A DNA stretch of 64,000 nt from Entomobacter blattae (lineage in GTDB: Bacteria; Pseudomonadota; Alphaproteobacteria; Acetobacterales; Acetobacteraceae), in contig NZ_CP060244.1 of the NCBI RefSeq assembly GCF_014672835.1, positions 571,001-635,000 of the forward strand, in the 5' to 3' direction. Position numbers and translations under genes: made by a program. This document shows, in pieces, positions 1 through 64,000 of the stretch. The number at the start of each line of letters is the position of its first letter. The stretch's first letter is position 1. Under the pieces are notes generated by a model. It did not search any database, was not told where the DNA came from, and saw only the letters and a list, made by a program, of their open reading frames with translations.

Positions 1-1
1 G

Positions 2-403
2 GTTGCCTGTGCATTAGGGTCTGCTGCCATTATTTATATCGGTCTGTTTTTAACGGTTATTCCTAAACTTTCCACCCTATGGCTGAGCCCACGTCTTGCA
101 CAGATGATAGAAGATATAAAACCGTGTCCTCACCCCTTTCTCGCATCGGTTTCCTACTCGGAGCCAAGCCTGGTTTTCCTAACAGAGGGAAAAATCCATT
201 TGCTCAATATTGAAGATGCTGTCAAAGCCCTCCCTGCCCATCAGGATTGCGCCCTTATCCTTGCCGATAAAAAGGACGAAGGACTCCTTATGGAAACCCT
301 GAAGCACCAAAATTTACACGCCACAAAAAGGGCGATCGTTAAAGGCGTCAACTACTCCAATGGCAAAAAGCTAGAAATTGGGTTTTTTCAACCAGCACCG
401 TAA
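2..403 (+). CDS. ArnT-like family 39 glycosyltransferase, C-terminal end (partial)
   Basis: The reading frame is open from the window edge, so the gene starts upstream. The first ~25 residues form a hydrophobic segment (last membrane helix), followed by a soluble C-terminal tail with the phrase YSEPSLVFL, which is typical of the C-terminus of alphaproteobacterial ArnT-like membrane glycosyltransferases. Family members transfer sugars from polyprenyl-phosphate donors onto lipid A or other envelope glycans on the periplasmic side. The internal ATG at 104 is not the start, because the frame runs through it. Substrate cannot be told from this fragment. Confidence 0.7.
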   Translation, partial: VACALGSAAIIYIGLFLTVIPKLSTLWLSPRLAQMIEDIKPCPHPFLASVSYSEPSLVFLTEGKIHLLNIEDAVKALPAHQDCALILADKKDEGLLMETLKHQNLHATKRAIVKGVNYSNGKKLEIGFFQPAP

Positions 404-768
404 TACCAACCTTTAAGCCTATTAAAACCGTGCGGCCCTCAAATAGAGGAAAGACTCAAATTGGCGTGCCATATGAAAGCATATTCGATGGTAAGTAAAA
501 CCGGTTCTGATATATTAAAAAAACCCAATATTAAAGCCCGATATGATTGAAAACCCGAGCTTATCACTTAGAGAATTTCCTAAAATGCAGCATCCCTGCA
601 AAAACTGGTAAAAAAGTTCCCCTCACAAAGACTGCCCCAAAATTCGGGAAATAATGTGAGTAAGGGTTCTGTTCATTCATGGCGCAATGGGTGGTTAACA
701 GCAGAAAATGGAGCAGATAACAAATTTGCAGAAGGAAGACAGAGAATTCCTCACCATTCACAGCCCAC
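404..768. other. Intergenic gap, no supported gene
   Basis: This 365-base stretch lies between two convergent genes. A 65-codon minus-strand frame (564-761) sits just downstream of the transporter gene, but it has no clear ribosome binding site and no recognisable family, so it is not called. Confidence 0.4.
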
Positions 769-1962
769 CTAACGTCCTTTAACCAAAGTCCGAAGCGAGG
801 TCGGTTGAGCAGGGCCTCCTAAAATATGCCCTATAGGGGTTAGGAAATTAATATTATCACATAAAATCTTTAGTACAGCCAACATGGGTAAGGAAAGAAA
901 AGCCCCTGAAATACCCCATAGCCAATCCCAAAACATCAGGGATGCCATAACCATAACGGGATTTAAGGTAAATCTTTTTGCCAGCAACATGGGGGTTAAA
1001 GTTTCGCCTTCAACCAAATGAATGAAAAAATAAATTAAGGGCGGTATAAACGCCATAAGAAGAGTGGGAAAAGCAAAGAGCCCTACAAAAAAGTAAATAA
1101 CAATGCCTACCCCTGGCCCAATAATGGGAATATAATTAAGCAAAAAAGCCAATACCCCCCACAATAATGGGTTTGGCATTCCTAAAACCCAACATTGGAT
1201 CATATTGGCCAATCCCACCAGAATATTCATAATCGTTATGGTGACCAAGTAGATAGAAACATTTCTCTCAATTTCACCTACAATATGAATCAGTCTTTTC
1301 TTTTCTAGCACTGTGGGCATAATCTCCACCACACGCCACAAAAGGCTATCGCCTTCAGCAAGCAGAAAAAAGAGAAGAATCAGCATGGTGAACATTTCAA
1401 ACAGGAGTTCACCTGTTCCGGACAAGACAGAAGACCCTAAGGTTAACAGCTCCGAGCTATTACCTTTGGTAATAATTGAAGGCTGGAGGCGGGGAGTCTC
1501 GGTAAAGATTTTTTGGTCAATGATAAATTGGAGTCGGTTATACCCATCCTGAAGGATATGAACAGGCCCCTTAAGAATGGATAGCTTCGCCTCTAATATG
1601 GGCAGGCTATCGGGAATTTTCGCTATCCACCGTGCCGCAGGAACAGAAATGGCCGTGCCAATGGCACTAACAACAACGAACAACACAATAATAAGAAAAA
1701 TAGCAGCTAAAGGCTTGGGAAGTTTTGCTCTTTTATGAAAAAACCGCATTAGAGGCGCAAAAAGTAAATTTAAAACCAAAGCCAATACAAAGGGCAGTAT
1801 AATGGATGCTGCAAAATGCAAAGTGTAAAAAATGGCCAGCAATGTTAAAATCAAAAGGCAGACCTTGTTAAAGCCAAAAGAGGTTTTTTTTACAGCTTCT
1901 ATAGCCTTTTTCTGTTGCTTAACCTCATAAGGTTGGTTGGCCTGAATTTTTTCATCACTCAT
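769..1962 (-). CDS. AI-2E family transporter (PerM-like permease)
   Basis: This 397-residue protein has a short hydrophilic N-terminus, two helices near residues 38-60 and 65-80, a central periplasmic/soluble part, and a group of C-terminal helices with the glycine/proline-rich phrase LNYIPIIGPGVG, a hallmark of the AI-2E/PerM family. Members are inner-membrane exporters or channels for small molecules; only a few are shown to handle autoinducer-2, so the substrate is open. It is convergent with the upstream glycosyltransferase and divergent from the pqq operon, so its promoter must lie in 1963-2198. Confidence 0.85.
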   Translation of the reverse strand: MSDEKIQANQPYEVKQQKKAIEAVKKTSFGFNKVCLLILTLLAIFYTLHFAASIILPFVLALVLNLLFAPLMRFFHKRAKLPKPLAAIFLIIVLFVVVSAIGTAISVPAARWIAKIPDSLPILEAKLSILKGPVHILQDGYNRLQFIIDQKIFTETPRLQPSIITKGNSSELLTLGSSVLSGTGELLFEMFTMLILLFFLLAEGDSLLWRVVEIMPTVLEKKRLIHIVGEIERNVSIYLVTITIMNILVGLANMIQCWVLGMPNPLLWGVLAFLLNYIPIIGPGVGIVIYFFVGLFAFPTLLMAFIPPLIYFFIHLVEGETLTPMLLAKRFTLNPVMVMASLMFWDWLWGISGAFLSLPMLAVLKILCDNINFLTPIGHILGGPAQPTSLRTLVKGR

Positions 1963-2198
1963 GATCTAATTTCTTTATCCACCGTGCGTAGACTACCCTG
2001 TGGCAGCTTTTGGTTAAGCAAAAAGACTTCCAAAGACTTCTCATTGAGAGAACTTCCCTGATCCTAACCTTATCAATATAAAATGAACACACACTATTAA
2101 GTTTTGCGTTATCCTCTTTCTTGGCTTTTCCTAACCCTTCTTTACCCTTTGTTTCAAAAAACTTCGGCAAGAGAGAAGGTTGCCCAAAAAACAACAGC

Positions 2199-2226
2199 TT
2201 GAATTATTCGTGCTAAACTCTATAAT
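2199..2226 (+). promoter_or_regulatory. Probable sigma-70 promoter of the pqq operon
   Basis: TTGAAT at 2199-2204, a 16-base spacer and a perfect TATAAT at 2221-2226 lie 36 bases upstream of the pqqA start. The short leader carries an AAGGATAAGAGA ribosome binding region. Assigned by pattern only. Confidence 0.55.
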
Positions 2227-2262
2227 ATCGTTAAGAATTTATTTTTATGAAAGGATAAGAGA

Positions 2263-2343
2263 ATGGCTTGGAAAAAACCTTCTGTAAAAGAAATCTCTCT
2301 TGGTGGAGAAATCAACAGCTACGTTTGTGGCCAGAAAAAATAA
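2263..2343 (+). CDS. pqqA: PqqA, precursor peptide of pyrroloquinoline quinone
   Basis: A 26-residue ORF starts with MAWKKPSVKEISLGGEIN and ends in CGQKK. Glu16 and Tyr20, spaced E-x3-Y, are exactly the two residues that are cross-linked and become the PQQ skeleton. A purine-rich ribosome binding site (AAGGATAAGAG) precedes the ATG, and pqqB follows after a hairpin. The gene is too short for most ORF callers. As in other PQQ producers, PqqA is the ribosomally made substrate that PqqD presents to the radical SAM enzyme PqqE. Confidence 0.96.
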   Translation: MAWKKPSVKEISLGGEINSYVCGQKK

Positions 2344-2350
2344 AAAAAGG

Positions 2351-2373
2351 CCGCCTTTATAAGGCGGTTTTTT
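2351..2373 (+). terminator. Hairpin/attenuating terminator between pqqA and pqqB
   Basis: CCGCCTT (2351-2357) and AAGGCGG (2361-2367) form a perfect 7-bp stem with a TAT loop, followed by six T (2368-2373). This is a rho-independent terminator shape placed 8 bases after the pqqA stop and just before pqqB. It would let pqqA mRNA exceed the downstream messages, fitting the need for more substrate peptide than enzyme. Confidence 0.8.
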
Positions 2374-2376
2374 ACT

Positions 2377-3303
2377 ATGATGGAAATCATCGTTTTGGGT
2401 TCTGCTGCCGGTGGTGGATTTCCTCAGTGGAACTGTAATAGCTTGGCAAGCCAAAGGGTACGTAATCATGACCCTTTTGCTAAATATCGTACACAAGCCT
2501 CCATTGCTGTTAGTGCTGATCATGAACATTGGTTTATTATCAATGCATCACCGGATTTACGCTCTCAAATCTTGGCCACTCAAGAGCTTACCCCTAAAGA
2601 AGGCAAGCGCTCAACTCCTATCGCTGGAGTTATCCTCACAGGGGGAGAGGTCGATGTTGTGGCAGGCTTGTTGACCTTACGAGAACGCGAACATTTTAAT
2701 CTTTTAGCGACTTCCGAAGTGCTCCACATTTTGCAGAGTAATCCCATTTTTTCAGCACTGGATCCCAATTTTGTCAATCGCCAAACTTTACGCTTAGAAC
2801 ACCCCCAAGAGCTTAACCTTAAAAATGGGGCCCCTTCCGGCTTAACCATAACAGCTTTTGCCGTACCGGGTAAAGTTCCTCTCTATCTTGAAAAGGAAGA
2901 AGATCCCGCAGCGATTACCGAAAATGGTGATACGATCGGACTAAAAATTACAGATGGGAAAAAGACGGTTTTTTATATTCCTGGCTGCGCTTTTATCCCC
3001 CTTTCCCTTGCCCAGCGCTTATATGGGGCCGATGCCGTTTTTTTCGACGGCACCCTCTGGCGCGATGATGAAATGATTAAAGCCGGATTAAGTGAAAAAA
3101 CCGGCCAACGTATGGGCCATATGTCCATTCACGGCGATCAGGGCACCTTAAAAGCATTTGAACATATCAAGATTAACCAAAAAATTTTTATACATGTTAA
3201 TAACTCTAACCCCATCCTTCTTGAAGACTCGCCTGAATATCGTCTGACACAACAAGCCGGATGGGATGTGGCATTTGATGGAATGAGAATAATTTATGAA
3301 TAA
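2377..3303 (+). CDS. pqqB: PqqB, metallo-beta-lactamase-fold PQQ biosynthesis protein
   Basis: The 308-residue protein begins IIVLGSAAGGGFPQWNCNC-like (here WNCNSLASQR), the standard PqqB N-terminus, and has the metal-site phrase HMSIHGDQG near residues 248-256. PqqB belongs to the metallo-beta-lactamase superfamily and acts as an iron-dependent hydroxylase on the diamino-diacid intermediate. There are two adjacent ATGs (2377, 2380) and no clear Shine-Dalgarno site, so either could start. It overlaps pqqC by 8 bases. Confidence 0.95.
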   Translation: MMEIIVLGSAAGGGFPQWNCNSLASQRVRNHDPFAKYRTQASIAVSADHEHWFIINASPDLRSQILATQELTPKEGKRSTPIAGVILTGGEVDVVAGLLTLREREHFNLLATSEVLHILQSNPIFSALDPNFVNRQTLRLEHPQELNLKNGAPSGLTITAFAVPGKVPLYLEKEEDPAAITENGDTIGLKITDGKKTVFYIPGCAFIPLSLAQRLYGADAVFFDGTLWRDDEMIKAGLSEKTGQRMGHMSIHGDQGTLKAFEHIKINQKIFIHVNNSNPILLEDSPEYRLTQQAGWDVAFDGMRIIYE

Positions 3304-4027
3304 CCCTTTCATGACGCCTGATGAACTCGAGCAGGCCTTACGCAAAATTGGCGCCGAACGTTACCACCGTAATCATCCTTTCCACCATGCGATGACGGAC
3401 GGAAAGCTAACAAAAGGGCAAATTCAGGCCTGGGCACTCAATCGTTACTGCTATCAAGCCGCCATACCCATTAAAGATGCCTACATACTCGCTCGTATGC
3501 CAACTATTGAAGGACGAAAGGAATGGAGAAGGCGTATTGTTGACCATGATGGCGATGAAAAAAGTGCTGGAGGAATTGAACGGTGGTTAAAATTAACCAC
3601 ATCACTGGGGTTGGAGAGGGAGTATGTCATCTCCATGGAAGGAGCCTTGCCTATTACCCGTTTTTCAGTGGAATCCTATATTAACTATGTCAGGGAAAAG
3701 CCACTTCTCCTTGCCATTGCTTCTTCATTAACCGAGTTATTTTCGCCGGACATTATTAGTTCTCGGGTTGAAGGCATGCTGAAACATTATGATTTTATTA
3801 CCCAAGAAAGCCTGGCCTATTTTACTCCTCGCCTAACCCAGGCCCCTAAAGATTCTGCCTTTGCACTTGATTATGTTAAAAAACATGCCATTACTGCCGA
3901 CCAGCAACAGGCTGTTTTATCTGCCCTTCGCTTTAAATGCGATGTTTTGTGGAGCATGCTGGATGCCCTTGATTATTCCTATAGTACGCCAAGCCACCTT
4001 CCTCCCGGTGCTTTTGTCCCGCGGTGA
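3296..4027 (+). CDS. pqqC: PqqC, pyrroloquinoline-quinone synthase
   Basis: This 243-residue protein has the PqqC signatures YHRNHPFH, GKLTKGQIQAWALNRYCYQ and a DHDGDE motif. PqqC is a cofactor-free oxidase of the TenA-like helical fold that performs ring closure and the final eight-electron oxidation to PQQ. The length is usual for the family. The start overlaps the end of pqqB, suggesting translational coupling; pqqD follows after 12 bases. Confidence 0.96.
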   Translation: MNNPFMTPDELEQALRKIGAERYHRNHPFHHAMTDGKLTKGQIQAWALNRYCYQAAIPIKDAYILARMPTIEGRKEWRRRIVDHDGDEKSAGGIERWLKLTTSLGLEREYVISMEGALPITRFSVESYINYVREKPLLLAIASSLTELFSPDIISSRVEGMLKHYDFITQESLAYFTPRLTQAPKDSAFALDYVKKHAITADQQQAVLSALRFKCDVLWSMLDALDYSYSTPSHLPPGAFVPR

Positions 4028-4039
4028 ACAGGTATTTTC

Positions 4040-4321
4040 ATGCATTCTCTCATCAGCCCTGCCTCCATTCCCATATTACCGCGCGGTGTTCGCCTTCAGC
4101 ATGACAGGGCACGAAATCAATGGGTGATTCAAGCTCCAGAACGAGCGTTTGTTCTCGATAGCATAGCACATGCCATTTTCTCAGAAATTGATGGTCAGCG
4201 TTCCATCGCCCAAATCGCCCAACACCTTGCCCAGCAGTACGATGCCTCAGAAGAAGCCATATCCCACGATATTATAGACCTTATGGAAGAAATGCTAAAC
4301 CTACAGGTCATTACCTTATGA
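4040..4321 (+). CDS. pqqD: PqqD, PqqA-binding chaperone
   Basis: The 93-residue protein matches PqqD: PRGVRLQHDRARNQWVIQAPER near residues 15-36, then a winged-helix segment with EISHD...LMEEM. PqqD is a RiPP recognition element that binds the PqqA peptide and docks onto PqqE. It shares the ATGA stop/start overlap with pqqE (4 bases), so the two are probably translated together in a fixed ratio. Confidence 0.94.
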   Translation: MHSLISPASIPILPRGVRLQHDRARNQWVIQAPERAFVLDSIAHAIFSEIDGQRSIAQIAQHLAQQYDASEEAISHDIIDLMEEMLNLQVITL

Positions 4322-5430
4322 CACATCCTTCACCTCCAATGAGCCTTCTGGCAGAACTGACCTATCTTTGCCCATTGCGCTGCCCGTACTGCTCTAACCC
4401 CACACAACTGACCAAACGAAATGAGGAACTTTCTACAGACCAGTGGAAGGATATCCTCACTCAGGCTGCAGATCTTGGGATTCTCCAGGTCCATTTTTCG
4501 GGTGGAGAGCCAACCATAAGGAGCGATTTAGTCGAACTGGTTAAAATTGCAGCCCACCTTAACCTTTACACCAATCTCATTACTTCAGGCCTTTTACTCA
4601 CCCCTGATCTGCTTGAAAAGTTGGCAGAGAACGGGCTTGATCATATCCAGCTTTCCTTCCAAGATACCCTTCCTGAAGCAGCCGATCTTTTAAGTGGCAT
4701 GCGCGCTGTTCAACCCCGCAAACTCCAGGCGGCAGAAGATATTAAAAAGGCTGGCTTTCCGCTGACACTCAACTTTGTTGTGCACCGTGGCAATATTGAA
4801 CGGATTGAAGACATGCTTGCCTTAGGCTATGCCCTAGGAGCCAGGCGCGTAGAAATCGCCCATATTCAATATCATGGTTGGGCCTTGATTAATCGCCCCG
4901 CTCTTCTGCCAAGCTTAGAGCAAGTGCAAAAGGCAGAGGCTCTTATTGCCCATATGCATAAATTCTATAAAAATAGAATGGTCATTGACCACGTCACCCC
5001 TGATTACTACACAGATATTCCCAAACCCTGTATGGGAGGCTGGGGGCAGCGTTTTCTCAATGTGACGCCTCGTGGAAACGTTCTTCCCTGTCATGCGGCA
5101 GAAAGTATTCCCAATATTACTGTGCCTTCCATTAAACATGCTTCCCTTGCTGAAATTTGGAATCACTCTTCCTTGTTTTCTCTCTTTCGAGGGACGGAAT
5201 GGATGAAGGAGCCTTGCCAATCTTGTGATCGAAAAACCATAGATTGGGGAGGATGCCGTTGTCAGGCTTTAGCCCTTACGGGAGATGCCGCCCATACAGA
5301 TCCCGTCTGTCATCTCTCCCCCCATCATGAGCGTATCCTTGCCATTACCCAAAAGGAGGGACAGCAGGCCCACTCACCCTCAGCACAATCCTTTACTTAT
5401 AGAACTGCCAGCTTTAATTCCCAATCCTAA
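4318..5430 (+). CDS. pqqE: PqqE, radical SAM PqqA glutamate-tyrosine cross-linking enzyme
   Basis: This 370-residue protein carries the radical SAM cluster motif C18-x3-C22-x2-C25 and the SPASM-type C-terminal cysteines (for example CMGGWGQRFLNV, PCHA, CQSCDRK, GGCRCQA) for auxiliary Fe-S clusters. PqqE joins the side chains of Glu and Tyr of PqqA, the first step of PQQ synthesis. It is the last gene of the pqqABCDE operon; no pqqF-like protease gene follows here, so precursor release must use a protease encoded elsewhere. Confidence 0.96.
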   Translation: MTHPSPPMSLLAELTYLCPLRCPYCSNPTQLTKRNEELSTDQWKDILTQAADLGILQVHFSGGEPTIRSDLVELVKIAAHLNLYTNLITSGLLLTPDLLEKLAENGLDHIQLSFQDTLPEAADLLSGMRAVQPRKLQAAEDIKKAGFPLTLNFVVHRGNIERIEDMLALGYALGARRVEIAHIQYHGWALINRPALLPSLEQVQKAEALIAHMHKFYKNRMVIDHVTPDYYTDIPKPCMGGWGQRFLNVTPRGNVLPCHAAESIPNITVPSIKHASLAEIWNHSSLFSLFRGTEWMKEPCQSCDRKTIDWGGCRCQALALTGDAAHTDPVCHLSPHHERILAITQKEGQQAHSPSAQSFTYRTASFNSQS

Positions 5431-5479
5431 AAGGTGAGGGGCTCATCTCTACTTTTATCACCCTTAAAAGTCTTGTATT

Positions 5480-5818
5480 TTACTGGAAAAATACCCGTGT
5501 ACTGCCTGTTAAGATGGCAATATATAAATAACGAATAAACGGCATAAGCAAATATTGAATAGCCAAAAGGACAATAAGCGGGCTTAAATCCAACCCCCCA
5601 AAAGGCGGGACCACCCTTCTGACCTGACTTAATACGGGTTCTGTGAGTTTTTGCAAAAACTCATACACCGCCCATAAGGTTCTATTTCGCCAATCAACAA
5701 TTCCAAAACCAAACAAAACACTAAACAGACACGCAATAAGTAATATCCAGACATAGGCTTGGACAACCCACATGATTAAACTAAACACAGCAGTAATCAC
5801 TGCTTTATTCCTCCCCAC
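5480..5818 (-). CDS. YggT family membrane protein
   Basis: A 112-residue protein with two hydrophobic blocks (about residues 15-40 and 78-105) separated by the family phrase LTEPVLSQVRRVVPPFGGLDLSP. YggT proteins are small inner-membrane proteins linked to osmotic tolerance and, in some bacteria, cell division; the biochemical role is not settled. It is convergent with pqqE and divergent from the tRNA-Ala gene. Confidence 0.85.
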   Translation of the reverse strand: MGRNKAVITAVFSLIMWVVQAYVWILLIACLFSVLFGFGIVDWRNRTLWAVYEFLQKLTEPVLSQVRRVVPPFGGLDLSPLIVLLAIQYLLMPFIRYLYIAILTGSTRVFFQ

Positions 5819-5926
5819 TTACAAAAAGCATGACCCGTTATAGCCAGATATAAAAAAACACACTATCCCTTGACAGAAGAAAACGATACGATATTTGTAA
5901 GGACGTATTATTACAAGCCAAAAGTA

Positions 5927-6002
5927 GGGGCCATAGCTCAGTTGGGAGAGCGCCTCGTTCGCAATGAGGAGGTCGGGGGTTCGATTCCCCCTGGTTCCAC
6001 CA
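5927..6002 (+). tRNA. tRNA-Ala (anticodon CGC)
   Basis: A 76-base cloverleaf with acceptor GGGGCCA / TGGTTCC, anticodon stem CCTCG/TGAGG, loop TTCGCAA (anticodon CGC, reads GCG), TTCGATT T-loop and encoded ACCA end. Two acceptor pairs are G-U. The body closely resembles the other tRNA-Ala at 38940-39015. Confidence 0.95.
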
Positions 6003-6451
6003 TCCTTTACGTGCCAGTAAAATCTTCTCTATCCGTTGGATACCTCTCAACATCTGTTAAGATTTCAGCGGGATCTCTCTATAAACATCACCCTTCAGGC
6101 CCTTATAAAAATACAAGAGCTCCTCCTTCACTGCGGATTTAGTCCTCCATTTGAGAGACTCTGTTTAAATATTGCTGATTTCCCTTACCCATCTTTTCCA
6201 TCGCTCTTCTTATCCGAGGTGGCTGCTCAATATATCAAAAAATTGATCAGATCCTTAAGCTTTTTAAAACTCCCCGTTAAAATAGGGCGTTTACTCAAAA
6301 TAGAGCGCTTACTCAACGGCCATAGAATTTAATTTCTTGAAAAATAGGGTTCTTTCCCTATAGACTAAAAAGCACGTCATACGAGAAAATCAGTTATGCA
6401 CACTTTCATTATGGAAAGGCCTTATAGACGATCGGCATAAGGATAGATCCA
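6003..6451. other. Intergenic stretch without a convincing gene
   Basis: A 98-codon plus frame (6036-6332) would need a TTG start with no ribosome binding site and has no recognisable motif. Otherwise only A/T-rich runs are seen, including a repeated GGGCGTTTACTCAAAAT / GAGCGCTTACTCAAC pair near 6285-6315. Confidence 0.35.
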
Positions 6452-6784
6452 ATGGGTAATCAGAAAAAACTAGACGACTCCCCCAAGGGCAAAAACAAAA
6501 AAGAGAACGCCACCAAGGACATTAAGGCAAAAAGAAACCAACTGATTGGAAAAAGACTTCTGGAAACAGCACAAAAAATTGATGGGCCAGCACGGACCCT
6601 ATTAAAAAAAATTATTGGTGAAATGGGAGATAAACATAAAGGCCTCTTCGATGGCTGGGTCTGGGAAAATGAAGAGCTAAAGGAATCCTCTAAACGCAAG
6701 AGAGTTAAACTTCCTGATAAAGTCCACCCTTTATGGAACCCTGATATTGATTTCGTTCGTGAAAAAGACATGAAAAAACCATAG
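6452..6784 (+). CDS. Small lysine-rich hypothetical protein
   Basis: A 110-residue ORF with an AAGGAT sequence upstream of the ATG. The first 35 residues are very rich in Lys, Asn and Asp and probably disordered; the middle (about 35-60) could form an amphipathic helix; the end has HPLWNPDIDF. No family is recognised. A long frame on the opposite strand overlaps it, but that frame has low-complexity serine/phenylalanine composition as expected for a shadow. The charge suggests nucleic acid or ribosome contact, which is inference only. Confidence 0.5.
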   Translation: MGNQKKLDDSPKGKNKKENATKDIKAKRNQLIGKRLLETAQKIDGPARTLLKKIIGEMGDKHKGLFDGWVWENEELKESSKRKRVKLPDKVHPLWNPDIDFVREKDMKKP

Positions 6785-7138
6785 CCTTCGCCTCCTTTTC
6801 CCACTCCTATACTGGCCATAGAAATCAGCCCATAATAGCTTTGGAATAAAACCGAAACGGCCAACAAGAATAACCCATTAAAGAGGGCAGTAGAGGGTCT
6901 ATATTTTTTTAATGCGGGCATACCCACAAGATAGACATGAGGGAAACCACAGAAAACCCAATTACCCCATTCGATTTTAAACCCAACTTATGGGCCTATA
7001 AAACAAAATAGGGATATGTTACAACCATGGAAAAGCTATAGACCACCAGCAACCCAAAAAGTATAGACACAAGCCCATAGCAGCTTATTCTTTCCCAAAA
7101 AGCTGGTAGAGGACAAAAAAGCTGATATGGACGGTTTT
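6785..7138. other. Intergenic gap between convergent genes
   Basis: 354 A/T-rich bases between the hypothetical gene and the 3' end of purH. No ORF, RNA or clear terminator hairpin is seen. Confidence 0.4.
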
Positions 7139-8722
7139 TTAATGCCTGAAATGACGCATACCCGTAAAGACCATAGCCAGATTGGCCTTATTGGCGGCAT
7201 CAATCACTTCCTGGTCACGAATAGAGCCACCAGGTTGGATAATAGCCGTAGCCCCCGCTTCAATGGCAGTCATAACCCCATCTGCAAAAGGGAAAAAAGC
7301 GTCTGATGCCACTACACTTCCTTTGGTTAAAGGGTCTGGTAAATGAAGCTTACTTGAAACTTCTCGGCTTTTATTCAGGGCTATCCTTACAGAATCGACT
7401 CTGCTCATCTGCCCTGCACCAATGCCTACTGTTGCCTTGTCTTTGGCATAAACAATGGCATTAGATTTGACATGTTTGCACACCTTGAAAGCAAAAAGCA
7501 TATCCTGAACTTCCTGAAGGGTCGGTTTTCTTTTAGTAACCGTTTTCAGATCGTCTTCTCCAACAATGCCATTATCCTGGCTTTGAAGCAGAAAACCCCC
7601 ACTGACAGAATGCAACACTCTATCTGTACGGGCGGGATCAGGCATGCCGCCCGTAACCAATACACGCAAGTTTTTCTTTTTTTGCAAAACAGCCTGGGCC
7701 TCTTCAGTAATATCAGGCGCTATCACAACTTCTGTGAAAATTTCTGAAAGAGAAAGAGCCGTTTTTTCATCCAAAGATCGATTGGTTGCCACAATTCCTC
7801 CAAAAGCAGAAACCGGATCACAACGATAAGCTAACTCCCACGCGGAAAGTAAAGAATGAGAAACGGCAACCCCACACGGGTTGGCATGCTTAACCACCAC
7901 AACCGCAGGCTCATCAAACTCCGCAACCGCCTCAAAAGCGGCGTTCGTGTCGTTAATGTTGTTATAAGAAAGCTCCTTTCCCTGTAATTGGCGGGCAGAT
8001 GCGACCCCAAAACTGAAGGCAGATTTCCGATAAAAGGCTGCCTTTTGGTGAGGATTTTCCCCATAACGCAAGAGATGCTCACGCTGAGCATGAATGAAGA
8101 GAGTTTTTGGCAACTCATCATCGTGCTGCCCCTTAGCAAACCATTCCGCAATCGTGGCATCATAAAGGGCTGTAAAAGCATAGGCCTTTCCTGCCCATTG
8201 CCTTCGCTGGGCAAGAGTGGTGCCATAGCTGCTTGTAAAAATCTCTAAAAATTCCTTATATTGAGCCGGCTCCGTTAAAACAACAACATCCTCGTGATTT
8301 TTAGCTGCTGCACGGATAAGTGCGGGGCCTCCAATATCAATGTTCTCGATACACTCTTCTTTCCCAGCCCCTGAGAGAACAGTTTGTTCAAAAGGGTATA
8401 AATTCACACAAACCAAATCTATTGGGGAAATATTATGCTCTTTCATCTGCTGGATATGGTGGGTATTGGCTCGTTGGCCCAATATGCCCCCATGAATTTG
8501 AGGCACCAAGGTTTTTACCCGGCCATCGAGAATTTCAGGAAAACCCGTATGATCTGAGACATCCTTAACAGCAATACCAGCCTCGCGCAAAACCCTGGCA
8601 GACCCCCCTGTGGAAAGAATTTCGCACTGATTTTCTACCAAAGCCTGAGCCAATTCTATCAGGCCCGTTTTATCAGAAACAGAAATAAGGGCGCGCTGGA
8701 TTGGTTTTACCGCCTGACTCAT
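7139..8722 (-). CDS. purH: PurH, bifunctional AICAR formyltransferase / IMP cyclohydrolase
   Basis: A 527-residue protein of the usual PurH length. The N-terminal methylglyoxal-synthase-like domain (about 1-145) starts with [10 protein letters not shown] and closes the purine ring to IMP. The C-terminal domain carries RYGENPHQ (219-226) and the catalytic Lys278-His279 in VKHANPCG for formyl transfer from 10-formyl-THF to AICAR. The last two steps of purine synthesis are thus on one chain. A GAGAG ribosome binding sequence precedes the ATG. Confidence 0.97.
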
Positions 8723-8822
8723 ACGTTACTCTCTCATCAATTTAAAAACAGAAAAAATAAAACCATTCTAGCCTCCATTTTACTTTTTAGTAAAATGACG
8801 GCAGAAACTCTATAAACTCTTT

Positions 8823-9788
8823 TCAGGGTGAAAGAGTACGCCAGCCCCCTTTGCCCTTTCTGGCAAGCTCTCTATGCATAATGTTAATATAGATGGGCTC
8901 ACCTAAAAAGGGGGTTGACTCTTTGTGGTCTTGGGAAAAACGCCGAGCCAGATCCTCAACGATGCTGACTGAACGATGCCGCCCGCCTGAACATCCCACA
9001 GCGATGGTGGCATATTTTTTTCCTTCCGTAACAAAACGTGGCAAAACCAGCTTGAGAAGGCCTTCTACCTGATTGATAAACTGCTCATAATCAAGATCTT
9101 TCTTGATATACGCGACCACATCTGAATCTAGGCCAGTTTTTTCGGAAAGATCTGCATCGTAATAGGGATTTTTTAGGAATCGGGCATCAAAAACCATATC
9201 AGCCTCCCGGGGAAGGCCAGCAGGAAAAGCAAAAGACATAAAAGAAACGGTGAGACCCTTTTGCTCGTTTTTAAAACGGTGCTCATAGCGCCCTTCAATC
9301 AACAACCTTAACTCTGGTGGCGGCAGGTCAGACGTATCAATGACCACTTCTGCTGCTTCCCTTAAGGGGAGAAGCTGCTGGGTTTCTGCCTCTATCCCTT
9401 CGGTTACAGTCACACTTCCATGATCAGCTAAAGGATGCCGCCTTCGCGTTGCTGTAAACCGCCTGAGAAGAACGGCTTCTTCAGCTGTAGCGTAGACCAA
9501 TTCCACAGCAAGTTGGGGATTCATGCGCAAAGTATGAATAAGGGCGAGAAGATGCTCGGCATTAAAGCCCGATGTTCTCACATCCACACCAACAGCCATA
9601 GAACGCTCAGAGCTTAAAATCATCGATTCAAGAAGAGAAAGTGGGGCATTATCGACCACTTCAAAACCAATATCTTCCAAAATTCGTAATATGGAAGACT
9701 TACCGGCTCCAGACAAACCGGTGACAATGAGAATATGGCGTGTATTACGGAGAATTTTCGATGTAAGACCAACCATATAAAGACCCAT
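8823..9788 (-). CDS. rapZ: RapZ-family RNase adapter / nucleotide-binding protein
   Basis: A 321-residue protein with an N-terminal P-loop GLSGAGKS (24-31) and the C-terminal RapZ phrase GCSGGRHRSV near residue 280. In enterobacteria RapZ guides RNase E to the GlmZ small RNA and senses glucosamine-6-phosphate. In alphaproteobacteria the family sits near PTS and ChvI/ChvG genes and its target is less clear. Here chvIG is 12 kb away and hprK is not adjacent. The start may be the ATG at 9788 or at 9776; neither has a strong ribosome binding site. Confidence 0.9.
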   Translation of the reverse strand: MGLYMVGLTSKILRNTRHILIVTGLSGAGKSSILRILEDIGFEVVDNAPLSLLESMILSSERSMAVGVDVRTSGFNAEHLLALIHTLRMNPQLAVELVYATAEEAVLLRRFTATRRRHPLADHGSVTVTEGIEAETQQLLPLREAAEVVIDTSDLPPPELRLLIEGRYEHRFKNEQKGLTVSFMSFAFPAGLPREADMVFDARFLKNPYYDADLSEKTGLDSDVVAYIKKDLDYEQFINQVEGLLKLVLPRFVTEGKKYATIAVGCSGGRHRSVSIVEDLARRFSQDHKESTPFLGEPIYINIMHRELARKGKGGWRTLSP

Positions 9789-9909
9789 AAGTGATTTAAA
9801 ATAACCAAAGCCAAAAGGTTTTTTAATTATTAATTTTTCTAAAAACCTTACTGTATCCCCATCATCAGCACAATATTTAGTTTTTCATATCCTTCTTTAA
9901 AATGGTTTT

Positions 9910-10722
9910 TTATTTATAGAAATATCCTTGCCTTCCAACCTTCATGAATAAGAGAGAGAGCAGATAGGCCATAAGGCTTAAAAAACTAATCCAGAAAGAA
10001 ACGGGCCAATCACTATACCAGGAAAGCGCAATACCCCCCCATGAACACCCTAGAGCCATAAGCACGGAAAGGCCAATCGCCTTCATGGGATGTACACTCA
10101 AATTCAAGGCAGAAGCTGCCGGGCCAACCAACAAGGTAAACACCAGCAATATTCCCGTGATCTGCGCACATTCCGAAACAGTAATAGAGAGCAACGACAA
10201 AAAAATGATCGACCAAAAGCGCGGAGAAAACCCCTGCGATCGGGAAATTTCTGGGAGTAAGGAGGTATAGAGCAAGGGTTTGAAAGCAATGATAATCATC
10301 CCCCCGCAAACCAGAGCAAGAAGATAGAGTAAAAAAAGATCATTTTTGCTCATCCCAAAAATATTCCCAAACATTAAGGAGGTAATTTTGGTGGCGTATC
10401 CTGGATAAAAATATAAAAATAAGGTTCCCAATCCTAAGGAAAAAGATAAGGTCAAACCTGTGATAATATCCCTTCGAAAATGAGAGGAACTGTCAAACCC
10501 CCCAATGACCATTCCACCCAGAAGGGTAAAGGTAATAATGCCCAAAAAGGATGAAATACCCACTAAAGCCGCACCAGTGGCCCCTGCAAAACCTATATGA
10601 GCTAAGGCATGGGCTGAAAAATTCTGCTGCCTTATCACCAGGAAATACCCCGTTATGCCACAAAGCACAGAAATAACGGTCGCTGCCAGAAAGGCATATC
10701 TCATAAACTCAAACTCAAACAT
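9910..10722 (-). CDS. znuB: ZnuB, zinc ABC transporter permease
   Basis: A 270-residue, strongly hydrophobic protein with about eight membrane segments and the ABC-3 permease pattern (ALAHIGFAGATGAAL near 36-50, ITVSECAQITGILLVFTLLVGPAA near 180-203). It would form the membrane channel fed by ZnuA and driven by ZnuC. It is the last gene of the znuA-znuC-znuB unit, 84 bases after znuC, with a hairpin in that gap. Confidence 0.88.
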   Translation of the reverse strand: MFEFEFMRYAFLAATVISVLCGITGYFLVIRQQNFSAHALAHIGFAGATGAALVGISSFLGIITFTLLGGMVIGGFDSSSHFRRDIITGLTLSFSLGLGTLFLYFYPGYATKITSLMFGNIFGMSKNDLFLLYLLALVCGGMIIIAFKPLLYTSLLPEISRSQGFSPRFWSIIFLSLLSITVSECAQITGILLVFTLLVGPAASALNLSVHPMKAIGLSVLMALGCSWGGIALSWYSDWPVSFWISFLSLMAYLLSLLFMKVGRQGYFYK

Positions 10723-10749
10723 TTCTGTGTTTTTAACCTATTAAAACTT

Positions 10750-10788
10750 GGTACCCTGACGCTAAAAAAGGCGTTCTATCAGGTTACC
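10750..10788 (-). other. Intercistronic hairpin between znuC and znuB
   Basis: GGTACCCTGA (10750-10759) pairs with TCAGGTTACC (10779-10788) with a single mismatch; an inner ACGC/GCGT match extends it. There is no T-tract, so it may be an mRNA processing or stability element rather than a terminator. Confidence 0.5.
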
Positions 10789-10806
10789 TCATGGGTTGGG
10801 CTCGTC

Positions 10807-11544
10807 TTACATGGTTTTGAGAACACGCTCTGGCAAGCCATAAATTTCTGCAAGAAGAGAGGAATGAAGAATGGTTTCTGTCTTGCCAATAATGGCCTTT
10901 TGCGCTTTTAAACATAAAATATCGGTCACCACAGAGGCTAGAGAAAATATCTGATGGGTAGAGCATAGAATGGTCGTTTGACGCTCTATATTAATTTTCT
11001 GGAGGAGAGCTAGGATATTTTCGGCCTGAGCAGGATCAAGGCTTGAGAAAGGTTCGTCAAGGATCAGCACTTTCGGCTGAGATAATAAAGCCAAGGCCAA
11101 GAATATTCTCTGGCGTTCCCCCCCGGAAAGAGAAGAAACAGGCCTCTTTGCAAAGTGATGCCCATTTACAAAGGAAAGGACAGCATCGATTTTCTCTTTT
11201 TCCTGGTGGCGAGAAAAAAAGAAAAGACCCCCTAACTTCTGACAAGCCAAGGATAGAAGGCTATATCCACTTAAAGGAATAAAGGGCAGGTTTTGCGGAA
11301 GATAGGCCATAGACGTTTGTAATTTTTTTGAAAGGGGAACCCCTTTTATTTTGATCTCCCCTCGATAAAGAGGATGTAAATTCAACAACGCCTTTATAAG
11401 GGTGGTTTTTCCTGCCCCATTATGACCAATTAACCCCACGAAAGCGCCATCTGAAATTTTAAAGGAGGTATCTTCAACAATAGTCCTACTCCCATGGCGT
11501 AAGGTCAGATGGCACCCTTCGATAGAAGGATAAACAGAATTCAC
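10807..11544 (-). CDS. znuC: ZnuC, zinc ABC transporter ATP-binding protein
   Basis: A 245-residue ABC ATPase with Walker A GHNGAGKTT (40-48), signature LSGGERQR, Walker B VLILDEP and a switch histidine in CSTHQ. It powers metal uptake. The start overlaps the end of znuA by 4 bases (ATGA), so the two are translationally coupled. Confidence 0.9.
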   Translation of the reverse strand: MNSVYPSIEGCHLTLRHGSRTIVEDTSFKISDGAFVGLIGHNGAGKTTLIKALLNLHPLYRGEIKIKGVPLSKKLQTSMAYLPQNLPFIPLSGYSLLSLACQKLGGLFFFSRHQEKEKIDAVLSFVNGHHFAKRPVSSLSGGERQRIFLALALLSQPKVLILDEPFSSLDPAQAENILALLQKINIERQTTILCSTHQIFSLASVVTDILCLKAQKAIIGKTETILHSSLLAEIYGLPERVLKTM

Positions 11545-12440
11545 TTTTTTTGTAACTCCTCAACGAGGGTATTTAAAAGAAGATTCATCCAATCCTGATA
11601 GTTTTTATCCACAGGTAAGCTTTCTGAAACGCCAATAACAGGAATACGGGCCTCCTTTGCCATAACCGTTATTTTTGTACTTAATGGGGTTATAACTTGT
11701 GTATTATAAAAAAATAATCTTATTTTATGAGACTGGATTGCCATTTCAAGCAAGGCAATCTCTTGCGGGGAAGGTTCTGTTTCATTCATCATCGCCATTT
11801 GAAAAGGCAGGTTTATGGTATGAAACCCTAAACTATCCAGCATGATATTAAAAACCGGCTCTGTCGCCGCATAGGATAAACCCGAGAAACGCTGGCGAAT
11901 CTCCTGCTGCTTCTCTTCTATTTTATCCAGGGCCTTCTCAAATCGAGCCAAGTTATCAGCAAAGACAACCTTTTGGGTTGGAAGAAGGGCCGAAAATTTT
12001 TCTGATAACCGAATGGCTAATTTTTTCATATCTGGCACAGAAAACCACAAATGCGGGTTGGTATTTTCTTTTAAAGCCAGAAAGCAACTCACACAGATCA
12101 TTTTATCGCGCGAGATAACATGAGAGGTCAATATTTTTTCAAACCAGTTATCATAGCCCATCCCATTTCTTATAAACACTGCCCCATGTTCGATAGTTTT
12201 TACCGCCATAGGGGGTAACTCAAAAAGATGGGGGTCCTGAAGACTACCACTGAGAATGGCTTCAGAGTGCACAAAGCGACCGCCAATTTGCTGGGCTATA
12301 TCGCTATAAACCCTCAGGGAGCTTATAACCTTTATGTTTGGGGAGGACTCTTGAGCTTGAACAGACCTTATTCCCTCCAAGCACCAGCAAGCGATAAGAC
12401 TATAGAGTAAAAACGTTTTAAATTTTCTGAAAACCACCAC
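11541..12440 (-). CDS. znuA: ZnuA, periplasmic zinc-binding protein
   Basis: A 299-residue cluster A-I solute-binding protein with a signal peptide (about residues 1-30, ending near VQAQE). Candidate metal ligands are the histidines in DPHLFE and NPHLWFS plus later H and D/E residues. The His-rich loop of some ZnuA proteins is absent, so manganese binding cannot be excluded by the protein alone. The Zur-like box 34 bases upstream favours zinc. First gene of the znuACB operon. Confidence 0.87.
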   Translation of the reverse strand: MVVFRKFKTFLLYSLIACWCLEGIRSVQAQESSPNIKVISSLRVYSDIAQQIGGRFVHSEAILSGSLQDPHLFELPPMAVKTIEHGAVFIRNGMGYDNWFEKILTSHVISRDKMICVSCFLALKENTNPHLWFSVPDMKKLAIRLSEKFSALLPTQKVVFADNLARFEKALDKIEEKQQEIRQRFSGLSYAATEPVFNIMLDSLGFHTINLPFQMAMMNETEPSPQEIALLEMAIQSHKIRLFFYNTQVITPLSTKITVMAKEARIPVIGVSESLPVDKNYQDWMNLLLNTLVEELQKK

Positions 12441-12473
12441 ACCAGGCCACGCTATAATTTTTCAACTGTATCA

Positions 12474-12488
12474 TGTTATATTATAACA
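12474..12488. promoter_or_regulatory. Zur-like operator upstream of znuA
   Basis: TGTTATA-T-TATAACA is a perfect 15-base palindrome, matching the A/T-rich GTTATA-type boxes bound by alphaproteobacterial Zur. On the minus strand it contains TATAAT, so it probably overlaps the -10 element and repressor binding would block transcription in zinc-replete cells. Confidence 0.7.
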
Positions 12489-12539
12489 CAATTCAAGTAA
12501 AACAATAGCGGGCCTTTTTGTAAATACTCACTTAACGCC

Positions 12540-12713
12540 TTATCGTTGCGGCAAGCTCCAGTTTACCCAAGAGAGAACAACGATGAGAGTTAAAAGAAAG
12601 ATATGCAACAAAATAAGCTTAGGAACATTCAGATAAGGCGAATCTTTAGAAATATCTGGAGCTCTCTGGCTTTCGTGGATTTCGTCTTTTTGCTTTTTTT
12701 TTAAAAACTTCAT
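12540..12713 (-). CDS. Small single-helix membrane protein (57 aa)
   Basis: A 57-residue ORF starts at ATG 12713 with GGAAGAG seven bases or so upstream. Residues 1-30 are charged and cytoplasm-like (KKKQKDE), and residues 31-50 form one clear membrane helix (LILLHIFLLTLIVVLSW), followed by a short NWSLPQR tail. It lies 33 bases after the oxyR stop on the same strand, so it may be cotranscribed. No family is recognised. Confidence 0.55.
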   Translation of the reverse strand: MKFLKKKQKDEIHESQRAPDISKDSPYLNVPKLILLHIFLLTLIVVLSWVNWSLPQR

Positions 12714-12746
12714 GGCTCTTCCACAAAATCAAAATTAAATCATTGC

Positions 12747-13748
12747 TTATGATACTACGGCATCTTTTTCAACATTAACAACATGTTTTTTCAGCTGTGA
12801 CGGCAGATCAAACATGAGCTTACTCTTTGTATAATCCCGTAAAAACTCAGAGAGTTTCACGAAATGTTTTTTCCTTGGGTCAGTATTTCTCCAAACCAGC
12901 CCAATCGTACGACCAATTTGCTGATCTTTTGGAAAATCCTGGAGATGAACAAGCTTATCCATCCCATTAAGGTAATCCATTTGTTTTACCGCCATGGACG
13001 GCATAAGGGAATACCCCTCGCCAGCAGCAATCATATGCCTTAGCATTTCTAAACTCGAAGCATAGCGAATTTTACGCTCTGAATGCGAAACCTGGCTACA
13101 AAAGGAAAGGGCTTGTGTCCGCAAGCAATGACCTTCCTCAAGCAAAAGCAAGTCGTTTATAGGTAAATCTTTTGGGTTAACAGGATATGCCCCCTCAAGC
13201 GGATGCCCTTTAGGGACCATGAGCCGGAAAGGTTCAAAGAATAAAGGCTCTGTTATAAGGTTTTCAAGCTCTACCGGTAAAGCAAGAATAAGAATATCAA
13301 GCTTCCCATGTTTAAGTTTTTCCAGCAATAAAGCAGTTTGCCCTTCATGAAGGCGTAAACTCATATTGGGAAATTCTTTTCTCAAATAGGGTAAAATATG
13401 GGGGATATAATAAGGCCCTAATGTCGGAATAACCCCAATATGCAAAGGGGCCGAAAACATTTCTGATTCTGAACGGGCAATTTCCAAAAGGCTACGGCTT
13501 TCACGCACAATAACGCGAGCCTGTTCAAGCAGAACCTCTCCTTTAGGGGTGATTTTAATCTGGTTACGAGATCTTTCAAACAGAGCCGTTCCCAATAAAC
13601 CTTCTAATTTTCTTATCTGTTCAGAAAGGCCCGGTTGGCTTACGCCACATTGGGAAGCTGCACGACCAAAATGTCGTTGGTCGGCCACAGCGAGAGCATA
13701 TTCTAGATCTCTCAACGAAAGTCCTGAAAGGTGTTGACGCACAAGCAT
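12747..13748 (-). CDS. oxyR: OxyR-type hydrogen peroxide-sensing LysR regulator
   Basis: A 333-residue LysR protein. The winged helix-turn-helix is at about 11-70 (HFGRAASQCGVSQPGLSEQIRKLE), and the sensor domain has the OxyR redox pair Cys208 and Cys217 in GHCLRTQALSFC, the same nine-residue spacing as Cys199/Cys208 of E. coli OxyR. It would form a disulfide on peroxide exposure and switch on detoxification genes. No catalase or peroxidase gene is adjacent; the only close neighbour is the small membrane protein downstream. Confidence 0.9.
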   Translation of the reverse strand: MLVRQHLSGLSLRDLEYALAVADQRHFGRAASQCGVSQPGLSEQIRKLEGLLGTALFERSRNQIKITPKGEVLLEQARVIVRESRSLLEIARSESEMFSAPLHIGVIPTLGPYYIPHILPYLRKEFPNMSLRLHEGQTALLLEKLKHGKLDILILALPVELENLITEPLFFEPFRLMVPKGHPLEGAYPVNPKDLPINDLLLLEEGHCLRTQALSFCSQVSHSERKIRYASSLEMLRHMIAAGEGYSLMPSMAVKQMDYLNGMDKLVHLQDFPKDQQIGRTIGLVWRNTDPRKKHFVKLSEFLRDYTKSKLMFDLPSQLKKHVVNVEKDAVVS

Positions 13749-14160
13749 GATAGAAATATATCCCTGAAAAAAACACAGCTGCTGAGCATTTCTCCCTTTC
13801 GTGCTTATAGGTAAGCAATAGGACAGGGAGCTTCTCCATATTTTATTTTAATGAAATGGTTACTTACCATAAAAACGTCAAGATAAAAAACAAATATAAA
13901 AATTAATTTTACTTTATTTTTTTTCTTAAGATTTAAAAATAATTAAAAAAAACCAATAAATATTATAGTTTTTAATATAAAATTCTTATTTTAATAAGAA
14001 TTTTATAGACTAAAATAGAGTTTGATAAGTAATTGTATTTGTTTTATACCTTTACTTACCGTTTTTATTCTTTAGGTAACTAATAGTTTAATAAGAGTTG
14101 TCCTGATTTTATAATGAATAAAAACAACAGCCTCCAACAAAAACCATCCCTTTTTATATA
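13749..14160. other. AT-rich non-coding stretch upstream of oxyR
   Basis: A roughly 410-base non-coding region, dominated by A and T runs from 13860. It should hold the oxyR promoter and contains a 14-bp inverted repeat (listed separately). No gene is supported. Confidence 0.5.
13976..14007. repeat. Perfect 14-bp AT-rich inverted repeat
   Basis: TATAAAATTCTTAT (13976-13989) and its exact complement (13994-14007) flank a TTTA loop. The stem has only two G/C pairs. It could be a cruciform-prone site, a regulator target or chance in A/T-rich DNA. Confidence 0.55.
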
Positions 14161-14161
14161 T

Positions 14162-14200
14162 AAAACAAAAAACAGGCTTCTAGTCACGACTAGAAACCTG
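14162..14200 (-). terminator. Rho-independent terminator of the etf operon
   Basis: Read on the minus strand, CAGG-TTTCTAGT ... ACTAGAA-GCCTG forms a stem of about 11 pairs with one mismatch and a CGTG loop, followed by a T-rich run (TTTTTTGTTTT). It sits 38 bases after the etfA stop. Confidence 0.8.
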
Positions 14201-14238
14201 CTTTATAGTGTTCAATTTTTAGTTACTTGGTAAAAACT

Positions 14239-15177
14239 TTATATAATCTTCTCTAATTTAGGAAGAATTTCAAATAAATCTCCTACCATTCCATAATCAG
14301 CCACCTGGAAAATGGGCGCATCGGGATCTTTATTAATAGCAACAATAACCCTGCTTTCTTTTATCCCCGCTATATGCTGAATAGCTCCTGATATGCCAAT
14401 AGCAATATAGAGTTCGGGAGCTACAATCTTACCAGTTTGCCCGACCTGATACTCATTGGAAACATACCCCGCATCTACAGCTGCACGCGAAGCTCCTATG
14501 GCGGCATTCAGTTTATCAGCTAATGGCTCCAAAAGATGGAAATTTTCCTCATTCTGTAACCCTCTTCCTCCTGAAATGACCACACGGGCATTTTCAAGTT
14601 CCGGGCGCTCAGATTCAGACAGTTTAACCGAAACAAACTCTGTTTTTACAGGTAAATCGGCTATTTCAACTGGCTCGACAGGTACTTGTTCTGAATCTTT
14701 TTCTGCCGTACCAAAACTGGAATGACGGATCGTTAGCACCTGTTTTTCATCATGGGAACAAACAGTTGCCATAACACTTCCTGCATACATAGGCCGTTTA
14801 AAGGTGGTTGGATTTTGTATAGCAACAACATCGGAAATGGGCTGTACATCCAAGAGAGCAGCAAGACGGGGCATAAAAGCCCGGCTAACTGAGGAGGAAG
14901 CGGCCAGAATATGGGTATAATTTTCTGCCAAAGCTGCAGCCTGAGCTGCCAAAGGCTCTGCCAGCATGTGACCAAAAGCCTCGTGCTTACAAAGTAAAAC
15001 CTTTTTAAGCCCTTTAATCCGGCAAGCAGCCCCAACAACCTCCGTAGAAAGGGTGGAGTCAGTTCCTGCCAAAAAGGCATGAACCTCTTCTCCAATCAGG
15101 GTAGCCGCCTGTACCGCAGAGTAGGAAGAGGGACGAAGATTATTGCCTTCGTACTCAAGAAAAACCAAAATAGCCAT
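14239..15177 (-). CDS. etfA: Electron transfer flavoprotein alpha subunit
   Basis: A 312-residue protein with the ETF-alpha FAD-binding C-terminal half: SGGRGLQ, GASRAAVDAGY, QVGQTGK and IGISGAIQH. It holds the FAD that carries electrons from acyl-CoA and related dehydrogenases. It follows etfB by 2 bases and ends the ETF-QO / etfB / etfA operon. Confidence 0.95.
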   Translation of the reverse strand: MAILVFLEYEGNNLRPSSYSAVQAATLIGEEVHAFLAGTDSTLSTEVVGAACRIKGLKKVLLCKHEAFGHMLAEPLAAQAAALAENYTHILAASSSVSRAFMPRLAALLDVQPISDVVAIQNPTTFKRPMYAGSVMATVCSHDEKQVLTIRHSSFGTAEKDSEQVPVEPVEIADLPVKTEFVSVKLSESERPELENARVVISGGRGLQNEENFHLLEPLADKLNAAIGASRAAVDAGYVSNEYQVGQTGKIVAPELYIAIGISGAIQHIAGIKESRVIVAINKDPDAPIFQVADYGMVGDLFEILPKLEKII

Positions 15178-15179
15178 TT

Positions 15180-15929
15180 CTATAGCACCTTTGCTTCATT
15201 TCGGAGTTTTTCTACAAGGTCCTCCACTGTGGAAACAATAATGCCAGCTTTACGGGCTGGCGGCTCTTCTACCGAAAGAACCTCAAGCCGGGGAGAAACA
15301 TCAACCCCAAGATCGGCCGGTGTTAGAGAGTCGATCGGTTTTTTACGAGCTTGCATAATTTTGGGAAGAGAAGCAAAACGCGGCTCATTTAAACGCAGAT
15401 CCGCCGTTATTACGGCAGGAAGAGGCATTCTTACAACTTCCTGGCCTGCATCTACTTCCACAGTTACCCTTACATGGGTAGAATCCAACTCAACATGACT
15501 GGCAAAAGTTGCCTGAGGCCACTGCAAATACCCTGCTAACATTTGCCCTGTTGCGTTCATATCATCATCAATAGCCTGTTTTCCCAAAATCGTCAGAGAG
15601 GGGCCCTCTTTTTCTATCACTGCTTTTAAAAGCTTGGCCACCGCCCTTGGTTCGGGGGACTCTTCAGTTAAAACCAGTATGGCACGGTCTGCTCCAAGGG
15701 CCATGGCCGTCCTTAAAACGTCCTGGCAGACCTGAGGGCCAATGGTAACAGCAACAACCTCTTTTGCCACGCCTTTTTCCTTCAAACGAATAGCTTCCTC
15801 TAGCGCTATTTCATCAAAAGGGTTCATCGACATTTTAATGCCATTCATTTCAACACCAGAGTTATCTGGCTTAATACGGGGTTTAATGTTGTAATCCACA
15901 ACACGTTTTACAGGAACAAGAAGCTTCAT
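15180..15929 (-). CDS. etfB: Electron transfer flavoprotein beta subunit
   Basis: A protein of about 249 residues beginning [14 protein letters not shown], the usual ETF-beta N-terminus, with the AMP-binding pattern GADRAI and the [14 protein letters not shown] recognition loop. The frame extends to a GTG at 15971 with an AAGG sequence ahead of it, giving 14 extra residues; the family N-terminus favours 15929, but the ribosome binding site is better for 15971. It pairs with EtfA. Confidence 0.93.
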
Positions 15930-15985
15930 AAGGAACACATTACCATCGAGATTAAAAATACAAAAACTCACACCCTTATAGGGAA

Positions 15986-17623
15986 TTACATACCACTTGG
16001 GTAGTTAGGGCCGCTCCCTCCCTCAGGAGGGATCCATTCTATATTCTGTGAAGGATCTTTAATATCACAGGTTTTACATTGGACACAATTTTGGGCGTTT
16101 ATTCGCAATTTAGGCGCGGTTTGTATATCTACCGCTTCATAAACAGCCGCCGGACAATAACGGCTTTCGGGCGAGCCGTATAAATCCCAATTGGTTTTAA
16201 GCCATGTTTCTTCACTCTCTACCTTTAAATGTACGGGCTGATTCTCATCGTGAGAAAGATTGGCAAGATAGAGGGAAGACAATTTATCAAAAGTTATAAC
16301 ATTATCAGGTTTGGGATAAGCAATCTTAGAACTATCCGATGCTTTTTTGAGAGTGGTATTATCGGCATGCGGGTGATGAAATGTCCAAGGGGCATGACCA
16401 CGAAATAAAAGGGAATCTATCCCTGAATAGACCATTCCCCCATAATTGCCAAACCGTGAAAAAGAGGGCCTAACATTGCGGGCTGTCTGTAGTTCCTTCC
16501 ATAACCAGGAGTTTTTAATTTTCTCTTGATAGGCAGAAAGATCGGTCAGATTTCCATCCAGTGCCTCAGCCACACTTTCTGCAGCTAAAATGCCCGATTT
16601 CATAGCGGTATGAGTGCCCTTAATTTTTGGTACATTCATAAAGCCTGCCGTATCCCCTACCAAAGCACCTCCTGGAAATGCCAAAGTGGGAAGGGACTGA
16701 ATCCCGCCTTCGCTGAGCGCACGGGCCCCATAAGCAATACGCTTTCCATTCTGCAAGTGCTTGCGCAAGATGGGGTGATTTTTAAGGCGCTGCATCTCCT
16801 CAAAAGGAGAAAGCCACGTATTGGCGTAATCCAGACCAATCACCAGACCGTAGGAAACGAGATTTTCCCCAAAATGATAGAGCCAAGAGCCCCCATAAGT
16901 ATGGGAATCCAAAGGCCAACCGACCGTATGCTGCACATAACCTGGTTTATGCTGTTCTCTTGGAATTTCCCAGACCTCTTTAATGCCCAGCCCATAGGTT
17001 GGGGGGTCAGAATGTTCGCGTAATTTGAATGTCTCTACCACATGCCGGGTCAGGGAGCCACGGCACCCTTCGGCAAAAAGGGTGAAGGTGGCCTTTAAAT
17101 CTATACCGGGGGTAAAATTAGGGCCTTGCTGCCCCCCTTTTTCAACCCCCATATCGCCTGTACCAACTCCAACAACATGGCCATCCTCTATCAACAGGTG
17201 TGCACCAGCAAACCCCGGAAAGATATCAACACCCAACCCTTCTGCTTGCTGAGCTAACCATCGGCATACATCGCCAAGGCTTACAACAAAATTGCCATGA
17301 TTATTCAGGTAAGGCATAACCACCCCAAGTAATGGAATTTTGATCCCCATAGTACGGGTTAAAAAATAAAAATTATCCTGAGTTACCGGTGTCGTTAAAG
17401 GGGCGCCAAGGGTGCTCCAATCCGGAAAAAGCTCTTCAAGAGCACGGGATTCAATAACAGCCCCCGATAAAATATGAGCACCAATCTCAGCGCCTTTTTC
17501 GATAAGGCATATACTAGTTTGTGGCCGTAATTGCTTTAGGCGAATGGCAGCCGCCAAACCTGAAGGCCCACCGCCAACAATAACAACATCAAACTCCATA
17601 CTCTCTCGGGCAGAGGTACTCAT
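15986..17623 (-). CDS. Electron transfer flavoprotein-ubiquinone oxidoreductase
   Basis: A 545-residue monotopic membrane enzyme. The N-terminal FAD-binding motif [14 protein letters not shown] lies near 14-27, and the C-terminal ferredoxin-like part has the 4Fe-4S cysteines ([19 protein letters not shown]). It passes electrons from reduced ETF to ubiquinone. It is first in the operon with etfB and etfA, making a complete route from flavin dehydrogenases to the respiratory chain. Confidence 0.96.
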
Positions 17624-17833
17624 TTTAATTCCCTTTTATCCTTCATAATCCGTGCACCCTACACTGGGCATAAACGCTATTTATTCATTCTTCTGACTTT
17701 ACCGCAACACAACTAAACCCTTTTTTTCTTACGGGTTTTCTCCTTCATTGGCTTTTAACTGTCATAAAATCAAGCTTCATAAGACGATATTGTCTGTCCT
17801 CAAACCGCCTTTTTGAGAAAAACGGCCAGACGA

Positions 17834-18517
17834 CTAGGCTCTTTCTTCAAAAGCCAATTCGTGACGGGCCCGCCAGCTTTTATCAACAAAATTTATGATA
17901 AGGGTTCTTCTTATTCCCTCTATAGGGCGACGGGCAAAGCCATGCCAGGTATCTTCTGCTGGAATAAAAATCAGGCCAGAATTGAATTTTCCGGAAGCTC
18001 TCTTTAGCGATTGACCTTCAGCATTCATAATATCGGTTCCCCACTCTTCTGAACCTTTTCCGCGGGAAAGAGAGACAAGAAAGGTGAGTTTCTTAGCCCC
18101 AATATCAGTATGGGGTTCCAGCCAAAAGCCATCTGTATCCAAACAAAGCTCCATCCTAAGCCAATTGTCTGCAACTTCACTCCCCGTTACAGAAGAAAAG
18201 AGAGCCCGAGTTTCGGCCTCATCCAACACTTCAGCAAGATAAGCTAGCGGTTTTGAGTGCGCCCTTACGGCTTGGTTGATAAAAACTCTATTGGCATTAT
18301 GCGTTTCTCTACGACCTTGCGTATCGCCAGCGATAGCTGATTTTCCAGGATCCCATGCTGTAAGAGCAGCGCAAACCTCTTCTGGAAACACATCTTCCAA
18401 CAACCAATGCGTATAGGGGGCAGCCTCCTTTTTGGCTTTCCGTAAAGCATGTTGAATGTGGGCACGAACTGTTTCAAGAGAAAACTGCGCTGTGTCGATT
18501 AAAGAGGGAAAAGACAT
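17834..18517 (-). CDS. 2-oxoglutarate/Fe(II)-dependent oxygenase family protein
   Basis: A 227-residue protein with the iron triad His136, Asp138 (EPHTDIG) and His192 (WHGF) and Arg203/204 (RRTLIIN) for 2-oxoglutarate, on a double-stranded beta-helix pattern. The start at 18517 is chosen because AGGA lies nine bases upstream; the frame runs further to 18556 without support. Substrate is unknown; relatives occur near polysaccharide or small-molecule genes. Here it stands alone downstream of a gap. Confidence 0.75.
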   Translation of the reverse strand: MSFPSLIDTAQFSLETVRAHIQHALRKAKKEAAPYTHWLLEDVFPEEVCAALTAWDPGKSAIAGDTQGRRETHNANRVFINQAVRAHSKPLAYLAEVLDEAETRALFSSVTGSEVADNWLRMELCLDTDGFWLEPHTDIGAKKLTFLVSLSRGKGSEEWGTDIMNAEGQSLKRASGKFNSGLIFIPAEDTWHGFARRPIEGIRRTLIINFVDKSWRARHELAFEERA

Positions 18518-19070
18518 GGAAAATTCCTGACTATAGAAAATCATAGGGGAGCACAAAAAACTCTGCAGAAAATTAAAGGACGAGGCAAGTTTTTTATGTC
18601 AAGACTCTCTGAAACATACGACAAATCCATCACAAAAATATTGATACAGATAGAGAAAAACATTTTTAGAAAAATATTTTATGACATGATACAAATATTT
18701 TTTAATATTGACTGCTTTTACTCTATTTTTAAAGCCATTCATTTTTTAAGAAGCCGCTATAAGCCTATAAAAGAAGGTTCACGCATCTGGCGAAGGGCTG
18801 CTGCTCCTTCCTCAACGGCCTTCCAGGCTGTAACGCTAAGGCCTTCCGAGAGGGAAAAGGTCTGAATCAATGGGAGAATTCAATAAAATAGTGGTGCGCA
18901 TAAAGTTACAAAATATAAGGGTACTCAAAACCAAGAAGAACCAGCAAGAATATGAGAATCCCTGCTGGTCCATAAATACAATCCCTAAACAGCCTAGGTA
19001 AACAGCGTGGAGTAAAACCTATCCCACAAACAACTTCTATGACATTCTTACGTTCGCGCTGTCTGGTTCC
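18518..19070. other. Intergenic stretch with possible gene relic
   Basis: No intact gene is supported. On the minus strand, about 18767-18890 there is a short coding-like segment (TAWKAVEEGAAALRQMREP) closed by stops on both sides, possibly a relic of a larger gene. A 90-codon plus frame over the same stretch (18596-18865) looks like its shadow plus A/T-rich filler. Confidence 0.35.
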
Positions 19071-19892
19071 TTAAAAACGATATCCGATACCCACACCCAG
19101 CAATGTAGGGTCTAGCGAAGTATGCGCCTTTACACCTGGGTAATTGGGGTTACCATTAAAATCATTTACGTGGGCTGTTACATTCAAGAAGACCTGCTTT
19201 ACATCCACATTCAAAAACCAGTCTCCAACAATTTGGTAATCAAAACCAAGCTGAATGGCAGGCCCTACAGTGGTATCTAAGCCTAGCTTTCTTATCGGAT
19301 TAGCCCCATCTTTACCCCCGGGGGAAGTGTTATGAAAAAAAGCTAAGGTTCCCCCCACCCCTACATACGGGTTGAAACGCTCATGGGGAAGAAAATGCCA
19401 CTGCATGGTAATAGTGGGTGGCAGTACCCACGCACTCCCCACATCTACAGAACCCAAGGCTGTTCCCACAGCATGGATCTCATGGCGCGTACTGGCAGCA
19501 ATACCTGATATGGCGATATTGTCTGTAAAGAAATAGGTGAGTGTAATTTCCGGCATAACGGCATTGGTCGTACTAATGTGCCCACCAATAGAAGTATTGG
19601 TAGACTTGTTTTGGGGAATGACCCCCAACGCACTTAAGCTCACTATAGCATCATGAGCTCCTAAGCCTTTCTTGGTATCGGAACAGGTTTCAAAAATCCC
19701 GCAATCCTCATCAAAATGGGTTTGCTTGGGCAAAGCAACCCTGGGCTTTTGCTCTTTAACCGAATAATCACTTATTGGTAGCTGTGAATGAACATAAGGA
19801 GAAGGAGAGACTTGAGCCTGGGCAAAGCAAACAGGCAAGAAAAAATAAGCCACCCCGAAAAAAAGAGAAGATGAAAAAAAATTGTGTTTCAT
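19071..19892 (-). CDS. OmpW-family outer membrane protein
   Basis: A 273-residue protein with a signal peptide (about 1-25, LFFGVAYFFLPVCFAQAQ). The mature part has the OmpW beta-barrel pattern: PEITLTYFFTDNIAISGIA, LPPTITMQWHF, NPYVGVGGTLAFF, and a C-terminal GVGIGYRF ending in Phe. OmpW proteins are small eight-stranded barrels for hydrophobic molecules. About 80 residues between signal and barrel look extended. The start at 19892 gives the signal peptide; the frame runs on to 19958 without it. Divergent from the FNR-like gene. Confidence 0.88.
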   Translation of the reverse strand: MKHNFFSSSLFFGVAYFFLPVCFAQAQVSPSPYVHSQLPISDYSVKEQKPRVALPKQTHFDEDCGIFETCSDTKKGLGAHDAIVSLSALGVIPQNKSTNTSIGGHISTTNAVMPEITLTYFFTDNIAISGIAASTRHEIHAVGTALGSVDVGSAWVLPPTITMQWHFLPHERFNPYVGVGGTLAFFHNTSPGGKDGANPIRKLGLDTTVGPAIQLGFDYQIVGDWFLNVDVKQVFLNVTAHVNDFNGNPNYPGVKAHTSLDPTLLGVGIGYRF

Positions 19893-20232
19893 AATAAATT
19901 CACTAATTAAATTTTGCAGTAGACCAATATTACCCCTCCAATTTGCTATAGAAAACACTCTTCAAATAAACGCTTAACAAAAAATTTTTATTGTGGTACT
20001 TTAAATAAAGTATTTATTATATATATTTTAGCATGTGTTGAGGAGTGCCTGTAAAATAATTATTGATTACCCTAATATTTTTACTGAAATAGCAAAAAAT
20101 ATTACTTATTTTAAGCGTTCCTAAACAATAGAGACATAATGAGCTCTTAAAAAAAAGAAGCTTTATTTTTGTTTTTCCTATCATATGGTTTGCCTACAGA
20201 ATATAGCAGAGCAGAAAGGTTAAAGTAATTTC
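19893..20232. promoter_or_regulatory. Divergent promoter region of ompW-like and fnr-like genes
   Basis: 340 strongly A/T-rich bases between divergent genes. Several TATA-like hexamers are present, but no FNR box (TTGAT-N4-ATCAA) of good quality is seen; TTGATTACCCTAAT near 20065 has only the left half. Confidence 0.4.
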
Positions 20233-21045
20233 ATGACTGGAAAAAGCAGCACAATGGAGAGACCCAAACCTCTATCCGGGTCCCCAGAAGATTCTCGCAA
20301 GAAAGTCGGTTCCCTATTAAAAAAAGACAGTTCTGGAGCCCGCTCGGGTAGTTTCCCCATAAAAATCGACTGTCAGGTATGCATCGACAAGCCGCATAGC
20401 TTTTGCCATGTGCTGCAGGAAAAAGAAGAAATACTCAAGCTTAACACCATTACAAACACCATGAATGTTTCTCCTGGGAAAATCCTTATGGAAGAAGGAG
20501 AAGAGGCTTTAAACTATTTTAGTGTTTCCAGCGGAACTGTGAAGCTTTTTAAACTTATGCCCGATGGTCGGCGCCACATTATAGGGTTTGCTGGCGCAGG
20601 CCACTTCCTTGGCCTTACCAACGATGGAAAATATAGCTACAGTGCTGAAGTGCTTGAAGAAACACGCCTTTGCCGTTTCTCCCATAGTAAGCTCGAACAG
20701 CTTTTTGACCTTTATCCCTCCCTGCGCAAAGAAATTTTGAAAGAGGCTATTAACTTACTAGCCTTCTCCCAAGACCAAATGCTACTTCTTGGGCGAAAAA
20801 CGTCTCAGGAAAAGGTTGCCAGTTTTTTAGTGGTTTGCCGGGGTAAAGATATCGTAGAAAATACTGTGATTTCCTTACCGATGACACGATTGGATATAGC
20901 AGACTATCTAGGCTTAACGATGGAAACAGTCAGTCGTACTTTTGGGTGGCTTAAGAAACAGAAAATGATTTCCTTTCTCGATAGCCATCATGTCAAAATT
21001 GAAAATCCCACTGCGTTATATGATCTCGCTATGGGCAATGGGTAA
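20233..21045 (+). CDS. FNR/FnrN-type Crp-family oxygen-sensing regulator
   Basis: A 270-residue Crp/FNR protein. A 40-residue polar N-terminus is followed by Cys47-x2-Cys50-x7-Cys58; a fourth cysteine, Cys147 (RLCRF), is in the place of the central FNR ligand. These four could hold an oxygen-labile 4Fe-4S cluster. The cyclic-nucleotide-binding-like beta roll covers about 75-180 and the recognition helix contains ETVSRT, the FNR-type DNA contact residues. It probably controls microaerobic respiration. Confidence 0.88.
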   Translation: MTGKSSTMERPKPLSGSPEDSRKKVGSLLKKDSSGARSGSFPIKIDCQVCIDKPHSFCHVLQEKEEILKLNTITNTMNVSPGKILMEEGEEALNYFSVSSGTVKLFKLMPDGRRHIIGFAGAGHFLGLTNDGKYSYSAEVLEETRLCRFSHSKLEQLFDLYPSLRKEILKEAINLLAFSQDQMLLLGRKTSQEKVASFLVVCRGKDIVENTVISLPMTRLDIADYLGLTMETVSRTFGWLKKQKMISFLDSHHVKIENPTALYDLAMGNG

Positions 21046-21080
21046 AAGCTTTTTCTTAATTTTATAAGAAGAAAGCCCCT

Positions 21081-22931
21081 TTACGAAGCTGGCAACAAAA
21101 TAACAAAGCGCGCCCCAACTGTTGTGCCTGTTTTATGATCTATAACATTTTCTGCATAAATTTCGCCTTTAAGGGCTGTAATGATCTGTTTGCTAATAGA
21201 CAACCCCAGCCCAGAATGGTGACCAAACCCTTCTTCCTGAGGGCGCTCTGTATAAAAACGATCGAAAATGCTGGTTAATTTATTTTCAGGAATGCCGGGT
21301 CCTTCATCTGTTACGGTAATTTCAACCTTTTTATTCAACCGTTTAAGCTCAATAATAATTTTTCCCTCTGGAGGGGAGAAGGACATAGCATTCCCTATTA
21401 AGTTCCGCAAAACCTGAACTAACCGCCCTTCAATCCCCATCACCACAAAGTCTTCTTTTTGACTATTCTCAGGGATTTTCACAAGAAGGTGGGGGGCTGT
21501 TTCTGTACGGGTTGTCAACTGCATTTCTGAAAGGGTCTGAACAATAGGGAGGATATTAACAGGCATAATATCCGCACGGGACATCTCTGCATCCACCCTA
21601 CTTGCATGAGAGATGTCTGTGATCAACCTGTCCATTCGTTTTACATCCTCCCTGACAATTTCCAATAAACGGGCCTGACGAGAAGAGTCTTTTATTTCGG
21701 GAAGGGTTTCTATTGCCGAACGAATAGAGGAAAGAGGGTTTTTTAATTCATGACTAACATCTGCAGCAAAACGTTCAATCGCGTCAATCCTGGCCCATAA
21801 AGCTGTTGCGCTTTCCTGAAGGGTTCTGGCCATTTCTCCGATTTCGTCACTACGAACAAGAATAGTTTGGGGGACAGTAACCGCCCGACCCATATGCTCA
21901 CGCATATCATGGGCTACGCGTGCCAGACGAAGAATGGGGCGCGCAATCGTGCGAGAAAGATACCATGAAAGAAATATTGTAATGGTTAACGCCAATAAAA
22001 ACAGAACCAATATAGAACTTCTCACAGCAAATAAGGACATATCCACTTCTTGCGCTGCTCTGGTCAGCTGGATAATCCCTACAGTCTTGCCATTATGGCG
22101 TACAGGTTCTGCCACTGTAATAAGCAAATGGTGATGAACACTTCTTCTAATATAAGGGGGAGTCTCTCGGCTATCGGTTACAGGATACGCTATAAAGGAA
22201 GGCTGCTTGTTGGGGTTATTTCCTGCTTCCGTTGGAATATTAAGCTGATTATGCCTGTTAAAAAAAAGAAGATGGATCAGATGATCTGAAATACTTTCTA
22301 CAATGGTATTAAACAAGCTCGGCTCGACCTTAATATCCTCTTCATTCGAATCATCAACTTTCTCGAGAAGGGTTTCAGCCTGCCCACCCTCCATGGGGAA
22401 AACATCCTGCAAATTTGGGGGGGGCGAGATCAGGGGCGTTTTATTTTGGACTTTTGTCTTTTTTGAATATTTTTTTTTCTGTTCCCGGTTATCGACGATC
22501 AACTGCCCATTGGGGGCATAGAGCCTGGCATGAATATTGGGGCTTGGATTGGCCAAGCTCATTAAAAGGGGCTCTGCCAGATGGGAGAGAAGAACCGTTT
22601 CGGGGGTATGAGGTTTTTGGAGATGAAACTCCTGAAAAGCAGGGTAGTTATGAAAAGGAGACGTTTCAACCTCCTTATTACTCGATGTTGGTAGTATACC
22701 GGTTGCACTTTGGCTTAGGGCCCCCGCATATATTCTAGCCTGCTCCCTTAAAGCTGTAACTTCTGCGGTAATCAGGCTGCTTTGAAATTGGTTAAGATAA
22801 AGCAGGGTAACAACTAAAACAGCAAGAGGGATAATATTAACAAGCAGAATACGCCGAAGAAGAGGAGAAAAAACCTTAATTCTACGACGCTTCAAAACCC
22901 GTCTGGCTTTTTTATGTGAAAACAAAAACAA
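21081..22931 (-). CDS. chvG: ChvG-type sensor histidine kinase
   Basis: A 616-residue kinase. A basic N-terminus precedes TM1 (about 28-46); a large periplasmic sensor region (47-303) is followed by TM2 (about 305-325), HAMP (about 326-380), the phospho-acceptor His394 in FAADVSHELKNPL, and an ATPase domain with N, G1 (DEGPGIPENKL) and G2 (GHHSGLGLSI) boxes. The N-terminal pattern SPLLRRILLVN matches ChvG/ExoS, the envelope- and acid-sensing kinase of alphaproteobacteria. It follows chvI by 45 bases. Confidence 0.88.
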   Translation of the reverse strand: MFLFSHKKARRVLKRRRIKVFSPLLRRILLVNIIPLAVLVVTLLYLNQFQSSLITAEVTALREQARIYAGALSQSATGILPTSSNKEVETSPFHNYPAFQEFHLQKPHTPETVLLSHLAEPLLMSLANPSPNIHARLYAPNGQLIVDNREQKKKYSKKTKVQNKTPLISPPPNLQDVFPMEGGQAETLLEKVDDSNEEDIKVEPSLFNTIVESISDHLIHLLFFNRHNQLNIPTEAGNNPNKQPSFIAYPVTDSRETPPYIRRSVHHHLLITVAEPVRHNGKTVGIIQLTRAAQEVDMSLFAVRSSILVLFLLALTITIFLSWYLSRTIARPILRLARVAHDMREHMGRAVTVPQTILVRSDEIGEMARTLQESATALWARIDAIERFAADVSHELKNPLSSIRSAIETLPEIKDSSRQARLLEIVREDVKRMDRLITDISHASRVDAEMSRADIMPVNILPIVQTLSEMQLTTRTETAPHLLVKIPENSQKEDFVVMGIEGRLVQVLRNLIGNAMSFSPPEGKIIIELKRLNKKVEITVTDEGPGIPENKLTSIFDRFYTERPQEEGFGHHSGLGLSISKQIITALKGEIYAENVIDHKTGTTVGARFVILLPAS

Positions 22932-22976
22932 GGCTAGGCCTCCAAGCTTAGAAAATGCTTGAGAGTCTTTTTTATA

Positions 22977-23687
22977 CTATTCTTCTTTATATCGATACCC
23001 AATGCCATAAAGTGTTTCTATCTGGTTAAAGTCATCATCAACCTGTTTAAATTTTTTTCTTACCCTTTTGATATGACTATCAATGGTTCGATCATCCACA
23101 TAGATGTTTTCCCCATAAGCCGCATCAATCAGCTGGTCCCTTGATTTAACAAGGCCAGGCCGTGAAGCCAGAGCCTTAACCAGAAGAAATTCAGTCACTG
23201 TTAACTGAATATCCTGGCCTTTCCACAGGCATTGATGGCGCGTCTCATCAAGGGAAAGGTTACCCCTTACCATTACGCCTGGGGTGCTTTCCCCGTTAGC
23301 TTCTGCCTTACTCAATTCATTACGCCGCAAAAGGGATTTAATCCGTTCCAAAAGCAGGCGGGGAGAAAAAGGCTTTGTAATATAGTCATCTGCCCCCAGG
23401 CGCAAACCCATGAGCTGGTCTATTTCCTCATCCTTGGAAGAAAGGAATATCACCGGCAGCTGGGAACGCGTTCTTAGGCGCTGCAATAATTCTATGCCAT
23501 CCATCCTTGGCATTTTTATGTCCAAAACCGCTAAATCAACAGGGTGCGCCGAAATATCTTTAAGGGCATTTTCCCCATCGGTATGGGTTCTGACGATAAA
23601 CCCTTCGGCTTCCAGCATCATCGTGACAGAGGTAAGAATATTACGATCATCATCAACCAAAGCAATGGTTGGTTTTTTTTGCTCCAT
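22977..23687 (-). CDS. chvI: ChvI-type OmpR-family response regulator
   Basis: A 236-residue regulator with receiver aspartate Asp56 ([11 protein letters not shown]), the acidic pair in LVDDD, a switch lysine in TKPFSP, and a C-terminal winged helix ([16 protein letters not shown]). The start at 23687 has AAGGGTG upstream and gives the family N-terminus [13 protein letters not shown]; the frame extends to 23825 without support. With ChvG it would regulate envelope, acid and host-contact genes. Confidence 0.9.
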
Positions 23688-23956
23688 TGGGCACCCTTTA
23701 ACAAAAACAGACCATTCATGTGAGTAAAGCCGTTGAAAAGATACCTTAAAGCAGGTATTTTTGCCAGAAACAATTCCCTTATACTCACTACCCCTTAAGC
23801 AGCTCATCCGGTAGCAGGGTTGCATCTGTTTCAGGCTGTAATTATATTATAGTGTTAATCTGGTCTTATGAGTATAAAATTTTATTTCTTTGCGTTCTTC
23901 AAAAGAAGACCACGGCTTAACCATATCAGTAAACATTTTTTTATTTAAAGAAGAAG

Positions 23957-24586
23957 ATGACAGAAAACAATCATGAACCTTCTTTTTCCTCTTCAGAGGA
24001 AGAAAATAGCGCCAGTGCCTCTTTGGGCAAAACCCATGAAGGAAACGAAGGAGAGGAAAAGAAAGAGGACTCCCTTCAAAGCGACCTCTCTCCCCAAGAG
24101 CGAATTAAAGCTCTTGAAGATGAATTAGCAGAAATGCAAGATAAATGGATGCGTTCAGAAGCGGAAAACCAAAATATTCGTGCCCGTAATAAAAGGGAGC
24201 TGGAAGATACACGCCTTTACGCTGTTCAAAAATTTGCACGTGACATCGTTGAGGCAGCTGAAAATTTAAGGCGTGGCGTAGCAAGCCTCCCCACCAAGCA
24301 AGAAGGCGAGAACGACATCATTACCAAAATGCGTGAAGGGTTTGAAACAACAGAACGATCTTTTTTATCGATACTTGATCGTAACGGTATTGTTGGCACT
24401 GACCCAACTGGAGCCATGTTTGATGCCAACCTTCATCAAGCCATGGCTGAACAACCTGACGAAAACCACCCTACAGGCACCATCCTTCAAGCCTGGACCC
24501 TCACTTGGACTCTGCATGGCAGGCTTTTAAAACCCGCCATGGTCGTCGTCGCTAAAAACGAGAAGGTTCCTGCTTCAGAAAATTAA
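23957..24586 (+). CDS. grpE: GrpE nucleotide exchange factor
   Basis: A 209-residue protein with an acidic disordered N-terminus (about 1-50), a long coiled-coil helix (50-120, ALEDELAEMQDKWMRSEAENQN) and the GrpE beta domain with FDANLHQAM and GRLLKPAMVVVAK. It releases ADP from DnaK. Divergent from chvI; dnaK follows after 387 bases. Confidence 0.96.
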   Translation: MTENNHEPSFSSSEEENSASASLGKTHEGNEGEEKKEDSLQSDLSPQERIKALEDELAEMQDKWMRSEAENQNIRARNKRELEDTRLYAVQKFARDIVEAAENLRRGVASLPTKQEGENDIITKMREGFETTERSFLSILDRNGIVGTDPTGAMFDANLHQAMAEQPDENHPTGTILQAWTLTWTLHGRLLKPAMVVVAKNEKVPASEN

Positions 24587-24593
24587 GAAATTT

Positions 24594-24761
24594 ATGGCTA
24601 ATTTTATAGCTCGTGTAAGGGCTACGGCCCTTTTCATCCCCAAAGCCTGCCGTTATAAAAACCAAGAGCAAACTTTTTACCCTTTTAAAAGTTTTGTTTT
24701 TCTTACCTTAAATGAAGAATTGAAAGAGCAAATTTATACGCTAAAGTCAGATTTTCCTTAA
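24594..24761 (+). CDS. Possible 55-residue small protein between grpE and dnaK
   Basis: An ORF of 55 codons starts 8 bases after the grpE stop. It is basic and aromatic (ARVRATALFIPKACRYK; KSFVFLTLNEELKEQ) with no signal peptide or known family. Only a weak AAGAAA precedes the ATG, so it may be chance. Confidence 0.25.
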   Translation: MANFIARVRATALFIPKACRYKNQEQTFYPFKSFVFLTLNEELKEQIYTLKSDFP

Positions 24762-24973
24762 AAGCTCAAGGGCCATAACCCTTAAAAATAAGGGAGTTCT
24801 TCTTTTCTAGGCTCTTGTAACAGTTTATAAAACTGAATATCTTAATATAAAAATAGGAAAGAGAAACAATATGCTATCATAGGTATTAAGTCTTTCTTTA
24901 AATATTTAACAGATTATTGAGGGTTCTGTTCCTGTGCTACGGGCGGTTCAGAATTGCTACAAAGGAGATTTTT
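24762..24973. promoter_or_regulatory. Probable dnaK promoter and leader
   Basis: Two weak hairpins (CCCTTA/TAAGGG near 24779-24795; CAGTTT-ATA-AAACTG near 24830-24844) and A/T-rich sequence precede a strong AAAGGAG ribosome binding site at 24961-24967. A heat-shock sigma-32 promoter is expected but no convincing CTTG/CCCCAT pair is visible. Confidence 0.35.
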
Positions 24974-26881
24974 ATGAGTAAAGTGATCGGTATTGACCTT
25001 GGAACAACCAATTCCTGTGTTGCTATCCATGAAGGGAATGAAAACAAGGTTATTGAGAACAGTGAGGGGGCAAGAACCACGCCTTCCATGGTGGCCTTCA
25101 CGGAAAATGGTGAAATGCTGGTAGGCCAGGCCGCAAAGCGCCAGGCTGTGACCAACCCTTCCAATACTCTCTATGCGGTTAAGCGCCTTATTGGCCGCCG
25201 GTTTGATGATCCCGCAGTAGAAAAAGATAAAAATCTGGTTCCCTACTCTATTGTTAAGGGTGATAATGGAGATGCCTGGGTTGAAGCCAGGGATAAGAAA
25301 TATGCTCCTTCACAAATAGCTGCTTTTGTGCTGGGTAAGATGAAAGAAACAGCGGAAGCCTATCTTGGTGAACCCGTTACCCAAGCCGTTATTACCGTGC
25401 CAGCCTATTTTAATGATGCCCAACGCCAAGCCACCAAGGATGCTGGTAAAATTGCAGGGCTTGAGGTTCTTCGTATTATTAACGAACCCACCGCAGCAGC
25501 CTTGGCTTATGGGATGGAAAAGAAAAACGGCGGCACCATTGCGGTTTATGACTTAGGTGGTGGGACTTTTGATATCTCCGTTCTGGAAATTTCTGACGGT
25601 GTAATTGAAGTTAAATCCACCAATGGAGACACCTTCCTTGGCGGTGAAGATTTTGATGCCCGGATTATTTCCTACCTTGCAGATGAGTTCAAGAAAGATC
25701 AGGGAATTGATCTCAGAGGGGATAAGCTCGCCCTTCAGCGCTTAAAAGAAGCGGCTGAAAAGGCCAAGATTGAGCTTTCTTCTTCTAAAGAAACAGAAAT
25801 CAACCTTCCCTTCATTACCGCCGATGCTTCAGGGCCCAAACACCTTGTTGTCAAACTCACCCGTGCCAAGCTTGAAAGCCTGGTGGATGACCTTATCCGC
25901 CGCACCCTTGACCCTTGTAAGGCCGCTCTTAAAGATGCTGCCATTTCTTCCAGTGAGATTGATGAAGTTATTCTCGTCGGCGGTATGACCCGCATGCCGA
26001 AGGTGATTGAGGTTGTTAAAGAGTTTTTCGGAAAAGAGCCTGCCCGCAATGTGAACCCTGATGAAGTGGTAGCCATTGGGGCTGCTGTTCAAGGGGCGGT
26101 TCTTAAGGGCGATGTTAAAGATGTTCTTTTGTTGGATGTTACCCCCCTTTCCTTGGGGATCGAAACCCTTGGTGGAGTTTTCACCCGCCTGATCGACCGC
26201 AATACCACCATTCCCACCAAGAAAAGCCAGGTTTTCTCCACCGCTGAAGATAACCAGAGCGCCGTAACCATTAAAGTTTACCAAGGTGAGCGAGAAATGG
26301 CAGCAGACAACAAGCTGCTCGGAAATTTCGACCTTACCGGCATTGCTCCGGCCCCACGAGGTATCCCCCAAATTGAAGTAACCTTCGATATTGACGCGAA
26401 CGGCATTGTTTCGGTTTCAGCAAAGGATAAATCCACCGGCAAAGAACAGCAAATTCGTATTCAGGCCTCTGGGGGCCTCTCTGAAAACGACATTGAACGC
26501 ATGGTGAAAGAAGCCGAAGCTAACGCTACTGCTGATAAGGCGAAAAGAGACATGGTAGAAGCCCGTAACCATGCCGATGCCCTTGTTCATCAAGTTGAAA
26601 AAACCCTTTCAGAAAATGGGGATAAAATCCCTGAAGGAGATAAATCCGAGGCGCAATCCGCTATTTCAGCCGTACGCTCCGCCATGGAAGGTACAGATGC
26701 TGAAGGATTAAAATCTGCAACTGAAAAGCTTTCCCAAACAGCCATGAAAATTGGCGAGGCCCTTCACAAAGCAGGAGCGACCGATCCAGGTGCACCCCCT
26801 GATGCGCAGGCCTCCAAACCCAAGGATGATAATGTTGTCGATGCTGACTTTGAAGATGTTGACAACAAAAAATCTGAATAA
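24974..26881 (+). CDS. dnaK: DnaK, Hsp70 chaperone
   Basis: A 635-residue Hsp70. It has the N-terminal [14 protein letters not shown] phosphate loop, [17 protein letters not shown], the ATPase motif [13 protein letters not shown], the interdomain linker [16 protein letters not shown], and a substrate domain with an acidic EDVDNKK end. The start at 24974 has AAAGGAG seven bases upstream; the frame extends to 24917 without support. Works with DnaJ and GrpE encoded next to it. Confidence 0.98.
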
Positions 26882-26947
26882 GGGCCAATAAGGGTTTTTA
26901 AAGTTCTCACACGAGAACGAAAACACCCTTTCGGTATTTGCATAGTT

Positions 26948-26981
26948 GCCCGCTCTTCTATTGAAGGCGGGCTTCTTTTCT
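26948..26981 (+). terminator. Terminator between dnaK and dnaJ
   Basis: GCCCGC (26948-26953) and GCGGGC (26967-26972) form a strong stem followed by TTCTTTTCT. It lies 66 bases after the dnaK stop, so dnaJ expression is likely reduced or separately driven. Confidence 0.7.
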
Positions 26982-27034
26982 GTTAAAGCCCAAACAAGTT
27001 TTTTGTGAAGGTCTATCACATATAGAGGAAACCA

Positions 27035-28156
27035 ATGGCCAAGCTCGATTATTATGAGGTACTCTCAGTATCACGTAATGCTTCTGGAGATGAAATAAAG
27101 AAGGCCTATAGAAAACTGGCCATGAAATTCCACCCCGACCGTAATGCTGGGGATAGTGAAGCAGAACTGAAATTCAAGGAAATTAACGAGGCGTATGATG
27201 TCCTAAAAGACGAGCAAAAACGGGCAGCCTACGATCGTTTTGGTCATGCGGCATTTGAAGGAGGTGGCCCTTCGGCAGGTTTCGATTTTGGTGGCGGCCT
27301 AGGAGATATCTTCGAACAAATGTTTGGGGATATGATGGGGGGACGCCGTGGGGGGCGCCGACGCTCCGGGGCAGATATTCAAACCCAGGTTGTTATATCC
27401 CTTGTAGAAGCTTTTTCTGGTGTCAACAAAACCATTCAAGTGTCTTCTCGGGTCAATTGTGAAGCTTGTGGTGGAACGGGCTCAGAAGATAAAGATAAAG
27501 GGGTAGAAACCTGCCCAACCTGCCATGGAGCAGGAAAAGTTCGGGCTCAGCAGGGGTTTTTCTTAGTCGAACGCCCATGCCCAACCTGCCATGGAACAGG
27601 CCATATTGTTACCCACCCTTGCAAGGTCTGTCATGGCACAGGCACCAGAGAAAAACAGCGCCATCTGGAAGTCCAAATCCCGGCAGGTATTGAAGATGGT
27701 ACCCGTATTCGTCTCTCAGGGGAAGGAGAAGCCGGTGGCCAAGGTGTGCCTGCTGGCGACCTTTACGTGCATGTCAATATCGAGCTTCACGATATTTTCC
27801 AGCGTGAAGGAGCGAATATTTATTGTAGCGTTCCCCTTCGGATGACCCAGGCAGCTCTTGGAGCAGAAATTGAAGTTCCTGTTATTGATGGCAGTCGCAC
27901 CAAGGTTAAAATTCCCGCTGGTACGCAAAGCGGCACCCAGTTCCGCTTGAAGGGAAAAGGGTTTTCAGTTTTACGTTCGACCTCCCGTGGAGAAATGTAT
28001 ATTCAGGTTATGGTAGAAACACCCCAGCATCTATCCAAACGCCAAAAGGAATTACTTGAAGAATTTGAAAATGAGGAAACTGATTTAAAAAAATCAAACC
28101 CTCAAGCCAGCGGTTTTTTTGCAAAAGTAAAAGATTTTTTTGAAGGGAAAAACTGA
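27035..28156 (+). CDS. dnaJ: DnaJ, Hsp40 co-chaperone
   Basis: A 373-residue type I DnaJ. The J domain (1-70) holds HPD in KFHPDRN; a Gly/Phe-rich stretch covers about 75-115; four CxxCxGxG-type zinc repeats cover about 140-205 ([32 protein letters not shown]); the C-terminal beta domains follow. AGAGGAA precedes the ATG. It stimulates DnaK ATPase and delivers unfolded clients. Confidence 0.98.
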
Positions 28157-28282
28157 TTCTCCCTTCAATCTTGTAAGATTATAAGGAAGCTTGCTTTTCT
28201 TGCTTGTAAAACTTGCCAGGCAAAGTACGGTATTTATCTGATTACGTAAGTTATTATGTAAGTTTTGATCTCAGGAAAAGAT

Positions 28283-29056
28283 ATGGCCACAAAAATTGGT
28301 ATTGCAGGCATTACTGGGCGCGTTGGCACCCTGCTTGTTCATGAAGTTCTGGCGACAACAGAGGCTGTTTTAGTTGGCGGTTACAGCAGGAATAAAGAGG
28401 GGAAAAATATCCCAACGCCTCTCTTTCAAACCCTTGCTGAGCTGGCTGCTGTATGCGATGTGGTTATCGATTTTACCCATGCTTCTACCATAAACCAACA
28501 TGCAAAGGCCCTCGTTCAAACCCAATGTGCCTGGATATTAGGCACGACCGGTATCTCCCCCGCTGATCAAAAAGAAATCGTTAAAGCCTCTCACAAAATA
28601 GCCATTGTGCAAGCCTCGAATTTTTCTGCGGGCGTTGTTTTAGCCACTCGTATCGCTGCCCAACTGGCTAAAGCCCTTCCTGCATCCTCTTACGATATCG
28701 AAATTGTAGAATCTCACCATAGACAAAAAGTCGATGCCCCATCAGGTACGGCTCTCTCTATGGGAAAAGCCATTGCTGAAGCCCGCGGCATTGAGCTGGA
28801 TTCCATGCGTGAAAGTGGACGAGACGGCATTACAGGGCCCCGTAAAACGGGGGCTATTGGTTTTTCTTCTCTTCGTGCTGGGCAAATTATCGGTGAGCAC
28901 GAAGTTTCATTTACCTCAGCAGACGAACAAATTATTCTTACCCATAAGGCTTTTAACCGTAGCCTTTTTGCTAAAGGCGCTGTCCAAGCCGCTTTATGGA
29001 GTAAAAGCCACCGACCTGGCCTTTATTCTATGGAGAATGTGCTAGAGTTGGAATAA
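28283..29056 (+). CDS. dapB: DapB, 4-hydroxy-tetrahydrodipicolinate reductase
   Basis: A 257-residue reductase with the N-terminal NAD(P)-binding GIAGITGRVG, the loop GTTGIS, the catalytic ESHHRQKVDAPSGTA and a C-terminal HKAFNRSLFAKGA. It makes tetrahydrodipicolinate for lysine and peptidoglycan. Start at 28283 follows CAGGAAAAG; the frame also contains an ATG-like start six codons earlier. Grouping after dnaKJ is common in alphaproteobacteria. Confidence 0.95.
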   Translation: MATKIGIAGITGRVGTLLVHEVLATTEAVLVGGYSRNKEGKNIPTPLFQTLAELAAVCDVVIDFTHASTINQHAKALVQTQCAWILGTTGISPADQKEIVKASHKIAIVQASNFSAGVVLATRIAAQLAKALPASSYDIEIVESHHRQKVDAPSGTALSMGKAIAEARGIELDSMRESGRDGITGPRKTGAIGFSSLRAGQIIGEHEVSFTSADEQIILTHKAFNRSLFAKGAVQAALWSKSHRPGLYSMENVLELE

Positions 29057-29071
29057 AGGCATCACCTCTGC

Positions 29072-30729
29072 TTATATTTTACAACCCTTAAATACCCAAA
29101 ATAAAACCCTTTTAACAAAAGATCTTACCAGGAATTTCAATCCTTTTCTTTTTCTTTTTCTTTTTTTCCATATTTTTATAGCCTCTTGTTCAACCCCCAA
29201 ATAAGCATTGCTCAACAATGGGGTTCTCATTTTAATATTATCCTTATTTCCTTTATAATCGACAATGTCACCTTTCCAATCTTTTCTCTTGATTTTTATA
29301 CCAGCCCCCAAACTCATGGAAAACAGATCAAGAAACCTTCTGGGCCCTACGCCTGTAAAAGGTTCAAATACAACCTTAGTTGTATCCTTACTCCCATCTG
29401 GAATATTTTTAATGATTATAGAATCTTTATGGAGTTCTATAGCTTTGCTTTTCGGGTAAGGTTCAACATACACAACCCTCTTTATACCTGCGGCAACAAT
29501 ATGCTTGGCACAATTATGGCAAGGAAAAGTGGTACAATATAGAGTAGCTTTTTTTGTTGGTGTTCCTACCCTACAACATGAAAGAAGCGCATTCATCTCC
29601 GCATGAACAACACGGCCAAACTCTGTTAAATCTGCAATAGCGGTTTTTTTAAGAATTTTTTCTAATTTTTTTTCAAAAATTTTTTCTGATTCTTCATTAT
29701 TTATTAGGTTATCAAAAATCTTATCTTCTTTTATGCGTGCTATAATATCGTTAATTATGTTTTTTTGCTCACGCTTGTTTGGATCATACCCTAATTTATA
29801 GTCTTTTCCTTCTTTCTCATCATCAACTTTACCGTATATATCCGCTTTTGCCCAATATACTCCACCATCACTTTGCGGCACTTCATTGGCACCGGTTGCA
29901 ATAATCTGTTTTTTACGGGTAATAACAACCCCAACCTGACGGGAAAGATCACCAGAATGGGTAGAGCTGTTAAAAGCCATAAACATGGCAAATTCATCAA
30001 AGGTTGGATTTTTGTATGGGCGCGAAAAAATAAGTTCTAAAAAACGGTCTAAGATATTTTTTACATGATCTATATTTTTCCCAAAGCGAGAAAAAAATCT
30101 GCTAAATGGTAAGTGTCACGGGTTTTTTGTCCATATTCTTCCTCTTCATTTTCATCACTTTTTATCAAATCTTCAGTTTCATTTTCACTAAGCTGTTTTT
30201 CAATCGTCAAATATTCAAGACGTTTCGGTTTTTCAGTGTAAAGACCTAATAAATAGAATCCCGCATCATATACCTTGCGCAAAAAAACAACTTCATCAGG
30301 ATGCTTCAAAGAAAATATAATATAGGCGTTTTTATTATTCATTTTCCTTGAAGAGTTTATTTTACTCGAAATACCCGCAGCCAATATGTAATTTCTATTC
30401 TTTTCTCTTAACTTATTGCCAGCAAGCATAAAGCGCTTTCTTTTGTTAAATTCTTCGGAGTTTTTTTGCCTTTTTCTATTCCAGATATCTTTAAATCTGG
30501 TATCCCATCTTCTTTTTTTAAAAGATTAGCAGTCCAAATTTCATGCACCGTATAGCCATAATTTTTTAATCGGTTTTGTAGCGGCTCTGTAACAAGTTTA
30601 TAGTTTGTTCCAACGGCACAGACAATTCCAATAACCAGTTCACTATTATTAAGATTTCCATCAAGGTAGCGTTCAAGGTCTTTTTTATCTGTATTCTCTT
30701 TTGCCCTGTCCTACAGTGTCTATATCCAT
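29072..30729 (-). pseudogene. Anti-phage dCTP deaminase, frameshifted
   Basis: Three adjacent minus-strand frames plus a short start reassemble into one protein of about 550 residues if three single-base shifts are undone: near 30710 (GG), in an A-run read on the minus strand at 30471-30475, and in a T-run at 30091-30097. The N-terminal part (ELVIGIVCAVGTNYK) is the degenerate P-loop domain; the middle has SLKHPDEVVFLRKVY and THYHLAD-like HLADFF; the C-terminal part is a cytidine/dCMP-type deaminase with zinc motifs HAEMNA and PCHNC. This order is that of phage-defence dCTP deaminases that deplete dCTP during infection. It is A/T-richer than dapB and metK and opposite to both, suggesting transfer. 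Homopolymer indels could be sequencing error, decay or phase variation. Confidence 0.75.
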
Positions 30730-30961
30730 ATCTATGGCCTTTTTTATTTACTAAAAAAATACAACAGGCTTTATTATAGCGTTTTTTTATAAGTTAAAAT
30801 TATATAATTTAATAATTTTTAAAAAGATACCTAATTTTCTTCAATTCCCCTTGACGCTGATAAGATATTGCGCTTAACGATGCTGTATATATTTATTTCA
30901 TCCATAAATCCGTAATTATGGCATTTGCTCTTAGCGTTAAAGAGGTAATCAAGAAAATATC
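30730..30961. promoter_or_regulatory. Upstream region of metK
   Basis: A/T-rich leader with a possible -35 TTGACG at 30851-30856 and only a weak -10 partner about 17 bases later. I looked for a SAM-II or SAM/SAH riboswitch before metK and saw no convincing match. Confidence 0.3.
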
Positions 30962-32149
30962 ATGCGTAATAAAGGCGATTTTCTGTTTACTTCAGAATCT
31001 GTTTCTGAAGGCCACCCCGACAAAGTAGCTGATCGGATCAGTGATACTATCCTTGATACCTATCTCGCAGCAGATAGTGAGGCACGCGTTGCTTGTGAAA
31101 CGCTGGTTACAACCAACAAAGTTCTTCTCGCAGGAGAAATAAGAGGCCCTGCCTCTATTACTGGTGACCTGATTATAGAAAAAGCTCGAGAGGCCATAAA
31201 AGATATTGGATATGATCAAGAAGGATTTTCCTGGAAAACCGCCGATATCCAATCCGTCCTTCATGCCCAATCTGAACACATTGCCCGCGGTGTAGATAGT
31301 GCAGAGGGGAAAGATGAAGGTGCGGGTGATCAAGGCATTATGTTTGGGTTTGCCACAACTGAAACAGAACCTCTTATGCCAGCCCCCATTTTTTATGCCC
31401 ATAAACTTTTACAAACCATTCACGATCTACGCAAAGCCGATGATCAACGTGTGGCAGGCCTACAGCCCGATGCTAAAAGCCAGGTTACCTTACGTTATGT
31501 AGACGGTAAACCTATAGGAGCTACCTCGGTTGTCATTTCAACTCAGCATGATGAAAATATGAGCCAAAGCCGAATTAAGGAAATGCTCCTTGACATTGCT
31601 GAGGAGACCCTTCCCGAAGGGTGGATGTGCCCTATCGATGAGTTTTACGTTAACCCCACAGGAGTCTTTGTGATTGGGGGCCCTGATGGTGACTGTGGGC
31701 TTACAGGACGTAAAATTATCGTTGATACCTACGGCGGAGCTGCCCCTCATGGGGGTGGAGCATTTTCTGGAAAAGACCCCACTAAGGTAGACCGCTCGGC
31801 TGCCTATGCTTGCCGCTACCTTGCAAAAAATGTTGTCGCTTCGGGCATTGCAGACCGTTGTACCCTTCAAATCTCGTATGCCATCGGTATCTCCCACCCC
31901 TTATCTGTTTATGTAGACTTAGATGGCACTGGAAAAGATGTTGATGAGGCCAAGCTAGAGGGTGTTTTACGAGAACTTATGGATTTATCTCCACGGGGAA
32001 TACGAAAGCATCTTCGCTTAAACCGTCCCATTTATACAGAAACATCGGCATATGGGCATTTTGGCCGTGAACCTGATATGGAGAAAGATAATTTTCCATG
32101 GGAGCAAACAGATTTAGTCGACTCCCTAAGGAATGCGTTTAACCGATAA
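30962..32149 (+). CDS. metK: MetK, S-adenosylmethionine synthase
   Basis: A 395-residue enzyme with the family motifs [13 protein letters not shown] (18-30), [12 protein letters not shown] and [19 protein letters not shown]. It makes S-adenosylmethionine from methionine and ATP, in part serving the radical SAM enzyme PqqE and the methyltransferase TrmB next door. The ORF overlaps or abuts trmB. Confidence 0.98.
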
Positions 32150-32912
32150 TACTGTCCTGGAGATGGACTCTCATAAAAAAAGCTTCTTAAGCCCTTTAGC
32201 AGGAGAGGAGAACAGCTCCTCTCCTGCTGAGCGCCTTTATGGAAGGAATAAAGGGCATCCCTTACGTAAACGCCAACAATGGCTCCTAGAACATACACTT
32301 CCTCTCTTACGGGTTGATTTAGAAACAGCCCGTAAAAATCCCCTTCATATTTTTGATCCCCCTTCCACCTCAATTTGGATGGAAGTAGGATTCGGAAGTG
32401 GGGAACATAGTTTAGCTCAATATAAAACTCATCCAGAAGTTGGCTATATTGCGTGTGAGGTTTTTTTAAATGGGGTATGTTCTCTTCTTTCCCAGATAAC
32501 AGAAAACGTCCAAGAACACGATATCCTTTCTTCATCCTTACCCAAAACATTAAAACTTTGGGACAAAGATGCAAGAATTCTTCTTGACGCTCTACCCGAT
32601 GAAACCGTTGAAAAATTTTTTCTTTTATTTCCTGACCCCTGGCCAAAATCACGCCATGCCAAACGCCGTTTTGTCCATCCTGATAGGATAAGGCGTGTTG
32701 CCCGTATTCTCCAGCCAGGAGGAATATGGCGGATTGCTAGCGATGACCCAACCTATCAGGACTGGGTAAAAACTGTGATGAAGGATCAATCTCTTTTTGA
32801 ACTTACCTTTTTTTCAGAGCACCATCCTGAAAACTGGCCAAAAACACGATATGAAATAAAAGCACTCAAGGCCGGAAGAAAACCCCTATTCTGGGAATAT
32901 ACAAAACGCTAG
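32133..32912 (+). CDS. trmB: TrmB, tRNA (guanine-N7-)-methyltransferase
   Basis: A 259-residue class I methyltransferase with SAM loop [10 protein letters not shown], the TrmB phrase [16 protein letters not shown] and C-terminal [12 protein letters not shown]. It methylates G46 of tRNAs. Two starts are possible: ATG 32133, overlapping metK by 17 bases, and ATG 32163, 14 bases after the metK stop; both have a purine-rich sequence but too close to the codon. Confidence 0.93.
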
Positions 32913-33083
32913 CTGCACATAGAATGCGTTCTAACTCCCTCTTATTGGTCTTCGTAGCCTCATCTCAAGCAGCTTACAGCTTCTCTTCTAAGATCATAGC
33001 TCAAACCCTACTGTACCGTTACATGCAGAAAAAAGACGATTACCTGAGAAAGACGAGAACTGGAGAGAAGATGACTTATTTTG

Positions 33084-33743
33084 TTATTTTGCTTTTTCTC
33101 TCATCATTTCGTCTTCCATTTCTTGTGAAAGTCTGGCTTCGTTCCTTTTTAGGAAGAAAATGGAAAAGCCAATTCCTATAACAACACAAACACCAATAAA
33201 AATACCCAATGGGCCAGAAATTTTAACGATTTCCTTCCCCAAGTAATAAGCCCCTAAACTGTAACCACCAGCCCAGGCTATACCCCCTAACGCATTATAA
33301 AATAGAAAACTATGCCATGCCATATGGCTTGCCCCAGCGAGTAAAGCTACAAAAGTGCGAAGAAAAGCCACAAAGCGACCAAAAAAAATAACTTTTCCAC
33401 CGTATTTTCTAAATATAAAACGGCCAAGCTCAAGCCGTTTCGGTGTTAACCCTACTTTTTTACCGTGCTTGTTTAAAAGGGGATATCCATAGTGATGACC
33501 AATAAGATACCCAAAATTATCCCCCATAATTGCCCCGATTATAGCAGCAATAACAACAAAACTGATTTGAATCTTATGGGTGGTTGCACAATAAATAGCC
33601 GTGGCGATCAGCAAGCTTTCTGCAGGCAAGGGTAACCCCATGCTTTCTAGCATAACAACGACCCCAACAAGGCCATACCCATATTGTGCGACAAGAAGGT
33701 CAAAATGCTGAAACAAAGTAGAATCGGTAAAGGATTCGTTCAT
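33084..33743 (-). CDS. DedA-family membrane protein
   Basis: A 219-residue membrane protein with the DedA pattern: LESMGLPLPAESLL near 28-41, GAIMGDNFGYLIGHHYG, FGRFVAFLRTFVALLAGAS and a C-terminal helix. DedA/VTT proteins act in lipid (undecaprenyl phosphate or phospholipid) translocation and pH/envelope homeostasis. Stands between trmB and dnaB on the minus strand, convergent with trmB. Confidence 0.9.
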   Translation of the reverse strand: MNESFTDSTLFQHFDLLVAQYGYGLVGVVVMLESMGLPLPAESLLIATAIYCATTHKIQISFVVIAAIIGAIMGDNFGYLIGHHYGYPLLNKHGKKVGLTPKRLELGRFIFRKYGGKVIFFGRFVAFLRTFVALLAGASHMAWHSFLFYNALGGIAWAGGYSLGAYYLGKEIVKISGPLGIFIGVCVVIGIGFSIFFLKRNEARLSQEMEDEMMREKAK

Positions 33744-33836
33744 AAAAATATTTACAGGGATTAAATTTTAGAAAATGGTCTCCTTTCTAGCCGTAAGGTA
33801 ATTAAGTGGAAGGAACAACCCCTTTTTCCTAAAACG

Positions 33837-35321
33837 TTAATAATCCTGATGAAGTGTGTCTAAATCAGCAAAACGGGTATATTCCCCTTCAAAAAAGAGA
33901 TCTACCTTACCGGTAGGGCCATGGCGTTGCTTTTCTAAAATAAGTTCGGCCCTATTATGGACGGCATGCATATCATCTTGCCATTTTTTTAAGGCCAAGT
34001 CATATTTTTCTGCATTATCAAAGGCAATAGGCTTTGGCATTCGTTGTTGAAGATAATATTCATCTCGATAGATAAACATAACAGCATCAGCATCTTGCTC
34101 AATAGAGCCGGACTCGCGAAGATCAGCAAGCTGTGGGCGTTTATCTTCCCTATTTTCCACCTGACGGGAAAGCTGCGATAGCGCAATAACAGGAATTTCC
34201 ATTTCCTTGGCCAAGGCTTTCAAACCTTGTGTAATCATAGAAATTTCCAACACACGGCTTTCTGGCCGCGTACCAATAGAGGGGCGCATAAGTTGCAAAT
34301 AATCCACCACCACAAGGCTAAGGCCCTTGGTACGCAAAAGCCTGCGGCAACGGGTTCTCATCACCGAAAGGGATAAGGCGGGGGTATCATCAATGAGCAG
34401 GGGCAGGGTTGAAAGCTCCCTTGAAACCTGAACAAATTTATCAAAATCCTTCTGGTTAATCTCCCCCCGACGAATCCGCTCGCTTGATATGCGGGATTCT
34501 TCTGAAAGTAAGCGCGTAGCAAGCTGCTCTGCGGACATTTCCAGCGAAAAAATAGCCACAGAGCCTTTGGCTGTTGGATTATTACGTTTTTGCTCTTGTA
34601 AAAACCGGGCTGCCCCAAAAGCAATTTTGGTCGCCAAGGCTGTTTTTCCCATGCCAGGACGACCAGCCAAAATCAATAAATCGGAAGGGTGAAGGCCTCC
34701 GGTTTTCTTATCCAGATCCTTTAAACCTGTAGGAAGGCCAGATAAACCACTCTGGTTAGAAATTGCACTTTCAGCGATTTGCAAGGCCTCAGCCAAGGCA
34801 CGGTCGAAAGATACGAAACCCTGCGTATTGCTTTTCTCGGTGGCGAGTTGAAAAAGTGCTTCTTCTCCCGCAGAAACCAAATCTAACCCTTGTAAGTCTG
34901 GACGAGCTCCGAAGGCATCATTGATAATATTTTCCCCAATATCAATAAGTTGGCGGCGAATCCACGAATCATGAATAATTCGCCCATAATCGCCTGCATT
35001 AATAACCCCAACCATCGAAACAAGAAGCTGGGCTAAGTAAGCCGTACCCCCAACTTCCTCCAAAAGACCAGAATGCTCAAATTCTGCCTTAAGGGTTATG
35101 GCATCTGCTAAATGTCCATTTTCAATACGCCTGACTATGGCCTCATAAATTTTACCATTAATAGCATCCGCAAAATGTTCCCCCTGTAAAAAATCTGAAA
35201 CCAGATCGTAGGCCTTATTGTTGGAAAGCAAAGCCCCTAAAAGAGCTTGCTCGGCCTGGATATTCGAAGGGGGAAGACGCACGGGAAGGTCAAGCAAAGG
35301 TTTTTCAGAAATACGAGACAT
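33837..35321 (-). CDS. dnaB: DnaB, replicative DNA helicase
   Basis: A 494-residue helicase. The N-terminal collar domain (about 15-120) contains NIQAEQALLGALL; the RecA-like domain has Walker A GRPGMGKTA (220-228), SLEMSAEQL, Walker B VVVDYLQLM and the LRESGSIEQDAD loop. It forms the hexameric fork helicase. The usual neighbours rplI/rpsF/rpsR are absent. It lies about 5 kb from the probable origin. Confidence 0.97.
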   Translation of the reverse strand: MSRISEKPLLDLPVRLPPSNIQAEQALLGALLSNNKAYDLVSDFLQGEHFADAINGKIYEAIVRRIENGHLADAITLKAEFEHSGLLEEVGGTAYLAQLLVSMVGVINAGDYGRIIHDSWIRRQLIDIGENIINDAFGARPDLQGLDLVSAGEEALFQLATEKSNTQGFVSFDRALAEALQIAESAISNQSGLSGLPTGLKDLDKKTGGLHPSDLLILAGRPGMGKTALATKIAFGAARFLQEQKRNNPTAKGSVAIFSLEMSAEQLATRLLSEESRISSERIRRGEINQKDFDKFVQVSRELSTLPLLIDDTPALSLSVMRTRCRRLLRTKGLSLVVVDYLQLMRPSIGTRPESRVLEISMITQGLKALAKEMEIPVIALSQLSRQVENREDKRPQLADLRESGSIEQDADAVMFIYRDEYYLQQRMPKPIAFDNAEKYDLALKKWQDDMHAVHNRAELILEKQRHGPTGKVDLFFEGEYTRFADLDTLHQDY

Positions 35322-35404
35322 TTTGTTTACCCATTATCTATATTCTATAAACCATATGCCAAAAAATAGGCTCATAAGAGAACAAACTTATAAAAAATTT
35401 CAAA

Positions 35405-36613
35405 CTAGAAAAAATCCTTCATCAGTTTATGAAGTTCGCAATAGCCAGCAATAATATGGTAAAAAGAACTTGCGGGAATTTTATCCCCAACAGGGTTATG
35501 GTGTTCATCAAGCTGGTCAGCCCACATTCCAGCAGGGCAATATTGCGGATGAAAATACCGAAAGAGTAAGGCCTTCACTAACTGAATAATATGATGCTGG
35601 ACTTTATCTCGTGGAAAAGAGGAAAAAGCATAAACAGCTGTTTCTGCCCTTAATGCTTCGGTTTGAACCCATAGCCGAGAAGAAGCTTTTTTAACATGCC
35701 CAACATTATCCACGCTATCATAGATAAGGCCAGTTTCAGGATGGATGGCAAACTTACTGTTAAAGGTATAAAGGCGCTCTATATAAGGAAGCATAGAGTA
35801 TCTTGTCAGACGGCTATATTCACTTAATAACCATATCCATTCATAATGATGGCCAGGTTCTACCAAATGCCCCTGTTGCCGGCAAGGTTGCCAGTTTTTT
35901 TCAAAAAATTCCCCAAGTGTATGGTTTTTTTTATTAAATAAATACATTTTAAATAGATCAATCAAGTCTTCTGCAAAGAATAGATCAACCGGGTTTTTGG
36001 TGACTTCGTAAAGGGCAAGGGCTGCTTCAAGCAGATGCATATGGGGATTTTGCTGTCGGCTTTCTTTTCCCACAGGGAAAGTATTTTCAAAACCGCCATT
36101 TTGCCCTTGCATGGTTTTATAAAGCCACCGGATCGTTTCTTGGGCTTTTTCTATAGGTTCTGCCTTTTTAGTCAAACGCCCATACCAGGAGAAGGAAAAA
36201 ATGACAAAAGCTATATCATAAAGATCAGCGGTTTTATCTAATATTTCTCCTGTAGGGGTCAGGGTTTTAGCCCATCCTCCACCTGGTAGAGCAGCATTTT
36301 GCATAAAGTGATAAATGCCATCTGCTCGTACCCGCCCTTCTTCCCAGCCTAAAAAACTCGCCTGTACAAAAGAATAAAGCTGGCGGGCTTGCACTCGTAA
36401 ACGCTTGAAAGGAGGATGGGCGGGTAAACCCTGAAGAGTTAAATATTCCTGTGCACCAAAACGAGCAGGGGAATCCTTATCCCCATCACAACCTATAGTC
36501 CCCCATATTGGAAAGGCTTGGTCTAATAACCAGGAGCGAAAAGCCCTATAACATTCCTCAAGAGAGGAGATTTCTTGAGTAAGGATGTGTTGAAGAGACT
36601 CAGAAGTGGACAT
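35405..36613 (-). CDS. AGE-family sugar epimerase/isomerase
   Basis: A 402-residue protein of the N-acylglucosamine 2-epimerase / mannose isomerase superfamily: an alpha/alpha barrel with RLRVQARQLYSF (about 72-83), QNPHMHLLEAALALYE, EPGHHYEWIWLL and a C-terminal HIIAGYCELHKL. The histidines of EPGHHYEW are the usual catalytic residues. The ATG at 36613 is preceded by AAGG 14 bases upstream; a GTG five codons earlier also fits. It lies after hldE with 37 bases between, so it may supply mannose/fructose-type sugars for surface glycans, which is inference. Confidence 0.8.
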   Translation of the reverse strand: MSTSESLQHILTQEISSLEECYRAFRSWLLDQAFPIWGTIGCDGDKDSPARFGAQEYLTLQGLPAHPPFKRLRVQARQLYSFVQASFLGWEEGRVRADGIYHFMQNAALPGGGWAKTLTPTGEILDKTADLYDIAFVIFSFSWYGRLTKKAEPIEKAQETIRWLYKTMQGQNGGFENTFPVGKESRQQNPHMHLLEAALALYEVTKNPVDLFFAEDLIDLFKMYLFNKKNHTLGEFFEKNWQPCRQQGHLVEPGHHYEWIWLLSEYSRLTRYSMLPYIERLYTFNSKFAIHPETGLIYDSVDNVGHVKKASSRLWVQTEALRAETAVYAFSSFPRDKVQHHIIQLVKALLFRYFHPQYCPAGMWADQLDEHHNPVGDKIPASSFYHIIAGYCELHKLMKDFF

Positions 36614-36650
36614 GATATGTCTGAACACCTTCTAGAATGCTATTAAAGCA

Positions 36651-38111
36651 TTAGGAATGAGTAGGATTTATTTTTTTTACCAGAGAAGTTGTCGAATAAC
36701 CATCTTTAAAAGGAATAATAACCACCTGCCCCCCTGCAGCCGAAACAATATCAGCACCAATGACAGTTTTTAAAGTGTAGTCTCCGCCTTTAATAAGAAC
36801 ATCCGGTAAAATAGCTTCTATTAAATTATAGGGAGTATCTTCTGAAAAAACTGTTACGGCATCAACATAGCGTATCGCAGCCATCACAGCACTACGGGCA
36901 GAAAGTGGAGAAATTGGCCGTTGTGCTCCTTTAAGCCGCTGTACACTTTCATCCGTATTTAAAGCAACAATTAAACGTTCACATTGCTGCCGAGCCTGCA
37001 TTAAAAGTTGAATATGCCCAGGATGGAGCAAATCAAAACATCCATTAGTAAACCCAATACTTAGCCCTTGCTCTCGCCACTGATGAACTTGCTGTTTTAA
37101 ATCCAGTAAAGAAAGAATAGGCGCCATGATAGGCCGATTAGCAGAGCTGTTTTTATCTTGAGCACTTAACTCAGCTGTCACTTCTGCAATACTGGCACTG
37201 GCAGTTCCCAGCTTGCCTACAACCACACCCGCAGCTGCATTGGCAATATGCATAGCCTGAACCAAATTAAACCCTGAACTATGGGCTAGCACTAAAGCAG
37301 CAATGACAGTATCTCCAGCGCCAGAAACATCAAAAACTTCCCGTGCACGGGTCGGCACAGCATGCACAGCCTTAGTGTTTTCTACCAGCATCATCCCTTT
37401 TTCAGAACGTGTCACCAAAACAGAATGAATATGGGCCGTATCAATAATGGTGTAGGCAGCTTCTGCCAGAGCCTCCTCGCTTTCCTCGTAAAGGGGCTGG
37501 GCTGCAAGAAGTTCTTTCACATTAGGTGTGACACAATAAGCCCCCTTATAGCGGGAAAAATCCGGTGTTTTTGGGTCTACAAACACAGGAATATGAAAGG
37601 CTTTGGCCTGTTCTATGGTATAGGCAATAACCTCTGGCGTGCAAACCCCTTTACCGTAATCAGAAATAATCACAGCATTGGCAGACCCAATATGGGTCTT
37701 TACCATTTTTTTTAACTGGACTATTTCTTCTTCTGTTGCAGCCGCCCGGCTTTCCTCATCTGTTCTGACCACTTGCTGGTGGCTGGCAATAAAGCGTGTT
37801 TTACAAATGGTGCTTCGTTGGGACGTAGGAATAAAAAAAACCTGACTCCCTATTTGATCGCCCAATAAACTCTTTAAACGCTCAGCGGCAGTATCATACC
37901 CCACCAGGCCAATCAAAAGGGCTTTTCCCCCCAAAGAGGTAATATTACTCACCACATTCCCTGCCCCACCAGGCATTTCCTTGGCATGGGAAAGATGTAA
38001 AACCGGTACTGGCGCCTCAGGAGAAATACGCTCCATTGTTCCATATTTGTAACAATCCAGCATAATATCGCCCAGGCACAATACAGTAATAGCGGAGAAA
38101 TCCAGCTTCAT
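36651..38111 (-). CDS. hldE: HldE, bifunctional ADP-heptose synthase
   Basis: A 486-residue fusion. The N-terminal ribokinase-like domain (about 1-320) phosphorylates heptose 7-phosphate at C1, with the GAGD anion hole in DVSGAGDT. The C-terminal nucleotidyltransferase domain has FTNGCFDLLHPGH and joins AMP to give ADP-heptose, the donor for the lipopolysaccharide inner core. It overlaps gmk by 4 bases. Confidence 0.95.
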   Translation of the reverse strand: MKLDFSAITVLCLGDIMLDCYKYGTMERISPEAPVPVLHLSHAKEMPGGAGNVVSNITSLGGKALLIGLVGYDTAAERLKSLLGDQIGSQVFFIPTSQRSTICKTRFIASHQQVVRTDEESRAAATEEEIVQLKKMVKTHIGSANAVIISDYGKGVCTPEVIAYTIEQAKAFHIPVFVDPKTPDFSRYKGAYCVTPNVKELLAAQPLYEESEEALAEAAYTIIDTAHIHSVLVTRSEKGMMLVENTKAVHAVPTRAREVFDVSGAGDTVIAALVLAHSSGFNLVQAMHIANAAAGVVVGKLGTASASIAEVTAELSAQDKNSSANRPIMAPILSLLDLKQQVHQWREQGLSIGFTNGCFDLLHPGHIQLLMQARQQCERLIVALNTDESVQRLKGAQRPISPLSARSAVMAAIRYVDAVTVFSEDTPYNLIEAILPDVLIKGGDYTLKTVIGADIVSAAGGQVVIIPFKDGYSTTSLVKKINPTHS

Positions 38112-38758
38112 TTGACTTCAAACCTATCCCCAATAAAGGCTTGTAACCCTGTTTTTCTTCGTGCGGTCTCAATACGTGCGGCAGAGAGTATGGCTGTGGC
38201 TTCCTGAATAGCCTGGTCGAGATCGGTATTAATAATTGTATAATCAAATTCCTGCCAATGAGATATTTCCTCACGAGCAGCTTTCATACGATGATGAATT
38301 TCATCTGGATGATCAGAGGCCCGTAAATTGAGCCGCCTTTCCAATTCCTGAAGAGAAGGGGGGAGCACAAAAAGACTTACCACATCCTCTGGAAGATGAG
38401 ACCGAATTTGCCTATGCCCTTGCCAATCAATATCAAAAATAAGATCCTTGCCTTCGGCAAGGGCTTTTTCAACTGGGGCACCAGGGGTTCCATAACCATG
38501 TCTAAATACCATGGCCCATTCCAGTAACGCTTGCGTTTCTATTAACTCCTTAAACACTTTTTCGCTAACAAAATGATAATGCACGCCATCCACTTCACCA
38601 GGGCGGGGTTTACGGGTGGTGACAGAAATAGAATGGGATAAATTTGGCTGAGCAGCTCTTAAAGCATTCGCAATTGTAGATTTCCCAGCGCCAGAAGGCG
38701 CTGAAATAACAAAACAGACCCCACGACGGCTTATAGGGGGTGCAATGGAAGGGGTCAT
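38108..38758 (-). CDS. gmk: Guanylate kinase
   Basis: A 216-residue kinase with P-loop SAPSGAGKST (19-28), TTRKPRPGEVDGVHYHF for GMP binding and IDWQGHRQI. It converts GMP to GDP. First gene of the gmk-hldE-AGE run. Confidence 0.96.
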   Translation of the reverse strand: MTPSIAPPISRRGVCFVISAPSGAGKSTIANALRAAQPNLSHSISVTTRKPRPGEVDGVHYHFVSEKVFKELIETQALLEWAMVFRHGYGTPGAPVEKALAEGKDLIFDIDWQGHRQIRSHLPEDVVSLFVLPPSLQELERRLNLRASDHPDEIHHRMKAAREEISHWQEFDYTIINTDLDQAIQEATAILSAARIETARRKTGLQAFIGDRFEVK

Positions 38759-38939
38759 ATTGTAAGTTTTCCTGAAAAACTAGGTTCCATTGTCCAAAAC
38801 AAATACTGCTACTCTGAAAGAAAATCGAGATTATGTCAGGTTATATGAATTAAAATGCCTGAATTTGATCATCATGTCGTTTAAAAAAACGTTTCACGTT
38901 CTTTTTAAGTATGATGGTATCACTACACCAAACTTATTT

Positions 38940-39015
38940 TGGTGGAGCCAAGGGGAATCGAACCCCTGACCTCCTGAATGCCATTCAGGCGCTCTCCCAA
39001 CTGAGCTATGGCCCC
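38940..39015 (-). tRNA. tRNA-Ala (anticodon GGC)
   Basis: A 76-base cloverleaf on the minus strand with acceptor GGGGCCA / TGGCTCC, anticodon stem CCTGA/TCAGG, loop ATGGCAT (anticodon GGC, reads GCC), T-loop TTCGATT and encoded ACCA. Confidence 0.95.
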
Positions 39016-39116
39016 TTATATAACCCATGTTGCAATAGTAACTCTTGCAACATGGACAACGAATAATTTCCCTGCTCGATATAGCCGGTGTTTTCCCTTT
39101 AGGCAATACAAAAAAG

Positions 39117-39752
39117 TCATTCTTTCACGATCTTTTTTTTCTGTAAAAAAGAAAGGATAGGCAATAAGGGTAAACCCAGTATGGCGGTATAATCTCCTTC
39201 TATCGTCTCAAACAATCTTATCCCATAGCTCTCTAGCTTATAACAGCCCACAGATTGTAGGCACTCTTCTCCAACATGATGAAGATAGGAATTTAAAAAT
39301 TCATCCGTAAAAGGGCGCATTGTCATAAAGCTTTCCCTATAAAATTCTGCTTCCTTTTTCCCATCCCTAAAAATTACAGCTGCGGTATGAAGGATATGGG
39401 TTTTTCCCCTTAAAAAAATTAAATGTTCTTTTGCTTCTTCAACAGAGACAGGTTTATCAAACCATCTCTCATTGCACGTCATAATCTGATCAGCCGCAAT
39501 AATGTAGCCATCTTGTTTTTCTGCCTGTTTTTTTGCTTGAGCCTTTTCACAAGCCAACCATAAAGCAGTTTCTTGCGCAGAATAGCCCTTTTTTTTGGCC
39601 TCAATCTTAATTGTGTTTTCATCAACAGCTGGATTATACGCAAAAACCTGCAATCCTGCCTCTTGCAGCAATTTTAACCTTATAGAAGACTGGCTGGCTA
39701 AAAAAAGAGCCGGGGTAGAAACTTGCATAAAATTTTTTGGAGTCGTTTTCAT
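39117..39752 (-). CDS. Maf-family nucleotide pyrophosphatase
   Basis: A 211-residue protein with the Maf signatures LASQSSIRLKLLQEAG, AVDENTIK, IIAADQIM and the C-terminal YKLESYGIRLFETIEGDYTAILGLPLLP. Maf proteins hydrolyse noncanonical nucleotides to monophosphates. The start at 39752 has GAGAG upstream; the frame runs on to 40019 through the origin region, which I judge non-coding. In many alphaproteobacteria maf lies beside the origin next to hemE. Confidence 0.92.
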   Translation of the reverse strand: MKTTPKNFMQVSTPALFLASQSSIRLKLLQEAGLQVFAYNPAVDENTIKIEAKKKGYSAQETALWLACEKAQAKKQAEKQDGYIIAADQIMTCNERWFDKPVSVEEAKEHLIFLRGKTHILHTAAVIFRDGKKEAEFYRESFMTMRPFTDEFLNSYLHHVGEECLQSVGCYKLESYGIRLFETIEGDYTAILGLPLLPILSFLQKKKIVKE

Positions 39753-39774
39753 GATCTCTCTTTTATTGCAAAAA

Positions 39775-40135
39775 ATACACTTGTGGATCTTATCCTGAAT
39801 TAAAAGGTACATGGGGATTGTACACAGTTTTATAAACGTGGGTACTGAATAGTGTGGATAATCGGTACATCTGTAAAAAATGAGGATTGTACACAAGGGT
39901 CTGTCTGTATTTTGGGGATAACCAGAAAAAAGCGTTAAAAAACAATTCTCTAAATTCTGTACACATCGGAGGAAAAATGAGGTACATTTTTGCAAAGCTG
40001 GGTACCCCTTAATCCACAAGGATCAAATAACCTCTAAAAACCTAAGAATCTAATTTTATTTATTTTTTAGGGTTTCAAAAAAGAGAAAATCCTCTTTTAA
40101 TCAAGCCATTCCATATTTTACATCACAAGGCTTTC
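39775..40135. other. Probable chromosomal replication origin (oriC)
   Basis: The divergent maf/hemE gap holds a perfect DnaA box (TTATCCACA, minus strand, 39853-39861), two 8-of-9 boxes (39913-39921 minus; TAATCCACA 40010-40018 plus), two 7-of-9 boxes near 39782-39798, and repeated TTGTACACA and GGTACAT words. An A/T-rich stretch at 40045-40110 could be the unwinding element. In Caulobacter, Rickettsia and relatives the origin lies beside hemE, which supports the call. The 5' half of an over-long frame of maf crosses it and is not coding. Confidence 0.75.
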
Positions 40136-41182
40136 ATGAATATTATTTATCCTTCCCATTCTAAACCATTGCTTTCTGTTCTACAGGGTCAAGCCCAATG
40201 GCCTCCACCCGTTTGGCTTATGCGCCAAGCTGGGCGTTATTTGCCAGAATTTAGGGAATGGCGTAACAAGGCCGATTTTTTAACACGTTGCTTAACCCCA
40301 GATATTGCAACCGAGCTTACTCTTCAGCCTATTGAACGTTATGGGATGGAGGGTGCCATTTTATTTTCAGACATTCTGATTCTTCCTTGGGCAATGGGAT
40401 TGTCACTGGATTTTGTACCAGAAGAAGGTCCTGTGATGACTCCTGTTCGGAGTAGCCAAGATTTAAAGAAACTTCAAATTCACCAATTATTCGAAAAAAC
40501 AGAGCCTGTATTCCAAGCCTTAAGACAAATTTCTTCAAAACTCAAAAATACAAAGACCACTTTACTCGGTTTTGCAGGCTCTCCTTTTACTGTGGCTTGC
40601 TATATGATAGAAGGGCGTTCATCGCGTGATTTTACCACTGTAAAACACTTAATGTTGAGCGACCCGCTTTTTTTTGAGGAATTAATACATATATTAGTTC
40701 AGACGACGGCTGCGCTGCTGATAAAGCAGATTGCAGCAGGTGCTGAGGCCGTTATGCTTTTTGATAGCTGGGCGGGTATCGTGCCATCATTCCTGTTTGG
40801 TCGGTATGTCAGTGAACCGACAAGGGAAATTATAAAAGAAATCAGGAAAGTCTATCCTCAGGTGCCTGTTATTGGGTTTCCTCGCCAGGCAGGGATAATG
40901 ATTGAACCTTACGCCCAACAAACCAAGGTTAATGCAATTGGGTTGGATTCTGGGGCAGATATAAACCTTGCCTGTAAGGTTTTACCTGATAACATTGTTG
41001 TGCAGGGTAATTTAGATCCTGTTAGTCTTTTAGTTGGTGGTAAACAAATGGAAGAAAACATTCGTGCTCTATGTTATTCCATGCGTAACAGGCCTTATAT
41101 CTTTAACCTTGGCCATGGTGTTTTACCACAAACCCCGCCCGAAAACGTGGCCAGATTGATAGAGGTAGTAAGAAAACTATGA
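40136..41182 (+). CDS. hemE: HemE, uroporphyrinogen decarboxylase
   Basis: A 348-residue enzyme with the N-terminal signature PVWLMRQAGRYLPEFR and GFAGSPFTVACYMIEG, and ILPWAMG with the catalytic Asp in LFSDILI. It decarboxylates uroporphyrinogen III to coproporphyrinogen III in haem synthesis. It overlaps the HAD gene by 4 bases. Confidence 0.97.
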   Translation: MNIIYPSHSKPLLSVLQGQAQWPPPVWLMRQAGRYLPEFREWRNKADFLTRCLTPDIATELTLQPIERYGMEGAILFSDILILPWAMGLSLDFVPEEGPVMTPVRSSQDLKKLQIHQLFEKTEPVFQALRQISSKLKNTKTTLLGFAGSPFTVACYMIEGRSSRDFTTVKHLMLSDPLFFEELIHILVQTTAALLIKQIAAGAEAVMLFDSWAGIVPSFLFGRYVSEPTREIIKEIRKVYPQVPVIGFPRQAGIMIEPYAQQTKVNAIGLDSGADINLACKVLPDNIVVQGNLDPVSLLVGGKQMEENIRALCYSMRNRPYIFNLGHGVLPQTPPENVARLIEVVRKL

Positions 41183-41895
41183 ATAATTTGCCCAAAGCTA
41201 TTCGTCCTGATGGTGATTTGCGTTTGGTGATTTTTGATTGTGATGGTGTTCTTATTGATAGTGAAAAACCCGCTAATGAACTCATTGCCCATGAGGCAAG
41301 GAAACTGGGTTGGGATATAACAGATGATGAAGCCCATATTGTATTTGCCGGACAGACCCTTCCGCAAAGTGGGCGTGAAGTTGAAAAAAAACTGGGAATA
41401 AAATTGCCCGAAGGTTGGGCCATGCAAGTTCAACATAAATTGGTTGAAATCATGCGTGAAAAGGCAGAGCCTATGCCAGGGGTCTATAAAATGTTAGAGC
41501 AGGTAGATGCCTTGGGTTTGCCTTTTAGAGTGGGTTCTAACTCCTCTCATGCCGAAATGGAAGCAAAATTTGCAACAACGGGGTTGGATGAAATTATGGA
41601 AGGGATTACACATTCTGCGAAAGATATGGGAATACCAAAGCCACGCCCTGATATTTATTTACATGCCGCAGAAGAAGAAGGGGTGGCCCCTGAAGAATGT
41701 ATTGTACTAGAAGATTCTGATCCAGGCGTTCAAGCAGCAAAGGATGCAGGAATGGGATGTGTCCTTCTTCGTGATAAAGACTTACCAGGGCCTGATTGGC
41801 CAGGCCTCATTCGGATTAGCCATCTTTCAGAATTTCCGGAAGTTTTAAGAAAAATTCTGGAATCCCAGCACGATCATATGTCAAAATATGCATGA
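41179..41895 (+). CDS. HAD-superfamily phosphatase, beta-phosphoglucomutase/phosphoglycolate type
   Basis: A 238-residue haloacid dehalogenase-like hydrolase: Asp20 and Asp22 in FDCDGVLIDSE, a helical cap, SNSS (motif II), KPRPDIY (motif III lysine) and LEDSDPGVQAA (motif IV). Substrate is unclear. It is coupled by 4-base overlaps to both hemE and hemJ, an unusual place for a HAD enzyme. Confidence 0.88.
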   Translation: MNNLPKAIRPDGDLRLVIFDCDGVLIDSEKPANELIAHEARKLGWDITDDEAHIVFAGQTLPQSGREVEKKLGIKLPEGWAMQVQHKLVEIMREKAEPMPGVYKMLEQVDALGLPFRVGSNSSHAEMEAKFATTGLDEIMEGITHSAKDMGIPKPRPDIYLHAAEEEGVAPEECIVLEDSDPGVQAAKDAGMGCVLLRDKDLPGPDWPGLIRISHLSEFPEVLRKILESQHDHMSKYA

Positions 41896-42347
41896 TGAGT
41901 GAATTTCTTATCACCCATTATCTCTGGATAAAATCTTTTCATGTTATTTCCGTTATAGCGTGGATGGCGGGGCAGTTTTATTTGCCTCGCCTTTTTGTCT
42001 ATCATTGCCAGGTTCAACCTGGTACAGCAGAGGATGCGCGGTTTAAAATCATGGAAAGGCGCTTGCAAAGAGCCATTATTAACCCAGCAATAGGAGTAGC
42101 CTTTTTATGTGGGATATTCCTTGTTCTCACCCCTGGCCTTGTCGATTGGCGGCATTTTAATTGGTGGTATGTCAAGTTTTTTGCTCTTATGGGGCTTTTC
42201 TGGTTTCATGGTGCGTGCTCTAAGTGGAGAAGACATTTTGAAAAAGGGATTAATAAACATCCTGAAAAATTCTATCGTTTTGCAAATGAAATTCCTACAA
42301 TTTTTATGATCATTATTGTAATCATGGTGATTGTTAAACCTTTCTAA
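41892..42347 (+). CDS. hemJ: HemJ, protoporphyrinogen IX oxidase
   Basis: A 151-residue membrane protein with four hydrophobic segments and HemJ marks WIKSFHVISVIAWMAGQFYLPRLFVYH near residues 12-39, plus WWYVKFFALMG. It oxidises protoporphyrinogen IX in bacteria lacking HemG/HemY. With hemE it gives a haem operon beside the origin. Confidence 0.93.
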   Translation: MMSEFLITHYLWIKSFHVISVIAWMAGQFYLPRLFVYHCQVQPGTAEDARFKIMERRLQRAIINPAIGVAFLCGIFLVLTPGLVDWRHFNWWYVKFFALMGLFWFHGACSKWRRHFEKGINKHPEKFYRFANEIPTIFMIIIVIMVIVKPF

Positions 42348-43329
42348 AAAATCTAGTAATTTTTAAGGTGTAATAGAAAATAAATCCTGTAAGTCTAAGC
42401 TTTATTTTTGTATTACTTAAAAAAACTTAGAGAAAAAGGGTATGTATTGCCGGATAAACGGATGCTGGATATTTCTCTAGGAAGAATGTTTAGTAAAATG
42501 TTGCGCGAAAAGGGATATAATCCAATAGGGAAAAAATTACCCCATATAATGGGAACCCGGGAAGTAGTAGATATCCACATGATGCAACCTCTTCCTATTA
42601 TAGCCCCTGACCAAAACGGAAAAATAGGGCAACCCCAATGAATATCCATCGCCAACATATCCTATTTAAAACCCTAATACCTTTATTCCTCAAAATTATT
42701 AATTTTAACTCATATTATTGGGGACTAATTTTTAATTCAGCAATAATATTTCCTGTGTAAATAGGTATAGAGCTGCCTAATTATTTTACAAATCTGGTAA
42801 CAAGAATGTTTTCAGAAACTGGTTTGATACCAAATTAGTTTCTAAAAGTCCGCCTTTATTCTTTTTACATTGGTGAATAAATTTAAACACCTGTGGTAAA
42901 GGTCCAATAAAAATAGATGTCCCCTGTAGTTTTTGTCTTCTGTGGTTTTTGCGCAGTAATAAAAAAGAATTTTAAGGATATTTTAATAGGTTGGCTTTTT
43001 TGATTGCCTTGACAAGATAGAAAATGATAATTTCAATATTATCTGATAGATTATTTTCCGTATAAGTAATGATTTTCTGAATAAAATAAAAATAAAATAT
43101 TGTGTCTATTATAATATAAAATTAAGGTTAAAAGGCTTTGGAAATGGTAAATATAAATCCTATGATGAAATAATTATTATTTTAATTATCATCAATCTAT
43201 TACCGTAATATTATGCATATTAGTAAATAAATTGAATAATAAAGAATTATTATATATTTACGATATGGATATTTCTCTAAATAAAAAATAAGTCATATAT
43301 TTCATTGTTGGAATATATTGGGAATGTCA
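42348..43329. other. Long AT-rich gap with one doubtful small ORF
   Basis: About 980 bases between hemJ and the glycosyltransferase gene. The stretch 42660-43320 is very A/T-rich and shows no gene. At 42408-42641 there is a 77-codon frame (see next entry). Confidence 0.5.
42408..42641 (+). CDS. Doubtful 77-residue ORF or gene relic
   Basis: The frame needs a TTG start, has no ribosome binding site and is preceded by a stop. The product has a basic helical pattern (SLGRMFSKMLREKGYNPIGKKLP) that looks protein-like, perhaps the tail of a lost phage-type or regulatory gene. No family is recognised. Confidence 0.25.
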   Translation: MYYLKKLREKGYVLPDKRMLDISLGRMFSKMLREKGYNPIGKKLPHIMGTREVVDIHMMQPLPIIAPDQNGKIGQPQ

Positions 43330-44658
43330 ATGAAGTACGCAGTCTTTTTTAAAGTCCATATGTGGAATGAAACCATAGAAAAAGTCTATAATAAATTGAT
43401 TACCTGCGTAAAAACAGGGGATGTATTTATCCTTCATAATAATACGGATTCCTCAATCGAGGATAAATACGGTAATCTTGTAACCATTAATATGCAAGAA
43501 GCTCTGGATGTTGGGTTAAATATTTCAGGGGGATTTTGGCATAATGGAGATTATCCTTCTATTTTATCCTTTCTTAAAATGCCCCATTATGATTATTACG
43601 TACATCTGGAATATGATGTATTCGTGAATAATAATATTGATGACATTATCACTATTATGGAAAATGAAAATATTGATGTTATTGGTGCGGAGGATAAAAA
43701 CCCTGTTCATATTAAAGATTGGGTCCATACAAGTTTTTGTATTCCCTATTATGCCGTTGATGAAATAAGAAGGGGTCTTTACTGCATAGTATTTCTTTCT
43801 AAACGCGCGGTGGTCTCGCTCTTAGCAAGGAGATTACGGCAATCAGCGATGCAAAAAGAGTACAATTTGCAAACATGGCCCTTTAGCGAGGCCGTGATTG
43901 CTACAGAGGTTTTTCACAGCAACCTTAAGGCCAGAGATTTAAAATATTTTTGTGATAATTTAGATTATTATGATTGGAAAGATGTCTCTCTGGTGGATTT
44001 TGCAGAAGAAAAATCTTTAGGGAAAAAAACGTTCTTTCACCCTGTAGCTGATTTGAAAAAATTTATTCATCTTAATTTTCAGACAAGTCGGAAAATAGAT
44101 AATATTCTTCTGGAAAAAATCATTCACGCAAAGAATACAAAACTTTTTTGTCTATCCTATCACCTGCCAGAAAATAACGAGGATAATAAAAAACAAATTT
44201 TAGAATCCTATAAACAAGTTATGGGAAATAAAGATCTCGAATATATATTTGATAATATTATTTCTGTGGGGTGTGTAGCAACTCAAAGCTCTATCAGCCG
44301 TTATTCCGCCTCTGATAATGAGGCTGATCGAGTTCTTAATATTCTCCCACGATATGGGTATTCCATTCATACCGAAAAGCAAGAAAACCCATGGTGGATG
44401 GTCGATCTAGGAGAAGAAAAAGACATTAAAAACATATATTTTTTTGATCGCCCAGATTTTGGTGGGGAAAGAACTCAAAATTTGAGGATTTCTGTGGCGA
44501 ATAATCCTGAAGAATTTCATCCAATTTTTCAAAAAAATAACACTGATCTCATATGGAATTACAAAATAGAAGTTTCAGGAAAGTATCGTTTTGTAAAAAT
44601 TCATTTAGAAGGGGAAGGGCTGCTTAATTTTGATACCTGCGTTATTACAGGCCCATAA
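43330..44658 (+). CDS. Glycosyltransferase-like protein with C-terminal discoidin (F5/8C) domain
   Basis: A 442-residue protein. Residues 1-260 look like a glycosyltransferase-A-type fold, with an acidic LEYDVFV motif near 100; the middle (260-300) is a linker; the last ~140 residues form a discoidin/F5-8C carbohydrate-binding domain (ATQSSISRYS, NPWWMVDLGEEKDI, YRFVKIHLEG). No signal peptide is seen, so it is probably cytoplasmic. ATG 43330 is chosen because GGGA lies six bases upstream. The gene is markedly A/T-rich. It stands beside the CDP-sugar operon and may build or modify a surface glycan. Confidence 0.65.
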   Translation: MKYAVFFKVHMWNETIEKVYNKLITCVKTGDVFILHNNTDSSIEDKYGNLVTINMQEALDVGLNISGGFWHNGDYPSILSFLKMPHYDYYVHLEYDVFVNNNIDDIITIMENENIDVIGAEDKNPVHIKDWVHTSFCIPYYAVDEIRRGLYCIVFLSKRAVVSLLARRLRQSAMQKEYNLQTWPFSEAVIATEVFHSNLKARDLKYFCDNLDYYDWKDVSLVDFAEEKSLGKKTFFHPVADLKKFIHLNFQTSRKIDNILLEKIIHAKNTKLFCLSYHLPENNEDNKKQILESYKQVMGNKDLEYIFDNIISVGCVATQSSISRYSASDNEADRVLNILPRYGYSIHTEKQENPWWMVDLGEEKDIKNIYFFDRPDFGGERTQNLRISVANNPEEFHPIFQKNNTDLIWNYKIEVSGKYRFVKIHLEGEGLLNFDTCVITGP

Positions 44659-44710
44659 ATAAAATCCCTTCTTCTTAAGCGGGAAGAGAAACGAAATTAT
44701 ATAAAAAGCC

Positions 44711-45580
44711 TTATAATTTTGTTTTTTGTTCCTCTTTAAGAAGAGTCTGGACATAGGTTTCTAATGCTTCTTCCCATAATGGCATAATATCCAGCCCCAT
44801 AAAGGCTAGTTTCTCATTGAAGGCAGCTTCATTAAAGGAGACTTTTGCTTTGCGAATAAAGCGTAGGGGTTTTAGTTTAACTTCTAGATGGGCACTGCTT
44901 AAAATTTTAGAAACGTAATCAAATCGAGAAGCTGCGCCATGGGCAACAACATTATAAACACCTGTCAGATTATGCTCAAGGATGTGCAGTGTTTGTTTTA
45001 CGACATCATCAACATGGGTGGGTGACCCAATTTGATAAGGATCAGATTGAAGTTCCTGTTTTATCCTTCCTTCCTGAATTCTGGCCCAGACGAAATTCTT
45101 TTTATGGTGAATACTTCCTCCGTAAAGCCATCCAAGGCGTAAAATAAGCGCTCTACATCCCACATCTTTTATAAGGTCTTCACCATAAATCTTACTCTTA
45201 TGGTGTGCAGTGGTTGGGTTGGGTGTTTCGAAATCAGAATGGGGTGCCCAAGGATTAAGTTCATTAATGCCATAACATCCTGTAGAAGAAAAATGAACAA
45301 GTAAGGCCTCTATTTTTCTGGCAGCTTGGGCCAAAAGAGAAGGGAGAAGGGCATTAACAGAAAGTGCAAGGGAAGGGTTATCTTCCGCCCCTTCCACATT
45401 GGTATCAGCTGCACAGTTCAAAATGATATCTGGCTTGAGCTGGGTTATTTTTTCAAACAATTCATTTGTTTTTTTTATATCACTATCTTCACGTGGAAAT
45501 ACCGTAATTTGAGCTGGAAGTGCTTCTAAAAAACGGCTTCCCAACATTCCTCGGCTTCCCAATAGTAAAATTTTTTTCAT
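44711..45580 (-). CDS. RmlD-like NDP-sugar reductase
   Basis: A 289-residue short-chain dehydrogenase of the RmlD type: N-terminal LLGSRGMLGSRF, PDIILNCAADTNVEGAEDN, and YxxxK-like catalytic region (SSTGCYGIN, HHKSKIYGEDL). It probably reduces the 4-keto group of the CDP-6-deoxy sugar made upstream. Last gene of the rfbF operon. Confidence 0.8.
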   Translation of the reverse strand: MKKILLLGSRGMLGSRFLEALPAQITVFPREDSDIKKTNELFEKITQLKPDIILNCAADTNVEGAEDNPSLALSVNALLPSLLAQAARKIEALLVHFSSTGCYGINELNPWAPHSDFETPNPTTAHHKSKIYGEDLIKDVGCRALILRLGWLYGGSIHHKKNFVWARIQEGRIKQELQSDPYQIGSPTHVDDVVKQTLHILEHNLTGVYNVVAHGAASRFDYVSKILSSAHLEVKLKPLRFIRKAKVSFNEAAFNEKLAFMGLDIMPLWEEALETYVQTLLKEEQKTKL

Positions 45581-45595
45581 GGATTATAACCACGC

Positions 45596-46006
45596 CTATG
45601 GATCAAAATAATTAAGAGGAACGGTATCCGCCTCGTTTTTATCGTGCATAATAGAAGCCACATTTAACAAAAGAGAATCCCCTTTTGCTAAGCCAGTAAA
45701 AGCTACAAAATATCCTGGGGGAACTGTTAGGCGTTGATATGTTTCGGCTTGATCAGGAGAAAGAAGTGCTTCGAGCACAATATTTTTTTCATCCCTCACA
45801 GTAACTTTTATTTTTCCGTAAGGGCAAATTAAGTTTAATGTCATTCTGTTATGACGTTTCCACCCTTTGGTTTCCTGGTGGTGGATATGGGTAAAATAAG
45901 CTTCTCCAAATCCTTCAAAACCAGAATCTGTTGCTTTTATCCCATGTAGAACATCCCCTTTGGGGGTTGGTATTCTTTTTAAAGGCGTTACAAAAGGTAA
46001 CATCAT
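45596..46006 (-). CDS. RmlC-like cupin sugar epimerase
   Basis: A 136-residue cupin with features of the dTDP-4-keto-sugar 3,5-epimerase/WxcM group (KATDSGFEGFGEAYFTHIHH, RMTLNLICPYGKIKVTVRD, VPPGYFVAFTGL). The family is shorter than RmlC (about 180). It likely epimerises the CDP-4-keto-6-deoxyglucose intermediate. Lies 15 bases after rfbG and 15 before the reductase. Confidence 0.7.
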   Translation of the reverse strand: MMLPFVTPLKRIPTPKGDVLHGIKATDSGFEGFGEAYFTHIHHQETKGWKRHNRMTLNLICPYGKIKVTVRDEKNIVLEALLSPDQAETYQRLTVPPGYFVAFTGLAKGDSLLLNVASIMHDKNEADTVPLNYFDP

Positions 46007-46021
46007 AATGGTATTTTACTC

Positions 46022-47125
46022 TTATATATTCCAAATACAGTGACGTTGTTTTGCAAGATTTTCGTAATAAGCAAGCTGCTTTTTTGTCACTTCAAAAGCA
46101 GATTTGTTCTCTTTAACAACATCTCTATACCAGCTTCCTGTCATTTCCATACATTCATGATAGGTAAGAGTGGCTTCCCATTTTAATTCCAAAAGGGCTT
46201 TATCGCAGTTAAGTTTTAAAAGGCTTGCCTCATGAAAAGGAATATTCCCTGTAATATGATAGGTTTGGGAGTTTTCTTTTAGACCCCAGATTTTTCCTAA
46301 ATCTTCTAAAAGTTCTATAACAGTTCTATTTTGTTCAGCGTGAGGCCCAAAATTATAGGAAGAGCCATTATTGTCTTTTGAGTGATAAAGATTGGCGCCG
46401 AGGGTTAAATAACCGCTTAAAGGTTCAAGCACGTGCTGCCATGGACGGGTGGCAGAAGGAGAGCGTATTTCCACTTTATCTCCTTTTTTCCAGGCTCGAA
46501 TACAATCGGCCACAATCCTGTCCTTGGCCCAGTCTCCACCACCAATAACATTTCCGGCACGGGCGGTGGCTAAGGTAACATGGGGGTTCTTGTCTTTAAA
46601 GAAAGAATGGTAATAAGAACGAAAAATAAGTTCAGCGGCCCCTTTCGAACCAGAATAAATGTCCTTACCGCCCATAGGGTCAATTTCTCTATAGCCCCAA
46701 ACCCATTCAACATTATCGTAGCATTTATCAGATGTGATAATGATGGCGACACAAGGCCAGTCAACCTTGCTGAGAACATCCATAACATGGGCGGTTCCGG
46801 TAACATTGGAAGTAATGGTTTCCAAGGGATCCGCGTAAGAAAGAGAAACAATGGCCTGGGCAGCCAGGTGGAAAACAAAATCTGGCTTAAAATCATGAAG
46901 AGCAGACTGCAGATGGGGAAGATCTCGTATGTCACCAATAATATGTTTGATCTTTTTTGAAAGGTCAGAAAGCTCAAATAAGGAGGGTTCAGTGGGAATA
47001 TCTTTTGAGTATCCACAAACTTCAGCTCCAAGATTTAATAACCACGAACATAGCCAGGAACCCTTAAATCCCGTATGCCCGGTTATGAATACTTTCTTTC
47101 CAGAATAAATATTATTAAATGCCAT
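46022..47125 (-). CDS. rfbG: CDP-glucose 4,6-dehydratase
   Basis: A 367-residue SDR with the RfbG N-terminus VFITGHTGFKGSWLCSWL and a YSGSKGAAE active site pattern. It converts CDP-glucose to CDP-4-keto-6-deoxyglucose. The best characterised homologues act in dideoxyhexose synthesis. Confidence 0.93.
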   Translation of the reverse strand: MAFNNIYSGKKVFITGHTGFKGSWLCSWLLNLGAEVCGYSKDIPTEPSLFELSDLSKKIKHIIGDIRDLPHLQSALHDFKPDFVFHLAAQAIVSLSYADPLETITSNVTGTAHVMDVLSKVDWPCVAIIITSDKCYDNVEWVWGYREIDPMGGKDIYSGSKGAAELIFRSYYHSFFKDKNPHVTLATARAGNVIGGGDWAKDRIVADCIRAWKKGDKVEIRSPSATRPWQHVLEPLSGYLTLGANLYHSKDNNGSSYNFGPHAEQNRTVIELLEDLGKIWGLKENSQTYHITGNIPFHEASLLKLNCDKALLELKWEATLTYHECMEMTGSWYRDVVKENKSAFEVTKKQLAYYENLAKQRHCIWNI

Positions 47126-47184
47126 AATGTTCTCAATGATTAAATTTTCTAAAAAATTGATATCTTAATGATGGGGCAAAGGAA

Positions 47185-47958
47185 TTACCAGATTTTCCAC
47201 TGGGCTTTATTTGTGCTCCACGCTTCTTCAAGCGTAATTTTATCTCGTAAACTATCCATGGGCTGCCAAAAGCCTGAATGACGGAATAAGGCTAATTGCT
47301 TACTTTCTGCAAGGCCTTCAAGTGGTTCTTTTTCCCAGGTGGTTTCATCGCCAGCAATTCTTTCGCTTACTTGAGGGGAAAGAACGAAAAAGCCCCCATT
47401 AATCCAGTTTCCATCACCTGCGGGTTTTTCCATGAAAGAGGTGACTTTATCGCCATCAAGGGCCAAAGCCCCAAATCGTCCAGGGGGTTGAGTGCCGGTT
47501 ACAGTGGCTTGCAAACCGTGCTTTTTATGAAATTCAATGGATTTTGTGATGTTGATATTGCCTACACCATCCCCATAGGTCATACAAAAGAAGGGGTCGT
47601 TGGCCACATAAGGTAAAACCCGTTTTAAACGTCCACCTGTCATGGTGAGTTCACCCGTATCAACTAACGTTATCCGCCAGGGTTCGGCGCTTGCATTATG
47701 GGTTTCAACAGTATTATTGCCTAAATCAATAGTAACATCAGACATATGGAAGTAATAATTCAAGAAGTATTCTTTAATAACATAACCTTTATAGCCTAGG
47801 CACACAATAAAGTCGTTAATACCGTGGGCACTGTAGATTTTCATAATGTGCCAGAGTATGGGTTTTCCGCCAATCTCTACCATAGGTTTTGGTTTTGTAG
47901 AGGTTTCTTCAGCCAGCCTGGTCCCTAACCCACCTGCCAGAATTACTGCTTTTGTCAT
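47185..47958 (-). CDS. rfbF: Glucose-1-phosphate cytidylyltransferase
   Basis: A 257-residue nucleotidyltransferase with AVILAGGLGTRLAEET, TKPKPMVEIGGKPILWHIM and the RfbF phrase YGDGVGNINI. It makes CDP-glucose, the first step of the pathway. First gene of the four-gene minus-strand operon. Confidence 0.95.
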   Translation of the reverse strand: MTKAVILAGGLGTRLAEETSTKPKPMVEIGGKPILWHIMKIYSAHGINDFIVCLGYKGYVIKEYFLNYYFHMSDVTIDLGNNTVETHNASAEPWRITLVDTGELTMTGGRLKRVLPYVANDPFFCMTYGDGVGNINITKSIEFHKKHGLQATVTGTQPPGRFGALALDGDKVTSFMEKPAGDGNWINGGFFVLSPQVSERIAGDETTWEKEPLEGLAESKQLALFRHSGFWQPMDSLRDKITLEEAWSTNKAQWKIW

Positions 47959-48153
47959 TACTTAATTTTCCGTTTTAATTTTATAGCCTGCAAGACCTGC
48001 ATTACATAGGAGCAAGTTATCATACTTTTAATTTTTTTTTAATAATTATATAAAGTATCATTAACGTAATTTTTTGTTTTTAAAATTATGGCATCCCCGT
48101 AAAATACTTTAAAATAAAAATACTTTAAAACCGTTATATTATTGGAAAAAAAG

Positions 48154-49431
48154 ATGGACGTTACCATCCTCGGAGGAGGAATTGCTGGATTATCTGCAGC
48201 ATATTATGCAAAACAAGCGGGTTTGAGCTCTTGTATTTACGAAGCAAAAGCGGCCGTTGGTGGCCTTCTTGATAATTTTGTTATCGATAATCGATGGGTT
48301 TTTGACAATGCCGTCCATCTCTCTTTTGCAACAGAGCCAGAGGTGAGAGCCGTTTTCGATACTGTTCCCTATTATAATCATCCAGCCATGTCAAAAAACT
48401 GGGACCAAGGTTTGTGGTTTCAGCACCCTATTCAAAATAATATTTACCCGCTTACGGCAGAAGAAAAGACAGATTTAATCGTTTCTTTCCTCAATCGACC
48501 GGAAAACCCACAGGCCATTACCAATTATCGCGAGTGGCTACTTTATCAGTATGGAACAGCCATTGCAGAAAAATGGCCGATCCAATATACGCGCAAATAT
48601 TGGAGTATAGAGGCAGAAAATATGGGTATTGATTGGATCGGTCATAGAATGCGCCGAGCCGATATTAAAGAAATTCTGTTTGGGGCTATGTCTGAAACCG
48701 TGCCAAATACCTATTATGTCAGCCAGATGCGCTATCCTAAACAAGGCGGTTACAGGGCTTTTATTGAACCTCTTATTAAGGAAGCCACGGTGGAAACCAA
48801 TCATGAAACCGTTGGTATCAACCTGAAAAATAAAGAGATTACTTTTTCAAACGGTATAAAAATTTATTACAAGAATTTGGTCAGTACCCTTCCCCTCCCT
48901 TACCTGGTTTCAATAACAACCGATGTACCGCCAGCGATCCAAGAAGATGCAAAAAGCCTATTTGCAACGAGGATCGACCTGATTTCCATAGGGATTGCCA
49001 GAAAAGATGTTTCACCAACTTTGTGGTTCTATATTTATGATGAGGATATTTTAGCTTCTCGTGTTTATTCTCCCTCTTATAAATCCCCCGCTAATGCTCC
49101 AGAAGGATGTAGTTCTTTACAGTTTGAAATTTACTCTTCCCGAGAAAAACCACAGGCTTTATCTTCCGAAGAGCTGATAGAAAATTGCCTCGAAGCCCTG
49201 GAAAAGATGAATCTTGCTCGTAGGGATGAAATCATTTTTACCCATCATAAACACTTGCCTTACGGTAATGTTGTGTTTGATTTGGAGATGGAAAAGCGAC
49301 GCGATCGTGTCATCTCCTGGGTAGAGGAACAAGGCATTCTTTTAGCCGGTCGGTTTGGAAAGTGGGATTATCTTTGGAGTAATCAGGCTTTTATGTCCGG
49401 TAAAATGGCAATAGAAAAATTACAATCATAA
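48154..49431 (+). CDS. FAD-dependent amine oxidase-like protein (protoporphyrinogen oxidase / mutase-like)
   Basis: A 425-residue flavoprotein with a Rossmann FAD motif VTILGGGIAGLSAAYYA at the N-terminus, EAKAAVGG (second FAD strand) and a C-terminal GRFGKWDYLWSNQAFMSG closing the FAD site. It resembles NAD(P)/FAD-binding proteins found in sugar biosynthetic clusters, including UDP-galactopyranose mutase relatives. The ATG at 48154 has GGA nine bases upstream; the frame would start at TTG 48142. Divergent from rfbF, so it probably belongs to the same glycan locus. Confidence 0.75.
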   Translation: MDVTILGGGIAGLSAAYYAKQAGLSSCIYEAKAAVGGLLDNFVIDNRWVFDNAVHLSFATEPEVRAVFDTVPYYNHPAMSKNWDQGLWFQHPIQNNIYPLTAEEKTDLIVSFLNRPENPQAITNYREWLLYQYGTAIAEKWPIQYTRKYWSIEAENMGIDWIGHRMRRADIKEILFGAMSETVPNTYYVSQMRYPKQGGYRAFIEPLIKEATVETNHETVGINLKNKEITFSNGIKIYYKNLVSTLPLPYLVSITTDVPPAIQEDAKSLFATRIDLISIGIARKDVSPTLWFYIYDEDILASRVYSPSYKSPANAPEGCSSLQFEIYSSREKPQALSSEELIENCLEALEKMNLARRDEIIFTHHKHLPYGNVVFDLEMEKRRDRVISWVEEQGILLAGRFGKWDYLWSNQAFMSGKMAIEKLQS

Positions 49432-49911
49432 AAATATCGGTCGGTTATCTCCAATAATCCATATTGTTCTGAACAGTTTATCATATGTTTTGGTCAATTC
49501 TGCCTGCCACAACAATTCAGGAGAATATTAGAAGGCATTTCCTTTTCTTCCGTAAATTGTGCACGTTGTTAAGACCATACGAGAGGGTATAATTTTGGTA
49601 ATAATGAGAGCCTTCGAAGAGGGAATGGAGTATATCATGTTTAGCTTGTTATGAAAAAAGAGAGCTAAGTTGTTAATAAAAAGCAATAAGGTTAGTTCCT
49701 AATCGAACCTGGGTATTTAACAGCAACATTTAGAAAAATTAAAATAGAAGTTGGGTTAAAAGATTTAAGGTTTCACGACTCCAGAAGAGAAGCCGCGACT
49801 GAATTATCAAAGCGGCTTTCTAATGTTTTGGAGCTGGCAGCTGTCACGGGGCATAAATCTTTGAAAATTCTTCAGGAAAGAAATAAAAGTTTTTCTTGTT
49901 TCACCATCATT
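49432..49911. other. Gap with tyrosine recombinase relic
   Basis: No intact gene. The right half holds the integrase fragment listed below. The left half (49432-49700) is A/T-rich with no recognisable feature. Confidence 0.5.
49702..49881 (+). pseudogene. Tyrosine integrase C-terminal relic
   Basis: The plus frame reads YLTATFRKIKIEVGLKDL, then RFHDSRREAATELSKRLSNVLELAAVTGHKS. These are the HxxR (HDSR) and GH boxes of a phage-type tyrosine integrase. The N-terminal part, the active-site tyrosine and the end are missing, with a stop just upstream. It marks a decayed mobile element at the left edge of the island. Confidence 0.75.
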
Positions 49912-50556
49912 TTAATGGTTTTTAATCCGTCTATTTTCCTCTAGATAATCGGATAAGAAAAAAACAAGAGATACTCGTTCATCAGAGTTAACTGTTAATA
50001 CCTCATGTGGGATTTTGCACTGGCTAATTAATACTGTACCGTAGTTTGGGCGAAATGTGTATGATTTGTTATTATCGGGATAAACAACAAACTCTCCACC
50101 ATCAAATTGTTTGCCTAAATGTATCACAACAGCAACATCATAATCAGGATTACTGTCACGGTCTATATGTCGACCAATAAAAGAATTTTTGGTCATACGA
50201 TTAATTTGACATCTACGTAAATACTTTTCTTTTCCAAGCAATTTTTTAAAAAATTTTTGGCGAATTTTGTCATTAAGAATATTAATAATACTCTCTGATA
50301 GTGGGCGGTTAACCAGTGTTGGTTTTTCTCCTGGCAGATCAACCATAAGCCTACTGACATATAGTAAATTTGGTTCGCCAGCATCACCAATGATAACCTG
50401 CTCTTGAGGTAACTTTATTTGAATATCATTAATATATTGGAGTTCTTCTTTTGTAAAGACGACTCCCATAGGAAACATGGCAGTTCCTGTTTCAATGAAC
50501 GTAGAGATTTGTTTATCGTCTATATGTATTGATCTATTGGTTTCAATATTTATCAT
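49912..50556 (-). CDS. 2-oxoglutarate/Fe(II) oxygenase (prolyl-hydroxylase-like)
   Basis: A 214-residue jelly-roll protein with His130, Asp132 (RHIDRD), His184 (PHEV) as iron ligands and Arg194 (ERVSLVFFLSDY) for 2-oxoglutarate. The FDGGEFVVYP phrase is usual for PKHD/PiuC-like oxygenases. Probably the last enzyme in the cassette, hydroxylating or otherwise oxidising a small molecule or peptide. It begins 8 bases after the 406-residue gene. Confidence 0.75.
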   Translation of the reverse strand: MINIETNRSIHIDDKQISTFIETGTAMFPMGVVFTKEELQYINDIQIKLPQEQVIIGDAGEPNLLYVSRLMVDLPGEKPTLVNRPLSESIINILNDKIRQKFFKKLLGKEKYLRRCQINRMTKNSFIGRHIDRDSNPDYDVAVVIHLGKQFDGGEFVVYPDNNKSYTFRPNYGTVLISQCKIPHEVLTVNSDERVSLVFFLSDYLEENRRIKNH

Positions 50557-50564
50557 CTTTTTTC

Positions 50565-51785
50565 CTAATCGTAAATTCGTTTCAGATAGACTACTGGTAT
50601 ATTTAAGGTAAGCGAGTAGAACCGTCCCATTTTATGATCATCAGCTCCAAGAATAAGTGGGTTGTTTATTGAATCATTAGATGTAATAATTTTTCCCATT
50701 GCAGCATATTCTGCTGCTTGCTTGATAACCAAATTGACATAAAAATCATTAGTTTGGTTAATGCAATTGTACCATCGATTATATAGATCTCGTCTTGCTA
50801 TGGCAGTTTTTAATACCCAATCTTGGCTAGATATATTACATAGATCACCTTTAATTATCCTATTTAAAAACTCATTCCATATTGATAACCAATTTTCCCG
50901 ACCACCACAAAGATTGGTAAAGGGAATGCTTTCTACAGGAACAGGCGATTTACTTTTGATAGCTCTAGTTTGTGCTTGAATTTTTGATAGAAAAGTCGTT
51001 TGATCAATATGTAATCGTTTACAAGTTTCTTCTGAAAATCCTTCAAAATCACCTGGCGCTACTATATAAGAAATATTTAATCCTAATCGATCTTTTAGTA
51101 ACTTATGAAATCGTGGTATAGCCTTAAATAAGTGTGCTGCCGTAACGCCAATACCTTCCCCTAGACCCTCAAATGTAAAACGATGTCGTGTTGCACGTAA
51201 AATTGTTTGATTTATATTAGCTAGAGAGGACGATTCTTCTGTTAATTCAGTTTCATAATCAGGACAAACTGGAGATACTATAGTTAGACTTTCTCCCGAT
51301 ATACCTTTTTGTATCCAAGTAACAAAATTTAATAGTCCAGCTTTATCTGGCCATACTATACCGATTTCTTTAAAAACTTTCCGAATTTCGGCAGAAAAAC
51401 CGTTTGGAAGCTGATCAAGTGGGTCATCTACGTCACTTTTATTAGGAACACGCCCCATTAATAACGACAATAGACTAGGTTTTAATCCCATATATGTATA
51501 ATTTGTTATAATACCATTTACTGATTTCTGCCATTCAAAGTCCTTATATTTTTCTTTTATCATTAAGTAAAAAGGTAAGTTTCTATTGGACATTTCAGGT
51601 ATAGTTTTTTTTATTTCCCAATATTTATGATGAAGGAAATTTAAATCTATACCAATATTTAAAGCACTAAAATACTCTGGTGGGGTTCCGTCAGATTGAA
51701 CTATATCTTTTAATATAGCTTGGCTTATATTGCGATTAATAAACCCATGTGAACGATTATGTGCACGAGCGTCTTCAGGTGTCAT
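50565..51785 (-). CDS. Unknown 406-residue protein, cassette enzyme candidate
   Basis: No family is recognised. The protein has several conserved-looking phrases: SPVCPDYE (171-178), GLGEGIGVTA (207-216), APGDFEGFSEE (243-253), RRDLYNRWY (331-339) and LGADDHKMGRFYS (379-391). The C-terminal half has the feel of a nucleotide-binding or tRNA-synthetase-like enzyme, but I cannot confirm this. No signal peptide or membrane helix. It lies 80 bases after the desaturase-like gene and 8 before the oxygenase gene, so the three are probably one operon. Confidence 0.6.
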   Translation of the reverse strand: MTPEDARAHNRSHGFINRNISQAILKDIVQSDGTPPEYFSALNIGIDLNFLHHKYWEIKKTIPEMSNRNLPFYLMIKEKYKDFEWQKSVNGIITNYTYMGLKPSLLSLLMGRVPNKSDVDDPLDQLPNGFSAEIRKVFKEIGIVWPDKAGLLNFVTWIQKGISGESLTIVSPVCPDYETELTEESSSLANINQTILRATRHRFTFEGLGEGIGVTAAHLFKAIPRFHKLLKDRLGLNISYIVAPGDFEGFSEETCKRLHIDQTTFLSKIQAQTRAIKSKSPVPVESIPFTNLCGGRENWLSIWNEFLNRIIKGDLCNISSQDWVLKTAIARRDLYNRWYNCINQTNDFYVNLVIKQAAEYAAMGKIITSNDSINNPLILGADDHKMGRFYSLTLNIPVVYLKRIYD

Positions 51786-51865
51786 TGCTTTTCTCCAAAA
51801 GGTTGGTAGAATAAAAGCAGTTAGATTTAAATGTAAAAATTTTTACATTTAAAGATTTACTTAAG

Positions 51866-53203
51866 TTAGTTATTTCTGCGTTTTTCTTGATTGCGTGCCC
51901 ATTCCCAAACACCAAAAGCATCACCTTTTCCATAACAGACTTGATCTCGAACTATTAACAGACTTTCAAGTAAGCCCCATGTTTCTGTCATAGGACCATA
52001 TTTTGAAGGACGTCCTTCCATAGCTGCTCGTTCTCGTGAAATAGACCAAAAATTGATTCTAGGCGAACGATGATGGTAATCGTGACTTGGTAAGTCTTGC
52101 ATAAAAGAAAATAATTTAATAGGTATATCAATGATTAATATTTTTGCCCACCATTGTATTTTATAAGCAATACCTTTGATACCATTTGTACCTTTTGGAT
52201 AAGGACGGCCAAGAAAGCGACCCCAAGTTAATGAACTCATGAAAACAAATAAAGGAACATCATTAGGTCGAACTGCAAACCATAAATGCTCAGTAATATG
52301 TTGAAGCCATGATGAGTATTGGGTAATGAGGAAAAGAGGTATTAAATAATAGATTACAAAGATATCTATTGTATTTGTTAAAGTTACGATAGTAAGTAAA
52401 CTAGTCCAAAATGCAAAACGCGATATTATCTCTGAACGGTTGGGAATGATAAAATTATGAAGGAAACGAAAATATATATGCTCCCATATAGCTTTAGGAT
52501 GAAAAGGGGCAAAAACTAAATACCTCCAAAATAAATATTCAGGCATACCAGAATAAAAACCATGATCTTTCATAAATTTTTGATCTGGATCTGCATCAGT
52601 GCATAAATAGGTTGTTGCATGGTGATCACCAGCATGAATTTTATGATATTCATCCCAGGTTAAATGCATAATTGGAATAGACATAAACCATTTACCAAGG
52701 AACTTTGCTAAACGTAAGTTTTTTATAGATGCACCATGATTGGTGTAATGAAAAGTGTGAAGAAGACCTCTTGTTCTGTTGGTCACTATTACAAATAAAA
52801 ATAAGCTACAAATTATTTTTATTAGGAGTCCAATATCAGAATTTTTATACACGAAAGCACCGATTAATAAGGAAATAAGAATCAATGCCCATGACCATGT
52901 TAGTTGTAATATAAGTTGCCATGGAGCTAAAATAGTTTCAATAGGGCGACGAGGTTCTAATTGTTTTGGATATTTTCCTGTCAGCCATGTCCAGAATGGT
53001 TGACAGGGTAAATGAGAATAAGTTGCTCTTACATCTATTCCCCAACCATAACGTGAATATCTAGTACTATAATCAATTAAATCAACATTTTTGTTAATTA
53101 ATATTGATCTGTTATCAATTTTTGTATTTTTGGATTGAGAACTATCCTCTGTGTTTAAACAATTGCATAAATTTAAACCTGAGCTTGTAAGTTTACATAC
53201 CAT
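51866..53203 (-). CDS. Membrane fatty-acid-desaturase-like di-iron enzyme
   Basis: A 445-residue membrane protein of the fatty acid desaturase/alkane hydroxylase superfamily. Histidine clusters: H149-x2-H152-x3-H156 (HTFHYTNH), H187-x2-H190 with H194-H195 (HKIHAGDHH), H302-x3-H306 (HITEH) and H374-H377-H378 (HDYHH). Membrane helices lie at about 97-140, 266-300 and 315-365. The N-terminal ~50 residues are Cys- and Ser-rich and likely soluble. Substrate is unknown; relatives include desaturases used in toxin and lipid biosynthesis. Confidence 0.75.
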   Translation of the reverse strand: MVCKLTSSGLNLCNCLNTEDSSQSKNTKIDNRSILINKNVDLIDYSTRYSRYGWGIDVRATYSHLPCQPFWTWLTGKYPKQLEPRRPIETILAPWQLILQLTWSWALILISLLIGAFVYKNSDIGLLIKIICSLFLFVIVTNRTRGLLHTFHYTNHGASIKNLRLAKFLGKWFMSIPIMHLTWDEYHKIHAGDHHATTYLCTDADPDQKFMKDHGFYSGMPEYLFWRYLVFAPFHPKAIWEHIYFRFLHNFIIPNRSEIISRFAFWTSLLTIVTLTNTIDIFVIYYLIPLFLITQYSSWLQHITEHLWFAVRPNDVPLFVFMSSLTWGRFLGRPYPKGTNGIKGIAYKIQWWAKILIIDIPIKLFSFMQDLPSHDYHHRSPRINFWSISRERAAMEGRPSKYGPMTETWGLLESLLIVRDQVCYGKGDAFGVWEWARNQEKRRNN

Positions 53204-53257
53204 ACTTCTCTCCTTTAAAATGTTATTACATAGATATAACCCTCACTAATTATTTTA

Positions 53258-54196
53258 TTATTTTGTTATAGGAGTTTTCTTGCTTAACATTACTATCAAC
53301 ATAGTTAACACAGTAAAAAACAATGTAACCATACTAAACATTTCACCCAAGAATACGACAGCAAAGAGCCAAGTAAAGAATGGCTGAAGCAATTGGATTT
53401 GGCTTACACGTGCTATGCCACCTATTGCGAGTGATTTATACCAAAAGAAGAAACCTATTAATGAATTAACAAGGGCTAGAAAGCAAAAAGCTAACCAGGG
53501 TTGAAGAGGCATTTTAGCAAAATCATTCCAATTTACGGCTATTATTGTTATTGGAATAAGAAGTGGTAAGCTTACGATAAGTGTCCAACATATAACCTGC
53601 CAACCACCAAGAGAACGCGCAAGAATGCCTCCTTGAGCATACCCCAGACCTGCCATTATTACCGCACCGATCAGAGCAAAATCTCCAGTATAAAAAGAAA
53701 TATCTGAAAGGCCTCCATTGCTATAAATTGAAAAAATACATACAATTCCAAAGCCAATAAAAGCAACACTCCAAAAGGCTATTGAGGGTCGTTCTTTTGA
53801 AAGGAGACAACCAATCAAGGCTGTTGCTAAAGGTAAACTACCCAAGACAATACCACCATGACTTGCAGGCACAGTTTTCATACCAAGTGCTGTTAGCAAG
53901 GGAAAACCAAAAGCTATACCAGAGGCTGTTATTGCAAGTTGCCCCCATTGTTTTTTATTTGGTAAGGGTTGCGGTTTAATAAAAAGAATTATTACAGCGC
54001 CAATTGCAGCAAGAAAAGTTCTTCCCAGCCCTATTTCCCATGTATTTAAAAAATATGTTAGATATCTGGTAATTGGTAATGTAAGAGAAAAAGCAATTAC
54101 CGCTATTGTGCCAAGTAGCAATCCAAGATTTTCGTTACTTAATGTTGAAATATTACCATTTGTTTGTTTAATAATGGTCATGAAGATGCTCACCAC
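53258..54196 (-). CDS. EamA/DMT-family exporter
   Basis: A 312-residue, 10-helix transporter made of two EamA repeats (about 25-150 and 170-305). The first repeat has LGLLLGTIAVIAFSLTLPITRY; the second YTGDFALIGAVIMAGLGYAQGG. Family members export amino acids, metabolites or toxins. As the first gene of the cassette, it is a candidate exporter or self-protection factor for its product. Confidence 0.85.
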   Translation of the reverse strand: MVSIFMTIIKQTNGNISTLSNENLGLLLGTIAVIAFSLTLPITRYLTYFLNTWEIGLGRTFLAAIGAVIILFIKPQPLPNKKQWGQLAITASGIAFGFPLLTALGMKTVPASHGGIVLGSLPLATALIGCLLSKERPSIAFWSVAFIGFGIVCIFSIYSNGGLSDISFYTGDFALIGAVIMAGLGYAQGGILARSLGGWQVICWTLIVSLPLLIPITIIAVNWNDFAKMPLQPWLAFCFLALVNSLIGFFFWYKSLAIGGIARVSQIQLLQPFFTWLFAVVFLGEMFSMVTLFFTVLTMLIVMLSKKTPITK

Positions 54197-54799
54197 AATA
54201 TAATTTAAATTGTTAACACAACATGTAATTTCTAAAGAATCTGATCTTTAGATAAATTATGCTTCCATAAAATAATAATTTTTACAAATAGAAATTTCGT
54301 TACATTACAATAATTTTTAATATGATTTTCAATCAAATCGTGGCGTGTAATTCGTTTATTCAATGATATATTATATAACCATAATAAGAATTAAAGCTTA
54401 TTATTGATCAAGCTATTAAATTATTAGATAATGCTATAATTCATCAATATTTCTATGATAATAAAATAAACTCTATTATAAAAAGATAAATTTCAATACT
54501 TTCTACAAGATAAGTTTTATGGTGGTCTAAATTTCTTTAAAAAAATAATAAAATTAGCAACGTAACTAAATTATATGCAAAGGAGATAAAGCACTAATTT
54601 TAATTACGATTTAATACATAAAAGCAGAAAAAAAGAGATTTTTCCAAGTGTTGGGTGAAGAAATTGATAAATTTAGTTAAGGTATGTGTTGTGCTGATCC
54701 CCATACCTACTGGAAAGCTAATATATTTTCAGATGGTCTTGCGGATTAAAATGCCAAAATTCCTGATTTTTTTTTCTGAATGGGAGGGAAGATGTATAA
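54197..54799. other. AT-rich gap upstream of the cassette
   Basis: The 54197-54650 stretch is very A/T-rich and must include the promoter of the EamA-first operon. No gene is supported. Confidence 0.4.
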
Positions 54800-54822
54800 A
54801 GCTTACATCAATAGAGCATAAA

Positions 54823-55006
54823 GAAGGTATTGCACGAGCAAAAAATATGGAAAATATAAAGGTAAGAAACCAGTTGCAATAGAAAAAATACAAGACATTA
54901 TTAGGAAAAAAAAGTAATAGCATCAGCCATATTTGTAGATAACATAGGAATATTAAGAGTTAGCGTCTATAGATGTTTAAACAAATTAAATAAACATGTT
55001 GTATAA
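54823..55006 (+). pseudogene. Serine recombinase (resolvase/invertase) C-terminal relic
   Basis: With two frameshifts undone, the translation reads EGIARAK, then YGKYKGKKPVAIEKIQDIIRKK, then IGILRVSVYRCL. This is the C-terminal helix plus helix-turn-helix of a resolvase/Pin-type recombinase. The catalytic N-terminal domain is not found. A second decayed mobility gene, in the island. Confidence 0.7.
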
Positions 55007-55072
55007 AATGATAAAATATTTTAATTTATAAATTATATATATAATTTTATTTAATGGATTTTTACCTATGGC

Positions 55073-55285
55073 GTGTCCTTAAGAATTGACGATCATATAA
55101 AATCTGAACTTCAAAAAACAGCAAAATTAAAGAATATTTCTCTATCAACCCTTGTTTTGTCTGCTGTTAACGAAATGGTGGAAAGTGAGTTCGACTATAC
55201 TCTTGCTGAAATGGCAGATAAGAGACGTAAAGACAATGAGCCTCATTTTGATATAGAGAGCTTATACAAGGAATTTGATGTTTAA
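55073..55285 (+). CDS. RelB/DinJ-type antitoxin
   Basis: A 70-residue protein: ribbon-helix-helix-like SLRIDDHIKSELQKTAKLKNISLSTLVLSAVNEMV, then a C-terminal toxin-binding tail ending in SLYKEFDV. The frame starts at GTG 55073; an ATG at 55068 is out of frame and hits a stop after four codons, so the start may also be damaged. The relE gene overlaps by 8 bases. Confidence 0.7.
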   Translation: MSLRIDDHIKSELQKTAKLKNISLSTLVLSAVNEMVESEFDYTLAEMADKRRKDNEPHFDIESLYKEFDV

Positions 55286-55543
55286 GGTTGTTTATGAAGA
55301 AGTGTTTTATAAGGATTTAAAATCAATCGACAAAGAGCAGGCACGTTTGATATTGGCCTGGATCAAAAAATTTTTGGATAATAAGACGATCCAAAAATAA
55401 AGGGAAAAGCCCTTATTGGGTCATTAAAAGGTTATTGGCGTTATCGTATTGGTGATTATAGGCTTATTTGTGAAATCAAGGAAGATTTACTGATTTTGGT
55501 CTGTATTGCTGTAGGACATAGTAGAACATATACAGATAATTAA
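55278..55543 (+). pseudogene. RelE-family toxin, frameshifted
   Basis: The frame starts MFKVVYEEVFYKDLKS and stops early at 55398-55400. Losing one base near 55377-55385 explains it: undone, the protein continues DPKIKGKALIG, SLKGYWRYRIGDYRLICEI and VGHSRTYTDN, the RelE/ParE C-terminal pattern. Length 266 is one short of 89 codons. The toxin would be inactive, leaving the antitoxin orphaned. Confidence 0.75.
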
Positions 55544-55627
55544 ATGTTCTATAATCCCTATTAAAATTGGTAGCTATCAGAGTGCTACTGGATAGCTATT
55601 TATATAATTAAATTATAGCTAAGGCCA

Positions 55628-55752
55628 TTAGAAATGGCTTTTCTCAAGAAAGTAAGTAGGGGATTGCATCCCCACACCATCAATACCCAAGCCTGCGGTA
55701 AAAAAGGCAAACCGTGGCTCACTGCGTTGCGCCCGCACCACTTTACCTTTAG
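55628..55752. repeat. Direct repeat copy A
   Basis: About 95 bases from CACACCATCAATACCCAAG to CACTTTACCTTT recur at 56101-56203 with only a few differences. A minus-strand frame runs over each copy (VVRAQRSEPRFAFF / VVRAQRNEPRFAFF). Copy A directly abuts the ArdC-like relic. Confidence 0.7.
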
Positions 55753-55754
55753 AG

Positions 55755-55943
55755 TATGGTTTTGAAGAACTTGTTGCAGAGTTAGGAGCTACCTTTCTGT
55801 GTAGTCTTTTTGGAATATCAAGTAACATAGAAATTAATACGGTTTATTTGGCTTCTTGGATAGAGATTTTAAAAGAAGAGCCAAATATTCTTTGGAAAGC
55901 TGCATCTACAGCTCAAAAGGCTTTTGATTATTTGCTTAAATAA
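55755..55943 (+). pseudogene. ArdC-like anti-restriction protein C-terminal relic
   Basis: 63 codons read YGFEELVAELGATFLC, then LASWIEILKEEPN and AASTAQKAFDYLLK to a stop. This is the C-terminus of the ArdC-like (DUF1738/zincin) proteins of conjugative and phage elements. The N-terminal ssDNA-binding domain and zinc motif are missing; the repeat lies just before it. Confidence 0.65.
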
Positions 55944-56086
55944 AAAAGTAATACTCTAGTAGCCATTAATAAACTACTAGAGTGTTATATTTTTCGTATG
56001 AAACCATTATTTTCATTTTCTAAAATGAAAGAAACAGTCCACCCCTGCAATGCAGGGATGGAAGTATTATTGCCCACCCAATTCCT

Positions 56087-56203
56087 TCAAATTGGCCTTT
56101 CAGGTAAGGGGTTGCACCTCCACACCGTCAATACCCAAGCCTTCGGTAAAAAAGGCAAACCGTGGCTCATTACGTTGCGCCCGCACCACTTTACCTTTTT
56201 TAG
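56087..56203. repeat. Direct repeat copy B
   Basis: Second copy of the ~95-base repeat (GTCAATACCCAAGCC to CACTTTACCTTTTT). The same minus-strand frame is open. Copies are about 450 bases apart and flank the ArdC relic. Confidence 0.7.
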
Positions 56204-56481
56204 ATAGTAACGGCTTCCCCCATTTAAGAGATAAAGAGTGATTGTGGACTTCTCAAAAGAGAACCCCACAACAAAGCCTCTATGGATTTGGTGGATTTAT
56301 GGATTTTTACACAGTAAAACCCCACAGCCTTCACAACTCCACAGACCACAACAGTCAGGTTTTTTATCTATTCTTTTAAGGGAAGAAGCAGACAGATTTA
56401 TTAAAATGAATCGGTAACGTAATTGTGATTGCACCAAATTACACTAAACTATATCATAAATCATTGAAATATAAGGATTTA
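56204..56481. other. Right end of the island, no gene seen
   Basis: A/T-rich sequence with a short TGGATTTGGTGGATTTATGGATTT repetition near 56283-56306 and no supported gene. It leads into the 3' end of tRNA-Thr, the likely integration site. Confidence 0.4.
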
Positions 56482-56556
56482 TGGTGCCGACACTCGGATT
56501 TGAACCGAGGGCCTACTGATTACGAATCAGTTGCTCTACCCCTGAGCTATGTCGGC
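56482..56556 (-). tRNA. tRNA-Thr (anticodon CGT)
   Basis: A 75-base cloverleaf with acceptor GCCGACA / TGTCGGC, anticodon stem ACTGA/TCAGT, loop TTCGTAA (anticodon CGT, reads ACG), T-loop TTCAAAT and encoded ACCA. Its 3' end faces the island, the usual position for integration. Confidence 0.95.
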
Positions 56557-56643
56557 ACAAAAATGAAGAGAGCCTTTTTTGGATTATGGAAGAAAAAGGC
56601 TACGGTTTTTTAATCGTGTTTCTAAAATTCCATAAAAGATATT

Positions 56644-57174
56644 TTAGAGCTTTTCAACTTGATTATATTCCAAATCTACAGGCGTAGACCGACCGAAAAT
56701 AGAAACGCTAACCTTTAAGCGTCCTTTTTCTTCATCAATTTCTTCAACCACACCATTAAAGGAGGTAAAGGGCCCGTCTGCAACTTTAATTTGTTCACCA
56801 ATTTCAAATTGCATGGAAGGCCTTGGATTTTTAGCCCCTTCCTGGGTTTGTTTTAAGATTTGCTCAGCCTCTTTCTCAGTAATAGGAGAAGGGCGTGTTT
56901 TACTTCCTAAAAACCCTGTTATTTTAGGGGTGTTTTTAACCAGATGCCACGTATCGTCCGTGAGTTCCATTTTAATAAGAACATAGCCAGGGAAAAATTT
57001 CCGTTCCGTATTAATTTTCTGGCCTCGTCTGACTTCAATAATTTCTTCAGACGGTACAAGAATATCATCAATAAGGTCAGCCAACCCTTTTTGTTCTGCC
57101 TGCTCTTTTATATGTTGTGAAATTTTTTTCTCAAAGCCGGAATAAACATGAACAACATACCAATGCTTTGCCAT
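56644..57174 (-). CDS. nusG: NusG transcription elongation factor
   Basis: A 176-residue protein with the NGN domain start KHWYVVHVYSGFEKKI (about 3-18), FPGYVLIKMELTDDTWHLVKNTPKITGF and a KOW domain (GEQIKVADGPFTSFNGVVEEI). It couples RNA polymerase to Rho and ribosomes. Cotranscribed after secE with a 9-base gap. The ribosomal gene rplK, which normally follows, is absent. Confidence 0.96.
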   Translation of the reverse strand: MAKHWYVVHVYSGFEKKISQHIKEQAEQKGLADLIDDILVPSEEIIEVRRGQKINTERKFFPGYVLIKMELTDDTWHLVKNTPKITGFLGSKTRPSPITEKEAEQILKQTQEGAKNPRPSMQFEIGEQIKVADGPFTSFNGVVEEIDEEKGRLKVSVSIFGRSTPVDLEYNQVEKL

Positions 57175-57183
57175 GATGTTTTC

Positions 57184-57378
57184 TTAACCTCCAAGACCAA
57201 ATAATTGACGTATACCAAGACCAATAATTTGGTCGACAAGGAAGAAAAAAACAGAAGTGACCGTTGCCATAACAACAACGGCACCTGTCGTTACCAGAGT
57301 ATTGTGGCGAGAAGGCCATGTGACCTTTTTTGCTTCAGCGCGCACATCTCTTAGAAATTTCGCGGGGTGGACCTGCAC
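57184..57378 (-). CDS. secE: SecE, preprotein translocase subunit
   Basis: A 64-residue single-helix protein: KFLRDVRAEAKKVTWPSRHNTL near 8-29, then helix VVVMATVTSVFFFLVDQIIG. It is an essential part of SecYEG. Starts near tRNA-Trp. Confidence 0.94.
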   Translation of the reverse strand: MQVHPAKFLRDVRAEAKKVTWPSRHNTLVTTGAVVVMATVTSVFFFLVDQIIGLGIRQLFGLGG

Positions 57379-57508
57379 GAAAAAACCTTTTTCTCAAACT
57401 GTCTTCTACTAATCTTCAAACACCCATGCACTCAAATTTAGCAGAAAATTAAAAACATTCTTGATAGTCTGAACAGTATTAACGGTGTCTTTATCAGATA
57501 TCAAGACC

Positions 57509-57585
57509 TGGCAGGGGTGGAGGGTCTCGAACCCACAACCTCCGGTTTTGGAGACCGGCACTCTAGCCAATTGAGCTACACCCCT
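57509..57585 (-). tRNA. tRNA-Trp (anticodon CCA)
   Basis: A 77-base cloverleaf with acceptor AGGGGTG / CACCCCT, discriminator G, anticodon stem CCGGT/ACCGG, loop CTCCAAA (anticodon CCA), T-loop TTCGAGA and encoded CCA. Upstream of secE-nusG, as in many bacteria. Confidence 0.95.
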
Positions 57586-57804
57586 AAGACAAATTATACG
57601 TCAGCAATTGCTAAACGTCTATAACTCGATTCGAGCAGTGGATACATACCATGATATGAAAGCGTAGTGAATAGGGGTAATGCCCAAATTCTTCATAAAC
57701 AGTCAATTCAGTGATTAAAAAAGGAGGAAGGGACAAAATATTTTTTGCTTTGGCTCTTGCCTAAAGGGGCTTTTTTTTATTATATGCAATAAAGCTTTAA
57801 TCAT

Positions 57805-57878
57805 GCGGGCGTAGCATAGTGGTAATGCTGTAGCCTTCCAAGCTACCGAGGAGGGTTCGATTCCCTTCGCCCGCTCCA
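57805..57878 (+). tRNA. tRNA-Gly (anticodon TCC)
   Basis: A 74-base cloverleaf with acceptor GCGGGCG / CGCCCGC, discriminator T, anticodon stem GTAGC/GCTAC, loop CTTCCAA (anticodon TCC, reads GGA), T-loop TTCGATT and CCA. A small ACGCTT-TT-AAGCGT hairpin follows at 57882-57895. Confidence 0.95.
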
Positions 57879-58102
57879 TAACGCTTTTAAGCGTCACCAC
57901 ACCCTTTGTTGGCTTATTAAACAAAATAAAATGGGTTTAAGTGCAAGGTGATGAAACTGACCAAGGGGGTCAGATTTTTATATCTCAAATGTAAAAAACA
58001 ATCTCCTTATAGTCTTAAAAATCTTTACCCATAAAAGAACGTACAAGCGCCGGTTGCGTAATTAATGTATTAATGTTAGGTTGCCAGTAATTCTAGAGCT
58101 CG

Positions 58103-58119
58103 CTACCAATGGCTGGTAG
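58103..58119 (+). promoter_or_regulatory. Hairpin in the atp leader
   Basis: CTACCA (58103-58108) and TGGTAG (58114-58119) form a 6-bp stem with an ATGGC loop followed by TATTGTTTT. It lies 38 bases before the atpH start and could attenuate or protect the transcript. Confidence 0.35.
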
Positions 58120-58156
58120 TATTGTTTTGCATTGATATAGTGAAAGAGTAAGCGAC

Positions 58157-58738
58157 GTGGTTTCTAACGAAATAGCGGTAGCTCCCAGTGGTTTTGTGGC
58201 TGGTAGCCTTTTTGGCCGTTATGCTACAGCCCTTTATGATGTTGCTACCGAGCATGGAAAGCTTGATGAAGTTATAGAGGAAGCCCAGGCTCTGTATCAA
58301 ATCATTGAGCAAAGTAGCGATTTAAGAAACCTGTTAAATAACAGGACAATTCAGGATTCTGAAAGTCAAAAGGCCATTATGGCTATTTTAGCGCATCAGG
58401 GTTTTGGAATCATCATCAAAAATTTTATGGGCGTCATTATCCAAAATCGTAGGCTTCCTCTGACGGAAGAGTTCCTTCAGGTCTTTTTATCGCTTGTGGC
58501 TTTAAGGCGAGGTGTGGCGATTGCTGAGGTGATCAGTGCAACACCTTTAAGCGATGTTCAAAAAGCTCAGATTCAGGCTCGTTTGGTCGAGGCGGGCTAT
58601 TCCCGCGTCAGCATTCAGGAAAAGGTAGAAAAATCCTTACTGGGTGGTCTTGTCTTACGTATTGGTTCTCGTTTATATGATGCAAGTCTTAAAACACGCA
58701 TTTCACAATTGCATGAAAAAATGAAAGGAGCAGCGTGA
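58157..58738 (+). CDS. atpH: ATP synthase F1 delta subunit
   Basis: A 193-residue protein, GTG start. It has the OSCP/delta pattern [19 protein letters not shown], and [24 protein letters not shown] at the end. It links F1 to the peripheral stalk. First of atpHAGDC; it overlaps atpA by 4 bases. The Fo genes are not adjacent, as in many alphaproteobacteria. Confidence 0.95.
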
Positions 58739-60276
58739 TGGAAATCCGTCCCGCAGAGATTTCGGATATCCTCAAGCAACAGATTGCTTCTTTTGATACT
58801 CAGGCCGATGTTACAGAAACAGGTGTTGTCCTTTCTGTTGGTGATGGTATTGCACTTGTGTATGGGCTTCAGAATGTTATGGCGGGGGAGATGGTGAATT
58901 TCCCCAATGCCAACCTCCGTGGTATGGCTCTTAATCTTGAAGCCGATAATGTCGGTGTGGTTATTTTTGGTGATGATTCCAAAATTCGTGAAGGTGATAC
59001 TGTAACTCGTACAGGCGAAGTGGTTGAAGTGCCTGTGGGTAAAGGCCTGTTGGGGCGTGTCGTTGATGCCCTTGGAAACCCCATAGATGGCAAAGGCCCC
59101 CTTAAGGATGTCGAGATGCGCCGGGCAGATGTTAAAGCCCCTGGTATTATGCCTCGGCAGTCTGTTAAGGAATCCATGTTGACGGGCTATAAGGCCATTG
59201 ATGCCCTGGTTCCCATTGGTCGTGGACAAAGAGAGCTGATCATTGGTGATCGTCAGACTGGAAAATCCACCATCATTATTGATACCATGATTGCCCAAAA
59301 GCCTGTCAATGCTTTAAATGACCCTAAAAAATCCCTTTATTGTATTTATGTGGCCGTTGGACAAAAGCGCTCAACTGTAGCACAGGTGGTTCGTCGCCTT
59401 GAGGAAATGGGGGCTATGGAATATAGTATTGTGGTGGCCGCTACCGCTTCTGATGCCGCACCCATGCAGTATCTTGCTCCTTATAGTGCTTGTAGTATGG
59501 GAGAATATTTCCGTGATAACGGCATGCATGCTCTCATCGGGTATGATGATCTCTCTAAGCAGGCTGTAGCTTATCGTCAGATGTCTTTGCTTTTGCGGCG
59601 TCCTCCTGCTCGTGAAGCTTATCCAGGGGATGTTTTCTTCCTGCATTCTCGCCTCTTGGAGAGAGCTGCCAAAATGTCGGATGAGCATGGAGCAGGGTCT
59701 TTGACAGCTTTGCCCATTATCGAGACTCAGGCAGGCGATGTTTCAGCTTATATTCCAACAAACGTTATTTCTATTACTGATGGGCAGGTCTTTTTGGAAA
59801 GTGATCTGTTCTATCGCGGGATTCGCCCTGCGGTTAATGTAGGGCTTTCCGTTTCTCGTGTTGGATCTTCAGCTCAAACAAAAGCTATGAAGCAAGTGGC
59901 AGGCCGGATTAAGCTTGATTTGGCCCAATATCGGGAAATGGCGTCTTTTGCCCAGTTTGCTTCAGATTTGGATGCTTCGACCCAACAGCTTCTTGCTCGG
60001 GGTGCACGATTGACAGAATTGTTGAAGCAGCCAGAAAATTCTCCACTTCCTTTTGAAGAACAGGTTGTGGTTCTATATGCTGGTGTTCATGGGTATTTGG
60101 ATAAAGTCGAAGTTGAAAAAGTTGTTTCTTTTGAAAAACAATATCTGCAGGAGATTAGAACATTAGGGTCTAATATTCTTGAAGATATTAGAAGCAAACA
60201 GGAGCTGACGAAAGAGACGGAAGAAAAATTAACCACTTTTGTTAAAGATTTTTCTGCAAAATTTACTGGTAAGTAG
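58735..60276 (+). CDS. atpA: ATP synthase F1 alpha subunit
   Basis: A 513-residue subunit with the N-terminal [17 protein letters not shown]-loop GDRQTGKST near 170, and the SRVGSSAQ motif near 373. The second of the tandem ATGs (58738) is the family start; the first fits the 4-base overlap. Confidence 0.98.
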
Positions 60277-60287
60277 GGGCAAGATCA

Positions 60288-62652
<2,365 letters not shown>

Positions 62653-62685
62653 CGACTATCATGTCTTGATGTAGGAGGTTAGGCT

Positions 62686-63108
62686 ATGGCCATAAAGGTT
62701 GAAATTGTCAGCCCTTTAAAAAAAATATTGGCTCGTAATGCAGATATGGTGGTGATCCCTGGGAGTGAGGGTGATATAGCTGCCATGCCTGGCCATAGCC
62801 CTGTTTTGCTGGCCTTGCGTGGTGGAGTGGTTGATGTTTATGAGAAGGAAAAAATTGTAGAGAGCTATTTTGTTGAAAAAGGCTTTGCTGAGATCACACA
62901 GGATGCTTGTACAATTTTAACTGATTCTGCCGTAAATGTGAAAGCCATTGATGTAGCCGCTGCTGAAAAGAGATTACAGGCTGCTGAAGAAGCTTACCAT
63001 AATACTGTTGATAAGAACGATTATAAGATTCTAGCATCTTTATTTGAAGAAATGCAGATTGCTTCTGCCCAGAAGGACGCTACGACAAGAAAACTCCCCT
63101 ACTCGTAA
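62686..63108 (+). CDS. atpC: ATP synthase F1 epsilon subunit
   Basis: A 140-residue protein with an N-terminal beta barrel (VEIVSPLKKI, GSEGDIAAMPGHSPVLLALRGG) and two C-terminal helices. It controls rotation of the enzyme. Last gene of the operon; convergent with queF. Confidence 0.94.
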   Translation: MAIKVEIVSPLKKILARNADMVVIPGSEGDIAAMPGHSPVLLALRGGVVDVYEKEKIVESYFVEKGFAEITQDACTILTDSAVNVKAIDVAAAEKRLQAAEEAYHNTVDKNDYKILASLFEEMQIASAQKDATTRKLPYS

Positions 63109-63138
63109 AATAAGCGAGAGAAGAGAGAGGGGGCTGTT

Positions 63139-63606
63139 CTACCCCCTGCCCCGATAAGGGGGAACATTTTGATTGGGAATCCAAACCTTATCTGGTGGGG
63201 GTGCTGTTTGCCAGAAGATATCTATTGGTATACCGCCACGGGGGTACCAATACCCTCCTATTCGTAACCAGAAGGGTTCAAGATGTTTTATAAGAGCGGC
63301 GGCAATATCAAGGGTACAGGCCTCATGAAAAGCCCCGTGGTTTCTAAAGCTATGCAGGTAGAGCTTTAAGGATTTGCTTTCTACAATCCATTTTTGAGGA
63401 ATGTAATCAATAACAATATGCGCAAAATCTGGCTGCCCAGTAATGGGGCAGAGAGAGGTAAATTCTGGCGCTGTAAAGCGAATAAGGTATTTTTTCCCCT
63501 GATGAGGAGCTTCTACACGTTCTAAGGTGGCCTGCTCGGGAGATGCTGGAAGTTGTGTAGGTTGGCCAAGTTGGGTCAGAGAGGGGTGGGAGGATTTTGT
63601 TTTCAT
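63139..63606 (-). CDS. queF: QueF, NADPH-dependent 7-cyano-7-deazaguanine reductase
   Basis: A 155-residue type I QueF. Catalytic Cys53 and Asp60 sit in [14 protein letters not shown], and Glu76-Ser-Lys-Ser in [13 protein letters not shown]. It reduces preQ0 to preQ1 for queuosine in tRNA. Confidence 0.95.
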
Positions 63607-63729
63607 AAGGGATTCTGTTAAATGGTTCTCATAGAATATCTTGTGGAAAAATTACCAAAATGCTTTTTAGCATGAACCATGCTTTATACAAAAAGAATAA
63701 AGCTTAGCAAATATGTTAGACAAAAGAGT

Positions 63730-64000
63730 ATGAGTCCAAAAATTTCAAATCATGATTTTCCTGCACCTAAGTTGATCACAACCTCCGCGGAGTTAAGGGA
63801 GGTTTTATTAAAACTCAACCAGGAAGAATTTGTTACTATTGATACGGAATTTATAAGAGAACATCATTATTGGCCACAATTATGTCTTCTCCAGCTAGCC
63901 GGAGAGCATGATGTTATTTTAATAGATGCCCTTTCGATCCAGTTGGATCTTTCTCTTATGAAAGATTTTTTAAAAAATCCTGAAATCACCAAAGTTTTTC
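63730..64000 (+). CDS. rnd: Ribonuclease D, N-terminal part (partial)
   Basis: The frame starts at ATG 63730 and runs off the window. It contains VTIDTEFIREHHYWPQLCLLQLAG: Asp38 and Glu40 of the DEDD exonuclease motif (DTEF) and the RNase D phrase. RNase D trims tRNA 3' ends. Confidence 0.85.
   Translation, partial: MSPKISNHDFPAPKLITTSAELREVLLKLNQEEFVTIDTEFIREHHYWPQLCLLQLAGEHDVILIDALSIQLDLSLMKDFLKNPEITKVF

Follow-up and report, generated by a model that had tools for sequence, protein, structure and literature searches.

Does the anti-phage dCTP deaminase gene that lies between dapB and metK in Entomobacter blattae still specify a working enzyme, given that no single reading frame spans it? 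The gene occupies positions 29072-30729 of the minus strand in the window (the 64,000-nucleotide stretch of DNA that we analyzed, positions 571,001 to 635,000 of contig NZ_CP060244.1) and is a single copy of the gene spread over three frames. Reading the minus strand of 29050-30960, we found three open stretches, each in a different frame, at 30710-30408, 30525-30070, and 30115-29072. The first of these, the N-terminal P-loop piece, matches the PADLOC dCTPase profile with an E value of 2e-8 (homology from ~30671 to 30504) and the NF041025 profile with an E value of 2e-5 (23.7 bits, profile positions 1 to 45). The middle piece matches the same two profiles with E values of 2e-34 (homology from ~30459 to 30076) and 3e-30 (105.5 bits, profile positions 49 to 189), and the third piece, which carries the cytidine/deoxycytidylate deaminase domain, matches PADLOC dCTPase with an E value of 8e-103, NF041025 with 302.8 bits (profile positions 186 to 433), and Pfam PF00383 with an E value of 9e-20. 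Both family profiles place the three pieces in the same order, and when the frame is disregarded, the full NF041025 profile is covered co-linearly, as seen both in the profile matches and in a frameshift-aware alignment. A chance match of the three pieces to the family is excluded.

Direct reading of the motifs showed that the zinc-binding signatures HAE and PCxxC, which the window copy has in common with the family, are present in the deaminase piece (as VVHAEMNA and TTFPCHNCAKH). An N-terminal P-loop-like motif, ELVIGIVCAVGT, is also present, but its frame differs from that of the rest and contains no in-frame start. A first-pass annotation of this DNA had described an anti-phage dCTP deaminase between dapB and metK in which the P-loop, middle region, and zinc motifs all survive, and our results agree with it on each point. 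The window copy differs from intact NF041025 members, to which it is 58 to 60% identical over the deaminase part, in that its frame is split and no in-frame start precedes the P-loop, and for these two reasons no single open reading frame (ORF) at the locus reaches the curated NF041025 cutoff of 400 bits, the score of the deaminase piece being the best.

Where, then, is the frame broken? The first-pass annotation had proposed alignment with known dCTP deaminases as a check, and we aligned the window copy, with frameshifts allowed, to a profile of 22 intact relatives. The alignment required two frame switches, one within 30504-30460 and the other within 30099-30075. The first interval holds plus-strand runs of seven T's (30461-30467) and five T's (30471-30475), which are indistinguishable as the site of the switch. 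The second holds a plus-strand run of seven A's (30091-30097) and, at its edge, a run of five T's (30075-30079), and here the residues favor a site downstream of the A run (profile score of ~17 versus 13.7). A codon listing of the P-loop frame showed that neither ATG nor GTG nor TTG precedes the P-loop, while the likely original start, an ATG read directly at 30729-30727 on the minus strand, is in a different frame; we therefore infer a third shift near 30710, in a leader that has no homology to the relatives. Close to this ATG, the sequence reads TATAAT at 30778-30773, and a promoter and terminator scan of the locus gave site counts equal to those in shuffled sequences. Thus, two of the three single-base shifts reported in the first-pass annotation are forced by homology, and the third follows from the missing start codon. 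As for the homopolymers to which two shifts had been assigned, the T run at 30471-30475 is a possible site and the T run at 30461-30467 equally so, whereas the second shift fits better downstream of the A run than within it.

The reading frame is disrupted by more than one lesion (two homology-forced shifts plus the inferred one), as expected of a pseudogene. We consider it very probable that this anti-phage dCTP deaminase gene, which stands alone, reached the genome horizontally and that several small indels disabled it fairly recently. The deaminase open frame also continues ~28 residues beyond the usual C terminus of its relatives. A hexamer repeat, (TTTTCT)3.7, is located at 29144-29165, where the relatives end, and it gives the 3' end of the broken gene a KKRKRKRK tail.

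A different outcome of the same breaks would be a shortened gene, in which the deaminase domain alone is made and works without the P-loop part. The deaminase piece has no start codon at its 5' end, and its first ATG is at 29986; from there, an ORF of 304 codons stays open and includes both zinc motifs, and neither of the other two pieces is as well conserved as this one. This ATG, however, lies inside a family-conserved stretch (EFAMFMAF), no ribosome-binding site is evident by eye upstream of it, and such a layout is found in none of the aligned relatives. Moreover, 12 of the 141 conserved columns of the deaminase piece are changed, roughly as high a rate as any in the clade. We regard a working short form as very improbable.

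The degree of decay bears on how long ago the gene was lost. Of the 124 positions that at least 90% of the aligned relatives conserve, 6 are changed in the window copy, which is within the range of intact relatives and no worse than several of them, so that damage at strongly conserved positions is not significant and was rejected as a demonstration of decay. This slight decay by substitution, with conserved residues hit no harder than in some of the intact relatives, counts against a pseudogene. The middle piece has the lowest identity in the clade (0.70 versus 0.79 to 0.96), and the window copy forms the longest terminal branch of the 23-member clade (1.0, a length partly inflated by the leader and tail). 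Near-normal conserved residues at the divergent edge of a clade indicate that the gene was lost late in its history and that any relaxation of constraint has been mild at most. The earlier claim of a well-kept coding sequence was broadly borne out, with the proviso that no other member of the clade has so poorly conserved a middle piece, and recent inactivation accords with a gene that is frameshifted and otherwise well preserved.

A well-preserved gene with frameshifts in homopolymers could also be an intact gene misread, the shifts being indel errors of sequencing or assembly. Both homology-required intervals hold A/T runs of 5 to 7 bases, where read errors concentrate (a second point that counts against a pseudogene), and the conserved residues are largely kept. 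Against this, we set the rest of the window, in which 44 ORFs of at least 200 codons, covering 46.5 kb, are unbroken even though they contain 429 runs of at least 5 bases, 143 of at least 6, and 49 of at least 7 (up to 9). At a single per-run error rate, the probability of three or more breaks in the deaminase gene would be 4e-4 (runs of at least 5) to 1.4e-3 (runs of at least 6), and that of two or more breaks would be 0.6 to 1.3%, all of these values being approximate because the reference ORFs were chosen for length. The completeness of the genome is given as 99.98%, and other AT-rich accessory genes in the window (43318-44658 and 49912-53203) are likewise unbroken. Since runs of equal or greater length sit in 44 unbroken ORFs, a wrong readout, one of the causes offered in the first-pass annotation, is unlikely. 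The sequence is probably correct as read, and the loss is presumably fixed.

The window contains a second broken accessory gene, a ParE-type toxin gene behind a DUF6290 antitoxin gene (55073-55540, plus strand), the halves of which (~55280-55375 and ~55385-55540) lie in different frames. With the dCTP deaminase and the ParE toxin frameshifted and the large ORFs unbroken, the breaks hit genes that are dispensable or costly and leave housekeeping genes untouched, a pattern that real decay would produce.

The same homopolymers had also led to the suggestion of a phase-variable defense gene, in which slippage in A/T runs reversibly toggles the enzyme. In its favor, runs of seven are found within or next to the switch intervals, the enzyme can burden a cell that has no need of it, and outside the breaks the gene is largely preserved. 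Such a gene would nonetheless be poorly designed, because at least two and probably three separate tracts would have to restore the frame simultaneously and the runs are short: at 5 to 7 bases, they are no longer than those in the intact housekeeping genes of the window, where unbroken ORFs contain runs of up to 9. The better fit of the second shift outside the A run and the absence of a start codon from the P-loop frame tell against it as well. The reviews that we found on phase-variable phage defense with homopolymers do not appear to treat dCTP deaminase. We conclude that a phase-variable switch is not supported and has scarcely any likelihood, and it is just as hard to credit that slippage leaves a minority of cells with an in-frame, active dCTP deaminase.

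How did the gene come to lie between dapB and metK? An AT-rich stretch of ~33% G+C fills the interval between the end of dapB at 29056 and the start of metK at 30962 (29057-30961), the flanking genes having G+C fractions of 0.44 to 0.51. The dapB-metK gap, computed from gene coordinates, is ~97 to 283 bp in seven related genomes and 1,909 bp here. In a further related genome (G015, locus L115), the two genes stand 944 bp apart (72% G+C), with an unrelated 244-codon ORF on the minus strand between them, so the junction tolerates other genes too. The closest intact relatives of the window copy are scattered among proteobacteria and other phyla, and in the tree the window copy nests within its clade with 100/100 support for that clade. 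Together, the ~1.9-kb low-G+C insert set against short gaps in the relatives, the scattered closest relatives, and the tree placement indicate that the gene was acquired horizontally at this junction. The complete 2.70-Mb genome has no second intact copy, this being the only locus of the family above a weak match, and two other loci with a deaminase domain are other genes.

In most of the nearest clade, and in some relatives farther away, the protein has ~70 extra N-terminal residues with no Pfam match. We observed this extra domain at 4161-4424 of locus L036 (Nitrosomonas sp. Nm33) and at 24 similar loci in alignment A1; Pseudoalteromonas sp. Z1A8 (L037) also carries it, and the window copy nests among the relatives that have it. 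No remnant of the domain was found upstream of the window copy, where the local frameshift-aware alignment did not extend. In two other relatives, the N terminus of the deaminase ORF has a cold-shock-like stretch in place of the extra domain; at locus L035, the match is to PF00313 (E value of 2e-4, below the cutoff), and at L040 the likeness was recognized by eye.

The predicted structure of the extra domain has a mean pLDDT of 79.7. Foldseek alone returned no significant match to this model. In a second structural alignment, the best match was the N-terminal domain of RNase HIII (4py5; Z score of 8.7, 70 residues at 2.5 Å, 26% identity), followed by a second RNase HIII structure (3vn5; Z score of 7.4), with RnlA and TBP lower in the list; unrelated folds (KA1 domains and a MoaD-related protein) also scored 7.0 to 7.4. 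A profile search with the domain gave two RNase H chains among its weak hits (E values of 0.25 to 0.34). Tentatively, then, the modeled fold is like that of the RNase HIII N-terminal domain. The extra domain could be a sensor or regulator that binds nucleic acid, and if the likeness to RNase HIII is right, it would point to nucleic acid binding by the N-terminal domain in this branch of the defense family.

The window copy belongs to the same kind of enzyme as AvcD, the toxin of the AvcID system, which deaminates dCTP and dCMP on phage infection (PMC10511110). AvcD comes with an RNA antitoxin, AvcI, that is about 171 bases or more in length (PMC10511110); a search of 29050-30965 against Rfam, which may have no AvcI model, gave no RNA match. 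Intact enzymes of the family would, by deaminating dCTP and dCMP upon infection, starve the phage of deoxycytidine nucleotides. In the course of events that we propose for E. blattae, such a gene would have been inserted at the dapB-metK junction by horizontal acquisition and then, fairly recently, inactivated by several small indels, a loss probably driven by relaxed need for the enzyme or by its cost. As the sequence reads, with the start, P-loop, middle, and deaminase parts in different frames, this copy cannot yield the full protein. A defense-gene scan would score this genome as dCTP deaminase positive from the C-terminal piece alone, and that call is probably wrong. The locus would add one further case of a stand-alone phage defense gene that was gained horizontally and lost again through small indels beside intact housekeeping genes.
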